Assembly: GCF_001590835.1 (NCBI RefSeq)
Contig: NZ_LTAQ01000001.1
Coordinates: 700,622 to 764,621, forward strand
Direction: 5' to 3'
Length of the DNA: 64,000 nt
DNA from: Bacillus gaemokensis
Lineage (GTDB): Bacteria; Bacillota; Bacilli; Bacillales; Bacillaceae_G
Shown here: one piece after another, positions 1 through 64,000 of the stretch
Layout of the letters: the number at the start of each line of letters is the position of its first letter
Position numbering within the stretch: position 1 is the stretch's first letter
Made by a program: the position numbers and the translations under genes
Notes under the pieces: generated by a model
Told to the model about the DNA's origin: nothing
Seen by the model: only the letters and a program-made list of their open reading frames with translations
Database searches by the model: none

Positions 1-376
1 CTTCTTTCTGAATCGGTTTTTCTTTTTGCGGCTTTACCTGCACTTCTTTTTGTGTTTGTTGCATTGCTGGTTGCTGTGTAATTGGTGCAGATTGATACGT
101 AGCTTCTTCTTCATCTTCTATTGCAAGCGGCGTAGGTGTCGCTGCAAATTCTTTTTGTTGTACTTCTTTTACATATTCTTTCGGAGGGGCTGAGCCAGCA
201 CCCATATTTTTTTTCACATTAACACTGCTTGATGGTACTTTAATTTTCATGCCTGGCATAATGAGATCTGGGTTACTAAGTTGCGTATTCGACTTTTTCA
301 ACGTCTCAAAATCCACTCCGTACTTTTTCGCAATTTTCCAAAGGGTATCCCCTTTTTGCACGATATGAATTTTCAA
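1..376 (-). CDS. safA: Spore coat assembly protein SafA, N-terminal part (runs off the window)
   Basis: Only the first 125 or so codons are present. The start is a TTG at 376-374, chosen because a strong AGGAGGGGG ribosome site lies just upstream and the LysM domain begins immediately (residues 2-48, with the QKGDTLWKIAKKYG core and a PGMKIKVP end). After the LysM comes a low-complexity stretch rich in Gln, Glu, Pro and Lys, as in SafA. SafA is a mother-cell morphogenetic protein that organises the inner coat at the cortex-coat interface; its LysM binds peptidoglycan precursors and it is recruited by SpoVID, which is also encoded in this window. The position downstream of nadA is the same as in B. 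subtilis. The C-terminal region cannot be judged. Confidence 0.9.
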   Translation of the reverse strand, partial: MKIHIVQKGDTLWKIAKKYGVDFETLKKSNTQLSNPDLIMPGMKIKVPSSSVNVKKNMGAGSAPPKEYVKEVQQKEFAATPTPLAIEDEEEATYQSAPITQQPAMQQTQKEVQVKPQKEKPIQKE

Positions 377-643
377 ATTTTCCCCCTCCTGTATAACTTA
401 TCTATAAATAAAAAACACTTTGAAATAAAGCTTTCTGTAACGATTAAACTTGATCAACCACTCTTTCCCAACCATTTCCCCTAATATTCCTTGAATCCCC
501 TCTGCTTCTTTAAGCAAGGTAAGGCAAACCCATTCTTCTATAATTAATCATGTAAACTCTGACTGTTCGAAAATAAACATACGAAAAAGTGCACTGATTT
601 CCTCAACACAATGTATGCTTATTCCTCCCTAATTATGTACACG

Positions 644-676
644 AAAAAAAGCGACGAGAATCTGTCGCTTTTTTTT
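644..676. terminator. Bidirectional terminator between nadA and safA
   Basis: An A-run and GCGAC pair with GTCGC and a T-run around an 8-nt loop, so a U-tailed hairpin forms on either strand. On the minus strand it would end the nadBCA transcript before safA. The rest of the 377-643 gap is AT-rich and shows no gene; it must carry the safA promoter, which I could not identify. Confidence 0.75.
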
Positions 677-810
677 CGCTACTTGCGGAAAATACTACCC
701 TCACCTCGAAATTCATTCAAGGTGTGAAAGTTAGATAAGGGGTAAACTTCCTGCAAAATCCCCGTTGGTGAGGCATAACAATCAGTAGGAGATTAAAGTT
801 TCACTTTATA
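677..810 (+). repeat. bcr1-like intergenic repeat, copy A (degenerate)
   Basis: This copy starts with a degenerate CGCTACTTGCGG and has ACCCTCACCTC early. It ends in AGTTTCACTTTATA, the end shared by all five copies in the window (also near 18.3, 25.3, 31.4 and 43.4 kb). The family resembles the B. cereus group repeat bcr1, about 155 nt. Its right end overlaps the last codon and stop of nadA. Confidence 0.65.
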
Positions 811-1912
811 CCCGCTCTAACATACGGTTTAACGCGAGAACCGCTTCTTTTGTTACTTGTTTATCCACTTGGATGACATTGATTTGTTCTCCGCGCTCTA
901 TGGTTTCTAATGCCCAAAGCAAGTGTGGTAAATCAATACGGTTCATCGTTAAACAAGGACACATAAAAGGATTAAGTGAAATAATTTCTTTATCAGGATG
1001 TTGATGAATAATTCGATTTACTAAGTTCATTTCCGTACCAATTGCCCATTTACTTCCAGATGGTGCCTTTTCAATCATATCGATAATATACTTTGTAGAA
1101 CCTGCATAATCTGAAGCTTCTACAACTTCATAACAACATTCTGGATGAACAATAATATTCATATCAGGATAATTTTTTCGTACACTCTCAATATTTTTCA
1201 CAGTGAAATTTTGATGAACCGAACAATGCCCTTTCCATAAAATCACTTGTATCTCTTCCATATCTCCATCATATTCTAATGAATCTGTATGTGGATCCCA
1301 AACCGCCATTTTATCTAATGGAATACCTAAGTCATAGGCTATATTTCTTCCTAAATGTTGATCTGGTAAAAAGACTAAACGCTCTTTCTGCGTAAATGCC
1401 CATGACACCATTTTTTTCGCATTTGAAGACGTTACTGTAGCACCGCCATTCCGGCCACAAAACGCTTTAATCGCCGCAGTAGAATTCACATATGTCAATG
1501 GAATCATCGTATCACCAAACAACTTAGTCAGTTCCTTCCAAGCTCGTTCTGTTTGTTCGATATCTGCCATATCAGCCATAGAACATCCAGCGCGCATATC
1601 TGGTAAAATAACAACTTGTTCATCTGTCGTTAACATATCCGCCGTTTCTGCCATAAAATGTACACCGCAAAATACAATATATTTCGCATCCTTATTACTC
1701 GCTGCAACTTGCGCGAGTTGTAAGGAATCTCCCGCTGCATCTGAAAATTGAACAACTTCATCTTTTTGATAATGATGCCCAGGTATAAATAACGCTTCCC
1801 CTAATTTCTCTTTAATTTCTCGAACACGCTCTTCCATTTCTTGTACAGACATCGTTTGATACCGCTCTGGTAACATCGTTTCGATTGGCTGAACTTTCTC
1901 TAAAATACCCAT
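806..1912 (-). CDS. nadA: Quinolinate synthase NadA
   Basis: NadA condenses iminoaspartate with dihydroxyacetone phosphate to quinolinate, the second step of de novo NAD synthesis, and needs a 4Fe-4S cluster. The 368-residue protein has the long Bacillus form, with Cys110, Cys230 and Cys320 at the positions of the known cluster ligands of B. subtilis NadA. Other family signatures are HHYQ near residue 46 and the HPECC segment at 256-260. It is the last gene of nadB-nadC-nadA. The stop codon and the preceding base lie inside the end of a bcr1-like repeat, so the extreme C-terminus may have been set by the repeat insertion. The cysteine desulfurase encoded divergently probably supplies sulfur for the cluster. 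Confidence 0.97.
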
Positions 1913-1942
1913 CAGTAATCTCCCCTCTAACCGTCTCTCTTC

Positions 1943-2776
1943 TTAAGCCTCAATATTAAAACTTATATCTAATGCTTTCACTGAATGTGTTAATAATCCA
2001 AGTGAAATGTAATCTACCCCTGTTCCGCCATACTTTGATAAATCTTCAATTATGATACCGCCTGATGCTTCTGTAACAATCGCACTTGGAACGATTTTAG
2101 AAAACTCACGAATTTCTTCCGGTGTACGGTTATCAAACATAATAATGTCTGCACCTGCTGATACAGCTTCCCGCACTTGCTCTTCCGTCTCTGTTTCTAC
2201 TTCCACTTTCACCATATGTCCAAGCTTTGCTTTCACTGATGTAACTGCTTTTGTAATAGACCCTGCAAAAGCAATATGATTATCTTTAATCATTACACCG
2301 TCGTATAATCCAAATCGATGATTATATCCTCCTCCGCATACAACCGCATATTTATCAAATATACGTAGCCCTGGCATTGTTTTTCTTGTATCACAAATGC
2401 GCGTGTGATCACTTTCTAGTGCACGAACCGCTCTTTGTGTCATTGTCGCCACACCACTCATGCGTTGAATCACATTTAATATAACGCGCTCTGCTGTTAA
2501 TAAAGAGGCAATCGGCCCTTGTGCAGTCGCTAAAATTTCACCCTTTTCTACGAAATCTCTATCTTTTTTATGAAATGTCACTTGAATTCTGTCATCTATC
2601 AATCGAAATCCTTGTTCAATTACTGCGGTACCTGCGAATACACCTGTATCCTTCACAAGAAATGTTCCTTTTGCCTGTAAATTATCAGGAAAAATAAACT
2701 GAGACGTTACATCTCTTTCCCCAATATCTTCTAAAAAAAATCGATTTAATGCTTCTCTTACCTTTAGCGTATTCAT
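1943..2776 (-). CDS. nadC: Nicotinate-nucleotide pyrophosphorylase (quinolinate phosphoribosyltransferase)
   Basis: NadC converts quinolinate and PRPP to nicotinate mononucleotide with loss of CO2, the third step of the pathway. The 277-residue length is normal. The phosphoribosyltransferase core is clear: CDTRKTMPGLR at about residues 128-138, a glycine-rich GGGYNHRFGLYDGVMIKDNH segment after it, and a barrel end with DYISLGLLTHSV. An AAAGAGAGG site precedes the ATG. It sits between nadB and nadA with short gaps (20 and 30 nt), so the three are co-transcribed. Confidence 0.97.
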   Translation of the reverse strand: MNTLKVREALNRFFLEDIGERDVTSQFIFPDNLQAKGTFLVKDTGVFAGTAVIEQGFRLIDDRIQVTFHKKDRDFVEKGEILATAQGPIASLLTAERVILNVIQRMSGVATMTQRAVRALESDHTRICDTRKTMPGLRIFDKYAVVCGGGYNHRFGLYDGVMIKDNHIAFAGSITKAVTSVKAKLGHMVKVEVETETEEQVREAVSAGADIIMFDNRTPEEIREFSKIVPSAIVTEASGGIIIEDLSKYGGTGVDYISLGLLTHSVKALDISFNIEA

Positions 2777-2796
2777 AAAACCTCTCTTTCCCCTCG

Positions 2797-4323
2797 TTAC
2801 ACAAGTTGTGGTTTTCTTTTTGTAAGAATCATTTCTTTCGTTACATTATTTCCCTCTGGATAATCACTACGATAATGACCACCTATGCTCTCTTTTCTTT
2901 GTAAAGCAGCCTCTGTAATGAGGTCACAAACTGTTAGCATATTTATAATGGTTACCTCTTCATTTGTCAGAGCATCGTATTGTAATTGCCTATTTTGAAC
3001 ACCATACTGCTGAAACCATTTCTTTGCATACAATAAACTCTTTTCTGTCCGCACAATTCCAACGTACTTCATCATATATTCTTGTATTTCCTGTTTTGTT
3101 GGTAACTGAGGAATTGCGAAGCTCTCATGAAGTCCTTCGCTACTATTTATCTTTTTTTCCACCGGATGAGTTAAAATATGTGCCCCAATTCTTCTCCCGA
3201 ACACAAGCCCTTCTAGCAATGAATTACTCGCTAATCGGTTCGCACCATGAACACCGTTGCAAGCTACTTCACCCACCGCATATAAATGGGAAATTGACGT
3301 TTCCCCATCACAATTTGTTTGAATACCGCCCATATGAAAATGAGCACCGGGTACAACCGGAATTCTATTTCGTTTTACATCTACACCATTTTTTCTACAT
3401 AAAGCTGATACAGTAGGAAAACGCTCTTCAAAGTTTTGAATAGAAGAAATATCTAAATATACCTTTCCTCCAAGAAGAAACTGTTCATGAATGGCACGCG
3501 CTACAACATCACGCGGTGCAAGGTCGCGCTGCGGATGTACATCCATCATAAAACGCTCTCCTTTTTCATTTACAAGAATAGCTCCTTCGCCGCGTACCGC
3601 TTCGGAAACAAGACCACAACAACGGCCCTTCACATATAGCATTGTTGGATGAAATTGCATGAATTCTAAATCAACAAGCTCTCCCCCAGCTCGGTATACA
3701 ATCGCTAGCCCATCACCTGTAATCGTTTCATCGTTAGAGGTGAAAGTGTATACACCACCGGTTCCGCCTGTAGCTAACACAGTATGTTCAGCATAATAAC
3801 GCTGCAAGTTCCCTTCACTATCACGAGTCAAAACACCACTACATTTGTTATTTTCTATCATTAAATCGAGCACCATTTCTTGCTCCACTACTGTAACGTA
3901 TGGAATAACTTCTTTCATAAGATGCTCTAATAATTTTCTCCCTGTTGCATCTCCTCCTGCATGTAAAATGCGTCGTTTTCGATGCGCACCTTCTTTACCA
4001 AGATGAGGTCCTTTTTCATCCCCATCAAAATTCATACCATTTGCAATGAGCTTACGAATCTCTCTCGGTCCTTCTTCAACTAAATAGCGAACCGCTTCTT
4101 TGTTGTTATAATTACAACCTGCCACTAACGTATCCTCATAATGATCATTCGCATTGTCATATGTAGAAACAGCTGCCGCAATTCCACCCTGCGCTAAATG
4201 CGTATTGTTATTCCGTCGTGTTTTCTTTGTGATAATCATCACATTCTTTTCGTGACAAATCTCTTTCGCAACACTAAGTGCTGCAACACCACTTCCGATA
4301 ATTAAGACATCTGCACTTGGCAT
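2797..4323 (-). CDS. nadB: L-aspartate oxidase
   Basis: NadB oxidises L-aspartate to iminoaspartate, the first step of de novo NAD synthesis; it is an FAD enzyme of the succinate dehydrogenase flavoprotein family. The N-terminus has the dinucleotide fold GSGVAALS, followed by HLAQGGIAAAV, GGDATGR and the HPTMLY and HFHMGGIQTN active-site segments. Two ATGs lie at 4329 and 4323. The AGGAGG at 4332-4337 is only 2 nt from the first but 8 nt from the second, so I start at 4323, giving 508 residues (MPSADVLIIGSG). First gene of nadBCA, divergent from iscS-nadR. Confidence 0.96.
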   Translation of the reverse strand: MPSADVLIIGSGVAALSVAKEICHEKNVMIITKKTRRNNNTHLAQGGIAAAVSTYDNANDHYEDTLVAGCNYNNKEAVRYLVEEGPREIRKLIANGMNFDGDEKGPHLGKEGAHRKRRILHAGGDATGRKLLEHLMKEVIPYVTVVEQEMVLDLMIENNKCSGVLTRDSEGNLQRYYAEHTVLATGGTGGVYTFTSNDETITGDGLAIVYRAGGELVDLEFMQFHPTMLYVKGRCCGLVSEAVRGEGAILVNEKGERFMMDVHPQRDLAPRDVVARAIHEQFLLGGKVYLDISSIQNFEERFPTVSALCRKNGVDVKRNRIPVVPGAHFHMGGIQTNCDGETSISHLYAVGEVACNGVHGANRLASNSLLEGLVFGRRIGAHILTHPVEKKINSSEGLHESFAIPQLPTKQEIQEYMMKYVGIVRTEKSLLYAKKWFQQYGVQNRQLQYDALTNEEVTIINMLTVCDLITEAALQRKESIGGHYRSDYPEGNNVTKEMILTKRKPQLV

Positions 4324-4354
4324 GATCATTGCCTCCTAGTTTACACTTTTCAAC

Positions 4355-4399
4355 TGTCTTGACACCTATATTTACATAGATTTAAAATAATGACAAGAG
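4355..4399. promoter_or_regulatory. Divergent nadB / iscS promoters with candidate NiaR (NadR) operators
   Basis: The plus strand has TTGACA (4359-4364), a 17-nt spacer and TTAAAA as a sigma-A promoter for iscS-nadR. TGTCTTGACA (4355-4364) and its inverted relative TGACAAGA (4391-4398) flank the region. They resemble the CTTGTCA/CTTGACA half-sites of the niacin-responsive repressor NiaR, whose gene is nearby. The inverted TTGTCA also fits a -35 for nadB. Motif identity is from memory of the NiaR consensus. Confidence 0.5.
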
Positions 4400-4501
4400 T
4401 TTTTTTAAAAGTCATATTCTCATTATGAATTTTAGAGAAATTCTCATACTACTTTAAAATAAAAAACGACTGTAACTCTACTACAGAGAGGACTATGCGT
4501 T

Positions 4502-5641
4502 ATGATATATCTTGACTATGCAGCAACAACACCAATGAGCAAAGAAGCAATTGAAACATATACAAAGGCAGCAGAAAATTACTTCGGTAACGAACAAAGC
4601 CTACATGATATCGGAGGAACAGCTTCATCTTTATTACAAGTTTGCAGGGAATCATTCGCACAAATGATTGGCGGAAAAGAACAAGGCGTATTTTTTACAA
4701 GCGGTGGCTCAGAATCTAATTATCTTGCAATCCAGTCGCTCTTAAACACGAAGAGTGGTAAGCACATCCTTACTACACCGATGGAACATGCATCCATTCG
4801 TAGTTATTTTCAATCCTTACAAAAACAAGGATATACAATTACTGAAATTCCCGTTGATGCTTATGGACTCATTAATTTAGAGGCTTTAGAGACCGCTATT
4901 ACAGACGATACCGTTTTAGCAAGCATTCAGCATGGAAATTCTGAAATTGGAACTGTCCAACCAATCTCAAAAATTGGGTCACTCCTAAAAAAACACCATA
5001 TTTTATTTCATACCGATTGTGTACAAACATTTGGCAAGCTTCCAATTGATGTTATAGCGATGCAAATTGATAGCCTTTCTATTTCCGCACATAAAATCTA
5101 TGGTCCAAAAGGTGTAGGGGCTTGCTATATAAACCCACAAATTCGCTGGGGGCAAGTATTCCCAGGAACATCTCATGAAAAAGGATTTCGCCCTGGTACA
5201 GTTAACGTTCCTGGCATCGCTTCTTTTCTGACAGCAGCGGAGCATATATTAGATGATTGTGAAGAAGAAACAGCTCGTTTTGAGCAATTAAGATCCTATT
5301 TTTTAGAACAATTACAGGCGCTTCCGTTTGAAATTCAAGTGGAAGGACATTCTACTGCTTGTTTACCGCACATTATTGGGGTTACAATAAAAAGAATAGA
5401 AGGTCAGTACACGATGTTAGAATGCAACCGTCATGGCATCGCGATTTCAACAGGAAGCGCTTGTCAAGTTGGCAAACAAGAACCTTCAAAAACAATGCTT
5501 GCAATTGGAAAAACGTATGAAGAGGCAAAACAATACGTCCGCTTTTCATTTGGACGTCATACAACGAAGGAACAGATTGATACAACCATTCATGCACTAC
5601 ACACAATTGGAAATCAATTTTATAGAGGTGTTAAATTATAA
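4502..5641 (+). CDS. nifS: NadA-dedicated cysteine desulfurase (IscS/NifS-like)
   Basis: A PLP-dependent enzyme that takes sulfur from cysteine as a persulfide. PLP would sit on Lys198 (SISAHKIYGPKG) and the catalytic cysteine is Cys321 in STGSACQVG; both lie where class V aminotransferase-fold desulfurases have them. Length 379 is typical. The gene is divergent from nadBCA and overlaps nadR by one base (TAATG). In B. subtilis the equivalent nifS is needed to build the 4Fe-4S cluster of NadA, which is the likely role here rather than general Fe-S assembly. Often annotated iscS. Confidence 0.93.
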   Translation: MIYLDYAATTPMSKEAIETYTKAAENYFGNEQSLHDIGGTASSLLQVCRESFAQMIGGKEQGVFFTSGGSESNYLAIQSLLNTKSGKHILTTPMEHASIRSYFQSLQKQGYTITEIPVDAYGLINLEALETAITDDTVLASIQHGNSEIGTVQPISKIGSLLKKHHILFHTDCVQTFGKLPIDVIAMQIDSLSISAHKIYGPKGVGACYINPQIRWGQVFPGTSHEKGFRPGTVNVPGIASFLTAAEHILDDCEEETARFEQLRSYFLEQLQALPFEIQVEGHSTACLPHIIGVTIKRIEGQYTMLECNRHGIAISTGSACQVGKQEPSKTMLAIGKTYEEAKQYVRFSFGRHTTKEQIDTTIHALHTIGNQFYRGVKL

Positions 5642-6183
5642 TGAAACAAAATGATCAAAAAAAGATTTTAGGTGAAGAAAGAAGACAGCTCATCCTGCAA
5701 TGGCTCCTTGCCGCTAATGAACCGTTATCCGGGAGTGAACTATCTAAGAAAACAAATGTCAGTAGACAGGTCATTGTGCAAGATATCTCCTTACTGAAAG
5801 CACGTAATGAACCAATCATTGCAACTGCACAAGGATACTTATATTTAAAACCACAGACAAAGCAACAGGCTTTTGAACGTGTCATCGTCTGTCAGCATAA
5901 GCCCAAAGAAGTTCGCCAAGAGCTAACAATGCTTGTCGATCACGGCGTTACGATTAAAGATGTGAAAGTAGAACATCCTGTATATGGCGATTTAACAGCT
6001 TCCATTATGGTAAGTAACCGTTTTGATGTCGAACAATATTTACAAAAAATTGAAGATACAAATGCTTCCTATCTATCTCAATTAACCGATGGGATTCACC
6101 TACATACAATCGAAGCAGATTCCAAAGAGAAATTAAATGCCGCTTGTGATGCACTAGATCGAGCTGGATTTCTTGTTTATTAA
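5641..6183 (+). CDS. nadR: Niacin-responsive transcriptional repressor NadR/NiaR
   Basis: A 180-residue regulator (YrxA in B. subtilis) with an N-terminal HTH_11 winged helix at about residues 13-65 (LSGSELSKKTNVSRQVIVQDISLLK) and a C-terminal 3H domain, named for three conserved histidines, seen here in VDHG, VEHPVYGDL and GIHLHTIEA. With nicotinic acid bound it represses NAD synthesis genes. The start ATG overlaps the nifS stop by one base, so the two are translationally coupled. Likely autoregulated through the operators in the shared intergenic region. Confidence 0.93.
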   Translation: MKQNDQKKILGEERRQLILQWLLAANEPLSGSELSKKTNVSRQVIVQDISLLKARNEPIIATAQGYLYLKPQTKQQAFERVIVCQHKPKEVRQELTMLVDHGVTIKDVKVEHPVYGDLTASIMVSNRFDVEQYLQKIEDTNASYLSQLTDGIHLHTIEADSKEKLNAACDALDRAGFLVY

Positions 6184-6186
6184 TAT

Positions 6187-6220
6187 AAAGCACAGAGAGT
6201 TCGATTCCTCTCTGTGCTTT
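6187..6220 (+). terminator. Terminator after nadR
   Basis: A 13-bp perfect stem AAAGCACAGAGAG / CTCTCTGTGCTTT with an 8-nt loop follows the nadR stop directly and ends in a T-rich tail. Confidence 0.85.
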
Positions 6221-6270
6221 TATTTGTAAAATGATATAATATTGAAATCAATTGGTAAAGGAGAAATGAT

Positions 6271-6918
6271 ATGGGAATTGAGCTCGTTCACTTCAGCACC
6301 GGCAAACCGAAACAAATGCAATACGGCGAAGACAAAGAAATGACAACAGGAATCTGTAAAGAACTTACGGAAGAAGCCTTTCTATCCAAAGATGGCTTTC
6401 GTGGTGATGATGTAGCTGACTTAAGATATCACGGTGGACCTGACCGTGCCGTCTGTGTCTATCCACATGAACATTACGCACTATGGGAACAAGAATTTCA
6501 AACAACGCTCCCTTCTTCTACATTCGGCGAAAATATTACCGTTACCAATATGTTAGAGCGTGATGTTTTTATCGGTGATACATATCAATTAGGCGAAGCG
6601 ATCATTCAGGTTACACAAGCTAGGGTACCATGTAGCACCATTTCAAAACGCCTTGGTATTCCTGGCATTTTACCACGCATTGTGGCAACTGGATATACTG
6701 GCTATTTATGCCGCGTTCTTCAAGAAGGAATTGTGCGTAAAGATTCACCAATGAAACTACTAGAGCGTCATCCAAATGAAGTTTCTGTTCTATTTTCTAA
6801 CGAAATATATTTTCATAGACGGAAAGATAAAGAAGGTATCGAAAAGGTTCTTGCTGTTCCAGAACTAGCAGAAGTTTGGCGTGAACAATTAACAGACCGT
6901 TTAGCGAAATTAAAATAA
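6271..6918 (+). CDS. MOSC domain-containing protein (YiiM-like)
   Basis: A 215-residue stand-alone MOSC protein. The MOSC signature is clear: DLRYHGGPDRAVCVYP near residues 50-65, FGENITV near 87, GDTYQLGEAIIQVTQARVPCSTISKRLG near 110-137 with the conserved cysteine in RVPCSTISKR, and a YiiM-type alpha-helical tail. MOSC domains bind or move sulfur and molybdenum cofactor-derived ligands; related proteins reduce N-hydroxylated bases using the cofactor, but the substrate here cannot be inferred. GGAGAAATGATATG gives a good start. It stands alone between two terminators. Confidence 0.88.
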   Translation: MGIELVHFSTGKPKQMQYGEDKEMTTGICKELTEEAFLSKDGFRGDDVADLRYHGGPDRAVCVYPHEHYALWEQEFQTTLPSSTFGENITVTNMLERDVFIGDTYQLGEAIIQVTQARVPCSTISKRLGIPGILPRIVATGYTGYLCRVLQEGIVRKDSPMKLLERHPNEVSVLFSNEIYFHRRKDKEGIEKVLAVPELAEVWREQLTDRLAKLK

Positions 6919-6964
6919 AACTCCATGCTTATAACTAGTTATTAGGTTAAAATACATTTCAGAT

Positions 6965-7000
6965 AAAAAGGTGTTTTCTAGATATGAAAACACCTTTTTT
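6965..7000 (+). terminator. Terminator after the MOSC gene
   Basis: A 14-bp stem (AAAAAGGTGTTTTC / GAAAACACCTTTTT) with loop TAGATAT and a T-run. The A-run on the other side would let it also act for the minus-strand acetyltransferase. Confidence 0.85.
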
Positions 7001-7041
7001 GACATAAATTCTGCGAATAACATGCAATAAATCTAATCAAC

Positions 7042-7526
7042 TTACTTTGCTTCAATAGAATAAATTCCTTGCTCTGCACCAAATCTTTGATATGTTTGCA
7101 CTAGTTCCATATGTAACCTTTTCAACAAGTTAAGGGACGGAATATTAGCCATTTGAGTTACCGCAATTACCTTTGGTAGTTTTAATTCATTAAAAGCATA
7201 ATTTATCATTTCTTGTACTGCCTCAGTTGCATATCCCGCTCCCACCACTCAGGAAGAAACTGATAAGACACTTCAATATCTTTCCCAATATGATGAGGAT
7301 CAAGGGATACTACACCCATAAACGCTTTTGTTTGCCTTTCTCTAACGATCCAGTACCAGCAGTTTTCATTTGGATTCAACATACCATTTAAAACCTCTCT
7401 AATTGTTTCTTCTTTACGAGGGCCTCCAAGATATTTTCTTACTTCTTTATTTACGTATAGTTCTTTTATATTTTTGTAATCTGACTCATGAATCTTATCC
7501 AGCAAACAACGTTTCGTTTCAATCAA
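7042..7526 (-). pseudogene. GNAT (RimJ/RimL-type) acetyltransferase, frameshifted
   Basis: Two overlapping frames make one GNAT protein of about 160 residues. The upstream frame starts at a TTG (7526) behind a GGAGTG site and reads IETKRCLLDKIHESDY, then EVSYQFLPEWWER. The downstream frame continues GYATEAVQEMINYAF, which is the acetyl-CoA loop and following helix, then NIPSLNLLKRLHM. They join if one base is restored near 7234-7238: the coding strand has GAGCGGGATATG where GAGCGGGGATATG would give ERGYATEA. A G-run contraction, real or a sequencing error, therefore breaks the gene inside the cofactor motif. No partner or substrate is suggested by the context. Confidence 0.8.
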
Positions 7527-7545
7527 ATTATCACTCCATTTTACC

Positions 7546-8397
7546 TTACAACCAATAAAACGAATAGCTCCCCAGCACCGTAACAGAAAACCCAAGTGCC
7601 TCTAGCTCCATCGTCACTCCTGGCAATAATACGTCATCATACGCCTTATCAACATCAATTAAGAAGAAGTAATTGCCAAGACCTGTTTTCATTGGACGGG
7701 ATTCGATTTTGGATAAATTTAATTTTCTCCATGCAAAAGCCGATAATACTTGATAGAGTGCCCCTGCATAATCAGCAGGTAACGTTATCATAAGCGTCGT
7801 TTTCTCTCCGCGATTCTCTCCGTTTTTCGGCAGCAATGCTCGCTGCTTTTTATGTAACACGAGGAAACGTGTATGATTGTTTTTATGCGTATGAATATTG
7901 CGCTGCACAATTGCTAAATCATATTTCTCTGCTGCTGCTTCATTAGCAATTGCTGCAATCTTTTCTTCTGGGTGTTCCTTGATGTACTGCGCCGCGGCAC
8001 TTGTCGATGTCATATCACGGACCGTTACACCTTTTAATTCCTCATTTAAAAACTTATGGCACTGCGCAATCGCATGTGGATGAGAATGCACTGCATATAC
8101 TTCTTTCCAAACTTCTTTGTAATCCTGATGAACAAGCAAGTGTTGCTGAATAGGCACTGTAATTTCACCTACAATGAAAAGCGGCTGTTCATGTACAAGA
8201 TAATCAACTGTAATATTCACTGAACCTTCAATCGCATTTTCAAGTGGTACAACAGCAAAATCCACACTTTCATTTGCTGCCGCATCCATACAGTCAGGAA
8301 TCGTACGATATGGTACATGTTCTGCTTCCGGAAAAAAACGACTCACCGCCATATTTGTAAATGTTGCTTCTGGTCCTAAATATCCAACTCGAATCAT
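7546..8397 (-). CDS. pheA: Prephenate dehydratase
   Basis: PheA converts prephenate to phenylpyruvate in phenylalanine synthesis. The 283-residue protein has the N-terminal catalytic domain (GYLGPEATFTNMA at the start; VPLENAIEGSVNITVDYL near residues 50-68; the NNHTRFLVL motif with catalytic Thr near 175) and a C-terminal ACT domain with the KIESRPMKTGLGNYFFLIDVD signature that binds phenylalanine for feedback inhibition. In B. subtilis pheB lies between obg and pheA; here that place holds decayed permease genes and no pheB is visible. Confidence 0.96.
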   Translation of the reverse strand: MIRVGYLGPEATFTNMAVSRFFPEAEHVPYRTIPDCMDAAANESVDFAVVPLENAIEGSVNITVDYLVHEQPLFIVGEITVPIQQHLLVHQDYKEVWKEVYAVHSHPHAIAQCHKFLNEELKGVTVRDMTSTSAAAQYIKEHPEEKIAAIANEAAAEKYDLAIVQRNIHTHKNNHTRFLVLHKKQRALLPKNGENRGEKTTLMITLPADYAGALYQVLSAFAWRKLNLSKIESRPMKTGLGNYFFLIDVDKAYDDVLLPGVTMELEALGFSVTVLGSYSFYWL

Positions 8398-8473
8398 CGT
8401 CTTTCCCCTCTTTTTCGTTTTCTTACTGTTATATCATGAATATTTATATTTTTCTATGTGAATTTCGAATATT

Positions 8474-8500
8474 TTAAAAAGACTAGCATTTGCTAGTCTA
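8474..8500 (-). terminator. Terminator after the decayed permease gene
   Basis: Perfect 8-bp stem GACTAGCA / TGCTAGTC with a 2-nt loop; on the minus strand it is followed by TTTTTAA. The stop codon of the permease remnant overlaps the stem. Confidence 0.75.
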
Positions 8501-10404
8501 TATATGTTTCATATATTCTTTTTGGGCGAAGAAGAAATAAATGGCTGTTGCAACGCAATAAATACCTATGATTTTTATACATGTAACCCACACATTCATA
8601 TCCATTAAATTACTTAATACATAGAAGGCAAATATACTATGTATGATACCAACAACAAAAGGAATTAAAAATAAACTCCCCATTTGCCAACGGACAATTC
8701 GGGTTATTTCTCTTTTTTCTATTCCTATTTTCATTAAAGAGCGATATTCTTTACGATCCTGTTCAATATCTAAAAACCATTTAAAATATGTTATACCACA
8801 AGTTGCTAGGAAAAAGAGAACACTAATAAATGACCCGATAAATAATACTAATGCTCCCCTTCTCTGAATTGCGTATATACAACAATCTTATTTCTCGTCG
8901 AAGAATAATAATTTGGTGACACCTTTTTTATCACTTCTAGTCCCATTTTTTCTGCTCCTGCCAATCCGGAATCTTATAACCGTAATATACATACTTTTCA
9001 TGATCAGGAATAGCAGACTTTCATTGTTTAAACTGTTCATCACGTACGACTAATAAATAGTCATGATGCCCATCTGCATCACTATTAAACACATTTTTCA
9101 CTTTCGATTCACGTAATTTAATCTGATATGGCACTCCTTGAACTTGAAATTCAAATATTTCCTTGTCATACACATTTAAGTCATCAAAAAGCCTTGGATT
9201 TATAAATGTTCCATAGCCTTCTTTATTACTCAAAATACTTTTTCCTTGCTTCTTTGCTTCCTTGTTATAATCTTCCTGTGACATAACCGTGACTGGAAAT
9301 AAGCGTCCATCATTTGTTGTAAAAAATTCCCCTGGCAATCCAATAAACTATACTTTTTCTACCGTTTCATAACCATATTTTTTAAACAACGCTGAGAGCT
9401 CCTCAGAAGAAATTACTTCATGAGACCCTATCCCTTTTTCTGTATAGGAAAATTCATGAGGAAACGCAAACATCGTGCTTTTTGGAAGATCGGAAGAGTA
9501 TGCATATACCGTTCCAGTTGCTGTAATAACTGTTGCTATCAAAATAGAACTAGAAAATAAAAACTTGGCATGATCTTTCAATTTATGTTCAAGGCTACGA
9601 AGTACAAATAGATTTGGATATTTATAATTACATTTTTTCGTTTTTGTATCCCTTTTAAAAACACAACACTTCCTTGTGTAAATAAAAAATAAGTTCCCAC
9701 AATTACAGTGATCATAAGTGGATAAAAATATAGAAATAAATTCCCAAGGGTTACTTTTATCGCCAATGTGTATCCACATAGAAGAAAAAGAATCCCTAAA
9801 CCAAATCGCCATTTCCCTATTTTAAAGACAGTATGCCCTTTTCGCTTGTCCAATAATAAATCAATAATGTTTAATTTCCAGATATTTCATAAACTAAATA
9901 GTGCTAACGAGAAAAAACACATGAATAGACAACAGCTGTAATCAAAATTGGTTTTGTTTGAAAGATAAAACCAATCGCATTCTCTAAATTTAATAATACA
10001 CTCAATACCATTAGAAATAAGTGTGAAAATAACATTCCAATTCCAATCTTAATACACGTTGATAAAAAATCAACTATAGTCTGTTCAAGTAATAACAACA
10101 TTGAAATTCTAGTATTTGTAGCCCCCATTAATTTAAGTAGTCCTAATTCTTTCTTTCTCGCGTCGCGAAAAATAGAATTAGAACTTAGCATAAAGAGTGC
10201 GGAAAACATAACAATAAGATAACTACAACCTCGTAAGCCTAATCGAATTCCAGTATGTACATTGCTATATACAACTTCTGGATGATAAACAAAAGATGTA
10301 TACATATAAAAAACGGCTACAGAAAATGAGCTACTTAATAAAAATGCTTTATAGCTCCGCCAGTTTCCTCTTACATTTTGAATAGCTAGCTGATACAAAT
10401 TCAA
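8498..10404 (-). pseudogene. FtsX/BceB-type ABC transporter permease, multiply frameshifted
   Basis: Pieces in different frames follow in the right order for one permease of about 635 residues. From the TTG start at 10404 there is an N-terminal block (LYQLAIQNVRGNWRSYKAF, then DARKKELGLLKLMGAT), ending in a stop near 9904. Next come a linker with helices at 9578-9853, an extracytoplasmic part at 9348-9600 and 9021-9338, a scrambled stretch at 8735-9020 (YYGYKIPDW and FIGSFISVLFF readable in different frames) and the last helices at 8498-8734. It is homologous throughout to the gene at 10454-11899. BceB-like permeases work in antimicrobial peptide sensing and detoxification with a BceA ATPase, which is not encoded here. 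At least four frame breaks make function very unlikely. Confidence 0.85.
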
Positions 10405-10429
10405 AACTCCACCCCCTGTAACCTGTTAC

Positions 10430-10469
10430 ACACGTAAAAAGCTAGAGGTTTCCCTAGCTTTTTACGTGT
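10430..10469 (-). terminator. Hairpin terminator between the two permease remnants
   Basis: A 16-bp perfect inverted repeat (10430-10445 with 10454-10469, loop AGGTTTCC) overlaps the stop of the upstream gene. The stem itself carries the A and T runs, so it is strong on both strands. Just beyond it is a second small palindrome, TGTAAC-CT-GTTACA (10417-10430). Confidence 0.65.
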
Positions 10470-11899
10470 TTTAAATATCCTCTTTGCGCAACCATAAAGT
10501 AAATTGCCGAAGCTAAAATATATGCCCCCATGACAATCGTGCCTGATTTCCATAAATCTAAATAAAGCATTTTCCCTAATGTATGAAGAGCAAATTCACT
10601 ATGCACAGTACCAACTAAGATTGGGATAAAGAAGATCACTCCCATCTGACAAATCGCAATTTTACGAATTTCTTTATCTGTCATACCAATACGTTTTAAT
10701 GATTTAAATTGAATACGATCCTGTTCTTTATCGTTAAACCATTTAAAGTATGTCATATTGCAAGCAAAGAAGAAAAACAGTACCGCTACAAAGAAACCGA
10801 TGAACACTGTAATTGCACCTTGTTCCCTTATCGCTTTATAAGTAAGGACAGAATTTTTAAATTCCCCTTGTTTGTCTTGAGGAATTTCTTTTTTCAAGTC
10901 TACTACAAGATTCTCTGTTCCTTTCCAGTCTTCAATATAATATCCGTAATATTTCGTCTTTTCATTGTCTGATACAGTCTCTGCATATTTCGCAAAATCT
11001 TGATCATTTACGATAAGATATCCTTCATCATTAAAAACAGAATATGAAGTCGGTTCGTTTAACTTAATAGACTGTTTTTGCCCATTCAACGTAAACTCAT
11101 ATGGCTTCGTACGATCTAACTTCATAAAATCATTCATCATGTTAATTAAAACCATCGTTGCGCTTCCTGGTTCATTGTGCACCTCAGATTTTTTCTGCTT
11201 GCGTACTTCTGCATTGTATTCTTTTTCTGAAACAATACCTAAAGGTACCTCATGCTCACCATTCAACCACTCTTGTTTTTGTGTGGCTGGAAGTGTTACA
11301 TATGTTACCTTTCGTGCATCTTCAAATCCATGATTTTTCAATGCTATTTGTATTTTATCTTCGCTAATTACTTCATGTGTATTAAGGCCTTTTTCCACAT
11401 ATGAAATAGCGTGTGGAGTAAGAGTTACCGTTTTATAGCTCATATTTTCAAAGAATACATATAGCGTACCAATAGCTGAAGAAACAATCGCTGTAATAAT
11501 CGATATAACAAAGAGAAAACGAGCATTATCTTTCATTTTATAAATAAGATTACTAAGAACGAACATATTTGGATATGTATAAAATGATGTTTTTCTTTTT
11601 TGCAATGCTTTTAATACGACAGTGCTACCTTGTGTAAATAGTAAGTATGTCCCCCCAATTGTTAATCCCACGATCGGTAAGAAATACATAACAAAATTCA
11701 TAAGTGTAACCTGAAAACAAAGAACATACGCCACAATGATGCATAATACTCCTGCGACACATAACCATGTAAATGCAAAAGGCTCTACTTTTTGCTTTCT
11801 CGCCTCTCTTAATAAATCAATAATTTGTAAACGAATACATATCCATTTTGATTTTCCAACATATAGGTCACGGCTATGAAAATAAAAAGGAATCTCCAC
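10454..11899 (-). pseudogene. FtsX-type ABC permease lacking its N-terminal third
   Basis: One open frame of 481 codons from a GTG at 11899. It aligns with the C-terminal two thirds of BceB-like permeases: linker QIIDLLREARKQKVEP, a helix pair, the large extracytoplasmic domain (about residues 150-360) and the final three helices ending LKHVKS. The first 150-180 residues, with the four N-terminal helices and the NVRGNWRSY-type start seen in its neighbour, are absent. The first 20 residues (MEIPFYFHSRD...) are not family-like. An ATG with better ribosome-site spacing 5 nt upstream opens only a 9-codon frame. No ATPase gene adjoins. Probably a 5'-truncated remnant, though a shortened membrane protein could still be made. 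Confidence 0.65.
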
Positions 11900-11933
11900 T
11901 CATTTTCTCCTTTTGTTTTCACGTGGCATGGGG

Positions 11934-11969
11934 CTAAAAAAGGAACTGACCGCTTCTATGCTCGGTCGG
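11934..11969 (-). terminator. Terminator-like hairpin in the leader of the truncated permease
   Basis: The minus strand reads CCGACCG, a 10-nt loop, CGGTCAG, then TTCC and seven T. It lies 35 nt upstream of the permease start and downstream of the obg terminator, so it is either an attenuator or debris of the lost 5' end. I do not recognise a known riboswitch in the 11900-12060 leader. Confidence 0.5.
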
Positions 11970-12052
11970 ATGCTCTCTCTCACCTAAAGATTAGGTTTTA
12001 TGTCGGTTTTTCAATCTGTATTTCTGTAGTTCTATTTCCACTCCTTCCTCCA

Positions 12053-12085
12053 TTATAAAAAAGACTGCCGTATTTTGGCAGTCTT
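12053..12085 (-). terminator. Terminator of the spo0B-obg operon
   Basis: Perfect 9-bp stem AAGACTGCC / GGCAGTCTT, 7-nt loop, followed on the minus strand by TTTTTTAT. It overlaps the obg stop codon. Confidence 0.85.
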
Positions 12086-13370
12086 AATCGATAAATTCGA
12101 ATTGATATTCAAGAATTTTTACAATGTCACCATCTTCTGCACCACGTGCACGAAGGGCTTCATCAATACCCATTCCACGCATTTGACGAGCAAAACGACG
12201 TACAGATTCATCACGTGAGAAGTCTGTCATCTTGAATGTTTTCTCAATATCATAACCAGAGATAACAAACGTGCCATCGCTTTCGCGTGTAATTTCAAAT
12301 TTAGATCCTTCAGACTCAAATTTGTACATTACACTTGCTTCAGATTCATCTATAACATCATGTACTGGGAATTCTGGTGTTGTTTCTACTAAATTCGCTA
12401 CTTCAAATAGTAAATCACGAACACCTTGTTTTGTTACTGCAGAAATTGGGAAGATTTGTACTTCGTCGCCCACTTTCTCTTTAAATGCTTGTAAGTTTTC
12501 TTCTGCATCTGGCATATCCATTTTGTTCGCAACAACAACTTGTGGACGCTCTGTTAAACGCAGATTATATTCTTTTAGTTCAGAATTGATCGTTACATAA
12601 TCCTCATAAGGATCACGGCCTTCTAAACTAGACATATCAATTACATGCACGATAACACGTGTACGTTCAATATGACGTAAGAATTGGTGTCCAAGTCCAA
12701 CACCAGCATGTGCTCCTTCAATTAGTCCAGGAAGGTCAGCCATAACGAAACTACGGTTATCACCTGTTTCAACAACACCAAGGTTTGGAACGATTGTTGT
12801 AAAGTGATATTCAGCAATTTTCGGACGTGCTGATGATACAACAGATAATAATGTTGATTTACCCACGCTTGGGAATCCAACAAGTCCAACATCAGCTAAT
12901 ACTTTTAATTCTAAGATTACATCACGTTCTTGACCTGGCTCCCCGTTCTCAGCGATTTCCGGCGCTGGGTTCGTTGGCGTTGCAAAACGTGAGTTACCAC
13001 GACCACCACGGCCACCCCTTGCGATAACTGCTGATTGCTCATGCGTTACTAAATCCGCAAGAATTTGGCCAGTTGCTTCATCTTTTACAACTGTTCCCGG
13101 TGGAACCTTTACAATTAAATCCTCAGATTTACGGCCATGTTGACCTTTGCTCATTCCGTGTTGACCACGATCAGCTTTGAAATGACGTTGATAGCGGAAA
13201 TCCATTAATGTACGTAAGCCTTCGTCTACAACGAAAACAACATCTGCACCTTTTCCTCCATCGCCACCTGCTGGGCCACCTTTTGGAACATACTTCTCAC
13301 GACGGTACGCAACCATTCCGTTTCCACCGTCGCCGCCTTTTACATATATCTTGACCTGATCTACAAACAT
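12084..13370 (-). CDS. obg: Essential GTPase Obg
   Basis: Obg is an essential GTPase tied to 50S ribosome assembly, the stress response and sporulation onset. All three parts are present in 428 residues: the glycine-rich OBG fold at 1-158 ([24 protein letters not shown]), the G domain with GFPSVGKST near 165-173, DLPGLIEGA and NKMD motifs, and the OCT domain at about 345-428. Its ATG overlaps the spo0B stop by one base (TAATG), so the phosphorelay protein and the GTPase are coupled, as in B. subtilis. Also called obgE or cgtA. Confidence 0.97.
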
Positions 13371-13918
13371 TATTTCACCACACTTTTTTCGATTGGTTGT
13401 AATATAACCGAGACCTCTTCATCTCGTACTGTATAAGAAATGGAATACCATTTATTACTTTGGTTTGTAAGCCACGTTTGTAGTTCTTCTACATCCGTTA
13501 GCTTGCCACGAAAATCAAAAAAGAAACGAGCATTCTCCGCGTCACATTCGATTGTGATACAAACATAATTTTCAACATAAACGTCTAAACTATGCTGAAG
13601 TATTGAGAAAAATTGATTCGTCCATGTACAAACTGTCTCATCGAAACGAGAAAAGTTATGTATTTTCCCTAACACTTCGTACTCCAATAAGCACGGCTGC
13701 TGTTTCCAATTATATGTTAAAATCCATTCTGAAAACAAAGGCATCGATAGCCCCATCAGATTGGATTCTTGTCTCGCTTCTTGGACAAAACGATCGATGA
13801 GCCCATGAATCTCTTCCACTCTTCCGAGCGAAAGATTTCCTTTAATCATTTGCATACGATTGAGCCAGTCATGCCTCGAATGACGCATCGCATCCATAAT
13901 TGTCCATTTTTTGTCCAT
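13370..13918 (-). CDS. spo0B: Sporulation initiation phosphotransferase Spo0B
   Basis: Spo0B passes phosphate from Spo0F to Spo0A in the sporulation phosphorelay. The 182-residue protein has the helical-hairpin phosphotransfer motif [19 protein letters not shown]; by alignment with the B. subtilis SRHDW segment His16 is the phosphorylated residue. The C-terminal half ([20 protein letters not shown]) resembles a degenerate histidine-kinase ATP-binding fold, as in B. subtilis. It is coupled to obg and separated from rpmA by a strong terminator. Confidence 0.95.
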
Positions 13919-13934
13919 CCAGATACCCCTTAAT

Positions 13935-13971
13935 ATAGAAAAACTCTAACCTGCACTCAGGTTAGAGTTTT
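13935..13971 (-). terminator. Terminator of the rplU-prp-rpmA operon
   Basis: A 14-bp perfect stem AAAACTCTAACCTG / CAGGTTAGAGTTTT with a 4-nt loop; the minus strand continues TTTTTC. It separates rpmA from spo0B. Confidence 0.85.
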
Positions 13972-13982
13972 CCGTGAGTTTC

Positions 13983-14273
13983 TTATGCTTCTTGAGCAAC
14001 AGGATATACGCTCACTTGTTTGCGGTCACGGCCAAGACGCTCGAAGCGTACTACGCCGTCAACTTTCGCGTATAAAGTGTCATCGCCACCACGACCAACG
14101 TTAACACCTGGATAAATTTTTGTACCGCGTTGACGGTAAAGAATTGAACCACCTGAAACCGTTTGACCATCTGCGCGTTTAGCACCAAGACGTTTTGACT
14201 GAGAGTCACGACCGTTCTTTGTACTACCTACACCTTTCTTAGATGCGAAAAACTGAAGATCTAATCTTAACAT
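13983..14273 (-). CDS. rpmA: 50S ribosomal protein L27 (with cleavable N-terminus)
   Basis: L27, 96 residues, reaches the peptidyl transferase centre. The precursor starts [20 protein letters not shown]; in Firmicutes the first nine residues are removed by the protease Prp after QFFA, leaving SKKG as the mature end. The cleavage motif is intact here and the prp gene lies immediately upstream, 3 nt away. The rest ([16 protein letters not shown], then [15 protein letters not shown]) is the standard L27 core. Confidence 0.98.
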
Positions 14274-14276
14274 ACG

Positions 14277-14621
14277 TTACACCTCCTGCATTTTTTCTAT
14301 TAAACGGATATACTTTCCGTAATCAAGTTCAATCGTCTTTAGCGAAACAACCAATCCTTCTAAAAGTGTTTGTGCTTTTTCTGCTGTATGAGCGTCTAAA
14401 TCATTAGGCAATTCATACGTTAAGAATCCGCCATCACTTCCGAGTTCAATAGTTGCTTGCACATTACAAAGTACTTCCACTGCATTTATAGATCCAAACA
14501 CAACCGCAGTTGTTCCAGCACAGACAAGATCTTGTCCATGTGGCGCATAATCGGCATGTCCAGTCATTTTAAATGATTGGATACTTCCTAATTTCGTGCG
14601 ACTTATCGTAATTTTAATCAT
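14277..14621 (-). CDS. prp: L27-processing cysteine protease Prp
   Basis: A 114-residue protein (YsxB family, formerly DUF464). It cuts the N-terminal extension from L27. The catalytic pair is visible as His22 (KMTGHADYA) and Cys34 (GQDLVCAGTTAV), matching the active site defined for Staphylococcus Prp. It lies between rplU and rpmA, the usual position in bacteria whose L27 has the extension. Confidence 0.95.
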   Translation of the reverse strand: MIKITISRTKLGSIQSFKMTGHADYAPHGQDLVCAGTTAVVFGSINAVEVLCNVQATIELGSDGGFLTYELPNDLDAHTAEKAQTLLEGLVVSLKTIELDYGKYIRLIEKMQEV

Positions 14622-14632
14622 CTTAACCAGAA

Positions 14633-14941
14633 TTAAGCGTTGATTGCTTCAATCACTAGCTTAGTGTAAGGTTGACGATGACCTTGTTTCTTACGATTGT
14701 TCTTTTTCGCTTTGTATTTGAAAACGATGATTTTCTTAGCGCGACCTTGTTTTTCAACTTTCGCAGTAACTGTTGCACCTTCTACAACTGGGCTACCAAC
14801 TTTCACGTTTTCGCCACCAACGAAAAGAACTTTGTCAAAAGTAACAGTTTCACCAGCTTCAGCATCTAATTTTTCAATGTAGATTTCTTGACCAGCTTCA
14901 ACTTTAATTTGTTTTCCACCTGTTTCGATAATTGCGTACAT
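14633..14941 (-). CDS. rplU: 50S ribosomal protein L21
   Basis: Full-length L21, 102 residues: [18 protein letters not shown] start, the [19 protein letters not shown] basic loop and the LVIEAI end. First gene of the L21-Prp-L27 operon. An AGGAGGTG site precedes the ATG. Expression is probably tuned by the structured leader upstream. Confidence 0.98.
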
Positions 14942-15066
14942 ACTTGCACCTCCTCATAATTACTAAGACTCGCCAAAACGAGGTAGACATAGAATGTCTT
15001 TTGAGAACCTGTCTTGCGCGGTTGTAGCATATAGCAGTTTAGGTGCTATAAACTATAACATAAAGA
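14942..15066 (-). ncRNA. L21 leader (cis-regulatory 5' UTR of rplU)
   Basis: The leader has a well-placed promoter and contains paired elements, including AACCGCGCAAGACAGGTT and AAAGACATTCTATGTCT followed by CTCGTTTTGGCGAG. The position and composition match the L21 leader of Firmicutes, thought to mediate ribosomal-protein feedback. The assignment is from position and hairpin pattern; no covariance search was possible. Confidence 0.7.
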
Positions 15067-15067
15067 T

Positions 15068-15095
15068 GTTATCACGAAACATAGATTATTGTCAA
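15068..15095 (-). promoter_or_regulatory. Sigma-A promoter of rplU-prp-rpmA
   Basis: The minus strand shows TTGACA (15095-15090), a 16-nt spacer and TGATAAC (-10, 15073-15068). The consensus -35 fits a strong ribosomal-protein promoter. Confidence 0.75.
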
Positions 15096-15110
15096 TAAAT
15101 GTTCTGCTAA

Positions 15111-16499
15111 CTATTTTTTATGTTGCATCATTTCTTGCTTCGTTCCGAACCGAACAATCTTATATTTCTCCGCATCTTCCTCTGTGAAATAAATCTGAAG
15201 CGATATATTTTTTTGTAATTCTTTTTGTAAAAATATTTTTTGTACTTCTTTAGGCGTTGCAATTAAAACCGCTTCATCCTCTACGCTGCTATATGTAATT
15301 AATTCTCTCTCTAGCTCATATGCGATGGATTCATGAGACACTTTGTATCCTGTAGCTCTGCAAGTTGAACAATCTTCTAATAGTACATCACGTAATGAAT
15401 GCTTTTTTCGTTTACGTGTCATTTCTAAAATACCTAGTTCTGTAAATCCAAGTACCCGCGTGTAGGTAGGATCTCCTTGCAAGGCTGTTATTAATATTTC
15501 TCTTATTTTTTCTTTATCCTCATGTTTTTTCATATTAATGAAGTCAATTAATATCATACCGCCAATATCACGCAGTCTTAATTGGCGAGCAATTTCTGCG
15601 GCAGCCTCTTCATTTGTACGCAGTACTGTATCTTGTAAATTCTGTTTCCCTGTAAATTTGCCGGTATTTACATCAATTACCGTCATCGTTTCCATTTGCT
15701 CGATAATTAAATAAGAACCATTCGGAAGCCATACTATTTTTTGCAACGCTTTTTCGATTTCCCGTTCCACACCATAGTGACTGAATAGAGAAGTTTTTTC
15801 ATTGTAAAATAAAACTTTTTCTTTTCCTACTTTATCTTGCAATTCCGGTACAATGCTCCGTGTATCTACAATGATTTTTTCAATTGATTCAATCGGATTT
15901 TCTTTGAATACACGATCTAAAAAAGTTGCTGGTCGATGTAGTAGTAACGGAGCTTTTCCTTGCCTCTCTTTTCTTTTTAACTCTTCAAATAGCTCTTGAA
16001 AATCTTGCATTTCAACTTGCACTTCATCGATGGTTCCTTTTTCAGATGCTGAACGAAAAATATATCCACCAGTTCCTTCTACTTGGATTTCAAGTAATTG
16101 TTGCTTTCTCTTATAATTTTTTATTTTCCGGGAAACTGCGCGCATTTCGTCATACGGCATATAAACGACATATTTCCCGGTAAATTCTATATTAGCCGTT
16201 AGCTTGGGACCTTTTGTATCAATTGCTTCTTTCACTACTTGTACAAGCAAGGCCTGTCCTTCATGCACTCGATATGATGAAGGAACATCATCGTAAGAAA
16301 GGTACGCATGCTTTTCTAAACCGATATTGACAAAAGCCGCATTCATGCCAGCGATCGTGCGTACGACACGACCTACATAAATATGCCCCACAATTTCTTG
16401 CTCTTGATTTCTTTGCCATAAAAGTTCAACAATTTCTCGTTCTTCTTCTACAGCAACTCTTTTTTCCGAACCTGTATAGTTGATGTATAACGTCTTCAA
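15111..16499 (-). CDS. rng: Ribonuclease G (RNase E/G family)
   Basis: A 462-residue RNase E/G-type endoribonuclease. The N-terminal S1 domain is at about residues 36-105 (VGHIYVGRVVRTIAGMNAAFVNIGLEKHAYL), followed by an RNase H-like and 5' sensor region, then the catalytic DNase I-like part with the metal-binding acids in VIDVNTGKFTG and ILIDFINMKK. The zinc-link CxxC is in CSTCRATG near residue 380. The protein ends soon after, so it is RNase G-like rather than RNase E-like. B. subtilis has no such enzyme; B. cereus-group genomes carry it here between spoIVFB and rplU. It reads into the L21 promoter without an obvious terminator. Confidence 0.93.
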   Translation of the reverse strand: MKTLYINYTGSEKRVAVEEEREIVELLWQRNQEQEIVGHIYVGRVVRTIAGMNAAFVNIGLEKHAYLSYDDVPSSYRVHEGQALLVQVVKEAIDTKGPKLTANIEFTGKYVVYMPYDEMRAVSRKIKNYKRKQQLLEIQVEGTGGYIFRSASEKGTIDEVQVEMQDFQELFEELKRKERQGKAPLLLHRPATFLDRVFKENPIESIEKIIVDTRSIVPELQDKVGKEKVLFYNEKTSLFSHYGVEREIEKALQKIVWLPNGSYLIIEQMETMTVIDVNTGKFTGKQNLQDTVLRTNEEAAAEIARQLRLRDIGGMILIDFINMKKHEDKEKIREILITALQGDPTYTRVLGFTELGILEMTRKRKKHSLRDVLLEDCSTCRATGYKVSHESIAYELERELITYSSVEDEAVLIATPKEVQKIFLQKELQKNISLQIYFTEEDAEKYKIVRFGTKQEMMQHKK

Positions 16500-16568
16500 A
16501 ATACCTTCCTCGCTTTTTCTTTTTTCTTTTCCTCTTACAATAATAAAAGGTTAGTGCCCTCGTCAACA

Positions 16569-17429
16569 CTAACCGATTAACTCTTCCACAGATGAAGTTG
16601 TTCTTTTTTCGGTAAAATACGCATAAAGCAATTCATTTTCATCTAATGTATAATGCTCTTTATATTTACCATGCACGATAATAGAATGTTTATACCCTCT
16701 GCGAAACTTTGTGAAAATCACATATAATCGATCTTCTGTTTTTACTTCAATTGGAGCAATCTTTTCAATATCTCTCTTATTTCCATAATAACGTTCTAGT
16801 AAAAAGCGCATAAATGCATAACGCCTTTGCTTCCATTCTTGATACAAAGAAATAGTTAAGAAAAGAAGGAGCACCCACATCATAATATTATTACTATTCC
16901 AAAATAGTTGCCACCCCAATATCATACTAAAAAAAACACATGATATTTTCATCATTTTCTCATGCGCTTGTAAATAAGGAAATTTGTGAGATAAAATATT
17001 AAATAAAATTTTCCCACCATCCAGTGGCCAAATGGGTAATAAATTAAATCCTAAAACAATTAAGTTGTTCCATACAAAAAAATGATACAGATCATCTGGA
17101 ACCCATCCAGCCTTGTATAAAACATACGCCATTCCAATCATCCAGACATGTTGAATAGGCCCTGCCACCACAACAATTAATTCTTCTTTTAACGGTTTAT
17201 TCCCATGCTCCTCAAGCTCAGCCACACCACCAAATGGTAAAAGCTGTATTTGCTTGATCCGCCATTTATAATGTGCAGCTGCAAAAGCATGCCCAAGCTC
17301 ATGAATGAGCACGATACAAAATAAAAGAAGTAACTCTTTAAAGCGTGCCGTAAAAATCCCGATGGCTATAATTCCCCAAAACAAAGGGTGTATCGTAATT
17401 TTTGATAATACTTCGCTATATTTATTCAA
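16569..17429 (-). CDS. spoIVFB: Intramembrane metalloprotease SpoIVFB
   Basis: SpoIVFB is the site-2-type protease in the outer forespore membrane that releases sigma-K from pro-sigma-K late in sporulation. The zinc site is complete: His43, Glu44 and His47 in HELGH, and Asp137 in NLLPIWPLDGGK, matching the B. subtilis residues. Six hydrophobic segments cover residues 1-200 and a cytosolic CBS-like tail follows. It overlaps spoIVFA by 8 nt, as expected for a coupled complex. Confidence 0.96.
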   Translation of the reverse strand: MNKYSEVLSKITIHPLFWGIIAIGIFTARFKELLLLFCIVLIHELGHAFAAAHYKWRIKQIQLLPFGGVAELEEHGNKPLKEELIVVVAGPIQHVWMIGMAYVLYKAGWVPDDLYHFFVWNNLIVLGFNLLPIWPLDGGKILFNILSHKFPYLQAHEKMMKISCVFFSMILGWQLFWNSNNIMMWVLLLFLTISLYQEWKQRRYAFMRFLLERYYGNKRDIEKIAPIEVKTEDRLYVIFTKFRRGYKHSIIVHGKYKEHYTLDENELLYAYFTEKRTTSSVEELIG

Positions 17430-18165
17430 ATGAAATCACCTGAATCGGATCGATAAATTTTTCATTCTTTTTGATTGCAAAATAAAACTTACCATTCTTA
17501 TTATCTGTGTTAACACTCACAGTTCCAATCTTTTGTTTCTTCGTAACATAATCATATAATTTCACCGATGTTTCACTTAAATTTCCATACCATGATTCCG
17601 TTCCATCTGCATGTTGAATTTCTACTATATTCCCAAATTCCTCTTTCTTTCCAGCGAAAATTACGACTCCTTCATTCACTGACTCCACCGTTGCATTTGC
17701 TGCTGTTTGTACAAATACACCTTGCCCATTTTTTTGAAAGTCTTGCATAACTTTTCCAGAAGCTGGAACTGCGTAATCTTTTGATTTTGCCTCTTGTTTT
17801 TTTTCACTACCAGGAAAAAAAGCAAGAGGTTTTCCGAATTGATCTTCATACCATTTTGATACAGCAGCAAACTGAAATTCCTCCTGCATAACTTTTTTTA
17901 CAACCGTCCTTGTCCCGTCAAAAGAAGCTGGGGCATTTTTAAATAAAATAGCTACCGACAACACAAGAATCGCTGCTAGTAAAAACTTAAATAAGAATAC
18001 TTCTTTTCGAAAAAGGGGATGCACCTCTTTTTCACCATCTTCAATAAACAACGTTTCTCCGTCAAAGCCCTCTTCAGAAAAGTATTGCCCTTTTTCTAAT
18101 CTTTCTTGTTCTTCTTTTCTCTTCGCAATCCGTTTTCGAATTTCGTCTACACGTCTATTCTTCAT
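17422..18165 (-). CDS. spoIVFA: SpoIVFA, inhibitor/scaffold of SpoIVFB
   Basis: SpoIVFA holds SpoIVFB with BofA in an inactive complex until the forespore signal (SpoIVB) arrives. The 247 residues show a charged cytosolic N-terminus (MKNRRVDEIRKRIAKRKEEQERLE), one transmembrane segment at about 55-76 and a C-terminal LytM/M23-like domain at about 145-245 (GVVIFAGKKEEFGNIVEIQHADGTESWYGNLS). The usual HxH metal pair is missing, so the domain is probably non-catalytic. First gene of the spoIVF operon. Confidence 0.95.
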   Translation of the reverse strand: MKNRRVDEIRKRIAKRKEEQERLEKGQYFSEEGFDGETLFIEDGEKEVHPLFRKEVFLFKFLLAAILVLSVAILFKNAPASFDGTRTVVKKVMQEEFQFAAVSKWYEDQFGKPLAFFPGSEKKQEAKSKDYAVPASGKVMQDFQKNGQGVFVQTAANATVESVNEGVVIFAGKKEEFGNIVEIQHADGTESWYGNLSETSVKLYDYVTKKQKIGTVSVNTDNKNGKFYFAIKKNEKFIDPIQVISFE

Positions 18166-18246
18166 CCTGTCCCCTTTCTTTTGCTAATTCTCATTATTAG
18201 CAAATCCAGTGAAACTGCAAAATAGTAATAGTTATCCATTCGCCAC

Positions 18247-18410
18247 ACTTCCCCCACTTTAACGCACAGTAAGAACCCACCTCAAAATTCAGAGAAAAGC
18301 AAGGAGGATAAGGTAGGCAAGGGATCGACTTCCCATAAAAGCCCAGTTGATGAAAGCTAACCATCAGTGGTGATGAAGAATCCCCACTGACGAAAGTTTC
18401 ACTTTATATA
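18247..18410 (+). repeat. bcr1-like intergenic repeat, copy B
   Basis: Near full length. It has CACTTTAACGCACAGTAAGAACCC near the left end, a middle with AAAAGCCCAGTTGATGAAAGCTAACC, then CATCAGTGG...CCCCACTGACGAAAGTTTCACTTTATA. It fills most of the 327-nt gap between spoIVFA and minD; nothing else is seen there except the minD terminator. Confidence 0.75.
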
Positions 18411-18458
18411 GTTTGTACATATGTATGAGGCGGTCGGCAAAGATATTCATGAGAAGAA

Positions 18459-18493
18459 AAAAGAAAGCACTTCGCATATATGCGAAGTGCTTT
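18459..18493 (-). terminator. Terminator of the mre-min operon
   Basis: A 14-bp stem AAAGCACTTCGCAT / ATGCGAAGTGCTTT with a 2-nt loop, with a T-rich tail on the minus strand (CTTTTTTC). It follows minD. Confidence 0.85.
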
Positions 18494-19290
18494 TAACGGA
18501 TTCCAAAGAAATGTTTCACCTTTGTAAATACAGATACTTTCTCTTGTTCAAACGCTTGTAATGGTACAGATTCACCTAACAAACGTCTTGCAATGTTTCG
18601 ATAAGCTAATGCTGCTTTCCCACTCGGCTGCAACGCTACAGGTTCCCCTGTATTTGTAGCACGAATAACTTCATCGTCATCTTCCACAACACCAAGTAGT
18701 TCAATCGAAAGTGTACGTACAATTTCATCTACATCTAGCATATCTTGCTCATGTAGCATATGGCTACGCACACGATTGATGACAAGCTTCGGCGGTTCAA
18801 TATCCTCTTTTTCTAAAAGTCCGATAATACGATCCGCATCACGCATAGAGGATACTTCAGGTGTCGTTACAACAATTGCTTTATCCGCACCTGCTACCGC
18901 ATTTTTGAACCCCTGCTCGATACCTGCCGGACAATCAATTAATATGTAATCATAATCTTGACGTAATAGCTGTATTAATTCATCCATTTGTTCAGGTGTT
19001 ACCGCTGATTTATCACTCGTTTGTGCTGCAGGTAATAAATAAAGCTCATCAAAACGTTTATCTTTAATAAGAGCTTGAGGTAAACGGCAACGACCTTCGA
19101 CAACATCAACAAGATCAAATACAATACGGTTTTCTAGCCCCATTACTACGTCTAAATTTCTTAGACCAATATCCGTGTCAATTAAACATACTTTTTTGCC
19201 AGATAATGCCAGGGCTGTACCAATGTTTGCAGACGTTGTAGTTTTGCCTACACCGCCTTTTCCAGATGTAATTACTATTGCCTCTCCCAC
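18493..19290 (-). CDS. minD: Septum site-determining protein MinD
   Basis: MinD is the membrane-bound ATPase that recruits MinC to block septa near poles. The 265 residues begin MGEAIVITSGKGGVGKTTT with the deviant Walker A of the ParA/MinD class, followed by DTDIGLRNLDVVMGLE and YILIDCPAGIE. The C-terminal amphipathic membrane helix is VFTKVKHFFGIR. It follows minC after 2 nt in the mreBCD-minCD operon. Confidence 0.97.
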   Translation of the reverse strand: MGEAIVITSGKGGVGKTTTSANIGTALALSGKKVCLIDTDIGLRNLDVVMGLENRIVFDLVDVVEGRCRLPQALIKDKRFDELYLLPAAQTSDKSAVTPEQMDELIQLLRQDYDYILIDCPAGIEQGFKNAVAGADKAIVVTTPEVSSMRDADRIIGLLEKEDIEPPKLVINRVRSHMLHEQDMLDVDEIVRTLSIELLGVVEDDDEVIRATNTGEPVALQPSGKAALAYRNIARRLLGESVPLQAFEQEKVSVFTKVKHFFGIR

Positions 19291-19292
19291 AG

Positions 19293-19979
19293 CTATACAA
19301 TTCCCCTTTCTAACTTTGTTAAATTAGGTCTAAGATGAGTGAGAAGTTGCAGGCGATCGACAACAATGTGATTATTCTCATCAATATACGCACATTCTGC
19401 CGTCTCTGCTCCGTCTTCTTTCTCTTCCGGAGCCCTCATTGTCACATCACTAATCCGAAGTTGCATTGGATTCATAGCAGATGCCGCAATTACAGCATCT
19501 GTATCCCCATAATATCCAGCATGTGCAATACCTCGTAGTGCTCCAATGACAAAAATATTCCCCCCAGCGATAACCGTTCCGCCTGGATTAACATCTCCAA
19601 TTAATAATAAATTTCCTTTTACATGCAACACTTGACCTGAGCGAACGATTTTGGAAATAGGGACAATTTCTGTTTCTTCTTTCCAAGCTATAGCTTCTTC
19701 TTTTGTGATAACATCACTCTCAATGGAGTCCACAACAAGATTTTTCTTATTGCGAATTAAAGTACGAATCTCTTCTTGTTGTACCTCTGTCAAATAGCGA
19801 TTTCCTACTCTAACATGTACTTCAATTAGTGACCGTTCATCACCATCGTAATAATGTGTAGAAAGCTTTTCGTCCAGTTCTTGCAGTAATAAAGAAAATG
19901 AACAACAATCATCTAAATGTAGTGTTATTCCATCTTTTGTCCCTTTGATCGTTACATTTTGCTGCTTTTTTTCTTCCAC
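19293..19979 (-). CDS. minC: Septum site-determining protein MinC
   Basis: MinC inhibits FtsZ assembly. The 228 residues have the N-terminal FtsZ-interacting domain (1-100) and the C-terminal beta-helix (about 108-210) with [42 protein letters not shown], which binds MinD and dimerises. It is followed by minD at 2 nt. Confidence 0.96.
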
Positions 19980-20014
19980 TAAAGTTCACCCCACCGATTC
20001 AATTCGACATAAAA

Positions 20015-20557
20015 TTAGAAAATCCTTTTTTCTTTTTCTTCCATGGCTTTTGAAAGACGCACAAGATATCGTCTCAGTGGGAAACAAACTAACAATAAGA
20101 AAATTCCATTTAACAATAAAGTAGCAAAGAGACGATCTGATAAAAAGATATGTGCTGGTAAATGAATACGTCCTAGTAATGTTAAGAACCCATATACATA
20201 ATACTCTAATGCCACAATCCCTGTTAATACAATAAAAGAAACAATAAATAAATTTAATTGTAAAACTTTCATTGTATTGTAAACAAGATACGCTAAAATC
20301 GGATAAGCAAATATATATACCCCAACAAGTTCTGTATACACCGTATCAAATAAAAAACCGAATAGTAGTCCATAGTAAATACCTTGAAGAGGACTATAAT
20401 AAACGGTAATAAAGCATAGTACAATCATAAAGAAATGCGGAGTTGCTATACTGTTTTTCCAAAATAATGCTGTCGGAACTACAGTAGAAAACATATTTTC
20501 AAATAAAAAGACAAAAAGAAGCAAAAGAGGAAGAATCGCTCTTTTTAAAATAGCCAT
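20015..20557 (-). CDS. mreD: Rod shape-determining protein MreD
   Basis: A 180-residue integral membrane protein with five or six hydrophobic segments and the MreD core (YYSPLQGIYYGLLFGFLFDTVYTELVGVYIFAYPILAYLVY, about residues 52-95). It is part of the elongasome with MreC and MreB. It starts 12 nt after mreC. Confidence 0.93.
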   Translation of the reverse strand: MAILKRAILPLLLLFVFLFENMFSTVVPTALFWKNSIATPHFFMIVLCFITVYYSPLQGIYYGLLFGFLFDTVYTELVGVYIFAYPILAYLVYNTMKVLQLNLFIVSFIVLTGIVALEYYVYGFLTLLGRIHLPAHIFLSDRLFATLLLNGIFLLLVCFPLRRYLVRLSKAMEEKEKRIF

Positions 20558-20569
20558 ATCTTCTCCCCC

Positions 20570-21430
20570 TTACTGTTCTAATGCTGCTGAAGGCATAACT
20601 CTTTTTGTAACCATAACATGGTCTACATCATTTAAATCCGCAGCAGGTTTTACGTAAGCTGTTTGTGTTAATCCATATTCATCCGGTGAAACATCTACGA
20701 TTTCCCCTATTATTAAACCTTTCGGGAAAATATCACTTAGTCCTGATGTTACAACTTTTTGCCCTTTTTCCACTTTTACATCCGAAGAAATCTTTGTAAA
20801 TACAAGTGCTTGTTTATTTTTGTCATATCCTTCAATCAATCCGAAAATACGATCCTGACCTTCTACCACCACAGAAACACGATTTTCTCGATTCAGTGAG
20901 CTTAGTAACTCTACATTTGCTGTAAATTGAGACACACTCTTCACTCGTCCAACTAATCCTTTTGAAGTCATTACAGCCATATCCTTTTTGATTCCTTGCT
21001 GCGCACCTTTATCAATTCCAATTAAGTCATACCATTTGTCTGGATTACGCGCAATAACTGTCGATTGAATTGGCTTATAGTCACGAAGAGAATCTTTCTT
21101 ATCAATTGTTTCACGAAGCTTCGCATTATCTTTTTCTAAATCTTTTACTTTCACGGATAATTCCGCATACTGATCTAATTTTTGTTTTAATGTTTTATTT
21201 TCTTCATACGTGCGCTTTACATCTTCTACGTTCTCAAAGAATCCAGCAGCATAATTCGCAGGCTTTTGGAATACACGCTCTACAACACCAACAGTATCTT
21301 TTACAAACTGCTCTGGCCATGTTAGATTTTTCCGTTCTTTCAATGAGATTCCAATCAATGCCACGAGAAGAATAATACTAACTAACAAAACAATTAATCT
21401 TTTGTTTAAGAAAAACTGTGGCACGTTCAC
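20570..21430 (-). CDS. mreC: Rod shape-determining protein MreC
   Basis: MreC bridges the MreB filaments to cell-wall synthases outside the membrane. The 286 residues have a transmembrane helix at about 10-26, a coiled coil at about 65-112 (YEENKTLKQKLDQYAELSVKVKDLEKDNAKLRETI) and two beta-barrel domains with KGLVGRVKSVSQFTANVELLS and VVTSGLSDIFPKGLIIGEI. Operon gene between mreB and mreD. Confidence 0.96.
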   Translation of the reverse strand: MNVPQFFLNKRLIVLLVSIILLVALIGISLKERKNLTWPEQFVKDTVGVVERVFQKPANYAAGFFENVEDVKRTYEENKTLKQKLDQYAELSVKVKDLEKDNAKLRETIDKKDSLRDYKPIQSTVIARNPDKWYDLIGIDKGAQQGIKKDMAVMTSKGLVGRVKSVSQFTANVELLSSLNRENRVSVVVEGQDRIFGLIEGYDKNKQALVFTKISSDVKVEKGQKVVTSGLSDIFPKGLIIGEIVDVSPDEYGLTQTAYVKPAADLNDVDHVMVTKRVMPSAALEQ

Positions 21431-21465
21431 ACCCTCTTAATTTCATTGATTTTTATTTTGAAGTA

Positions 21466-22500
<1,035 letters not shown>

Positions 22501-22573
22501 TCATTTTCACGGACTCATTTTCTTACTTTATATTTATAATAAAACAGTACGTTTTTATATTTTCTATCCTTTA

Positions 22574-22593
22574 TTGTAGACGATTGTCTACAA
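22574..22593. promoter_or_regulatory. Palindrome upstream of mreB
   Basis: Perfect 8-bp arms TTGTAGAC / GTCTACAA with a 4-nt centre, 92 nt upstream of the mreB start. No U-run follows on the minus strand, so it looks more like a protein-binding site or an RNA stem than a terminator. I cannot assign a regulator. Confidence 0.35.
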
Positions 22594-22641
22594 AAAACTC
22601 ATAAATCACATTATAAAACAAAATGGGTAAAAAGAATAGTC

Positions 22642-23319
22642 TTAAATATGACCTTTTTCTTTCAAACTCACGAATTTATGATCACCTATGATAACATGAT
22701 CGAGAACTTCAATTCCAATAATCCTACCACACTCTACTAATCTTTTTGTTACTTCAATATCTTCACGGCTTGGCGTAGGGTCTCCTGAGGGATGATTATG
22801 AAGACATATAATAGAGGCAGCCGCACGGCGAAAAGCTTCCTTAAATATTTCACGAGGATGCACAATCGAGGCATTTAAGCTCCCAATAAAAACGGTTTGT
22901 CGATGCATAACTTGATTTTTTGTATTCAAATATAAACAAACGAAATGCTCTTGTTGTAAAAAACGCATCTCTTCCATCATATAACTTGCACAATCTTCTG
23001 GGCTTCGAATACTATATCTATTTTGATACTCTAAGCGCACCATTCTCCTTCCTATTTCAAATGCAGCGATAAGCTGAGACGCCTTCGCTATTCCTACACC
23101 ATGAATACTTGTCATCTCCTCTATTGTAGCATCTTTTAACATGCGTAATCCGTCAAAATGATACAAAATTTGATCTGCTAATGTTAAAACCGATTCTTCT
23201 TTAGAACCTGTTCTAAGTAACACTGCAAGCAGTTCTCGATTCGATAAATTACTTGCTCCTTCTAACAACAAACGCTCCCGTGGCTGTTCCTCTTTCAAAA
23301 CATCACGAATACCGTTCAT
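22642..23319 (-). CDS. radC: RadC family JAB-domain protein
   Basis: A 225-residue RadC/YsxA protein with an N-terminal UPF0758 helix-hairpin-helix region (GASNLSNRELLAVLLRTGS; MTSIHGVGIAKASQLIAAFE) and a C-terminal JAB/MPN domain with the metal signature HNHPSGDPTPSREDIE near residues 170-185. The family was once thought to act in DNA repair; its true role is unsettled. I start at the ATG at 23319 (MNGIRDVLKEEQ) because AAGGAGTG lies 5 nt upstream; the frame stays open further but has no ribosome site. The maf gene precedes it. Confidence 0.92.
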   Translation of the reverse strand: MNGIRDVLKEEQPRERLLLEGASNLSNRELLAVLLRTGSKEESVLTLADQILYHFDGLRMLKDATIEEMTSIHGVGIAKASQLIAAFEIGRRMVRLEYQNRYSIRSPEDCASYMMEEMRFLQQEHFVCLYLNTKNQVMHRQTVFIGSLNASIVHPREIFKEAFRRAAASIICLHNHPSGDPTPSREDIEVTKRLVECGRIIGIEVLDHVIIGDHKFVSLKEKGHI

Positions 23320-23366
23320 ATTTTCACTCCTTTTTTTATTTATTGCAAAGAAAACCCCATGCAATT

Positions 23367-23942
23367 TTAGGCATGGGATACATCATTATCGAACTGTTTT
23401 AATTCACGAACAAGACGGGAAATCGGTAGACCGACCACACTATAGTAATCCCCTTGTATATGCTGAACAAAAATAGCACCCTTCCCTTGAATACCATAAC
23501 TTCCAGCTTTATCAAGTGGCTCTTTTGTTCTAATATACGCATCTATCTCTTCTGCTGTTAACTCCCAAAAAGTTACTTCTGTACGCTCATAAAAAGTGAC
23601 TGTCTTTTCTTTCGAAATGAGCGCAACACCCGTATATACTTCATGCGTTTTCCCTGATAATAATTGCAACATCTCTTTTGCCTCCGCCTCATCACTCGGC
23701 TTCCCGAGAATACGCGACTCATATGTAACAATTGTATCTGCACCTAACACCACACAATCATCATGATCCTCTGCTACAGCAGACGCTTTTTGCAAAGCCA
23801 GTGACATCACAATATCAGAAGGTGATGAATATGCGCCGATTGTTTCTTCTACTTCACTCACAACAATTTCAAACGGTACATTTGCTAGTTCAAGTAATTC
23901 TTTCCGGCGTGGTGAACCAGAAGCTAAAATAAGTTTTTTCAT
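23367..23942 (-). CDS. maf: Maf nucleotide pyrophosphatase
   Basis: Maf hydrolyses dTTP/UTP and modified pyrimidine nucleotides and is linked to septum formation control. The 191 residues begin [18 protein letters not shown] (the Maf signature with SxxR), followed by [32 protein letters not shown] and [13 protein letters not shown] use the ATG at 23942, 6 nt after AAGGAGA, rather than the in-frame codon eight residues earlier. It sits between spoIIB and radC as in B. subtilis. Confidence 0.95.
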
Positions 23943-24169
23943 ATATTCTCCTTTCTTTCTTACCATACAACAGAAAAATATAGCTTGATCGTATCAAATG
24001 AATATCTTCCCCACAAATTGTAAAAATATCATTTTCTTTTTTATAAACTTAATCTTTTGTTTGTATACGACTATATTCTGTAGGTAAAGAAAGCACCTTA
24101 TTCTTGAATGAAATCAAAAAGAAAAGAGAGAAGTATCCACACTTCTTCCCTTCTTATTTCATTATCATA

Positions 24170-25126
24170 TCATTTTGCTTTTTTCGAAACCAATTTTTCA
24201 TAAGAAAGTAAACTATCGATAACGACTTGATTCAATTTCGCTACTGCTTCCTTATCACTTTTCCCTTCTTTAATCGTTTGTACTGCTACCGATGCATACG
24301 TATATAATTTTTTCATATCCTCACGTTTCATTGCTTTGTCTTCTTTTTCAATTGCCTTCCATTCTTTTTCAATTGCAGCTATTTCTTTTTGATTACTCTT
24401 CCCTCCAGATTGCACATCTGATGCATATTTTACAAAATGAGTATATAAGGACTGTAACTTACTTAAAAAGGAGCCAAATTCTTTATCATTTTTTAACAAT
24501 GCTTTATCTGTAATTTCCCAATTCTTCTTCAAAACAGATACGCCATCTTTCTTATACTGTTCCATTAATTTATCTATAGATTGTCCATCGCTAGCAATAC
24601 CAACAACAAGTGAATACTTATCACCATTCGGTTTTAACGCTGCTACGCCTCCATTATCTTTCCACTCTTGAATAGCTGCCTGTCCTTTTTCTTCAGAAGA
24701 ATATAGTCCCCCCTGAACAAAATATAACGTTATTGGTGCTAAAGCCGCTGTATTCCCTACCGGTGTCTTCTCTTCTTTTTTTTCTTCAGCTCCTGCTTCC
24801 TCCTTCTCTCCCCTACTAGTTTGTTGTGAAGATGTTACAGTAACGTCTCCAGCTGAATCTTGTCCCGTTAACAAATGAAGCATCCCCATTCCTAGCATTG
24901 TGCCCATAATAATGGCAGCCGCAACTGTAAAGATAAGTACGTTACTCCATTTCTTTCGATATTTTTTGATAGATGGTAGCTTTTCTTTTTGAAACGGCAC
25001 TACATTTTGCGGCGTTTTACTATCGACCACCATCCAATCAAATTCATCCTTTTCCTTCTGCGTTTCTTCATACTTTGCTTCCGTTCCGTTTACCTTAACC
25101 GAGATTGTTCGTGATTGCTTGTCCAT
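24170..25126 (-). CDS. spoIIB: Stage II sporulation protein B (SpoIIB)
   Basis: SpoIIB helps peptidoglycan turnover at the septum during engulfment. The 318-residue product has a charged N-terminal cytosolic part, one transmembrane helix near residues 61-82 (VLIFTVAAAIIMGTMLGMGM), a Glu/Lys-rich linker and an SPOR domain at about 128-200 (ITLYFVQGGLYSSEEKGQAAIQEW, then YSLVVGIASDG). A helical C-terminal tail follows. I prefer the ATG at 25126 (MDKQSRTISVKVNG), 7 nt after GAGGTG, over a GTG five codons upstream. In B. subtilis comC lies between this gene and folC; here only a repeat does. Confidence 0.88.
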   Translation of the reverse strand: MDKQSRTISVKVNGTEAKYEETQKEKDEFDWMVVDSKTPQNVVPFQKEKLPSIKKYRKKWSNVLIFTVAAAIIMGTMLGMGMLHLLTGQDSAGDVTVTSSQQTSRGEKEEAGAEEKKEEKTPVGNTAALAPITLYFVQGGLYSSEEKGQAAIQEWKDNGGVAALKPNGDKYSLVVGIASDGQSIDKLMEQYKKDGVSVLKKNWEITDKALLKNDKEFGSFLSKLQSLYTHFVKYASDVQSGGKSNQKEIAAIEKEWKAIEKEDKAMKREDMKKLYTYASVAVQTIKEGKSDKEAVAKLNQVVIDSLLSYEKLVSKKAK

Positions 25127-25233
25127 ACCCTCACACCTCACCTCTTATCATTGTCCGCATCATATCATATTCACTTCATAAAAAAACGAGATATTTGTCA
25201 GAGGGATTCGTCAAATTGTTCCATATAGTTATC

Positions 25234-25392
25234 TTATCCCGCATTAACGGGCAGTAATATCCCCTATCTCAAAAGTTAGGATAAAAACAATGAAGGTTGT
25301 TAGGGGATAACTGCCCCTAAAAGCCCGATTGGTGAAAGCTAACCATCAGTGGGAAATAAAAAAAACCACTGATGGTTAGCTTTCACTTTATA
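25234..25392 (+). repeat. bcr1-like intergenic repeat, copy C (about 159 nt, with long perfect stem)
   Basis: The most complete copy. It starts TTATCCCGCATTAACGGGCAG and ends AGCTTTCACTTTATAT. Its right part makes a 20-bp perfect hairpin (25333-25352 with 25366-25385, 13-nt loop), stronger than in the other copies. With the folC terminator it fills the 320-nt gap between spoIIB and folC. Confidence 0.8.
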
Positions 25393-25421
25393 TCTATGCA
25401 TTTGACTTCATTTGTAGAACA

Positions 25422-25455
25422 AACAACTAGGGCAGCAAATGCTGCCCTAGTTGTT
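25422..25455 (-). terminator. Hairpin at the end of folC
   Basis: A 15-bp perfect stem AACAACTAGGGCAGC / GCTGCCCTAGTTGTT with loop AAAT, overlapping the folC stop. The U-tract after it on the minus strand is poor. Confidence 0.65.
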
Positions 25456-26748
25456 CTCACGAATGTATTTTCGGACTTCTGAAATAAAATAAAGCGATCC
25501 CGTTATGATGAAAACATCATTGTCTTTTACATTCTTCATATTTGTATCAATTGCTTCTTGCCAATTCTCAAAGATTTGTTTTGATTTCTTACGTGAATAT
25601 GCAGCCAGCTCTTTAGCAGAAATCGCGCGATCAAATGCAAATGTTGTGAAAATCATTTCATCTGCAATCGTTTCTAATTGTCCTACCATGTTGTTTAGCT
25701 GTTTATCACCAAGAGCAGTAAATAAAACAATGACATTTCTATCGTTATAATGAGCCTTTACTGTTTTCACAAGGCTCGTAATCCCTTCTGGATTATGAGC
25801 GCCATCTATAATTACGTCCGGATTACTTTGTAACCGCTCAAATCGGCCGATCCAGTATGCTTCACTTAATCCTGTTCGAATATGCTCTTCTTCCACTAAG
25901 AATGATAAATATGTTCTAAGGTACATAACTCCCATCAGCGCAAGTGTTGCATTTCCTACTTGGTGAGCTCCTTTCATCGAAATACAAACTTCCTCAAACG
26001 TCGCAAACGGACAAGAAAAGTCAAAGTACTCTCCATCTTTATCAGAACACTGATGTACTACTTTAAATTGTTTTCCAAGTTCATAAAGGTTTGCATTCTT
26101 TTCCTTAGCAACCTTTTGAATGACATCAAGTGCTTCTTGATCCTGAACACCCGTAATAACAGGAACACCTGATTTAATAATTCCTGCTTTTTCATATGCA
26201 ATTTCCCCTAGCGTATTACCTAGAATATGCATATGATCATGACCGATATTTGTAATCATCGTCAGTATCGGATGAATTACATTTGTTGAATCAAAACGAC
26301 CACCAAGGCCTGTTTCAAACAGGACAACGTCACAGAAGTTTACCTTACCGAAATAACAGATTGCCATTACTGTAATAATTTCAAACTCCGTTGCTTCTCC
26401 AAAATCTGTTTCATCTAATTTTTCAACAACGGGTTTTACCATATTTACAAGTTCAGTAATTTCTTTATCTGCAATTGGTATTCCATTAACACTAATTCGT
26501 TCATTAAATGTTTCAATATACGGAGACGTAAATGTCCCAACTTTATACTCTGCTGCCTCTAGCATATAACGCATATACGTTAAAGTTGAACCTTTTCCAT
26601 TCGTTCCTGCAAGATGAACACATTTTATATGACGCTCGGGATTCCCAAGTTTCTCTAGCATCCACTGCATTCTTTCTAACCCTGGTTTAATACCAAACTT
26701 TAATCGGCTATGAATCCAGCCTATTGCTTCTTCGTATGTATGTACCAT
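25447..26748 (-). CDS. folC: Folylpolyglutamate synthase / dihydrofolate synthase
   Basis: FolC adds glutamate to dihydropteroate and to folates. The 433 residues show the Mur-ligase fold: ATP loop HLAGTNGKGSTLTYM near 45-59, FTSPYIETFNERI near 74-86, ETGLGGRFDSTN near 144-155 and DGAHNPEG near 315. It is downstream of valS but separated by a terminator. Confidence 0.96.
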   Translation of the reverse strand: MVHTYEEAIGWIHSRLKFGIKPGLERMQWMLEKLGNPERHIKCVHLAGTNGKGSTLTYMRYMLEAAEYKVGTFTSPYIETFNERISVNGIPIADKEITELVNMVKPVVEKLDETDFGEATEFEIITVMAICYFGKVNFCDVVLFETGLGGRFDSTNVIHPILTMITNIGHDHMHILGNTLGEIAYEKAGIIKSGVPVITGVQDQEALDVIQKVAKEKNANLYELGKQFKVVHQCSDKDGEYFDFSCPFATFEEVCISMKGAHQVGNATLALMGVMYLRTYLSFLVEEEHIRTGLSEAYWIGRFERLQSNPDVIIDGAHNPEGITSLVKTVKAHYNDRNVIVLFTALGDKQLNNMVGQLETIADEMIFTTFAFDRAISAKELAAYSRKKSKQIFENWQEAIDTNMKNVKDNDVFIITGSLYFISEVRKYIRENN

Positions 26749-26770
26749 CTATGCCATTCCCCTTTCAAAT

Positions 26771-26809
26771 CAACAAAAAAAGAACCAAGGCAACAAATTG
26801 CCTTGATTC
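26771..26809 (-). terminator. Terminator between valS and folC
   Basis: Stem CAAGGCAA / TTGCCTTG with loop TTTG on the minus strand, extended by GAA/TTC, then CTTTTTTTG. An inverted repeat GAGACTCA / TGAGTCTC at about 26828-26851 lies nearer the valS stop but lacks a T-run. Confidence 0.75.
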
Positions 26810-26864
26810 TATTATACGCAAATACAAGAGACTCACCAATATGATGAGTCTCCTTAGAACGGTT

Positions 26865-29513
26865 TTACTTTTGAAGATCAGCTAGACGTTGGCGAACTGC
26901 TTCGCGTTTTTCTAAGTAATCTTGCTCTTTCGCGCGCTCTCCTTCAATAACTGCTGCTGGAGCTTTTGCTACGAAACCTTGGTTTGAAAGTTTCTTCTGT
27001 ACGCGTTCTACCTCTTTATCAAACTTCTCAAGTTCTTTTTCAAGGCGTGCTTTCTCTTCATCAAGATTGATAAGATCAGCTAACGGTAAGAATAACTCCG
27101 CACCTGATACGATTGCAGTCATCGCTTTTTCTGGTGCTTGTAAATCCGTCTTAATTGTTAATTCGCTTGGATTACAGAAACGCTCAATGTAAGAGCTGTT
27201 TTTCGTAAGCTGCGCAAGTACTGCTTCGTCTTTTGCTTTAATTTGCATTTGAACTTTTTTGCTCATTGGCGTATTTACTTCAGCACGAATGTTACGAACA
27301 GAGCGAATGATATCAACAAGAAGATGCATTTCTGCCGCCGCTTCTTTGTCTTGTAAATCTTCGCGAACTGTTGGCCATGCTGCTACTGTAATAGATTCAC
27401 CTTCATGAGGTAAGTGCTGCCAAATTTTCTCTGTTACGAATGGCATGAATGGGTGTAATAAACGCATCGTTTGATCTAGTACGTACGCTAGAATAGAACG
27501 AGTTGTTTTCTTCGCTACTTCATCTTCACCGTATAATGGCAGTTTCGCCATTTCGATATACCAGTCACAGAAATCATCCCAAATGAAGTTGTATAATGCA
27601 CGGCCAACTTCACCAAATTCATACTTATCCATGTTACGCGTTACACTTTCAATTGTTTCATTTAAGCGAGTTAAAATCCACTTATCTGCAACTGATTTTT
27701 CACCAGTTAAATCGATATCTTCATACTTCATGTCATCCATGTTCATTAATACGAAACGTGACGCGTTCCAAATTTTATTAATGAAGTTCCAAGTAGATTC
27801 TACTTTCTCCATACTGAAGCGTAAATCTTGCCCTGGCGCACTTCCTGTTGATAAGAAGAAGCGCATTGCATCTGCACCGTACTTTTCAATAACATCCATC
27901 GGATCAATACCATTACCAAGAGACTTACTCATTTTACGTCCTTGCTCGTCGCGAACAAGACCATGAATTAATACATCTTTAAATGGACGCTTTCCTGTAA
28001 ACTCTAAGCCTTGGAAAATCATACGAGATACCCAGAAAGCAATAATGTCATAACCTGTTACAAGTACATCTGTTGAATAGTAACGATCGAAGTCTGCTGC
28101 ATCTTCATTAGGCCAACCAAGCGTTGAAAATGGCCATAACGCTGAACTAAACCATGTATCAAGTACGTCATTATCTTGATTCCAGTTTTCGATATCTGTC
28201 GGTTCTTCTGTACCTACGTATACTTCACCCGTTTCTTTATGATACCAAGCTGGGATGCGGTGCCCCCACCATAATTGACGAGAAATACACCAATCATGAA
28301 TATTTTCCATCCAGCGTAAGTATGTGTTCTCGAAACGATCTGGTACGAACGTTACTTTTTCGTCTTCTTCTTTTTGTTGAAGTTCAATTGCCTTTTCTGC
28401 AAGTGGAGCCATTTTTACGAACCATTGTGTTGATAAGTAAGGTTCAACAACTGCTCCGCTACGCTCACTGTGACCTACTGCATGTATGTGAGGCTCAATT
28501 TCTACTAATACACCGGCTTCTTGCAAGTCTTTTACTAACTGCTTACGGCATTCAAAACGATCCATGCCGTTATACTTACCAGCTTTTTCATTCATTGAGC
28601 CATCTTCGTTCATTACTAGAATACGTGGTAAGTCATGGCGGTTACCTACTTCAAAGTCATTCGGATCATGAGCTGGTGTAATTTTTACAACACCTGTACC
28701 GAAATCTTTTTCTACGTACTCGTCAGCAATAATCGGAATTTCACGATCTACGATTGGAAGTGTAACTGTTTTTCCGATTAAATGTTTGTAACGATCATCT
28801 TCTGGATGAACTGCTACTGCTGTATCACCAAGCATTGTTTCCGGACGAGTTGTCGCAAGACGAATGTGACCAGAACCGTCTGTTAGTGGGTAGTTCATAT
28901 GGTAGAACGCACCTTGAATATCTTTATGGATTACTTCAATATCAGAAAGGGCAGTACGTGTTGCTGGATCCCAGTTAATAATATATTCTCCGCGGTAAAT
29001 TAAGCCTTTTTCATATAATTGAACGAATACTTTATTAACCGCATCAGATAAACCTTCGTCTAATGTAAAGCGCTCACGAGAGTAGTCTAATCCTAAACCA
29101 ACTTTTCCCCATTGCTGACGAATGTGAGAAGCATATTCTTCTTTCCATTCCCATGCTTTTTCAAGGAATTTCTCACGGCCAAGATCGTAACGTGAAATAC
29201 CTTCTTCACGAAGTTTTCCTTCTACTTTTGCTTGCGTTGCAATACCAGCATGGTCCATTCCTGGAAGCCATAATACATCGTAACCTTGCATACGCTTTGT
29301 ACGTGTTAAAATATCTTGAAGTGTTGTATCCCAAGCATGACCTAAATGCAATTTACCTGTTACGTTTGGAGGCGGAATCACAATCGTATACGGCTGTTTT
29401 TCTGCATCTCCTTTTGCTTCGAAATATTTGCCATCGAGCCACCATTTATAAAGGCCTTCTTCAACGGACATATGATCATATTTAGTCGGTAAATTCTTTT
29501 CCGTGTTTGACAT
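26865..29513 (-). CDS. valS: Valyl-tRNA synthetase
   Basis: Class I synthetase, 882 residues. The HIGH motif is HLGH in [15 protein letters not shown] near 49-59 and KMSKS is KMSKSLGN near 525. The editing domain (about 190-340) includes the [17 protein letters not shown] signature, and the C-terminal coiled coil at about 815-882 ([26 protein letters not shown]) is typical of ValRS. A T-box leader upstream links expression to uncharged tRNA-Val. Confidence 0.98.
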
Positions 29514-29538
29514 TATTTTCCCTCCTTAAAATAAAAAA

Positions 29539-29776
29539 TGCCCCTCATCCAAAAAGGACGAGGGACATCGTGGTACCACCTTTATTTACAAACAAATTCA
29601 AGATTTGCTTATACTCTTAATTGGATAACGGACAGATCCGTCTTTTCCTAATGAGAATGGTTCCGTTCAGAAAAGATGCTCCAGGGCTACCTTCTAACAT
29701 GACTATCTAGAGAATCTCACAGCTACTAATTCTCCTCTCTGCAGACGTTTAATGTTATACTCTTCCCTTTCAACGC
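29539..29776 (-). ncRNA. T-box riboswitch controlling valS
   Basis: The minus-strand leader has the T-box antiterminator sequence AGGTGGTACCACG (around 29568-29581), followed by a terminator, ATGTCCCTCGTCC / GGATGAGGGGCAT with a T-run (29539-29566). Upstream, Stem I has GAGAAT / ATTCTC around a GTAGCTGTGAG loop and a basal TAACAT / ATGTTA pairing. A GTC valine codon on the 3' side of Stem I (complement of 29701-29703) is the candidate specifier. Uncharged tRNA-Val would stabilise the antiterminator. Confidence 0.92.
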
Positions 29777-29777
29777 A

Positions 29778-29806
29778 TTTATATAATTGTTATTTATTAT
29801 ATACAA
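29778..29806 (-). promoter_or_regulatory. Candidate sigma-A promoter of the valS T-box transcript
   Basis: TTGTAT (29806-29801), 17-nt spacer, TATAAA (29783-29778) on the minus strand. A second TATAAT-like hexamer overlaps the spacer, so the start site is uncertain. Confidence 0.55.
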
Positions 29807-29973
29807 TAGTGTAAAAAACGAAACCACATTCGTCAAGATAAAAATATTTTTCATCAAATTCTTACATTTGATAGATTTCACACATTCCTATCCTCAAAAA
29901 AAATTCTTCCATTCTCTATCAGCTTAAATATTTTTTCAACACATGTACAAAAATGAAAAAATGCAGCACAAGC

Positions 29974-30001
29974 ACCTTAGGTACTTATCCTGCATAATAT
30001 A
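29974..30001 (+). promoter_or_regulatory. Candidate sigma-K promoter of a small membrane protein gene
   Basis: AC at 29974-29975, 17-nt spacer, then CATAATATA (29993-30001), matching the sigma-K form AC-N16/17-CATAnnnTA. The same arrangement stands before gerE in this window. The 29820-29960 stretch upstream shows no gene. Confidence 0.5.
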
Positions 30002-30064
30002 CTATTACACCTTCACCTCTCAAGATTAATATGTAATAACAGCTTTCTGTATGGAGGAATGATT

Positions 30065-30259
30065 ATGCGACGATTCCGACGCAACTACAATTTTTCTGCT
30101 CCTTCATGGATTAGAAATATACAAACAGTTTTTGCTGATTTTGCAATTCCCCTTACCATTTTCCAAGGTATTCGCACTTTACTACTTCCAACTTTCTTAG
30201 ACTTTATCATCCTTATTATTTTTGTTGTCGCAACAATCCGCTTGCACTTTCAGCCGTAG
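30065..30259 (+). CDS. Small uncharacterised membrane protein (64 aa)
   Basis: I do not recognise a named family. The ATG at 30065 is 7 nt after GGAGG; a second ATG at 30059 is too close to that site. The product starts MRRFRRNYNFSAPSWIRN, a strongly basic and aromatic N-terminus, and has a probable transmembrane stretch at about residues 36-60 (LLLPTFLDFIILIIFVVATI). The gene lies alone on the plus strand between valS and ysxE, with a sigma-K-like promoter before it and a hairpin after. The surrounding coat genes suggest a mother-cell role in sporulation, which is inference. Confidence 0.7.
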   Translation: MRRFRRNYNFSAPSWIRNIQTVFADFAIPLTIFQGIRTLLLPTFLDFIILIIFVVATIRLHFQP

Positions 30260-30286
30260 CCTCAGAAATTACTGAGACTACGGCTG
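30251..30286. terminator. Shared terminator of the small gene and ysxE
   Basis: Stem CAGCCGTAGCCTCAG / CTGAGACTACGGCTG with one internal mismatch and a 6-nt loop, placed between the two convergent stops. The tail is only moderately T-rich. Confidence 0.65.
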
Positions 30287-31312
30287 TTATTCATTACCTT
30301 GCTGCGTTGCTTGTAATTGTGCAATAAAATATTCTATATTACTTACGAGCCAATGGGATTGCTGCAGCATTTTCACACCATGAAGCTCTTTCTTTTCATT
30401 ACGACTTCGTTTTGTACTTGTATAAGAGCGAATTTGCCGGATAAACGGTGATGGATACGTCAAGTAAGCAAACATCAGAAGCTGTTCTTCTTTCGTAAAC
30501 GGAAAATTCTTTTGGTACACTTGATACCACTCAAAGCGATCACTTCTTGCAATTGGATAGGTGTTCAAAGAACGAGAGTAAAAACCAACAAGATCTTGAA
30601 CCGGTGTAGCAAATTGAGATTTTTCTAGACTAATAAAATAGCCGTTGCGTTCATAATCAAATAAAAAATGATTCATCGATACATTTCCATGCACAAAAGA
30701 AATACGTGTTTTCTCTTTCTCTTTCATCGCTTCATGCCACTCCGAGAGCTGCTTCGTCGCAAAATTACGAGCCCTCATCACATGATGAAAATACGTGCAG
30801 TACTGTAGTTCAAACGGAGACATATACCATTTCGCTTCAGATTCTACAAGGAACTCCTCTAAAAACTCTCCATCTTTCTCCCATCGCTCTGATACATTTG
30901 TATAATGCTCTTCTAACACTTCTTCCGTATACGTTTCTTCTTTAGTCGTTCTTTGATGGAGCATCGCTAACGTCTGAAACATTTTATGATATTGATCATT
31001 GTCTTCTCCATTCCCTTCCTCTCTCTCTAACCAAGGCATTAAATAGTAACTATACTTCCCATCACTTAAAACATACTTCCCGTCTGTCGCATGGTAAATG
31101 GGTGCAAAGTGTGTAAATCCTTTTTCACGTAAATATTGAATGTGGTACATTAAATTATTCCGCTCTAGTCTTTTATCTAGTAATTTTTTCAATGCATATG
31201 GACCTTGATTCGTATAAATTTTCATCACATTCCCGTGCTCTTCCATATGTTCAACAGTCAATTGATATTGCCGCAAAATTGGTGCATATTGCTCACGTAA
31301 TTCTCTATCCAT
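30287..31312 (-). CDS. ysxE: Spore coat protein YsxE (CotS family, kinase-like fold)
   Basis: A 341-residue CotS-type protein, related to aminoglycoside phosphotransferases. The ATP-lobe lysine may lie in PYALKKLLDKRLERN near 42. The HGD-like catalytic loop is changed to SFVHGNVSMNHFLFDY (near 211), so the catalytic aspartate is replaced by asparagine and activity is doubtful. YsxE needs SpoVID for localisation in the coat of B. subtilis, and it lies just downstream of spoVID here, separated by a bcr1-like repeat. Confidence 0.9.
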   Translation of the reverse strand: MDRELREQYAPILRQYQLTVEHMEEHGNVMKIYTNQGPYALKKLLDKRLERNNLMYHIQYLREKGFTHFAPIYHATDGKYVLSDGKYSYYLMPWLEREEGNGEDNDQYHKMFQTLAMLHQRTTKEETYTEEVLEEHYTNVSERWEKDGEFLEEFLVESEAKWYMSPFELQYCTYFHHVMRARNFATKQLSEWHEAMKEKEKTRISFVHGNVSMNHFLFDYERNGYFISLEKSQFATPVQDLVGFYSRSLNTYPIARSDRFEWYQVYQKNFPFTKEEQLLMFAYLTYPSPFIRQIRSYTSTKRSRNEKKELHGVKMLQQSHWLVSNIEYFIAQLQATQQGNE

Positions 31313-31380
31313 ACGAAGGATCCTTTCTCATTCAAAAACGTAAAATAAAATGAAAGTTTAACGTACCAGCAACTAGCAAA

Positions 31381-31450
31381 ATAAAGTGAAACTTTCATCA
31401 GTAGGGGTCTTCATTCCCCACTGATCATTAGCCCTCAAATAGCGGGATAA
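31381..31450 (-). repeat. bcr1-like intergenic repeat, copy D (internally deleted)
   Basis: Inverted relative to copies A-C. It keeps the end ATAAAGTGAAACTTTCATCAGTAGGGG, the CCCCACTGAT arm and, at the other end, AGCGGGATAA; about 85 nt of the middle is missing. It lies between spoVID and ysxE, inside what is one operon in B. subtilis. Confidence 0.7.
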
Positions 31451-31482
31451 AAAGAAAAGAGGTGAAGAAGAAATTTCTTCAC

Positions 31483-32490
31483 TCACTTTGTCTTTACTTT
31501 TGAAACAGGTATATATATAACTTGCCCGGCAGTTAAATATATATCGTCTGTTTGATTCACGCGATGCAGATGCTGAACAGAAGTTTCATAGCGTTCTGCA
31601 ACGGATTCAATCGTATCCCCTTCTTGCACAAAATACATACGTACCTTTGTAAACTCTTCCTCTGGCTCTTTCGTAAATAATTTCGTTAAATATAGAGCAT
31701 TTTCATCTCGCTGCGAATATGTTGTTTCTTCCTCTTCTTCCGGCAGCTTCTTTGCTTTTTCTTTCTTAAAATCCTTCCGACCAAACAATTCAAATTGAGG
31801 TGCTGTTTCTTTTGTTTCTATTGGCTCTATTGGTTCTTCAACTTCTTGTACGTCTTTCTCTTCCTCTTCTAGCTCTTGTTCTTTACGCTCCTCTAGTTGA
31901 AACGGCTCAAATGCATAATCTTCCCATCCATCTTTTTCTGTATGAACCGGTACTTCTTCAACTTCCATTGGCACTGGCGTTTTCATTTCATCCACTGCTA
32001 TTACTTCCTGTTCCCTTTCAACTTCTTCCTGCTTCTCTTCAGCTTCAGCTTCCTCTTCCACTCTCTCTTCATCATATAAACCAGAGATTGATATATCCGC
32101 TAATAGTTGTAAGCAACCATTTTCTTTTAATTCATAATCGAATTCTTCAATAGACACATATAATTCCTCAATGTGTTTCACCCTGTTTCGGGGAATCGAG
32201 ATTTCTAGCGGAAAAGAATGTACAAGCTCGTTCACACCATCTTCTCGTGTTTCTACATAATCAATGGATTTAGCTGGAGACAACTCTCGCAGCGAAAATG
32301 CTGAATCATCTTGTTTTGCAACATATTCCCCTGTTAAGTCCAACTGCCCTCTCACAATCACTTCATAATCAAGCTCTTCTATCTCAACGTCTGGATCTAA
32401 CGAAATTGACAAAAGTTCTTCGACTTCCTGTCCTTTTTGGAACCAAACCGATTCTTTTAATGAAAAACGTAATGAATGATCTGTCGCCAC
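31483..32490 (-). CDS. spoVID: Stage VI sporulation protein D (SpoVID)
   Basis: SpoVID drives coat encasement of the forespore and recruits SafA. The 335 residues have the conserved N-terminal domain (LRFSLKESVWFQKGQEVEELLSISLDPDVEIEE, about 1-150), a Glu-rich linker (about 150-270) and a C-terminal LysM (about 285-330; FVQEGDTIESVAERYETSVQHL, ending GQVIYIPV). It is much shorter than the 575-residue B. subtilis protein because the acidic middle region is reduced. A sigma-E-like -10 (CATACACAT, complement of 32531-32539) lies about 40 nt upstream. Confidence 0.93.
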   Translation of the reverse strand: MATDHSLRFSLKESVWFQKGQEVEELLSISLDPDVEIEELDYEVIVRGQLDLTGEYVAKQDDSAFSLRELSPAKSIDYVETREDGVNELVHSFPLEISIPRNRVKHIEELYVSIEEFDYELKENGCLQLLADISISGLYDEERVEEEAEAEEKQEEVEREQEVIAVDEMKTPVPMEVEEVPVHTEKDGWEDYAFEPFQLEERKEQELEEEEKDVQEVEEPIEPIETKETAPQFELFGRKDFKKEKAKKLPEEEEETTYSQRDENALYLTKLFTKEPEEEFTKVRMYFVQEGDTIESVAERYETSVQHLHRVNQTDDIYLTAGQVIYIPVSKVKTK

Positions 32491-32697
32491 TTCTTTTTCC
32501 CCCTCCCAAACTATAGGTCATTACAGATTTATGTGTATGGGAGTGATTTTATGAATAAAAAATCAAACTTCACATGTAAGCTTCCCATTCAATTCAGTTT
32601 CAATATATCAGCGATTTTCAAGATATACCGACGGAATCGCTACATATATCGACCATCAGGCACAACTTATCGATGCTTCAACAATATGCAACATAAC

Positions 32698-32732
32698 AAA
32701 AAGGTTGCCAGGACTCTCCTGACAACCTTTTT
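32698..32732. terminator. Terminator of the hemAXCDBL operon
   Basis: Stem AAAAAGGTTGCCAGG / CCTGACAACCTTTTT with one mismatch and a 5-nt loop, right after the hemL stop. A and T runs on both sides make it work in both directions. Confidence 0.85.
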
Positions 32733-32734
32733 AT

Positions 32735-34024
32735 TTACGCTTTTAATTTTGACATCGCAATTTCTGCCGCTGCGATCGTTGCTTCAATATCAGCATCGCT
32801 ATGTGCTGTCGATAAGAATAATCCTTCAAATTGAGAAGGTGGTAAAAATACACCTTGTTCTACCATTTCACGATAGTAAGCTGCAAAGAATTCTAAATTT
32901 GAAGTTTTCGCAGCATCGTAATTAATAACTCGTTCATTTGTAAAGAAAATACCAATCATAGAACCTGCGCGGTTTATATGATGCGGGATCCCATGCTTTT
33001 CAGCCGCTTTACGTAGGCCATTTTCTAGCATTTCCGCTTTACGTTCAAACTCTTGATAACACTCTGGCGTTAATTGTACTAATGTTTCATAACCTGCAGT
33101 CATTGCAAGTGGATTACCAGATAATGTACCCGCTTGATAAATTGGACCACTTGGTGCCACTTGGCGCATAATCTCTGCTTTACCACCATATGCTCCAACC
33201 GGTAATCCACCTCCGATTACTTTTCCTAAGCAAGTTAAGTCAGGAATTACGCCGTAATAACCTTGTCCACAGTTGTAAGCTACGCGGAATCCCGTCATAA
33301 CTTCATCAAAAATAAGCAAAGCACCATTTTGCTCCGTCACTTCACGAAGCCCTTCTAAAAATCCTGGTTCAGGCGGCACAACTCCCATATTTCCTGCTAC
33401 TGGCTCTACGATAACACACGCGATATCATCACCAAATTGTTCGAAAGCATATTTTACGCTCTCTAAGTCGTTATAAGCTACTGTAATTGTATTTTTCGCT
33501 ACACCTTCTGGTACACCAGGGCTATCTGGTAAACCAAGTGTTGCAACACCAGAACCAGCTTTAATTAATAAGGAGTCACCATGACCATGATAACAACCAA
33601 TAAATTTTAAAATTTTATTGCGCCCTGTATACCCACGTGCTAAACGAAGTGCACTCATTGTTGCTTCCGTTCCGGAGTTTACCATACGTACAATCTCAAT
33701 AGATGGCACGCGCTCAATAACAAGCTGTGCTAATTTATTTTCAATTTCTGTTGGCGCACCGAAGCTCGTTCCTTTTTCAGCCACAGCTTTTAATGATTCC
33801 ACAACACGGTCATTTGCATGTCCATGAATTAACGGTCCCCATGACAATACGTAATCGATGTATTCATTCCCATCGATATCATACACTTTAGAGCCTTTCC
33901 CGCGCTCCATAAACAACGGATTCATACCGACAGACTTAAATGCACGAACTGGGCTATTTACACCACCAGGCATTAAATCTTGCGCCGTTTCAAATGCTTC
34001 AATGGATTTATCAAATTTTTTCAT
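32735..34024 (-). CDS. hemL: Glutamate-1-semialdehyde 2,1-aminomutase
   Basis: HemL makes 5-aminolevulinate from glutamate-1-semialdehyde with PLP. I start at the ATG at 34024 ([15 protein letters not shown], 429 residues): AAGGAGG lies upstream and the ATG overlaps the hemB stop by one base. Signatures are [41 protein letters not shown] and the PLP lysine in [17 protein letters not shown]. Last gene of hemAXCDBL. Confidence 0.97.
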
Positions 34025-35013
34025 TATTGTGCGCCTCCTTCTTGTAACCATCGTGCTGCATCTTTCGCATGATACGTAATAATTAAATCTGCTCCTGCAC
34101 GTTTCATACTTAATAGTTTTTCGAGTACGATCTCTTTTTCATTAATCCAACCATTTTGCGCCGCTGCTTTAATCATGGAATATTCTCCGCTCACGTTATA
34201 CGCAACAATTGGTAAATTGAAATTATTTTTCACATCGCGAATAATGTCTAAGTAAGAAAGAGCTGGTTTTACAATTAAGAAGTCTGCTCCTTCCATTACA
34301 TCTGATTCAGCCTCGCGGAATGCTTCCATACGGTTTGCTGGATCCATTTGATACGTCTTACGATCACCAAATTGCGGCGCACCATGTGCTGCATCACGGA
34401 ATGGACCGTAAAATGCTGATGAGTATTTCACAGCGTATGACATAACCGGTATGTGCGCAAATCCATTTTCATCTAACGCATAGCGAATGGCCGTTACGAA
34501 CCCATCCATCATATTAGATGGAGCAATAATATCCGCTCCTGCTTTTGCTTGGCTTACTGCTGTTTTTGCAAGAACCTCTAATGATTCATCATTTAAAATG
34601 ATTCCGTCTTCAATAACGCCGCAATGACCATGGCTTGTATATTGACATAAACATGTATCGGCAACTACTACTAATTGTGGGAATTGCTCTTTAATTTGCT
34701 TAATCGCACGTTGGACAATACCATTCTCACAATACGCTGATGATCCAACTTCATCTTTTTCAGCAGGTAAACCAAATACGATAACAGAACGAATACCTAA
34801 ATCTACAACTTCTTGCATTTCAGCTTGCAGAAGATCTAAAGAAATTTGATATACATCTGGCATAGAAGGAACTTCATTACGAACATTCTCGCCTTCTAGT
34901 ACAAAAATAGGGTAAATAAAATCTTCTGTATGTAAAAATGTTTCACGTACAAGCGCACGCATATTTCCGCTTTGTCTTAAACGACGATGACGATTAAATT
35001 GTAAAGAACTCAT
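34024..35013 (-). CDS. hemB: Delta-aminolevulinic acid dehydratase (porphobilinogen synthase)
   Basis: HemB joins two 5-aminolevulinates into porphobilinogen. The 329 residues have the zinc-type cysteine cluster [14 protein letters not shown] near 120-133 and the Schiff-base lysines in [19 protein letters not shown] and [16 protein letters not shown]. Its stop overlaps the hemL start. Confidence 0.97.
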
Positions 35014-35043
35014 AAATTTCTATCCCCATTCTTTTTATTTAGA

Positions 35044-35802
35044 TTATGCATTTAAATTCGATTTGGAAATGCATTGTATTAACGATTCCACTGTATATTT
35101 CTCTGGAATAATAACATCTGCAAAATAATATCTTGCTTCTTGTTCTGTTATCGGTCCTATACAAGCAATTGTACATTTTTTTATCCATTCTCTCCAGTTT
35201 GTGCCCTCAAGTAACTTCACAAAACTCGTAACAGTAGATGGGCTCGTAAATGTAACGAAATCGATCTTGCCAGATTCTAAAGCTGTGACGAGCTCCTGCT
35301 GTTTCTTATCATTTGTTTTCGTTTCATATACGACGAGCTCTTCTAAGAGTATCCCAAACTCCCGGAGCTTCTTTGGAATAACATCTCTAGCTAAATTTCC
35401 TTTTGGAAATAAAATACGTTCTGCCCCGTTTAATTCTCTTATAAATTCTTCTGCAAAAGTTTCCGCAACAAACGCTGTTGGAACAAAATGAACTTGATAG
35501 CCTCTTTTTTTTAACTCTTGCCCTGTTTTCACACCTACTGCCGCAATACGTACAGTAGATGGCATCCGCTTACAAAAACCATCTAAAAAAAAGCTCACAC
35601 CATTTTTACTCGTGAAAATAATCCAGTCATACAAATGAAGCTGCTGAGATACATTTTGAAATTCCCGCTGGAATACACCCTCCATATGCAAAAGCGGAAT
35701 CTCCAATGGAATTCCGCCCTTTTTTTTCACAGCTGTACTCATTTGTCTTACTTGGTGCTGAGCACGTGTAATCAGTACTGTTTTGCCAACAAGAGCATTC
35801 AT
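35044..35802 (-). CDS. hemD: Uroporphyrinogen-III synthase
   Basis: HemD closes and inverts ring D of hydroxymethylbilane. The family is poorly conserved; the 252-residue protein shows GKTVLITRAQHQ at the start, DWIIFTSKNGVSFF near 65, and TFTSPSTVTSFVKLL and ACIGPITEQEARYY near the end. Its position between hemC and hemB confirms the call. Confidence 0.94.
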   Translation of the reverse strand: MNALVGKTVLITRAQHQVRQMSTAVKKKGGIPLEIPLLHMEGVFQREFQNVSQQLHLYDWIIFTSKNGVSFFLDGFCKRMPSTVRIAAVGVKTGQELKKRGYQVHFVPTAFVAETFAEEFIRELNGAERILFPKGNLARDVIPKKLREFGILLEELVVYETKTNDKKQQELVTALESGKIDFVTFTSPSTVTSFVKLLEGTNWREWIKKCTIACIGPITEQEARYYFADVIIPEKYTVESLIQCISKSNLNA

Positions 35803-35804
35803 AT

Positions 35805-36734
35805 TTACTGCTGCTCCTTGTTCGCAGCGAGAATAAGTTCTTTTGCTCCTTGCTTAATTAAACGATCTGCCGCTTCTAGACCAACTTTCTCTGGATCGGC
35901 ACCTGTTACGATTTCTTTTAACAAGATCGAACCATCCATAGAACCAACAAGAGCCGTTAACTCAATTTTATTGTTCTCCCCAAGTGTCGCATACCCTGCA
36001 ATCGGAACTTGGCACCCACCTTCAAGTTTATGAAGGAATACTCGCTCAGCTGCTACTGTGCGCTCTGTTACAGCATCATTGATATGTGATAACAATTGCA
36101 ATAAGTCTTCATCACCCTCACGGCACTCAATCGCTAAAGCACCTTGTCCCACAGCTGGTACACATAACGTTTCATCTAAATGCTCTGTAATCACATCATT
36201 ATCCCAGCCCATTCTCTGTAATCCAGCTGTTGCTAAAATGATTGCATCATAGTCTTCTTCTTTTAATTTACGTAATCTCGTATCAATATTTCCACGAATC
36301 CACTTCACTTGTAAATCTGGTCTAGCTGCTAATAATTGCGCACTACGTCTTAAACTACTCGTCCCAAGGACTGCCCCTTCTGCTAGGCTCTCAAATGATT
36401 CCCCGTTTTTCGAAATAAACGCATCACGTGGATCGACACGCTTTGGTATACATCCAATTGTTAATCCATCCGGAAGCACAGCTGGCATATCCTTCATGCT
36501 ATGTACAGCCATATCGATTTCTTTCGTAAGAAGCGCGTGTTCAATTTCCTTTACAAACAAACCTTTTCCGCCTACTTTTGAAAGAGTCACATCTAAAATG
36601 ACATCACCTTTTGTAACAATTTCTTTCACTTCAAATTCATATGGTAAACCTAGTGCCTTTAACTGATCAATAAACCAATTTGTTTGTGTTAACGCTAACT
36701 TACTTTTTCTCGAACCTACAATAATTTTGCGCAT
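35805..36734 (-). CDS. hemC: Porphobilinogen deaminase (hydroxymethylbilane synthase)
   Basis: HemC polymerises four porphobilinogens onto a dipyrromethane cofactor. Cys241 in [15 protein letters not shown] is the cofactor attachment site, matching the usual position. Other signatures are [26 protein letters not shown] and [11 protein letters not shown]. 309 residues; 2 nt before hemD. Confidence 0.97.
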
Positions 36735-36749
36735 AATTTTCTCTCCTCA

Positions 36750-37583
36750 TTATAAATACCAAAAGTGGAAGTTGGATAAACTGCTTAATAGAAAAATATT
36801 GATTAACATAACGAGGAAAGCCCCAATGTTCCAATTTATAATCTTCTTACCTTGCAATATATCTGTTCCTCGTAAATATAGACCCGCACAATATACAAAT
36901 AAAACAACAAAAGACCCGATTACTTTCGTGTCATACCAATGAAAATTATCTAACTTTGTATATCCCCATATACATCCAAGCAAAATAGCTAACAAGAAAA
37001 AAGGAACAGAAAATAAATTCAGTCCATAAGACATAGACTCAAGCTTCGGTAAATTCCCGAGCCTTCTTAATCTGGCATTCCATTTTTTTTGTTTTAACAA
37101 GCGATATTGCAATAGGTACATAATCGAAAAAATAAATGATACTGTAAATGCCGCATACGAAATAATTGCCATCCCTACATGCACATATACCAGCTCCGAA
37201 ACCAATTGATGCGCAAGTACCGGAGACATTTTTCCAAGCGGGGTAAAAATAGAAAAAGCGCTTACGCCGAAAGCAATCACATTTGTAAAAAAGACTAAAA
37301 AGTCAATGCGCATAAATCGATTGATTACTAATGACATTGTAATCAATAACCACACATAAAAATAAATTCCCGACAATAAAGTTAAAATGGGATTCGTTTC
37401 TGATTCAGTCGCCCGTATAAGCATAAAAACAGACTGCAGTACCCACACAATTGAAAGTAACCAAAAAGCAATTCGATTCGCCTTTCGGTTACTTTGAAAA
37501 TAATCTATAAAATATAAACTAATGCTACAAGCATATAAAATGATTGCGATATGATAAATAATACTATTATTTAAAAAGCTCAT
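36750..37583 (-). CDS. hemX: HemX, membrane regulator of HemA level
   Basis: An integral membrane protein of the cytochrome c assembly (CcsA/CcmC-like) fold, which in B. subtilis lowers the amount of HemA. I start at the ATG at 37583 (MSFLNNSIIYHIAIILYACS, 277 residues), 9 nt after GGAAGG; the open frame extends 15 codons upstream without support. About eight hydrophobic segments are visible, with HVGMAIISYAAFTVSF and FHWYDTKVIGS segments that resemble the heme-handling family. Second gene of the operon. Confidence 0.92.
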   Translation of the reverse strand: MSFLNNSIIYHIAIILYACSISLYFIDYFQSNRKANRIAFWLLSIVWVLQSVFMLIRATESETNPILTLLSGIYFYVWLLITMSLVINRFMRIDFLVFFTNVIAFGVSAFSIFTPLGKMSPVLAHQLVSELVYVHVGMAIISYAAFTVSFIFSIMYLLQYRLLKQKKWNARLRRLGNLPKLESMSYGLNLFSVPFFLLAILLGCIWGYTKLDNFHWYDTKVIGSFVVLFVYCAGLYLRGTDILQGKKIINWNIGAFLVMLINIFLLSSLSNFHFWYL

Positions 37584-37600
37584 CCGATCATCCTTCCGAG

Positions 37601-38938
37601 TTATAAAGATGGAACGGATGGTGTCCATGCTCGTTTATGTTCCGGTTCTTCCTTATGTTCCAAAGCCTCTTCTTGCACTTCTAAATCAAAAATCTTTGCA
37701 AATAAAGCGAGCTTTTCCGTAGCTCCCTCTTCAGCTGCTAATTCTTTCGCTACTAAAATTGGATCCTTTAGCAGTTGATTAATAATACTTTTCGTATGCT
37801 TACTAATCACTTTCTTCTCACGATCACTAAGCGTTGGAATTTTTCGTTCAAGACTTTGCATCGTATCACTTTGAATCGCTAACGCTTTATCACGTAAGGC
37901 TGATATTAATGGAACAACGCCAAGCGTATTTAACCACGCTTTAAATAGAACGATTTCCTCCTCAATCATAAGTTGAATTTTTTCCGCCTCTTTCAAGCGC
38001 TCAGCACGATTCGCTTCTACTACACCTTGTAAATCATCAATATCGTACAAGAAAGAACCTTCTAGCTCATCAATCGCTGGATCAATATCACGCGGTACTG
38101 CAATATCGACCATAAATAAAGGACGACCGCAGCGCATCCGTTCCACTCTTGTCATCATTTCTTTCGTAATCACGTAATCTGAAGCACCCGTTGAACTAAT
38201 TAAAATATCCGCTTCTAAAAGGGCACATTGCAATTCACTTAACGGCTTTGCATGCCCCATATATTTCTCGGCCATTGTTTCCGCTTTCGTAAATGTACGG
38301 TTCATCACTGTAACTTTACGAGCTCCGCTTCCGTATAAGTTTTGCAACGCGAGTTCTCCCATTTTGCCAGCACCAAGAATTAGCACATGACAATCTGTTA
38401 AATCACCAAAAATTTTCTTCCCAAGCTCAACGGCCGCATAACTAACAGACATCGCATTCTCACCAATTGTTGTTTCTGAATGAGCACGCTTTGCGAGCGT
38501 AATCACTTGTTTAAACAATTCATTAAAAATCGTGCCTGTTGCTTTTACTTCTTGCGCCTGTAAGAAGCTGTTTCGAATTTGACCTAAAATTTGTGTTTCA
38601 CCAACTACCATAGAATCTAATCCGCACGTTACACGGAATAAATGTTCAACGGCACCATCTTGTTCAAAAATAGACAAATATGGCGAAACTTCTTCTATCT
38701 CAAGCTGAAACCAATCAGCTAAAAATTTCTTAATGTAATATCGTCCCGTGTGTAATTGATCGACGACAGCATAAATCTCTGTGCGATTGCACGTTGATAC
38801 AATGACATTTTCTAACACACTCTTTTGATTTTGTAATGTTGTCATTGCCAGTTCTAGCTCTGCTGCCTGAAATGTGAGTTTCTCACGAAATTCTACAGGG
38901 GCTGTTCGATAATTTACACTAACAACAAGAATATGCAC
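37601..38938 (-). CDS. hemA: Glutamyl-tRNA reductase
   Basis: HemA reduces glutamyl-tRNA to glutamate-1-semialdehyde, the committed step of heme synthesis. The catalytic Cys50 is in [14 protein letters not shown]. Also seen are the NADPH fold [14 protein letters not shown] near 180 and the C-terminal dimerisation helices. The start is a GTG at 38938 ([14 protein letters not shown], as in B. subtilis), with an AGGGGGA site upstream. First gene of hemAXCDBL. A perfect PerR box about 160 nt upstream points to peroxide control. Confidence 0.96.
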
Positions 38939-39099
38939 GCAGCATGTCCCCCTTCACCCGTTTTTTCACCTTATCTACTATCATAATACAACTTTCCTGT
39001 TATGAATCTGACAATCGTGTGAACAACAGAAATTTTTTTATTCATCCTTCTCACTTCTTGCAGAAGGTAGATCAAATCTTCTGAAATAAACATCTCAAT

Positions 39100-39114
39100 T
39101 TATAATCATTATAA
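39100..39114. promoter_or_regulatory. PerR box upstream of hemA
   Basis: TTATAATCATTATAA is a perfect match to the Per box TTATAATnATTATAA. On the minus strand it contains TATAAT hexamers that could be the hemA -10, so PerR would block the promoter directly. B. subtilis hemA is a PerR target. The remaining 38939-39300 gap holds the two divergent promoters and no gene. Confidence 0.85.
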
Positions 39115-39302
39115 AATAATAACTCTATTTGTACGTTACCAAAAAAAATTGTCAGAATCAAGTGATGGAAACTATTCCATACGAATTGCAAGGCTATCTT
39201 TTTCTATCTTCTTTCATCATACAGAAAAATATGTATGTTTGTTCCATAATGTAACAAATTCTTGTATATTACATATTACTCAATTTTTTCGTTGCATTGT
39301 AT

Positions 39303-39363
39303 TTGACTTCTCATTTCTTTTTCGATATATTGATTTCATAAAATTAAATTGTGCACAATTTAA
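39303..39363 (+). promoter_or_regulatory. ohrR-ohr promoter and OhrR operator
   Basis: TTGACT (39303-39308), 17-nt spacer, TATATT (39326-39331). A perfect 20-nt palindrome with arms TTAAATTGTG / CACAATTTAA (39344-39363) follows the expected start and abuts the AGGAGG of ohrR. Its placement at the start of the transcript fits autorepression by OhrR. Confidence 0.75.
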
Positions 39364-39379
39364 AAAAGGAGGAATGCTC

Positions 39380-39832
39380 ATGAAAGAGAATCCTTTACAT
39401 CTCGATAATCAGCTTTGCTTTTCTATTTATGCTTGCTCTAAAGAAGTAACACGCTTTTATCGACCTTATTTAGAAGAAATGGGTATTACGTATCCTCAGT
39501 ACATTACATTATTAGTGCTTTGGGAACAAGATGGCATAACTGTAAAAGAAATTGGTGAGCAATTATTTTTAGATTCGGGTACATTAACACCGATGCTAAA
39601 ACGAATGGAAGCATTAGAATTAGTAAAACGCGTCCGTTCTAAAGAAGATGAACGCAAAGTTTGCATTGAACTAACAGAACAAGGACACGCTTTAAAAGAA
39701 AAAGCATGTTCGTTACCAAAAACAATGGCTACCAATTTAGGGATTTCAGAAAAGGAATATCAATCATTATTAATTCAGTTAAATAAATTAATTGAAACAA
39801 TGAAAACAATCAATGATAGAAAAGGAGAATAA
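39380..39832 (+). CDS. ohrR: Organic-hydroperoxide-sensing repressor OhrR (MarR family)
   Basis: A 150-residue winged-helix MarR protein. The peroxide-sensing cysteine is Cys13 in LDNQLCFSIYACSKEV, the counterpart of Cys15 in B. subtilis OhrR. GTLTPMLKRMEAL is the recognition helix and SKEDERKV the wing. A second cysteine (Cys19) is nearby. The start at 39380 is 7 nt after AGGAGG; the upstream in-frame extension is untranslated promoter DNA. Two bases separate it from ohr, its target. Confidence 0.93.
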   Translation: MKENPLHLDNQLCFSIYACSKEVTRFYRPYLEEMGITYPQYITLLVLWEQDGITVKEIGEQLFLDSGTLTPMLKRMEALELVKRVRSKEDERKVCIELTEQGHALKEKACSLPKTMATNLGISEKEYQSLLIQLNKLIETMKTINDRKGE

Positions 39833-39834
39833 AG

Positions 39835-40251
39835 ATGGAAAAATTATATACTGCAACAGTAACTGCGACAGGTGGAAGAAATGGAAAAATCGTTTCAGAA
39901 GATGGAATTCTAAATCTTGATGTGAAAATGCCAAAAGCATTAGGGGGTATGGGCGGAGAAGCAACAAATCCTGAACAATTATTCGCAGCTGGATACGCAG
40001 CATGCTTCGATAGCGCATTACAACTTGTTATTCGTACAAAACGTGTAAAAGTGGAAAGCACAGAAGTAACAGCTCACGTTTCAATCGGGAAAGATACTGA
40101 TGGCGGTTTTGGACTATCTGCTGTACTTGACGTACGCGTTTCTGGTGTTTCTCACGCTGAAGCTCAAGAGCTAGTAGAAGCCGCTCACGGCGTATGTCCG
40201 TACTCAAAAGCAACAAGAGGAAATATCGACGTTACATTAAACATACTGTAA
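39835..40251 (+). CDS. ohr: Organic hydroperoxide resistance peroxiredoxin Ohr
   Basis: Ohr reduces organic peroxides using a cysteine pair. In this 138-residue protein the peroxidatic Cys57 lies in AAGYAACFDSAL and the resolving Cys121 in HGVCPYSKATRGNI, both classic OsmC/Ohr signatures. It is co-transcribed with ohrR. Confidence 0.96.
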   Translation: MEKLYTATVTATGGRNGKIVSEDGILNLDVKMPKALGGMGGEATNPEQLFAAGYAACFDSALQLVIRTKRVKVESTEVTAHVSIGKDTDGGFGLSAVLDVRVSGVSHAEAQELVEAAHGVCPYSKATRGNIDVTLNIL

Positions 40252-40287
40252 GAAGATAACTATTTCATTACTCTATCTTCTCAAAAC

Positions 40288-40319
40288 AAAAACGCGCGAC
40301 GAATCGTCACGCGTTTTTT
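40288..40319. terminator. Bidirectional terminator between ohr and engB
   Basis: AAAAACGCG pairs with CGCGTTTTT, with inner GACG / CGTC and a small mismatch between them. It serves the convergent ohr and engB transcripts; the engB stop overlaps it. Confidence 0.8.
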
Positions 40320-40903
40320 GTTTTTGTAAATTTATGAATTGCTTTCCACGCTTCATCTTTTCCAAGTCCTGTTTCCGATGAAAATAGAACCACTTCATCA
40401 CCTTGTTCAATATCAAGCGTTTCTTTCACAACTTTCAAATGCTTTTGCCATTTTCCTTTCGGAATTTTATCAGCTTTCGTCGCAATAATAATAGTTGGAA
40501 TTTCATAATGCTTAAGGAAGTCATACATCATGACATCATCTTTTGTTGGTTGATGACGTAAATCAACTACTAATACAGCCGCATCTAATTGCTCACGCGT
40601 TGTGAAATACGTTTCAATCATTCTTCCCCATGCCGCTCGCTCTGTTTTCGATACTTTCGCATACCCATAGCCTGGCACGTCAACAAAGTGCATCATTTCA
40701 TTGATTAAGAAAAAGTTCAATGTTTGCGTTTTTCCCGGTTTCGAAGAGATACGTACTAATTTTTTACGGTTTAAAATTTTATTAATAAAGGAAGACTTTC
40801 CAACATTAGAACGACCAGCTAATGCAATTTCTGGCAAGTCCACATCTGGATATTGTTCTGGTTTTACAGCACTGATTACAATATCTGCTTTTGTTACTTT
40901 CAT
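40307..40903 (-). CDS. engB: Ribosome-assembly GTPase EngB (YsxC)
   Basis: An essential small GTPase for 50S assembly. The 198 residues carry G1 [15 protein letters not shown] near 31-45, the T of G2, DVPGYGYA (G3), TKADK (G4) and SSETG (G5). The start ATG overlaps the lonA stop by 4 nt (ATGA), so translation is coupled, as in B. subtilis lonA-ysxC. Confidence 0.97.
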
Positions 40904-43230
40904 TGTTTCACTCCTACTAATGCGTGCTCCAATACTTCGTCTAAATGAGAAACAAGCACAAACGTAAGGTTTTCTTTTACGCTTTCCGGAATATCATCTA
41001 AATCTTTTTCATTTTCTGCTGGCAAAATAATTTTCGTTAAGCCTGCACGATGAGCACTTAATGTTTTTTCTTTCAAACCACCGATTGGTAACACACGACC
41101 ACGAAGTGTAATTTCACCTGTCATCCCTACTTCTTTGCTTACAGGAACGCCTGTTAGGGCAGAAATAAGTGCCGTTGCCATTGTAATACCAGCTGATGGA
41201 CCGTCCTTTGGAACTGCTCCTTCTGGAACATGAATATGAATATCATTCTTTTCATGGAAATCTGAATCGATGTGAAGTTCCTCTGCACGAGAACGAATGT
41301 AGCTAAATGCGGCTTGTGCGGATTCTTTCATAACATCCCCAAGTTTCCCTGTTAAAATCAATTTCCCTTTTCCTGGAGATACAGACACTTCAATTGCAAG
41401 TGTATCACCACCAGCAGCTGTATACGCTAAGCCAGTTGCCATTCCAACTTGGTCTTTCGTTTCAGCTTGCCCGTAACGGAATATATGTTTACCAAGCAAG
41501 TCAGTAATATTTTTTTCTGTTACAACAATACGTTTACGCTCTTCTGTTACGATAATTTTTGCTGCTTTACGACAAATCTTTGCAATTTGACGCTCAAGCG
41601 TACGAACACCCGCCTCGCGTGTGTAGTAACGAATGATTTCAAGCAGCGCTTCATCACGCACTTGCAGATTTCCTTTTCGCAAGCCATGTTCCGTTAATTG
41701 CTTTGGTAATAAATGCTCACGCGCAATATGTACTTTTTCAATCTCTGTATAACCAGCAATCGAAATAATTTCCATACGATCAAGAAGTGGACCTGGAATG
41801 CTTGCTAGCGTATTTGCAGTTGCAACAAACATTACTTTTGATAAATCATAAGGCTCTTCAATATAATGATCACTAAAGTTATGATTTTGCTCTGGGTCTA
41901 ACACTTCTAATAACGCAGCAGACGGATCACCACGGAAATCATTAGACATTTTATCAATTTCATCTAATAAAAAGACAGGATTGATTGTCTTCGCCTTTTT
42001 CATTCCTTGAATAATACGGCCTGGCATTGCCCCGACATATGTACGACGGTGACCACGAATTTCAGATTCATCACGAACGCCACCAAGAGAGACACGCACA
42101 AAATTACGATTTAACGATGTCGCAATCGAACGAGCTAAAGATGTTTTTCCGACACCAGGAGGTCCTACTAAACAAAGAATTGGTCCTTTTAACGAATTTG
42201 TTAGCTTTTGTACAGCTAAATATTCGAGCACACGTTCTTTCACTTTCTCGAGACCGTAATGATCTTTATTTAAAATCTGTTCCGAATGTGCTAAATCGAT
42301 CATATCCTCTGTTGCTTCTGTCCACGGAAGTGCTAATAACCAATCAAGATAATTGCGAATAACACCGCTCTCCGCAGAACTTACTGGCAACTTTTCATAA
42401 CGATCCAATTCTTTTAAAGCAGCCTTCTTCGTTTCTTCTGGCATTCCTGCCTCTTCAATTTTCGTACGAAGTTCTTCTACTTCGCCGCCTTTACCTTCTT
42501 TATCACCAAGCTCTGTTTGGATAGCTTTCATTTGTTCACGCAAGAAGTACTCTTTTTGCGTACGTTCCATTGAACGCTTCACTTTCTGCCCAATCTTCTT
42601 TTCTAAACTTAATAGTTCTTGTTCATCTTGAATAATGGAAATAAGTGTATGTAATCTTTCTTTTACTGCTAGCGTTTCTAAAATCTCTTGCTTTTGTTTC
42701 GTCTTAATTGGTAAATGAGAAGCAATTAAGTCAGCTAAACGGCCAGGTTCTTCTACATCTGCTACTGTTGCAAATGTTTCATTCGATATCTTTTTGGAAA
42801 CTTTAATATATTGCTCAAAATGTTCCAGCAACGTGCGCATAAGAGCTTTTTCCTCTAGGTCGCCTTCTTCTTCCTCTGTTACCATTTGAATCGAGACTTT
42901 TACTACCTCTTCTTCTTCAATAAACTTTACTACTTCTGCTCTATGTAAACCTTCTACAAGGACACGAAGCGTACCGTTCGGCAGTTTTAACATCTGCTTT
43001 ACTTTCGCCACCGTACCCACACTATATATGTCATCTTCTTTCGGATCATCGATATTCATTTCTCTTTGCATCGCTAAAAAGATAATATTTTCATCCATTG
43101 CTGCCTGCTCTAGTGCTTGTATCGATTTATCACGTCCTACATCAAGATGCAGAACCATCGTTGGATATACGAGAACGCCTCTTAATGGTAGGAGGGGCAT
43201 AATTCTTTCGTTCGTATTCATACTAGACAT
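40900..43230 (-). CDS. lonA: ATP-dependent protease LonA
   Basis: A soluble Lon protease of 776 residues. It has the N-terminal substrate domain ([22 protein letters not shown]), a coiled coil, an AAA+ module with Walker [14 protein letters not shown] near 355 and Walker [12 protein letters not shown], and the Ser-Lys protease domain with catalytic Ser in [15 protein letters not shown] and Lys in [15 protein letters not shown] start at the ATG at 43230 (MSSMNTNER), right after GGAGGTG; the open frame runs 11 codons further upstream without a site. It overlaps engB. Confidence 0.96.
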
Positions 43231-43340
43231 AGCACCTCCATAATAAATTAAACTCCTGTTCAACTATTTTATATTACAATACACCTTGATGCAATTGCAG
43301 AGGTTCCTTGCAATTACAAAACTCCTACTTTTTCTTTCTC

Positions 43341-43396
43341 TATAAAGTGAAGCTTTCATCAGTTTAAGACTCTTACTGCCCGCGAATAATAGGACA
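43341..43396 (-). repeat. bcr1-like intergenic repeat, copy E (short)
   Basis: Keeps TATAAAGTGAAGCTTTCATCAGT and, after a deletion, CTTACTGCCCGCGAATAATAGGAC, which corresponds to the CGCxTTAACGGGCAGTAAG end of copy C. Both ends remain but most of the body is lost. Confidence 0.6.
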
Positions 43397-43442
43397 AAAG
43401 AAAAAGGGACTCCGCTTAAGCATACAAACTTAAACGAAGTCT
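43395..43442 (-). terminator. Terminator after lonB
   Basis: An imperfect 13-bp stem (43408-43420 with 43429-43441, GACT...TTAAG / CTTAA...AGTC) followed on the minus strand by CCCTTTTTCTTTTG. Confidence 0.65.
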
Positions 43443-43516
43443 GGCAAATATTATTATGTTCTATGCCGCATTCCAATTAAAGGAAACTTCTCATTAGAAC
43501 CTTATTTACTTTTATT

Positions 43517-45187
43517 TTACATCGATTGTGCATCGCTTTCATCTACCCCACGGCGTACATCGATTTCACGATGAATGTTCTCTTGCACGAATGTTAACTC
43601 AAAAACTTCTTTCAACTTTCGAACAGGAATAATTTCAATACCCTTTATTGTGTATAAAAATGGTTGCATATTTTCAGCCGGGATAATGACCTTTTTAGCC
43701 CCTGCTTTTTTCGCAGCTTTCACTTTTGCATATACACCGCCAACTGGTTTTACTTCCCCATGAATGCTGATTTCTCCCGTCAGCGCTATTTCGTTATTCA
43801 CATACATACGTTGTAAGGCGGAATATACACCTGTTGCCATCGCAATTCCAGCAGATGGTCCATCAATTGGAATACCACCTGGAAAATTAATATGTATATC
43901 ATATCCTTCTGGCAACAAGTCGAGAGAACGCAGCACGGTTAACACATTATCAACAGAACCTCTCGCCATACTCTTACGGCGAATCGATTTAGTTTGACTA
44001 CCAATACTCTCTTCTTCCACAATCCCTGTAACATTCACTGCCCCTTTATCCTTAGCAGGGATAGCTGTTACTTCAATTTCTAATAGTGCTCCTGTATTCG
44101 GCCCATATACGGCGAGACCATTTACTAGACCAATCTTTGGAATCGGATAAATTCGCTTTTCATATTTTGGAGTAAGCTGACTCGAATGAACGACCCATTC
44201 AATATCCTCATCTTTAATAAAAGAACGTCCCTCATTGATTGCCATTCCGGCCGAAATTTGGACAAGATTGATGGCTTCTCTCCCATTCCTCGCATACATG
44301 CCTATCATTTCGACACCTTGCCCTCCAATATCCATTTTCACTTTTTCAGCTGCATTCTTCGCTACTTTTTGAATTTCTTCTGTATCTAGTTCCCGGAAGA
44401 ACACTTCTAAACAGCGAGAACGAATGGCAGGAGGAATTTCATCTGGAGAACGAGTTGTCGCTCCAACTAAACGAAAATCCGCTGGTAAACCTTTTTGAAA
44501 AATATCATGTATGTACGTTGGAATCATTGAATTTTCTTCACTGTAGTAAGCACTTTCCAAAAACACTTTGCGATCTTCTAATACCTTTAACATTTTATTC
44601 ATCTGAATTGGATGCAATTCCCCAATTTCATCAATAAACAAAATGCCACCATGCGCATCTGTTACGGCACCTTTTTTTGGTTGTGGAATCCCTGCTTGCC
44701 CCATTGCACCTGCACCTTGATAAATCGGATCATGTACGGAACCAATTAAAGGATCAGCAATGCCGCGCTCATCAAAGCGAGCTGTTGTTGCATCAAGTTC
44801 AATAAATGTTGCGTTACTACGAAATGGGGATTTTGGATTTTTCTTTGCCTCTTCTAACACAAGACGTGCCGCCGCTGTTTTCCCTACTCCAGGAGGCCCA
44901 TATATAATGACATGTTGCGGGTTTGGACCACAAAGCGCAGCTTTTAACGATCTAATCCCATCCTCTTGTCCAACAATATCTAAAAAAGATGTGGGACGTA
45001 CCTTTTCAGCAAGCGGTTCTGTCAAAGAAATCTCACGCATTTTACGAAGTTGTTCTAATTCTTTTTTCGATTCTCGATCAATTGAAACTTTTTGTGTTCG
45101 CTGATTTCGGAGCAAATGCCAAAAATATAATCCGACAATTACACCAAAAACAAGTTGAACAAGTAAGAATATATTTGTCCAGCTCAT
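43517..45187 (-). CDS. lonB: Membrane-anchored ATP-dependent protease LonB
   Basis: A 556-residue Lon homologue that is forespore-specific in B. subtilis. It has a transmembrane anchor at about residues 4-24 (TNIFLLVQLVFGVIVGLYFW) and lacks the large N-domain of LonA. The AAA+ Walker A is [15 protein letters not shown] near 93, Walker B GILFIDEIGELHP, and the protease serine is in IPIDGPSAGIAMATG near 450 with the lysine in KVKAAKKAGAKK. It lies between clpX and lonA, as in B. subtilis. Confidence 0.96.
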   Translation of the reverse strand: MSWTNIFLLVQLVFGVIVGLYFWHLLRNQRTQKVSIDRESKKELEQLRKMREISLTEPLAEKVRPTSFLDIVGQEDGIRSLKAALCGPNPQHVIIYGPPGVGKTAAARLVLEEAKKNPKSPFRSNATFIELDATTARFDERGIADPLIGSVHDPIYQGAGAMGQAGIPQPKKGAVTDAHGGILFIDEIGELHPIQMNKMLKVLEDRKVFLESAYYSEENSMIPTYIHDIFQKGLPADFRLVGATTRSPDEIPPAIRSRCLEVFFRELDTEEIQKVAKNAAEKVKMDIGGQGVEMIGMYARNGREAINLVQISAGMAINEGRSFIKDEDIEWVVHSSQLTPKYEKRIYPIPKIGLVNGLAVYGPNTGALLEIEVTAIPAKDKGAVNVTGIVEEESIGSQTKSIRRKSMARGSVDNVLTVLRSLDLLPEGYDIHINFPGGIPIDGPSAGIAMATGVYSALQRMYVNNEIALTGEISIHGEVKPVGGVYAKVKAAKKAGAKKVIIPAENMQPFLYTIKGIEIIPVRKLKEVFELTFVQENIHREIDVRRGVDESDAQSM

Positions 45188-45251
45188 AATTTATTTCCTC
45201 CTGCCATGTTTTACCATTTAGTATTTCCTTGGAGGAATAGAGCTAAACATA

Positions 45252-45284
45252 ATAAGAAACAGCAATTATAAAAATTGCTGTTTC
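45252..45284 (-). terminator. Terminator of clpX
   Basis: Perfect 12-bp stem GAAACAGCAATT / AATTGCTGTTTC with a 5-nt loop just after clpX; the minus strand continues TTATTATG. Confidence 0.75.
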
Positions 45285-45293
45285 CCTCTTACA

Positions 45294-46553
45294 TTATGCA
45301 GATGTTTTTGTATCAAGTACAGTACCGTCTTGTAACACCAATTTTGGCGCAGCATCGTCCGCTACTGTTTCTTTTGAAAGAATACACTTCTCGATGTCTT
45401 TACGAGATGGAAGTTCGAACATTACATCTAGCATTAAGCCTTCAATAATAGAGCGAAGTCCACGAGCACCTGTTTTACGTTCAATTGCTTTTTTCGCAAT
45501 CTCAATCAGCGCTCCTTCTTCAAATTCTAACTCAACATCGTCAAGCTCCAATAATTTTTGGAATTGCTTTACAAGTGCATTTTTCGGTTTTGTTAAAATA
45601 TCAACAAGAGCACCTTCATCAAGCGGCTCTAAGTTTGCGATAACTGGTAGACGACCGATAAACTCTGGAATTAAACCAAATCTTAAAAGATCTTCTGGTA
45701 GCACATGAGATAAAACATGCTTTTCATTTACATCAGCATTTTTCTTCTCTGAACCAAATCCAATTACCTTTTCACCAAGGCGACGTTTAATAATTGGCTC
45801 AATGCCATCAAACGCACCACCGCAAATGAATAGAATGTTCGTTGTATCAATTTGGATAAATTCTTGATGTGGATGCTTACGGCCACCTTGAGGTGGAACG
45901 CTTGCTACAGTACCTTCTAAAATTTTCAGAAGGGCTTGCTGCACACCCTCACCAGACACATCACGTGTAATTGACGGATTTTCTGACTTACGCGCCACTT
46001 TATCAATCTCATCAATATAAATGATTCCTTTTTCAGCTTTCTCAACATCGTAATCAGCTGCTTGGATAAGTTTTAATAAGATGTTTTCTACATCTTCACC
46101 TACATATCCAGCTTCTGTTAAAGATGTTGCATCCGCGATTGCAAATGGAACATTTAAAATACGCGCTAGTGTTTGTGCCAATAGCGTTTTACCACTACCT
46201 GTTGGCCCGATAAGTGCGATATTACTCTTCGCCAATTCTACATCATCAATTTTGCTGTTAGAATTAATGCGTTTGTAATGGTTATATACCGCCACCGCTA
46301 AAGCTTTCTTCGCGTTGTCTTGTCCGATTACATACTCATCTAAGATTTCACGAATCTCTACCGGTTTCGGTACATCTTTGAATTCTACTTCTTCGTCTTT
46401 TGCAAGCTCCTCTTGTACAATCTCTGTACAAAGCTCAATACACTCATCACAAATGTAGACACCTGGACCAGCAACAAGCTTTCGGACTTGCGTTTGTGTT
46501 TTACCACAGAAAGAACATTTCAGTTGTCCTTTTTCATCATTAAATTTAAACAT
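45294..46553 (-). CDS. clpX: ATP-dependent Clp protease ATP-binding subunit ClpX
   Basis: The unfoldase partner of ClpP, 419 residues from the ATG at 46553 ([20 protein letters not shown]), which is preceded by AAGGGG. The N-terminal zinc domain has CSFC and CDECIELC, Walker A is [13 protein letters not shown] near 117, and the ClpP-contact loop is IGFGSEKKN near 268. Upstream in-frame codons lie before a normal ribosome site and were left out. Confidence 0.97.
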
Positions 46554-46779
46554 ATTTTCACACCCCTTACAAAGTGCTAACATCTTGCCCTCGTATGTAC
46601 ACGATAAATGTATCGTATGTAAATACATATTATGTCACTACGCGGCTAGAAATACAAATAATATGACTAGTTATGTACAAATAAAAAATTTTTAAAACTT
46701 TTGAAATATGTATATTCGACTTTCAAAGGATCTTTTCCTTCTACATCGAAAACTTTTATAAATATATTATCTATATTTA

Positions 46780-46812
46780 TAAAATAAGGCACGATCAAAA
46801 TCGTGCCTTATT
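46780..46812 (-). terminator. Terminator of tig
   Basis: 13-bp stem AATAAGGCACGAT / ATCGTGCCTTATT with a 4-nt loop, T-rich tail on the minus strand (TTTTATAAATAT). The gap 46554-46780 is AT-rich and has a direct repeat TCGTATGTA but no gene. Confidence 0.85.
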
Positions 46813-46818
46813 ATTTTA

Positions 46819-48102
46819 TTATGCAGCTTTGCTGTTGTCTACTAAGAAGTCTACAGCTTTACGAACTTTAAGATCTTCAGATAAAGCATCAGCGCTTCCA
46901 AGAGCTTGTGTGATAGCTTCAACTGGCATGTTGTACATTGCAGCCATTTTTTCAACTTCTGCAGTTACTTCTTCTTCAGTAACTTCGATGTTTTCAGCTT
47001 CAATGATAGCTTCAAGAACAAGGTTGATTCTTACACGTTTTTGTGCATCTTCTTTCATTTGTTCTTTTAACTTGTCAGCGTCAGTACCTGTGAATTGGTA
47101 GTAAAGCTCAAGGTTCATACCTTGTTGGCTTAAGCGTTGCTCGAATTCACGAACCATACGATCTAACTCAGTTTCGATCATAGCTTCTGGAATTTCGATT
47201 TCAGCGTTAGCAGCAGCTTTTTCTACTACTTCGTCACGAACTTTGTGCTCAGCTTCGTGCTTTTTGCCTTCTTCTAAGTTTGTACGAAGTTTTGCTTTTA
47301 ACTCATCAAGAGTTGCTACTTCTTCGTCTGCATCTTTAGCGAACTCGTCATTTAAAGCAGGAAGTTCTTTTGATTTAATTTCATGAACTGTTACTTTAAA
47401 TGTTGCTGGTTTACCAGCAAGTTCAGCAGCATGGTACTCTTCTGGGAATGATACTTCAACTTCTTTTTCTTCGCCAGCTTTTAGACCAATTAATTGCTCT
47501 TCAAAACCTGGGATGAATGTGTTAGAACCGATTGCTAGAGAGTAGTTTTCGCCTTTTCCGCCTTCGAATGCTTCGCCTTCAACGAAACCTTCAAAGTCGA
47601 TTACAGCTGTATCACCATTTTCAGCAGTTCCTTCTTCTTTAACAACTAGCTCAGCTTGACGCTCTTGTAAAGATTTTAATTCGTTCTCTACATCTTCGTC
47701 AGTTACAGTTGTTTCAACTTTTTCTACTGCTAAGCCTTTGTATTCACCTAATTTAACTTCAGGTTTTACAGTAACTTTTGCAGTGAAGATTAAGTTTTGA
47801 CCTTTTTCGAATTTCTCGATGTCGATCTCAGGATGAGCAACTGGGAAGATACCAGTTTCATCGATTGCTTCACCGTATGCTTTTGGTAAGATGATATCTA
47901 AAGCATCTTGGTATAAAGATTCAACACCGAAGCGTTGTTCGAATAACGGACGAGGCATTTTCCCTTTACGGAAACCTGGTACGTTAATTGTTTTTACTAC
48001 TTTTTTGAACGCAGCGTCAATAGAGTTGTTTACTTCTTTCGCATCAACTTCGATTGTTAAAACGCCAACGTTACCTTCTAATTTTTCCCATTTTGCAGCC
48101 AT
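46819..48102 (-). CDS. tig: Trigger factor
   Basis: The ribosome-bound chaperone, 427 residues. The ribosome-binding signature is [18 protein letters not shown] near 43-60, the FKBP-type prolyl isomerase domain covers about 160-240 ([31 protein letters not shown]), and a helical C-terminal chaperone domain follows. It stands between ysoA and clpX as in B. subtilis. Confidence 0.97.
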
Positions 48103-48355
48103 TTATTCTTTCCCTCCAACTATAATAATGTATGCACATACCTCTAGAGATTGAGATTTTTATCGTTTCTTTTCTAGAAACAATAAAATTGTTAAAAAGC
48201 TGATTAATTCAAACTTTCTATCCTCTAGCAAAAGCCTTCCGATACACACTTCCCAATCTACTAGTTGTCTAAAAAAGACAAACGCGGTATATTTTGTTCG
48301 AGAATAATATGAAACATATTAAGTAAGAGAATTACACTTCACTTCTCTTCTCTTA

Positions 48356-48380
48356 CAAAAAGGCAGAATTCAGCCTTTTG
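48356..48380 (-). terminator. Terminator after the TPR-protein gene
   Basis: Stem AAAAGGC / GCCTTTT with an 8-nt loop, T-run on the minus strand. The 340-nt gap 48103-48442 otherwise holds only AT-rich DNA and, presumably, the tig promoter. Confidence 0.7.
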
Positions 48381-48442
48381 CAACCCTTACATTATAACAT
48401 AGAATATTTTCGTTTCAATAACTGAACGATTCTTTTTCATAA

Positions 48443-49441
48443 TTATACAGGTAAATATCCTTCTCTCTCAACGCGTAAAAACCATTGATAGGCAATATGA
48501 AATTCTTCCAAAGAGATATTATACGCTTCCATGAGTTCCTCTTCGTCAATTATTAATCCAAAGCGCTTTCTTCCTATTCTCTCTAAAACAGCCGCCCAAA
48601 CTTCGACTTTATCCGTTAATAGCGGGAACGGGAATAGACTAGTTTGCATTTCTCTCCAATATGTAATAATTGTCTCAAATATAGTCGGATTATCATTTTC
48701 TAAACGATTAGATAATATATGTATAACCTTATCCGTGTACTCATCATTATGACCCAAATTAGCTGGGATAACTACTATTTTATCGCCAAATTTCTCCACT
48801 TCTATTTCTTCTTCCATACGCTTTTCTACCATTTTGTATATAATAGAAGTTTTTAAATATGGATGTTCTGTTTCATCAACAAGAAATTTACGTAAAGCTG
48901 GCAAAGCTTTTTCAAGATCTTTAAGCGATAGATCATTAATCGCTCTTAACTTCTGTCCAAAACTGTCTACGAATAACTCCTTTGAAAATTCCTCCAGATC
49001 GAAATCTGATTCTATTGGCGGCGCCTCTTCACCAGCTAGCATATTTTCTGCAAACTGGGCCAGTTTTGCTAATTTTTCTCTTTGTTCTACTGTCAATTCT
49101 TGATTTTGCAAAACACCTTCAACAGTTTCAATTACGCCTTCATAATCATTTGTTTGTACTAAAATCGTCACATATGTTTCAAGAATATCACCAAATAAGA
49201 CTTTCCCTGTTTCAAGCAACTTCTCACATTTCTCTTTCGACTCTTCTATTCGTTTTAATTCCAGCAAACAAATAACCGACGCTAGTTCTGTTTGTTCTGT
49301 TTCTGCATGATACTGACGCAATATTTCAAAGCAGCGCAATGCATCTTCGAACTCTCTATCCTTCAGTGCCAAAAACCCTTGATCGATATAACGCTCTGAC
49401 AACTGCGGAAACAATACGACCGTATTTTCTTTTTTATCCAT
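48443..49441 (-). CDS. TPR-repeat protein (YsoA-like)
   Basis: A 332-residue soluble protein with tetratricopeptide-like helices in the first half (RYIDQGFLALKDREFEDALRCFEILRQYHAE near 17-47, then three weaker units to about 130) and an uncharacterised C-terminal part (YDVVEKR-type helices, DKVIHILSNRLENDNPTIFETIITYW). It is next to tig in the position of B. subtilis ysoA. No enzymatic motif is visible; such proteins usually act as protein-binding scaffolds. GAGGCGGACGTATG gives the start. Confidence 0.8.
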   Translation of the reverse strand: MDKKENTVVLFPQLSERYIDQGFLALKDREFEDALRCFEILRQYHAETEQTELASVICLLELKRIEESKEKCEKLLETGKVLFGDILETYVTILVQTNDYEGVIETVEGVLQNQELTVEQREKLAKLAQFAENMLAGEEAPPIESDFDLEEFSKELFVDSFGQKLRAINDLSLKDLEKALPALRKFLVDETEHPYLKTSIIYKMVEKRMEEEIEVEKFGDKIVVIPANLGHNDEYTDKVIHILSNRLENDNPTIFETIITYWREMQTSLFPFPLLTDKVEVWAAVLERIGRKRFGLIIDEEELMEAYNISLEEFHIAYQWFLRVEREGYLPV

Positions 49442-49642
49442 ACGTCCGCCTCTTTTTTTAGATTTTAAATATCTTCAAAGTAAATATAACAAATGACTGA
49501 TAAGAAAACAACATTCCACATACATTTATTTGAAATATGAAAATATTTAATTTTTATGATAATAACAACAAAATTACACTAACAATATTCTTTTATACAA
49601 ACAACACTTCTATCTGTAACAAAAAATCATTAGAAAACAAAT

Positions 49643-49673
49643 AAAAAACCCTCAGTAATCGGCGCGGAGGATT
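49643..49673 (-). terminator. Terminator after the small membrane ORFs
   Basis: On the minus strand AAATCCTC pairs with GAGGGTTT (one G-U) around a 13-nt loop, with a T-run. It comes 6 nt after the stop at 49679, which supports the small ORFs as a real transcript. The 49442-49640 stretch is AT-rich and empty. Confidence 0.65.
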
Positions 49674-49678
49674 TCTTA

Positions 49679-49889
49679 TTAATAGAAAGCGTTTATAATT
49701 TTAGGATACACAAAAAGAGTAATAATTTGGAGAGCAAGAATTGTAACAACAATCATGCTAAAAAAAAAGATTGGCTTACTTTGCTTCATAAGAAACATAA
49801 TAATAAGCATAATGCAGGCATGCAGTTGATGGGACAAACAACAATAACGCAACACTACAGACGCCTATAATGCCAAATAACCATTCCAT
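49679..49889 (-). pseudogene. Small membrane protein gene, apparently frameshifted
   Basis: An ATG at 49889 opens MEWLFGIIGVCSVALLFVP and runs 36 codons. A second frame, open through HQLHACIMLIIMFLMKQSKP and continuing IFFFSMIVVTILALQIITLF, ends at 49679. Together they make about 70 codons plus one extra base, with two hydrophobic segments and a terminator right after the second stop. I read this as one small two-helix membrane protein broken by a one-base shift between codons 12 and 36; two separate tiny ORFs are the alternative. No family recognised. Confidence 0.35.
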
Positions 49890-49900
49890 TCATTTACCCA

Positions 49901-49930
49901 TTCCCTTTCCCTTTCCCTTTCCCTTTCCCT
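49901..49930 (-). repeat. Hexanucleotide tandem repeat (TTCCCT)5, G-rich on the minus strand
   Basis: Exactly five tandem TTCCCT units. On the minus strand this reads as GGG tracts separated by AAA, with a sixth GGG a few bases on, which fits the G-quadruplex pattern. It lies 11 nt before the ATG of the broken small ORF, at its ribosome-site position. Confidence 0.9.
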
Positions 49931-49950
49931 TATCGTACAAAAATATCTTT

Positions 49951-50052
49951 CTATGCTACTAAATGTTTCACAACGTCAATTACATACGTTAATTTCTCAT
50001 ATGCTACAAAACCAAAAGCTACCGTTAAAGCTGTTACAATTAATCCTTTCAT
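49951..50052 (-). CDS. Small hydrophobic peptide (33 aa)
   Basis: Too short for routine gene calling but well supported by its start: GAGGAGGAAGAAATC precedes the ATG at 50052. The product begins MKGLIVTALTVAFGFVAYEK, a single probable transmembrane helix, and ends with an amphipathic tail (VIDVVKHLVA). A TATAAT box lies at 50093-50088. It is followed by the G-rich repeat and the second small ORF, then a terminator. No known family; it could be a small membrane modulator or a toxin-like peptide, which I cannot tell apart. Confidence 0.55.
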   Translation of the reverse strand: MKGLIVTALTVAFGFVAYEKLTYVIDVVKHLVA

Positions 50053-50087
50053 GATTTCTTCCTCCTCGTTTCATCTTTGTTACCTTT

Positions 50088-50150
50088 ATTATAAAGAACG
50101 GACATTTTGTTACCATCGAACTTCCTTACACTTACCTTACAGAATTGTAA
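50088..50150 (-). promoter_or_regulatory. Promoter of the 33-aa ORF with a BceR-like motif
   Basis: TATAAT at 50093-50088 without a good -35. Upstream is TTACA-GAAT-TGTAA (50137-50150), which has the TnACA-N4-TGTAA form bound by BceR-type response regulators, with an extra TTACA half-site at 50126-50130. The spacing to the -10 is longer than for the site at 58687, so the regulatory link is tentative. Confidence 0.4.
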
Positions 50151-50165
50151 GATTTCCAAACAAAA

Positions 50166-50198
50166 GAAAAACACCTAACAGAATTGAAGGTGATTTTT
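50166..50198 (-). terminator. Terminator of the endonuclease gene
   Basis: The minus strand has TCACCT, an 11-nt loop, AGGTGT, then TTTTC, directly after the stop of the PD-(D/E)XK gene. Confidence 0.65.
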
Positions 50199-50619
50199 AC
50201 GGGACTTCTCTATAATTGTCTGCAAAATTGATGTTCTTTTCTTGATGATTCTTCGCTGAATCTATTCTTAGACTAATTGATTTACGAAATGATTTTGGAT
50301 CAAAGTAATAGCACAAATCAGTTTGAAGACAGTATATACAATAAATATCTATTTCCTCTTTATCTACATTTTTTATAGTTATCCCATTTGTAGTCGAATA
50401 ACTAGAACGAAATCTAATTTCAAGTATTCCTCTCTCATTTAATTCTCTGTATTTCACCTGCACTCTCTTAAATACCCCTTCTTTGTAAACGACAAGATCA
50501 AATGGAGAATGTTCTGTGCATGGAGTTAAAATCATATATCCTTTTTCATACAAGTCCACCTGAGCCTTTAAAACACCTAAATCTCCTTTTGTTTTTTGTA
50601 TGATGATACATTTGTCCAC
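50197..50619 (-). CDS. PD-(D/E)XK endonuclease of the group I intron-associated type
   Basis: A 140-residue protein resembling I-Ssp6803I-type homing nucleases. The N-terminal core KTKGDLGVLKAQVDLYEKGY (residues 9-28), then SPFDLVVYKEGVFKRVQVKYREL (38-60), gives Asp41 and Gln54-Val-Lys56 as the PD-(D/E)XK site in its QxK variant. RFRSSYSTTNG follows as in this family. The start is a GTG at 50619 behind AAAGGTG. Family members cut intronless alleles so that a group I intron can spread. Here the gene is free-standing, but a tRNA-Arg with a group I intron lies 0.8 kb away, so the two may be partners. A role in another context cannot be excluded. Confidence 0.75.
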   Translation of the reverse strand: MDKCIIIQKTKGDLGVLKAQVDLYEKGYMILTPCTEHSPFDLVVYKEGVFKRVQVKYRELNERGILEIRFRSSYSTTNGITIKNVDKEEIDIYCIYCLQTDLCYYFDPKSFRKSISLRIDSAKNHQEKNINFADNYREVP

Positions 50620-50765
50620 TCAACACCTTTAAAGTTATTCTCTAAATTAAATTCGGTAGTTCATTCACAATCCCTCCTTCAATTTTTTAATTAAACTTAT
50701 AAACTCTCTATAAACATGGTAATATAATTTCGTACAATTCAGAATTCAAAAAGGGGATGAGTTAT

Positions 50766-51380
50766 ATGTTCAAAAAAGTGGCTGCTGATGTTTTAGGATT
50801 AAGCGATGTAGGTTCTGTGATCACACCGAAAGATTACGATAAAGTCGATGCTGATGATTATGTCATGCATGAAGATGGAGAAAAAATTTATTTTCTCATC
50901 AAATCAAAATCCGATGAGTATTGCTTTACAAACAAAGGATTAATTCATTTAGATGGGACAAGTGCAGCGAGCAAAAAACGCACGCTACGACGCTTTAGTT
51001 ACAGTAAATATCAAATCAGAAACGTAGCATTAGAAACTGCGGGCACAATTGATTTAGATGTGGAGATTAAATTTCATATGGGAGATGAATATTACTCAAT
51101 CGATGTTCACAAAAAACATATTGAAGAATTAAAAGACTTATATAAAGCCCTTCTAAAAATCGAAGAAATTTCCTACGAAAATGACATTACATTACAATAT
51201 GCTCATAGAAGTTTAGATATGGCCTCTAACACATTTAGCCGTATCACAAATGCACAACTTAATTTAGCAGAGCAATTTAAAGAAATAAATCAAACCGCTT
51301 TTAATTGGCTTGTTGATACGAAAAAGCAATATAACGTGAAAGATTATGGATTTGTCTTCGAAAAATTTATTAACAACTAA
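50766..51380 (+). CDS. PH-domain protein with YvbH-like extension
   Basis: A 204-residue protein from the ATG at 50766 (MFKKVAADVLGLSDVGSVI); the ATG at 50757 touches its GGGG site and is unlikely. The N-terminal 125 residues fit a bacterial PH domain (DYVMHEDGEKIYFLIKSKSDEYCFTNKGLIHLDG) and the C-terminal helices (about 140-204; YENDITLQYAHRSLDMASNTF) fit the YvbH oligomerisation extension. The function of this family is unknown. It is alone on the plus strand between the endonuclease and the tRNAs, with a TATAAT at 50723-50728 and a strong terminator. Confidence 0.82.
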   Translation: MFKKVAADVLGLSDVGSVITPKDYDKVDADDYVMHEDGEKIYFLIKSKSDEYCFTNKGLIHLDGTSAASKKRTLRRFSYSKYQIRNVALETAGTIDLDVEIKFHMGDEYYSIDVHKKHIEELKDLYKALLKIEEISYENDITLQYAHRSLDMASNTFSRITNAQLNLAEQFKEINQTAFNWLVDTKKQYNVKDYGFVFEKFINN

Positions 51381-51394
51381 TTTTTAGACAAATA

Positions 51395-51430
51395 AAAAAC
51401 CTTGTTATCAAAAGATAACAAGGTTTTTTT
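51395..51430. terminator. Bidirectional terminator between the PH gene and the tRNAs
   Basis: A 15-bp perfect stem AAAAACCTTGTTATC / GATAACAAGGTTTTT, 4-nt loop, T-runs on both strands. It ends the tRNA-Gly-tRNA-Arg transcript on the minus strand, 3 nt after the tRNA-Arg. Confidence 0.9.
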
Positions 51431-51432
51431 AG

Positions 51433-51793
51433 CGTCCCAGGAGAGATTCGAACTCCCGACCGACGGCTTAGCTTACCACCATAGCTTTCGCTACCAGCAA
51501 TTACTGTTTGTAGTCTGGACTATATCTTCACCATTTCAGGTGCGACACGTGTAGTCTCTACGGAACCTCACGATGATTTTCATCATACTTCAGAGTCTTT
51601 ACCATTAAGATTTACTTAATCATTCAAAACTCCTTAATCTTCTCAAGGAAAATCGTAAGTTTCCTCGGTATTACCATCAGCCGTACTGTTAAGGCTTCAC
51701 CGATATAGTGTCGTCCACTCTATAGGTTCTTGTTTCCCTATAAAGGCTCCTATTCTTGAAGGCCGTTGCTCTATCCTGCTGAGCTACTGGGAC
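51433..51793 (-). tRNA. tRNA-Arg(UCU) interrupted by a group I intron
   Basis: The 5' exon is 51793-51759 (35 nt: acceptor GTCCCAG, D-arm GCTC/GAGC, anticodon 5' strand ACGGC, loop CTT). The 3' exon is 51471-51433 (39 nt: CTAA, GCCGT, variable loop, T-arm GGGAG-TTCGAAT-CTCTC, acceptor CTGGGAC, discriminator G). Joined, they give a perfect 74-nt cloverleaf with loop CTTCTAA and anticodon UCU. CCA is not encoded. The break lies between U34 and C35, inside the anticodon. It is second in a tRNA-Gly-tRNA-Arg operon. Standard tRNA finders could miss it. Confidence 0.93.
51472..51758 (-). other. Group I self-splicing intron in tRNA-Arg(UCU)
   Basis: The 287-nt insert has the group I core on the minus strand: the R/P7 strand GTAGAGACTACACG (complement of 51548-51561) and the S strand AAGATATAGTCC (complement of 51517-51528), which pair as P7. 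The 5' exon ends in U and the intron ends in G (51472), as required. 5' exon GGCCUU can pair with GGAGCC (51750-51745) as P1, with a U-G at the splice site. Near the 3' end GGTAGC-GAAA-GCTAT makes a P9-type GNRA hairpin. No ORF lies inside. Confidence 0.88.
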
Positions 51794-51794
51794 A

Positions 51795-51868
51795 TGGAGC
51801 GGGTGAAGAGAATCGAACTCTCGACCAGAGCTTGGAAGGCTCTTGTTTTACCACTAAACTACACCCGC
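51795..51868 (-). tRNA. tRNA-Gly(UCC)
   Basis: A full cloverleaf on the minus strand: acceptor GCGGGTG / CACCCGC, D-arm GTTT...AAAAC, anticodon stem AGAGC / GCTCT with loop CTTCCAA (anticodon TCC), T-arm CGAGA-GTTCGATT-CTCTT, and an encoded CCA. One base separates it from tRNA-Arg. Confidence 0.96.
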
Positions 51869-51912
51869 ATATGTTATTTTTATTTTTCGCTGATGTCTTA
51901 TCGACAAGGTTT

Positions 51913-51941
51913 ATTATATTTGTACGTGCAAATAAAGTCAA
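51913..51941 (-). promoter_or_regulatory. Sigma-A promoter of the tRNA-Gly-tRNA-Arg operon
   Basis: TTGACT (51941-51936), 17-nt spacer, TATAAT (51918-51913) on the minus strand, about 45 nt before the tRNA-Gly. Near-consensus, as expected for stable RNA. Confidence 0.85.
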
Positions 51942-51969
51942 CACTTTTTTTCAAAGAGGATAATTTTTC

Positions 51970-52476
51970 TTATCCTCTTTGAAAAGTTTCTTGTTCAACA
52001 ACTTGTCCATCCAATGTTTCAAAACGAACTTTCATTTCATTTCCGTCCATTTCTAACAAAGCAAATGTTTTTTCGGTACGGGCACGGGGCAATAAAATAC
52101 TTCCTGGATTGATAAATAAAATCCCCTTAACCAATTCCGCTCCTAGTACATGCGAATGTCCAAAGCATACTACATTCGCTTCTACCTCTTCTGCACGATA
52201 CGCCAAAGTCTGTAATGTCATTTTCACATTATGTCGATGTCCATGCACAATCAAAAAGCGTACGTCCTTTACATCGGTAATAATTTCATCCTCAAAACTA
52301 TTATAAGAATCACAATTTCCCTTTACAACTTGGAACCCTTGCAAATCCGGATGAGTTGACGTGAGCTCTGAATCACCGCAATGAATCATGACATCTACTT
52401 TACCTTCATACAGTTCTTTCAATTGTTGTAACTCTTTCACCGAGCTGTGACTATCGCTTACGATTAAAGCTTTCAT
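51970..52476 (-). CDS. ysnB: Metallophosphoesterase (YsnB/YfcE family)
   Basis: A 168-residue phosphodiesterase of the calcineurin-like fold, with motifs in order: DSHSSV (residues 8-13), IHCGDSE, GNCD, VHGHRH and GHSHV, all metal ligands intact. It lies directly after rdgB (13 nt), as ysnB does in B. subtilis. Physiological substrate unknown. A 16-bp perfect hairpin (51948-51963 with 51970-51985) covers its stop codon. Confidence 0.93.
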   Translation of the reverse strand: MKALIVSDSHSSVKELQQLKELYEGKVDVMIHCGDSELTSTHPDLQGFQVVKGNCDSYNSFEDEIITDVKDVRFLIVHGHRHNVKMTLQTLAYRAEEVEANVVCFGHSHVLGAELVKGILFINPGSILLPRARTEKTFALLEMDGNEMKVRFETLDGQVVEQETFQRG

Positions 52477-52489
52477 CAGTCTCTCTCCC

Positions 52490-53098
52490 TTACTCTCCTA
52501 AAAACCATGCTGGGATTTTCTCTTCTAATTTACGAAGAGCACGCCCGCGATGGCTAATTGCATTTTTCTCATCTGAAGTTAATTCAGCCATTGATCTTTT
52601 ATATTCTTTTACATAAAAGATTGGATCATAGCCAAAGCCATTCTCACCACGAGACTGTTCTAGCATTTTCCCTTCACATGTTCCATTTACAATAACCGGT
52701 TCTTTATCAGCTTCTGGGAATGCGACTGCTAACGCGCAATAAAAACGCGCTGTACGTTTCTCCATGGGCACGCCGTCTAATTCTGTTAAAACTTTATCAA
52801 TATTCGCCTGATCGTCTTTTGGTTCTCCAGCGTAACGAGCAGAGCGCACACCAGGATTTCCATTCAAAGCATCGATAATAAGGCCAGAATCATCCGCAAT
52901 GACAATAGAGTTTAACTGCTTACATAAGCTGTCCGCCTTCAAAATCGCGTTCTCCTCAAATGTTTCACCCGTTTCTTCTGCTTCTTCAATATGAGGGAAG
53001 TCATGAAGAGATTTCACCTCTAAATCGAATCTCTCAAACAACTCAGCAAACTCACGCACTTTCCCCATATTTTTTGTTGCTACAACAACTTGTTTCAT
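52490..53098 (-). CDS. rdgB: Non-canonical purine NTP pyrophosphatase (RdgB/HAM1 family)
   Basis: The enzyme removes ITP, dITP and XTP from nucleotide pools. The 202-residue product begins [17 protein letters not shown], followed by [24 protein letters not shown] near 70-95 and [12 protein letters not shown] near 148-159. I prefer the ATG at 53098, 5 nt after AGGTGG, over an in-frame GTG three codons upstream. rph-rdgB-ysnB form one operon. Confidence 0.95.
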
Positions 53099-53109
53099 AC
53101 TTTCCACCT

Positions 53110-53847
53110 CTACTCTATATGAGATACGATGTCACCTAACGCTTCTTTTTGCTTTTCAACAAGCTGTAAGATCCCTTGTTCTGCCGCATCAAGCAATTCA
53201 TTTAATTCCGCTCGGCTAAATGTTGCTTCTTCCCCAGTTCCTTGCACTTCAACAAACTGCCCTTTTCCAGTCATAATGACATTCATGTCAACATCTGCTT
53301 TAGAATCTTCTGCATAGTTTAAATCTAAAACGACACCTTGTTCTTCAACAATACCAACCGAGGTTGCAGCTAAATAATCTTTCACTGGAATTTTAGATAC
53401 CTTTTCTGCTTGTAATAACTTTTCAAAAGCTAATACCATCGCGACATAAGCACCTGTAATAGAAGCCGTTCTTGTTCCGCCATCTGCTTGAATGACATCA
53501 CAGTCAATCCAAACTGTTCTTTCGCCAAGCGCTTCTAAATCAACAACCGCACGCAGCGCTCGTCCAATTAGACGCTGAATTTCCATTGTGCGACCAGTTA
53601 CTTTCCCTTTACTTGACTCACGAATTGTACGTTGTTCAGTTGCACGTGGAATCATCGCATATTCCGCGGTTACCCAACCCTTCCCTTCGCCTCTCATAAA
53701 TGGCGGCACACGCTCTTCAATCGTCGCTGAGCAAATCACCTTCGTGTCCCCAACCTCAATTAATACAGAGCCCTCTGGATGTTTTAAATAATTTGTATGA
53801 ATATGTACATGGCGTAATTCTGTTACCTCTCTACCATCTACTCGCAT
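53110..53847 (-). CDS. rph: Ribonuclease PH
   Basis: A phosphorolytic 3'-5' exoribonuclease trimming tRNA precursors. The 245 residues match the family: [29 protein letters not shown], then [41 protein letters not shown], and [20 protein letters not shown]. It is first in rph-rdgB-ysnB and follows gerM. Confidence 0.97.
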
Positions 53848-53920
53848 AAAATAACCTCCCTCATAACTGCTACTTTTTAGTATAGCCCGTTTTCATTTTA
53901 TAATATCTACAACAAATAGA

Positions 53921-53955
53921 AGAAGAGGAACTCAAAAAGAAATTCCCCTTTCTTA
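53921..53955 (-). terminator. Candidate terminator between gerM and rph
   Basis: AGAGGAACT pairs with AATTCCCCT imperfectly, with a pyrimidine-rich tail on the minus strand. Confidence 0.45.
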
Positions 53956-53980
53956 CATAAGTATATCAAATTATTTACGA

Positions 53981-55030
53981 TTAAAAACTACCTGTATTTA
54001 CGTTTTGTGGACGATCGACAGGTTTTGTCAGTTTCTCACCCTTCTCATTAACAAGATTTGCTTTTCCATTTACTTCAACAGAAACATTTTTCACACCTTG
54101 TTTTTCCGTTAGAGATAACACGAGTGATTGCAGTACATAATTTGAAATCATACTTTTATCTTTGTTTGTATAAATGTTTTCATTAAAATTCAATGTAATC
54201 TTTCCATCTTGCACTTTCGGTTCACTGACAAGTTTCACATCAGGGTTAAAATCATTAAGTAAAGACGAATGAGATGGTCCTTTCACAAGTTCATTCACAA
54301 CTGTTGCTAATTCATTTTCTTTCCCTTCTGCAACGCGGCGTGTCACCGGTACATAGTACTGCTGCTTATTATTGTTTTGCGCCATAAAATAAAGTGTAAC
54401 AGGCTTCGTATTTGTCACGTCTGTTACCTGCTCATCATCAAAGTTAATACCATCCGCGCGGCTCACACCCTCACCAATCGGTGCACCACCAACAGGCATC
54501 TTCGCTAATTTCTCACCATTTATTTGAAACTTGACTTGTTTAATGTCTTTAAATTGTGTTAATGTCCACGCTACTGATTCAATGATTTGACGCTCTTCTT
54601 CTTTTTTATAACTTTTCATTTCCTTTGAAAAATCAACCACCGCTGTCCCGTCTTTTTTCACATCAACTGACAAAGTAGTGTTTGCCGGAAGAACAGCTCG
54701 GAACCCATTCGGCAGCAAATTTGTTACAGGACCATCCTTCACAAGATATTCTAATGTTTGTTTTACAACGTCATTCTCTTTTGGAACAGGCATCGCTATC
54801 GTTTGAGGCACGACATAACCATTTTTATCAACAAGGTATAACTCTCGATTTATCGTTTGCCCTTGCTTTTCTTTTTTTGCAGTTTCTTTCTTCTCACCTT
54901 CTGTATACGTAACTTTTTTCGGTGGGTCAATTTGTTCTGTCTCTTTCTCCTTATTTAACAAACCACATCCTGTTAATAAAACTGCGCTCACTGTAACACA
55001 AACAAGCCATTTAAAAGTGGATTTAGGCAT
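53981..55030 (-). CDS. gerM: Germination/sporulation lipoprotein GerM
   Basis: A 349-residue lipoprotein: signal peptide at 1-21 with lipobox LLTGC (MPKSTFKWLVCVTVSAVLLTGCG), then two GerMN domains (about 80-190 with LPNGFRAVLPANTTLSVDVKKDG, and 220-325 with ENELATVVNELVKGPSHSS). In B. subtilis GerM helps assemble the SpoIIIA-SpoIIQ channel during sporulation and is needed for germination. Between racE and rph as in B. subtilis. Confidence 0.95.
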   Translation of the reverse strand: MPKSTFKWLVCVTVSAVLLTGCGLLNKEKETEQIDPPKKVTYTEGEKKETAKKEKQGQTINRELYLVDKNGYVVPQTIAMPVPKENDVVKQTLEYLVKDGPVTNLLPNGFRAVLPANTTLSVDVKKDGTAVVDFSKEMKSYKKEEERQIIESVAWTLTQFKDIKQVKFQINGEKLAKMPVGGAPIGEGVSRADGINFDDEQVTDVTNTKPVTLYFMAQNNNKQQYYVPVTRRVAEGKENELATVVNELVKGPSHSSLLNDFNPDVKLVSEPKVQDGKITLNFNENIYTNKDKSMISNYVLQSLVLSLTEKQGVKNVSVEVNGKANLVNEKGEKLTKPVDRPQNVNTGSF

Positions 55031-55128
55031 ACCATTTCCCCCTAAAATCTAAGTTTGTACTATATGTATACGAGCTATTTACTATTTTAGAACAAGCAAT
55101 GACAACTTATCTTTCCATTTATCAAATA

Positions 55129-55156
55129 AAAAACTCCCGATTTCTCAGGAGTTTTT
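55129..55156 (-). terminator. Terminator of racE
   Basis: Stem AAAAACTCC / GGAGTTTTT with a 10-nt loop, T-run on the minus strand. Confidence 0.8.
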
Positions 55157-55179
55157 ATAGGAATCTATGATTAACTTGT

Positions 55180-55977
55180 TTACAAATTAATATGCTTTAC
55201 ATTTTCAATTGGCTGTCCAAACCATTTAGAAGCAATTTCTTTAAATAAATCTATTTTCCCTGTTGTTAAGAAGAGATGATCACTCTGTTCTTCCCCTTCA
55301 TTTAACATCTTACTATGATATAAAATCGTGCTCACTTCACGAGCCGTTTCATCACCTGAACTAATTAACTGGACTTGATTTCCCATTACTCGTTTAATAA
55401 CAGGGCCTAAAATTGGATAATGTGTACAACCTAAAATCAGTGTATCGATTTCAGTAGCCTTTAATGGCTGCAACGTTTCTCTGACAACCTCATACGCCAT
55501 CTGGCTCTCAAAGTTCCCACTTTCAACAAGCTCAACAAATGGCGGACACGCTAAACTCTCTACCATAACCCGGTTATTAATAGATTTTAACGCATATTCA
55601 TATGCGCCACTTTTCACAGTCCCAATTGTTCCAATAATACCAACATGGTACGTATTCGTCACTTTTAAAGCGGTACGTGAGCCAGGATGAATTACACCGA
55701 CTACCGGAATTGGTAATTGTTTCTGCATCTCCTCAAGTACAACCGCAGTAGCAGTATTACAAGCAATGACTAGCATCTTAATATCCAGCGCTAATAAATG
55801 TTCAGTCATTTCCCATGTAAATTGACGCACCTCTTCGCGAGAACGCGGACCATAAGGACAACGTGCTGTATCTCCTAAATATATAATACGCTCTTTGGGC
55901 AGCTGACGAATTAACTCTTTCGCTACTGTTAATCCTCCTACTCCCGAATCAATGACACCAATCGCTCTATTCAACAT
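55180..55977 (-). CDS. racE: Glutamate racemase
   Basis: The enzyme makes D-glutamate for peptidoglycan and, in capsule-bearing strains, poly-D-glutamate. Both catalytic cysteines are present: VIACNTATA near 68-76 and [12 protein letters not shown] near 180. The start [22 protein letters not shown] at 55977 is preceded by GGGTG; an extension of six codons lacks a site. The sequence looks like the RacE2 form of B. anthracis. Also named murI. Confidence 0.95.
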
Positions 55978-56145
55978 AATCACCCGTTTTCTCATTCATC
56001 ATCTTATTTTTTTGCATATCGTATATCTTACATACTTTAAATCTTCATACAGCTAAAATATCCCTGTTAATAGATTCTCAAATATGTACCTGTATAGATC
56101 AGGACCTTTTTTATTTTGCTCCTTTTCTTTGCAATTTGCAAGATA

Positions 56146-56181
56146 GAAAAATAGCCGACCTTTTATAAAAAAGTCGGCTTT
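56146..56181 (-). terminator. Terminator of gerE
   Basis: Stem AGCCGAC / GTCGGCT enclosing an AT-rich inner stem, then TATTTTTC on the minus strand. Confidence 0.8.
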
Positions 56182-56186
56182 ACCTA

Positions 56187-56411
56187 TTATAATTCAAGTT
56201 CTCCCATACGCAGAAGTTCAACAACCGCTTGCGAACGTCCTTTAACCCCTAGCTTTTGCATCGCATTTGATATATGGTTGCGTACGGTTTTTTCACTAAT
56301 AAAAAGTTCACCTGCAATTTCTTTCGTCGTTTTATCTTGAACCAGTAATTCAAATACTTCTCTCTCTCTCTTTGTGAGTAACGGTTTGGATTGATATGCT
56401 TTTTCCTTCAA
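56187..56411 (-). CDS. gerE: Late sporulation regulator GerE (LuxR-type)
   Basis: A 74-residue protein consisting only of a LuxR-type helix-turn-helix ([20 protein letters not shown], then [25 protein letters not shown]). Almost identical to B. subtilis GerE in length and sequence. It is the last mother-cell regulator, adjusting sigma-K-dependent coat genes. The upstream sequence has a good sigma-K promoter. Confidence 0.98.
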
Positions 56412-56478
56412 CTGGTATAACCCTCCTTGCTTAAGCCAGAGCTGTATATGTGTAAGTTGGGTGTTTATTTAGTCAAGA

Positions 56479-56506
56479 TATTGTATGAACAGAATGTGCA
56501 GGTGGT
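56479..56506 (-). promoter_or_regulatory. Sigma-K promoter of gerE
   Basis: On the minus strand AC (56506-56505), 17-nt spacer, CATACAATA (56487-56479), an exact fit to AC-N17-CATAnnnTA. gerE is a sigma-K gene in B. subtilis. The rest of the 387-nt gap up to kimA (56507-56798) has no recognisable RNA element or gene. Confidence 0.75.
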
Positions 56507-56798
56507 GAATGAAAATGGGCTTTATTTCATGCGTTATTTAAGGTGAATATATATTTGGTACAGTCTATATCTAATCTCTCGAGTATTCCTTACAAGCAAA
56601 CAACTGAATAAGTAGCATGTGAAATCCCCCCTACCCATGTACCATTTCGTAATCGGTTTTGTGAAACGGGCATTCCATTTATTACCTTCTTCTTTTCAGA
56701 AAGATTCACCTGCAAGCAGCTAATACTACCAAATAGGAATGTGTGTATTCATAACAATCCGCTTCGCACACAAAACTTTATGCATTGGTGGTGTTATT

Positions 56799-58622
56799 AT
56801 GTTTTCAGCCTTCAAACGTTTTCTAATAGGTAGACCTCTTAAATCCACAGCACTAGGTGAACAGAAATTAAATAAACTGAAGGCGCTAGCAATTCTATCT
56901 TCTGATGCTCTTTCTTCAGTTGCTTACGGAACAGAACAAATTTTAATTGTTCTCGCCGCATTTGGAGCGATTGCCTTTTGGTATTCCATCCCTATCGCCA
57001 TTGGCGTTTTAATCTTATTAACAGCACTTATTTTATCGTACCGGCAAATCATTTATTCTTATCCACACGGCGGTGGTGCTTATGTTGTTTCCAAAAAAAA
57101 CTTAGGTACAAACGCCGGGCTCATTGCCGGAGGATCGCTACTTGTAGATTACATTCTTACCGTAGCCGTAAGTGTTTCAGCTGGAACTGATGCGATTACA
57201 TCAGCATTCCCGATATTGCACACATACACCGTTCCAATCGCAGTCATACTTGTAATTTTTATTACAATTTTAAATTTGCGAGGCGTAACTGAATCCGCTT
57301 CAATTTTAGCGTATCCTGTCTACCTTTTTGCTTTTGCACTCGTTATTTTAATTTTTGTTGGTGTCTTTAAAATAACTTCCGGACAAGCTCCCGCTACTCT
57401 ACACACACCAATAGGAACCGTTGTGCCTGGCATTACATTATTTTTCTTATTAAAAGCATTTTCATCTGGTTGCTCTGCCTTAACAGGAGTAGAGGCCATT
57501 TCAAATGCAATTCCAAACTTTAAAGAACCGGCAGCGAAAAATGCCGCAAAAACATTAGTGATCATGGGAATCATTCTAGCCATTTTATTTACTGGCATCA
57601 CATTTTTAGCATATTGGTATGGAATCGCTCCAAAACATAATGATACTGTCGTGTCTCAAATTGCTTCAAATATATTTGGAAGGAATTTTGTATATTACTT
57701 TATTCAAGGGACAACTGCGCTCATTTTAGTGTTAGCTGCCAACACTGGGTTTTCAGCATTTCCACTTTTAGCATTTAATTTAGCATCAGATAAATATATG
57801 CCGCGTATGTATTTAATGCGAGGGGATCGTTTAGGATATTCAAATGGAATCATCACGTTAGGCATTGGTTCTATCCTATTAATTATGGCTTTTCAAGGGA
57901 AAACCGAGCAACTGATTCCTTTATATGCAGTTGGGGTATTCATTCCCTTTACGTTGTCACAAACGGGTATGATCATAAAGTGGTTACGAGAAAAACCACA
58001 GGGATGGCTGCCAAAATTACTAACAAACTTATTAGGTGCTCTTATTTCATTAACTGTGCTTCTCATTTTCTTTATTACAAAATTTGCACAAGTATGGTCC
58101 ATCCTTATCTTCCTACCTATCATTGTTTTCATATTCCATCGCATACATAATCATTATGTTGCTGTAGGAGAACAGTTACGGATTAATTTTAATGAAATTC
58201 CTGAAAAGCTAACAGGTAATGTCGTAATTGTTCCTGTCGCCGGCATTACGAAAGTAGTTGAGCAATCAATCAATTATGCGGAAACAATTGGAGGTCAAGT
58301 TATCGCTGTATATGTAGCCTTTGATAGAGAGAGCGAGCTACGCATGCAGGAAAAATGGAAAGAATGGCAACCGAACATTCGCCTTGTGACATTTATCTCC
58401 TCTTACCGAAGTTTAATGAGACCTATTGCAAAGTTGATTACAATTATTCAGCATAAAGCATTAGAAAAAAACCGTTTCGTCACCGTTTTGATTCCGCAAT
58501 TCATCACAAAAAAGAACTGGCATAACATTTTGCACAATCAATCAAGCGTATTGCTACGCGTTTATCTTTTGTATAAGAAAAACGTTATTGTCACGACCGT
58601 TCCTTACCGTTTCCGAAAATAA
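56799..58622 (+). CDS. kimA: High-affinity potassium importer KimA
   Basis: A proton-coupled potassium transporter of the APC/KUP-like fold. From the ATG at 56799 (MFSAFKRFLIGRPLKSTALGEQKLNKLKALAILSSDALSS) it has 607 residues, the same as B. subtilis KimA, with about 12 membrane segments to residue 450 and a cytosolic C-terminal domain (EKLTGNVVIVPVAGITKVVEQS). SSDALSSVAYGTEQI and PHGGGAYVV are family motifs. GGTGGTG precedes the start. In B. subtilis the gene sits behind a c-di-AMP (ydaO) riboswitch; I find no match to that element here. Confidence 0.94.
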   Translation: MFSAFKRFLIGRPLKSTALGEQKLNKLKALAILSSDALSSVAYGTEQILIVLAAFGAIAFWYSIPIAIGVLILLTALILSYRQIIYSYPHGGGAYVVSKKNLGTNAGLIAGGSLLVDYILTVAVSVSAGTDAITSAFPILHTYTVPIAVILVIFITILNLRGVTESASILAYPVYLFAFALVILIFVGVFKITSGQAPATLHTPIGTVVPGITLFFLLKAFSSGCSALTGVEAISNAIPNFKEPAAKNAAKTLVIMGIILAILFTGITFLAYWYGIAPKHNDTVVSQIASNIFGRNFVYYFIQGTTALILVLAANTGFSAFPLLAFNLASDKYMPRMYLMRGDRLGYSNGIITLGIGSILLIMAFQGKTEQLIPLYAVGVFIPFTLSQTGMIIKWLREKPQGWLPKLLTNLLGALISLTVLLIFFITKFAQVWSILIFLPIIVFIFHRIHNHYVAVGEQLRINFNEIPEKLTGNVVIVPVAGITKVVEQSINYAETIGGQVIAVYVAFDRESELRMQEKWKEWQPNIRLVTFISSYRSLMRPIAKLITIIQHKALEKNRFVTVLIPQFITKKNWHNILHNQSSVLLRVYLLYKKNVIVTTVPYRFRK

Positions 58623-58637
58623 AAACAATATGCACAT

Positions 58638-58670
58638 AAAGGAAAAAGAGCGAACTCTCTCCCTTTCTTT
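58638..58670 (+). terminator. Candidate terminator of kimA
   Basis: AAAGG...GAG and CTC...CCTTT pair imperfectly just after the kimA stop, followed by CTTTTAC. Confidence 0.4.
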
Positions 58671-58686
58671 TACATGCACAGCCGCC

Positions 58687-58727
58687 TTACAAAACTGTAA
58701 TCTTCTTTCAGAAAAATGTAATATAAT
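58687..58727 (+). promoter_or_regulatory. pspC promoter with a BceR-like operator
   Basis: TTACA-AAAC-TGTAA (58687-58700) matches the TnACA-N4-TGTAA site of BceR-type response regulators. It is followed by 13 nt and a second TGTAA half-site (58717-58721), then TATAAT (58722-58727) with a poor -35. This main site, 13-nt linker and second site arrangement is that of activator-dependent bce promoters. Confidence 0.55.
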
Positions 58728-58831
58728 TCGATAGTTTCCGCATCTTTTTCCATGTAAGATAAATATATAAGGTATCACCGGTACATATATAAACAGCACA
58801 TGGTGATCGAAAAAAAGGAGAGGGTTTTATA

Positions 58832-59017
58832 ATGGAAAAAAAGTTACGTAAATCTGAAACAGATAAAATGTTGTTTGGTATATGCGGTGGTTTAGGAGAA
58901 TATTTCGATATAAGCACAAGTATGATTCGAATCCTTTGGTTAATTGCAATCTTCTTTTTCGGAACAGGGTTTTTAGCTTACTTCGTTTGTATGTTGCTTA
59001 TGCCTCGTTCTCACTAA
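58832..59017 (+). CDS. PspC-domain membrane stress protein
   Basis: A 61-residue protein with the whole PspC domain: KLRKSETDKMLFGICGGLGEYFDIS (residues 4-28), then a membrane helix at about 32-57. PspC proteins sense or counter envelope damage. A good AAAGGAGAGGG site precedes the ATG. It is a one-gene unit between two hairpins, and its promoter carries a BceR-like motif, so a link to cell-envelope or peptide stress is likely. Confidence 0.9.
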   Translation: MEKKLRKSETDKMLFGICGGLGEYFDISTSMIRILWLIAIFFFGTGFLAYFVCMLLMPRSH

Positions 59018-59048
59018 AAAGGCACCGGTGCCCACTCGGTGCCTTTCT
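59016..59048. terminator. Shared terminator of pspC and the GH63-like gene
   Basis: Stem AAAGGCACCG / CGGTGCCTTT with a 9-nt loop between the two convergent genes. Confidence 0.8.
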
Positions 59049-59049
59049 T

Positions 59050-60774
59050 TCATCTCGTTTCTTCTTTAGGAATCATTCCTTCTTCATCTTTTTCTAACAA
59101 ATATGCATTCGCTAAAATAAGAAACACACTAGAAGTCCATGTGAACGCTAAATCACGCAACCCTTGCCCCGTTTGCGCATGAAAATTTTCAGCCATGCCA
59201 CTTTCATTCGCCATCATGCAAAAGCGAGCTGCAATCTCTCGGGCAAACTCATATTGTCCAACCGCTTGCAAGGCTTCAGTCATAATAAATGTTGTCGGTG
59301 CCCAAATTGGCCCGCGCCAATACCCATCCTCGCGGTAATACGGACTTTTTACACTCTCTGTTGCAAATCCATACTTTGTTAGGAGATGATTTTCTTCCTT
59401 CAATTCTGTGAGCAAGCATTCAGTTATTTCTTCAGGTAATCTCTTCCCTAAAATAAGTGGGATATACAAGACAAGACTTTCTGATACTTCATATGAATGT
59501 TCTCCAGAGCGGGGCGCAATAAAGCGATTCTCTCTCCAGCAATGCTGAATCATGCGATGGAGCGTTACATTCGCTCTCTCTTCCCATTCCTTTGATTCTT
59601 CTTCAAATCCAAGTTTTTTAGCAATTTCTGCTAATACTTCCATTTGCAAAATAAGGAATGAGCTTAAATCCGGGCTCTCAACAGGTGCACCACGGTGAAA
59701 AATCGTACTATTATCCCAACCGCTATCATTTCCATGATTATATTGCGGGATTCCGTCTCCATCATCATCACGATATGTAAACCACCAATTCGTCCACTTA
59801 CATAATGGTTCATACACTTCTTGTAAGTGTTTCTCTGTTATAAAATCTGCGTGTTCCATCATCCACTTCAGTGTCCATCCGTGAATAGGTGGTTTACAAC
59901 AATTCCAAAGTGCAAATTTATCATTAATATAATCTGGTAATACACCGCACTCGTCTTGTTTATCAAAGAAAATCATAAATTGATCCCACGCTACTTCCGG
60001 CTGTTGTACCGCTAGTGCCATCGCATTAAAACAATGATCCCAACTCCATATATTTGTCATCCAATTCTTTGACATATACATCGCTTTTCTCGGTAAATAT
60101 CCTTCCGCTTCTACCATACAAGACCACGTAATATACGCTGCTAACTCTCGTCCTCTCGATAAACCTTCTGGAACAGCTAATGTATGATGTAACCAATTTA
60201 CAAAATCCATCTCGGCAGCACGCTCTGCTTCTATGAACGTTTTCTTCTCCTTTTTCTTCTGTAATACTGTTTTATACTCTGTTAATTCCATATCAATTCC
60301 TGATTCTTCATCCTGCGCGCAAATATCAACAATAATATGCTTACAACGAAGTTCTTCAAACGGTGCATCCATATGCATAACGCCTTCAATGGCGGATAAA
60401 TGGAATCTCATTTCTTTCGAAAAACTATTAATCTCCCAGCCACCTTTATCACTCGGAATACAATAATCGTAGGAACTTGTAATCCCAACAAAACGAAGAT
60501 GTAATTGATCCGAATAAAAACGAATTGTATTTGATTCAGAGAAACAAATCTGCACATCACCTTCTACAGTTTGCAGCGTCAACAATGAAGATGTCATCTT
60601 CGTTTCACATGATAAAATTTCTCCTTTACGATTTAGCACTTCGATTTTAAACACTTCACCAAAATCATCGTCACCACCACGAATATTTCGGATAAGTAAT
60701 CCGTTATCGTAGTTTAAAGAAATGACTAAAAAAGAACCGTGCCGACTAAACGGCACTTGTTGTAAGTCAAACAT
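59050..60774 (-). CDS. GH63-like alpha-glycosidase
   Basis: A 574-residue glycoside hydrolase with an N-terminal beta domain (1-200) and a C-terminal six-hairpin barrel of the MGH1/GH63 kind. Signature segments are WSWDHCFNAMAL near 242, YNHGNDSGWDNSTIFHRG near 345, and GYWRGPIWAPTTFIMTEAL near 475. No signal peptide, so it acts in the cytosol. The likely substrates are alpha-linked disaccharides or oligosaccharides, but the exact one cannot be read from sequence. Downstream of lacZ in the same direction. Confidence 0.8.
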   Translation of the reverse strand: MFDLQQVPFSRHGSFLVISLNYDNGLLIRNIRGGDDDFGEVFKIEVLNRKGEILSCETKMTSSLLTLQTVEGDVQICFSESNTIRFYSDQLHLRFVGITSSYDYCIPSDKGGWEINSFSKEMRFHLSAIEGVMHMDAPFEELRCKHIIVDICAQDEESGIDMELTEYKTVLQKKKEKKTFIEAERAAEMDFVNWLHHTLAVPEGLSRGRELAAYITWSCMVEAEGYLPRKAMYMSKNWMTNIWSWDHCFNAMALAVQQPEVAWDQFMIFFDKQDECGVLPDYINDKFALWNCCKPPIHGWTLKWMMEHADFITEKHLQEVYEPLCKWTNWWFTYRDDDGDGIPQYNHGNDSGWDNSTIFHRGAPVESPDLSSFLILQMEVLAEIAKKLGFEEESKEWEERANVTLHRMIQHCWRENRFIAPRSGEHSYEVSESLVLYIPLILGKRLPEEITECLLTELKEENHLLTKYGFATESVKSPYYREDGYWRGPIWAPTTFIMTEALQAVGQYEFAREIAARFCMMANESGMAENFHAQTGQGLRDLAFTWTSSVFLILANAYLLEKDEEGMIPKEETR

Positions 60775-60788
60775 TCATATCCCCCTAG

Positions 60789-60819
60789 GAAAGAGCCCCG
60801 CATACCGAAGGGCCCTTGT
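60789..60819 (-). terminator. Weak hairpin between lacZ and the GH63-like gene
   Basis: AGGGCCC pairs with GGGCTCT (one G-U) across an 11-nt loop, followed by TTTCC. It might limit readthrough into the downstream gene. Confidence 0.4.
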
Positions 60820-60823
60820 ATGA

Positions 60824-63955
<3,132 letters not shown>

Positions 63956-64000
63956 TTATCCTTTTAATCCTGTATGTCCTGATTCTTCAACAATGTAACG
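63956..64000 (-). CDS. C-terminal tail of a probable sugar ABC permease (runs off the window)
   Basis: The last 14 codons (RYIVEESGHTGLKG, then TAA) are visible. A GLKG-type end after a short hydrophilic tail is common in carbohydrate ABC permeases of the MalG type, and the neighbour is lacZ. This is too little sequence for a firm call. Confidence 0.35.
   Translation of the reverse strand, partial: RYIVEESGHTGLKG

What the first reader, a model, noticed from the sequence alone, without database searches (positions are those of the whole stretch)
51433..51793. tRNA-Arg(UCU) split inside its anticodon by a group I intron
Two halves separated by 287 nt fit exactly into a tRNA-Arg with anticodon UCU, and the insert carries P7-forming sequences (GTAGAGACTACACG and AAGATATAGTCC), a 5' exon ending in U and an intron ending in G. 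The junction is between U34 and C35, analogous to the U34/A35 site of cyanobacterial tRNA-Leu(UAA) introns. Known bacterial tRNA introns are in Leu, fMet, Ile and Arg(CCU). I do not know of this Arg(UCU) case in Bacillus being described. If the genome has no second tRNA-Arg(UCU), AGA decoding depends on splicing.
Basis: partly seen in the sequence, partly recalled or inferred. Interest (0 to 1): 0.85.

Follow-up and report, generated by a model that had tools for sequence, protein, structure and literature searches.

The report
Ribozyme-split arginine tRNA in Bacillales
An arginine transfer-RNA gene in this bacterium is cut in two inside its anticodon by what looks like a self-splicing RNA intron, part of a mobile intron family seen in a minority of related bacteria and in some viral sequences, so the cell may read AGA codons only after the intron removes itself.

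Summary
ARAGORN in intron mode finds tRNA-Arg(UCU), minus strand 51793-51432, with a 287-nt intron between U34 and C35. The joined exons equal the intronless gene of Ectobacillus funiculus in 75 of 75 bases. The insert is a group I intron: a covariance model from 22 viral-contig and phage tRNA introns scores it 158.5 bits, E 1.3e-47; Rfam's own model stays below cut-off (26.1 of 50 bits). It is not unique: 18 of 397 genomes of the order carry it at the same site, and searches of those 18 found no second intact tRNA-Arg(UCU). Relatives carry an I-SspI-like PD-(D/E)XK endonuclease gene inside P6, intact, broken or as scraps. The window's intron lacks it, but a copy stands 812 bp downstream (50619-50197). 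Three of the 18 genomes have the same arrangement (one copy interrupted), and homologs lie just behind intronless tRNA-Arg(UCU) genes in two phages. A new member of a known kind, with a good record of homing-gene loss and relocation. Splicing and cleavage are untested.

The parts
51913..51941 (-). sigma-70-like promoter TTGACT-17-TATAAT ahead of tRNA-Gly and the split tRNA-Arg
   Evidence: 11 of 12 matches; 6 promoter-like sites found in the region against 8.5 in shuffles, so weak evidence
51795..51868 (-). tRNA-Gly(UCC), intronless, 1 nt upstream of the split tRNA
51759..51793 (-). tRNA-Arg(UCU) exon 1 (35 nt, ends in U34)
51472..51758 (-). group I intron, 287 nt, between U34 and C35; last base G
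51432..51471 (-). tRNA-Arg(UCU) exon 2 (40 nt, starts at C35)
51745..51750 (-). internal guide (GGAGCC) pairing exon 1 end 51764-51759 as P1, with U34 opposite G and one C-A mismatch
   Evidence: P1: 62.2% of cells paired
51708..51713 (-). P3 5' strand (partner 51548-51543)
   Evidence: 61.7% of cells paired
51665..51703 (-). P4-P5 domain (P4 TCGGT/ACCGA at 51703-51699 / 51669-51665)
51576..51653 (-). P6 extension; in relatives the homing endonuclease gene sits here. In the window it resembles by eye the short P6 of L226 and L227; tblastn with the L063 enzyme found no remnant in it
51552..51556 (-). P7 5' strand GACTA (partner TAGTC 51522-51518), guanosine-site helix
   Evidence: 100% of cells paired; 4 of 5 pairs never vary
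51529..51542 (-). P8 hairpin
51482..51493 (-). P9-region hairpin with GAAA loop (TAGC GAAA GCTA)
   Evidence: 4 of 4 pairs change on both sides
51394..51429 (-). terminator-like hairpin with T run, 2 nt behind the tRNA
50197..50619 (-). free-standing PD-(D/E)XK homing-endonuclease-like ORF (140 aa, GTG start), 812 bp downstream of the tRNA
50757..51380 (+). bacterial PH-domain gene lying between tRNA and endonuclease gene

Best explanation
A tRNA-Arg(UCU) gene is interrupted between U34 and C35 by a group I intron. Tool results show the architecture; the reactions are inferred from group I introns in general. tRNA-Gly and pre-tRNA-Arg are probably transcribed together and end at the terminator behind the tRNA. 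The intron folds, pairs the end of exon 1 with its guide (P1, U opposite G), binds guanosine in P7, cuts after U34, and joins U34 to C35 after its last G. The mature tRNA reads AGA. The intron belongs to a mobile family found in this order and in viral contigs. Full members carry in P6 an I-SspI-like PD-(D/E)XK endonuclease that presumably cuts intronless tRNA-Arg(UCU) genes at the junction, so that repair copies the intron in. The window's intron is a reduced member without this gene. A copy of the endonuclease gene stands downstream, perhaps left there by partial duplication of the locus, as the intermediate in genome G100 suggests.
For: tRNA and junction. Structure: R2 158.5 bits, E 1.3e-47; hand-drawn P1-P9 on 27 introns: 82.7% of 1421 cells paired against 68.3% in shuffles and 30.5-45.9% when slid; 36 of 62 pairs with changes on both sides (shuffles 28.4); covariation 0.367 against 0.150. 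RNA fold z -4.86, 0 of 200 shuffles as good. Empty sites: 73 intronless and 2 intron-bearing tRNA-Arg(UCU) among the 75 of 80 YsnB loci where ARAGORN called a tRNA. Family: 18 of 397 genomes, 16 of the 18 junctions matched by script and 2 read by eye. No other UCU gene found in 18 of 18 (at E 1e-4 for 2 genomes, at 1e-11 for 16; the 6 extra full-length hits were all CCU). Endonuclease: PF11645, E 4.4e-35; PDB 2ost by profile, E 1.1e-6; 67 of 111 differences from L063 at third codon positions. Homing gene intact in P6 of L063 and L225, broken in L084, remnants in L246 and L247 (E 1e-13, 2e-7) and weakly (E 0.001-0.002) in L233, L234, L245. Downstream copy with HEG-less intron: L226, L227, L228; behind the L228 copy follow a 3' intron half (65.7 bits with R1) and a degenerate exon 2.
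Against: No splicing, transcript or cleavage data exist here. Rfam RF00028 scores 26.1 of the required 50 bits. P1 has a C-A mismatch; only 62.2% of P1 cells and 61.7% of P3 cells pair across the alignment, and 4 of 5 P7 pairs never vary, which says nothing either way. The helices were drawn from the window's sequence, which favours them over slid versions. The window's endonuclease ORF starts GTG with an N-terminus unlike the M..HHTK of the other 7 aligned, so it may be decaying; the L228 copy is split by an insert. No repeat links the DNA behind the window's tRNA and behind its endonuclease gene (longest shared stretch 7 nt, 283 of 300 shuffles as long); L226 has 12 nt (0 of 300), L227 only 9 nt (79 of 300). 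The duplication origin thus rests mainly on L228.
Confidence: 0.9

Rival explanations
1. A dead, interrupted tRNA pseudogene whose intron no longer splices; AGA is read by another tRNA.
For: Rfam score below cut-off; the own genome could not be searched for another copy.
Against: Both exons are letter-perfect against an intronless relative, the core fits a model built from other introns, and 18 relatives keep the junction with no other UCU gene found. A dead sole tRNA would be costly.
Confidence: 0.05
2. The intron is real and spliced, but the downstream endonuclease ORF is a non-functional leftover with no role in its mobility.
For: GTG start and altered N-terminus in the window; split copy in L228 and pieces in L230; a homologous gene decays inside the intron in several relatives; 12 of 18 intron-bearing genomes have no endonuclease hit at 1e-8.
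Against: Uninterrupted ORFs in L226 and L227 at 66% and 62% identity, third-position bias, and homologs right behind intronless tRNA-Arg(UCU) in two phages point to a lasting link with this target.
Confidence: 0.4
3. Free-standing copies were the original state: an endonuclease living behind tRNA-Arg(UCU) teamed up with an ORF-less intron (collaborative homing) and only later entered P6.
For: Phage copies stand behind intronless tRNA-Arg(UCU) at 67 nt (Sf-FR1) and 21 nt (Herod), and 16 nt behind a tRNA with loop CTTCTAA that ARAGORN names Pyl (L205).
Against: Several HEG-less introns keep homing-gene remnants in P6, and the L228 copy is followed by the 3' half of an intron and exon 2, so there the move outwards fits better. 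The 11-protein tree does not resolve it (1 of 8 inner branches starred).
Confidence: 0.2

Closest known systems
tRNA-Arg(CCU) group I intron of alpha-proteobacteria (Agrobacterium; Bartonella BbgpI, PMC7717549)
   Same: Group I intron that disrupts an arginine tRNA; BbgpI splices in vivo and in vitro (passages read).
   Different: Other isoacceptor (CCU) and other phylum; no endonuclease mentioned in the passages read.
tRNA-Leu(UAA) intron of cyanobacteria and plastids
   Same: Same U34|35 site and similar core; a tRNA-Leu(UAA) relative in Agrobacterium phage Atu_ph07 aligns.
   Different: Other tRNA. The Anabaena sequence itself was only recalled, not compared.
Synechocystis tRNA-fMet intron with I-SspI (link to PDB 2ost recalled)
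   Same: tRNA intron with a PD-(D/E)XK homing endonuclease of the same family.
   Different: Other tRNA; here the gene is in P6 in some relatives and outside the intron in the window.
Collaborative homing of free-standing endonuclease and ORF-less intron in two phages (PMC3984707, passages)
   Same: HEG-less intron plus a free-standing endonuclease whose presumed target is the insertion site.
   Different: Here in bacterial chromosomes, at a tRNA gene; cleavage untested.
SegB, tRNA-linked GIY-YIG endonuclease of T-even phages (PMC13096335, passages)
   Same: Free-standing homing endonuclease often found beside tRNA genes.
   Different: Other nuclease family, no intron.

Membership tests
group I intron | P3-P4-P6 and P7 core with covariation | tested here: met
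   P3 pairs in only 61.7% of cells and P7 is nearly invariant
group I intron | 5' exon ends in U opposite G in P1; intron ends in G | tested here: met
   window sequence; that U-G pair holds in 12 of 27 aligned sequences at its column
group I intron | Rfam RF00028 gathering score (curated cut-off, not a biological definition) | tested here: not met
   26.1 of 50 bits, E 1.1e-4
group I intron | guanosine-dependent self-splicing | not testable with these tools
   needs RNA work
subgroup IC3 | subgroup-specific core and peripheral features | not tested
   no subgroup models; resemblance to Anabaena recalled only
tRNA-Arg(UCU) | cloverleaf, anticodon UCU, conserved gene neighbourhood | tested here: met
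PD-(D/E)XK homing endonuclease, PF11645/I-SspI-like | family profile and invariant D and QVK motif | tested here: met
   D41 and Q54-V55-K56 invariant in 8 of 8
PD-(D/E)XK homing endonuclease, PF11645/I-SspI-like | cuts intronless target and promotes homing | not testable with these tools
   needs enzyme
collaborative homing pair | ORF-less intron with nearby free-standing endonuclease gene | tested here: met
   window and 3 genomes; only L226 and L227 have uninterrupted ORFs with the usual N-terminus
collaborative homing pair | endonuclease target equals intron insertion site | not testable with these tools
   inferred from position only

The most novel reading that the evidence does not exclude
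An endonuclease lineage dedicated to the anticodon loop of tRNA-Arg(UCU) moves between phages and Bacillales in three shapes (behind an intronless tRNA, inside the intron's P6, and behind a tRNA whose intron has lost it), and in the third shape it still drives homing of the HEG-less intron: collaborative homing at a bacterial chromosomal tRNA that the host cannot do without.
Probability: 0.35. Interest if true: 0.75.

Novelty: new member of a known kind. Interest (0 to 1): 0.58.

Why it matters
It adds tRNA-Arg(UCU), and Bacillota chromosomes, to the hosts of tRNA group I introns named in the papers I could see; a 2014 review lists cyanobacteria, alpha- and beta-proteobacteria and plastids (PMC4033280, passages). 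In the 18 intron-bearing genomes the split gene is the only UCU gene found, so AGA decoding would hang on a ribozyme. The locus lays out stages of the homing cycle in relatives (intact, broken, remnant, gone, relocated), which makes the order of steps and collaborative homing in a bacterium directly testable. Practically, annotation can miss such tRNAs: the tRNA scan without introns and Rfam at threshold both did here.

Tried and rejected
The first two genome searches with the intron as DNA rang in 0 of 2 and 0 of 19 genomes. R1 on 64 kb finds only the intron, but the window is in its training set, hence R2. R1 on 397 genomes rang in 82 at E 0.001; only the 18 at 88 bits or more were counted. 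Of the other 64 genomes, hits in 7 were looked at: 5 adjoin a tmRNA (RF00028 not at cut-off there), 2 reach RF00028's cut-off elsewhere; 57 were not examined. Phylum sample: 6 of 398 genomes at E 1e-12, three of them with no tRNA called by ARAGORN, G698 with another split tRNA (ARAGORN: Leu(caa), 252 nt). Order of G698: 4 of 60 at 1e-10; the 3 new ones not examined. Trees of endonucleases and of intron cores are mostly unresolved. dS is mostly saturated, so codon-position counts were used. L186 region: no match in the phages collection; endonuclease: no match in plasmids. AlphaFold and fold search were not run. PMC5733544 reports 22-49-nt group I introns in cyanobacterial tRNAs (passages); in my view too short for the class. 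PMC12513839 (passages) and PMC7886860 (passages) did not bear on this tRNA.

Novelty in print rests on ten searches of an open-licence library, seen as listings, and passages of eight papers. The survey most likely to mention this intron (Tourasse and Kolsto 2008, B. cereus group) is not held; I saw only its entry in a reference list and one sentence citing it.

Rows dropped: 88 script-called introns of 150-330 nt were thinned to 35; alignment A1 used 28 of these plus L028, leaving out 7 with doubtful ends (L105, L143, L162, L178, L183, L195, L199); A2 dropped five (L083, L095, L097, L125, L150) and added L226-L228; A4 kept the 22 viral-contig and phage rows of A2. Introns with an intact or broken homing gene inside were left out of the alignments.

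Full report
Observation. On the minus strand of 51793-51432 ARAGORN finds no tRNA-Arg by default but a tRNA-Arg(tct) with a 287-nt intron in intron mode. Exon 1 ends ...CGGCCTT, exon 2 starts CTAAGCCG; the anticodon UCU is split U34|C35. tRNA-Gly(UCC) lies 1 nt upstream, a promoter-like site before it and a terminator-like hairpin 2 nt behind the tRNA.

Empty sites. A scan with the neighbouring phosphoesterase (YsnB-like) gave 80 loci, all kept from a capped list. ARAGORN called a tRNA in 75 of them: 73 carry an intronless tRNA-Arg(UCU) just downstream, and two carry an intron, L028 (Domibacillus iocasae, 271 nt) and L063 (Bacillus sp. FJAT-14578, 634 nt by the junction used here; ARAGORN shifts it and names it SeC). 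The Ectobacillus funiculus gene equals the window's joined exons in 75 of 75 bases. L028's intron begins with T, which settles the one-base slip in favour of U34|C35.

Group I nature. Rfam's general model is weak here: 26.1 bits against a cut-off of 50, E 1.1e-4 in 481 bases. On 27 aligned introns a hand-drawn P1-P9 structure has 82.7% of cells paired and 223 cells changed on both sides (shuffles 88.9), and the six slid versions are far worse; P7 pairs in 100% of cells (4 of 5 pairs never vary) and the P9-region hairpin changes on both sides in 4 of 4 pairs. Weak spots are P1 (62.2%) and P3 (61.7%). A model of the 22 viral-contig and phage introns alone (two of them tRNA-Arg(UCU) introns) scores the window 158.5 bits, E 1.3e-47, next best 7.6, and among the 75 YsnB loci it hits only L028 and L063.

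Distribution. With model R1, 18 of 397 score 88 bits or more, all at tRNA-Arg(UCU): 16 junctions by script, L243 and L246 by eye, L246 ending ATG rather than AAG. A tRNA-Arg search of these 18 found no other intact UCU gene; the 6 further full-length hits were all CCU. Completeness of these assemblies is not told, and the search was BLAST with one query. Viral contigs hold tRNA-Arg(UCU) introns too: 7 in this capped set, L186 and L202 with the same site and a similar start, L140 and L171 at the same site, L102 and L151 called one base earlier, and L084.

Homing gene. In L063 and L225 an uninterrupted ORF fills P6; in viral contig L084 it is broken; L246 and L247 keep clear remnants, L233, L234 and L245 weak ones (E 0.001-0.002). 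tblastn finds none in the introns of the window and L243 (215 nt). The protein is PF11645, with PDB 2ost as its only profile hit at E 0.1 or better, E 1.1e-6; I recall 2ost as I-SspI from a cyanobacterial tRNA-fMet intron. Its D and QVK residues are invariant in 8 of 8.

Free-standing copies. The window has a 140-aa copy at 50619-50197, 812 bp behind the tRNA with a PH-domain gene between. Of 397 genomes 7 match it at 1e-8: two are the intronic ones; three (L226, L227, L228) have a HEG-less intron and a copy about 180-205 nt downstream; G061 has pieces about 12 kb from its intron; G072 is a distant 30% match near an intact tRNA-Ala. So 6 of the 7 are among the 18 intron-bearing genomes, and 12 of those 18 have no such hit. 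In L228 the copy is interrupted by an insert and followed by a 3' intron half, a degenerate exon 2 and a second downstream flank. In L226 the DNA behind the copy repeats 12 nt of the DNA behind the tRNA (0 of 300 shuffles as long); in L227 only 9 nt (79 of 300), in the window 7 nt (283 of 300), so there is no such evidence for the window itself. I read L228 as partial duplication of the locus, then loss of the intronic gene. The window's copy differs from L063 at 31, 13 and 67 first, second and third codon positions, so the gene was long under protein-level selection on at least one side, but its start region departs from all 7 aligned relatives.

Phage link. The closest phage or viral homologs (54% identity) stand 67 nt behind an intronless tRNA-Arg(UCU) in Synechococcus phage Sf-FR1 and 16 nt behind a tRNA with loop CTTCTAA in viral contig L205 (ARAGORN: Pyl); Herod's (36%) stands 21 nt behind tRNA-Arg(UCU). 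Of 40 phage records with a match nine were opened; more distant homologs in Wilder, Navo, HATV-2 and FKP10 sit among other tRNA genes, in LR756508 ARAGORN finds two tRNAs within 1.2 kb, while EFP01 and K54_rec4 have no annotated tRNA nearby. So the enzyme lineage often tracks tRNA genes, and its nearest branch tracks tRNA-Arg(UCU).

Known or new. Passages of PMC3984707, PMC8450103, PMC4033280, PMC7717549 and PMC13096335 were read. They name Leu, fMet, Ile2 and Arg(CCU) hosts in cyanobacteria and proteobacteria, and collaborative homing in phages; none of the passages mentions tRNA-Arg(UCU) in Bacillus. The 2008 survey of the B. cereus group was not available. I file it as a new member of the tRNA group I introns; as an intron-endonuclease pair it works like collaborative homing only if the enzyme cuts the insertion site, which is untested.

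Noticed in passing
L252-L255, L258 (loci around 1170-2110): Five of 7 examined weaker R1 hits (43-47 bits) adjoin the 3' end of a tmRNA gene, suggesting group I introns at tmRNA, though RF00028 does not reach its cut-off there; such introns are known as I recall.
   Followed up: partly
L085-L204, e.g. L086, L095, L135: Many IMG/VR contigs carry tRNA genes split by group I introns (mostly Leu(UAA) by ARAGORN; also Asn, Thr, Ser calls), although a 2014 review says the phage introns observed so far sit in protein genes.
   Followed up: partly
L206:1272-1760: ARAGORN calls a tRNA-Asn(GTT) interrupted by 415 nt that are almost wholly a PF11645-like endonuclease match (1321-1713), leaving little room for a ribozyme.
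   Followed up: no
L084:1-12459 and phage records ON210834, ON210835: The 3' end of tRNA-Arg(UCU) looks like an integration site: an integrase-like ORF lies beside it in viral contig L084, and two Bacillus subtilis phages carry 39 nt of exon 2 exactly.
   Followed up: partly
L230 and L286 (genome G061): A second 3' piece of intron and exon 2, plus endonuclease pieces, lies about 11-12 kb from the split tRNA, as if an element had integrated there.
   Followed up: no
L228 and L230, inside the endonuclease gene: Both genomes have a similar short insert (about 0.2 kb) interrupting the endonuclease gene, at different places.
   Followed up: no
L081 and L223 (LR756508, 484-kb phage): One huge-phage record holds both a tRNA-Lys(UUU) group I intron and a distant endonuclease homolog about 430 kb away.
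   Followed up: no
window 29551-29782 and 14956-15033: T-box leader and ribosomal protein L21 leader, both above Rfam cut-off.
   Followed up: no
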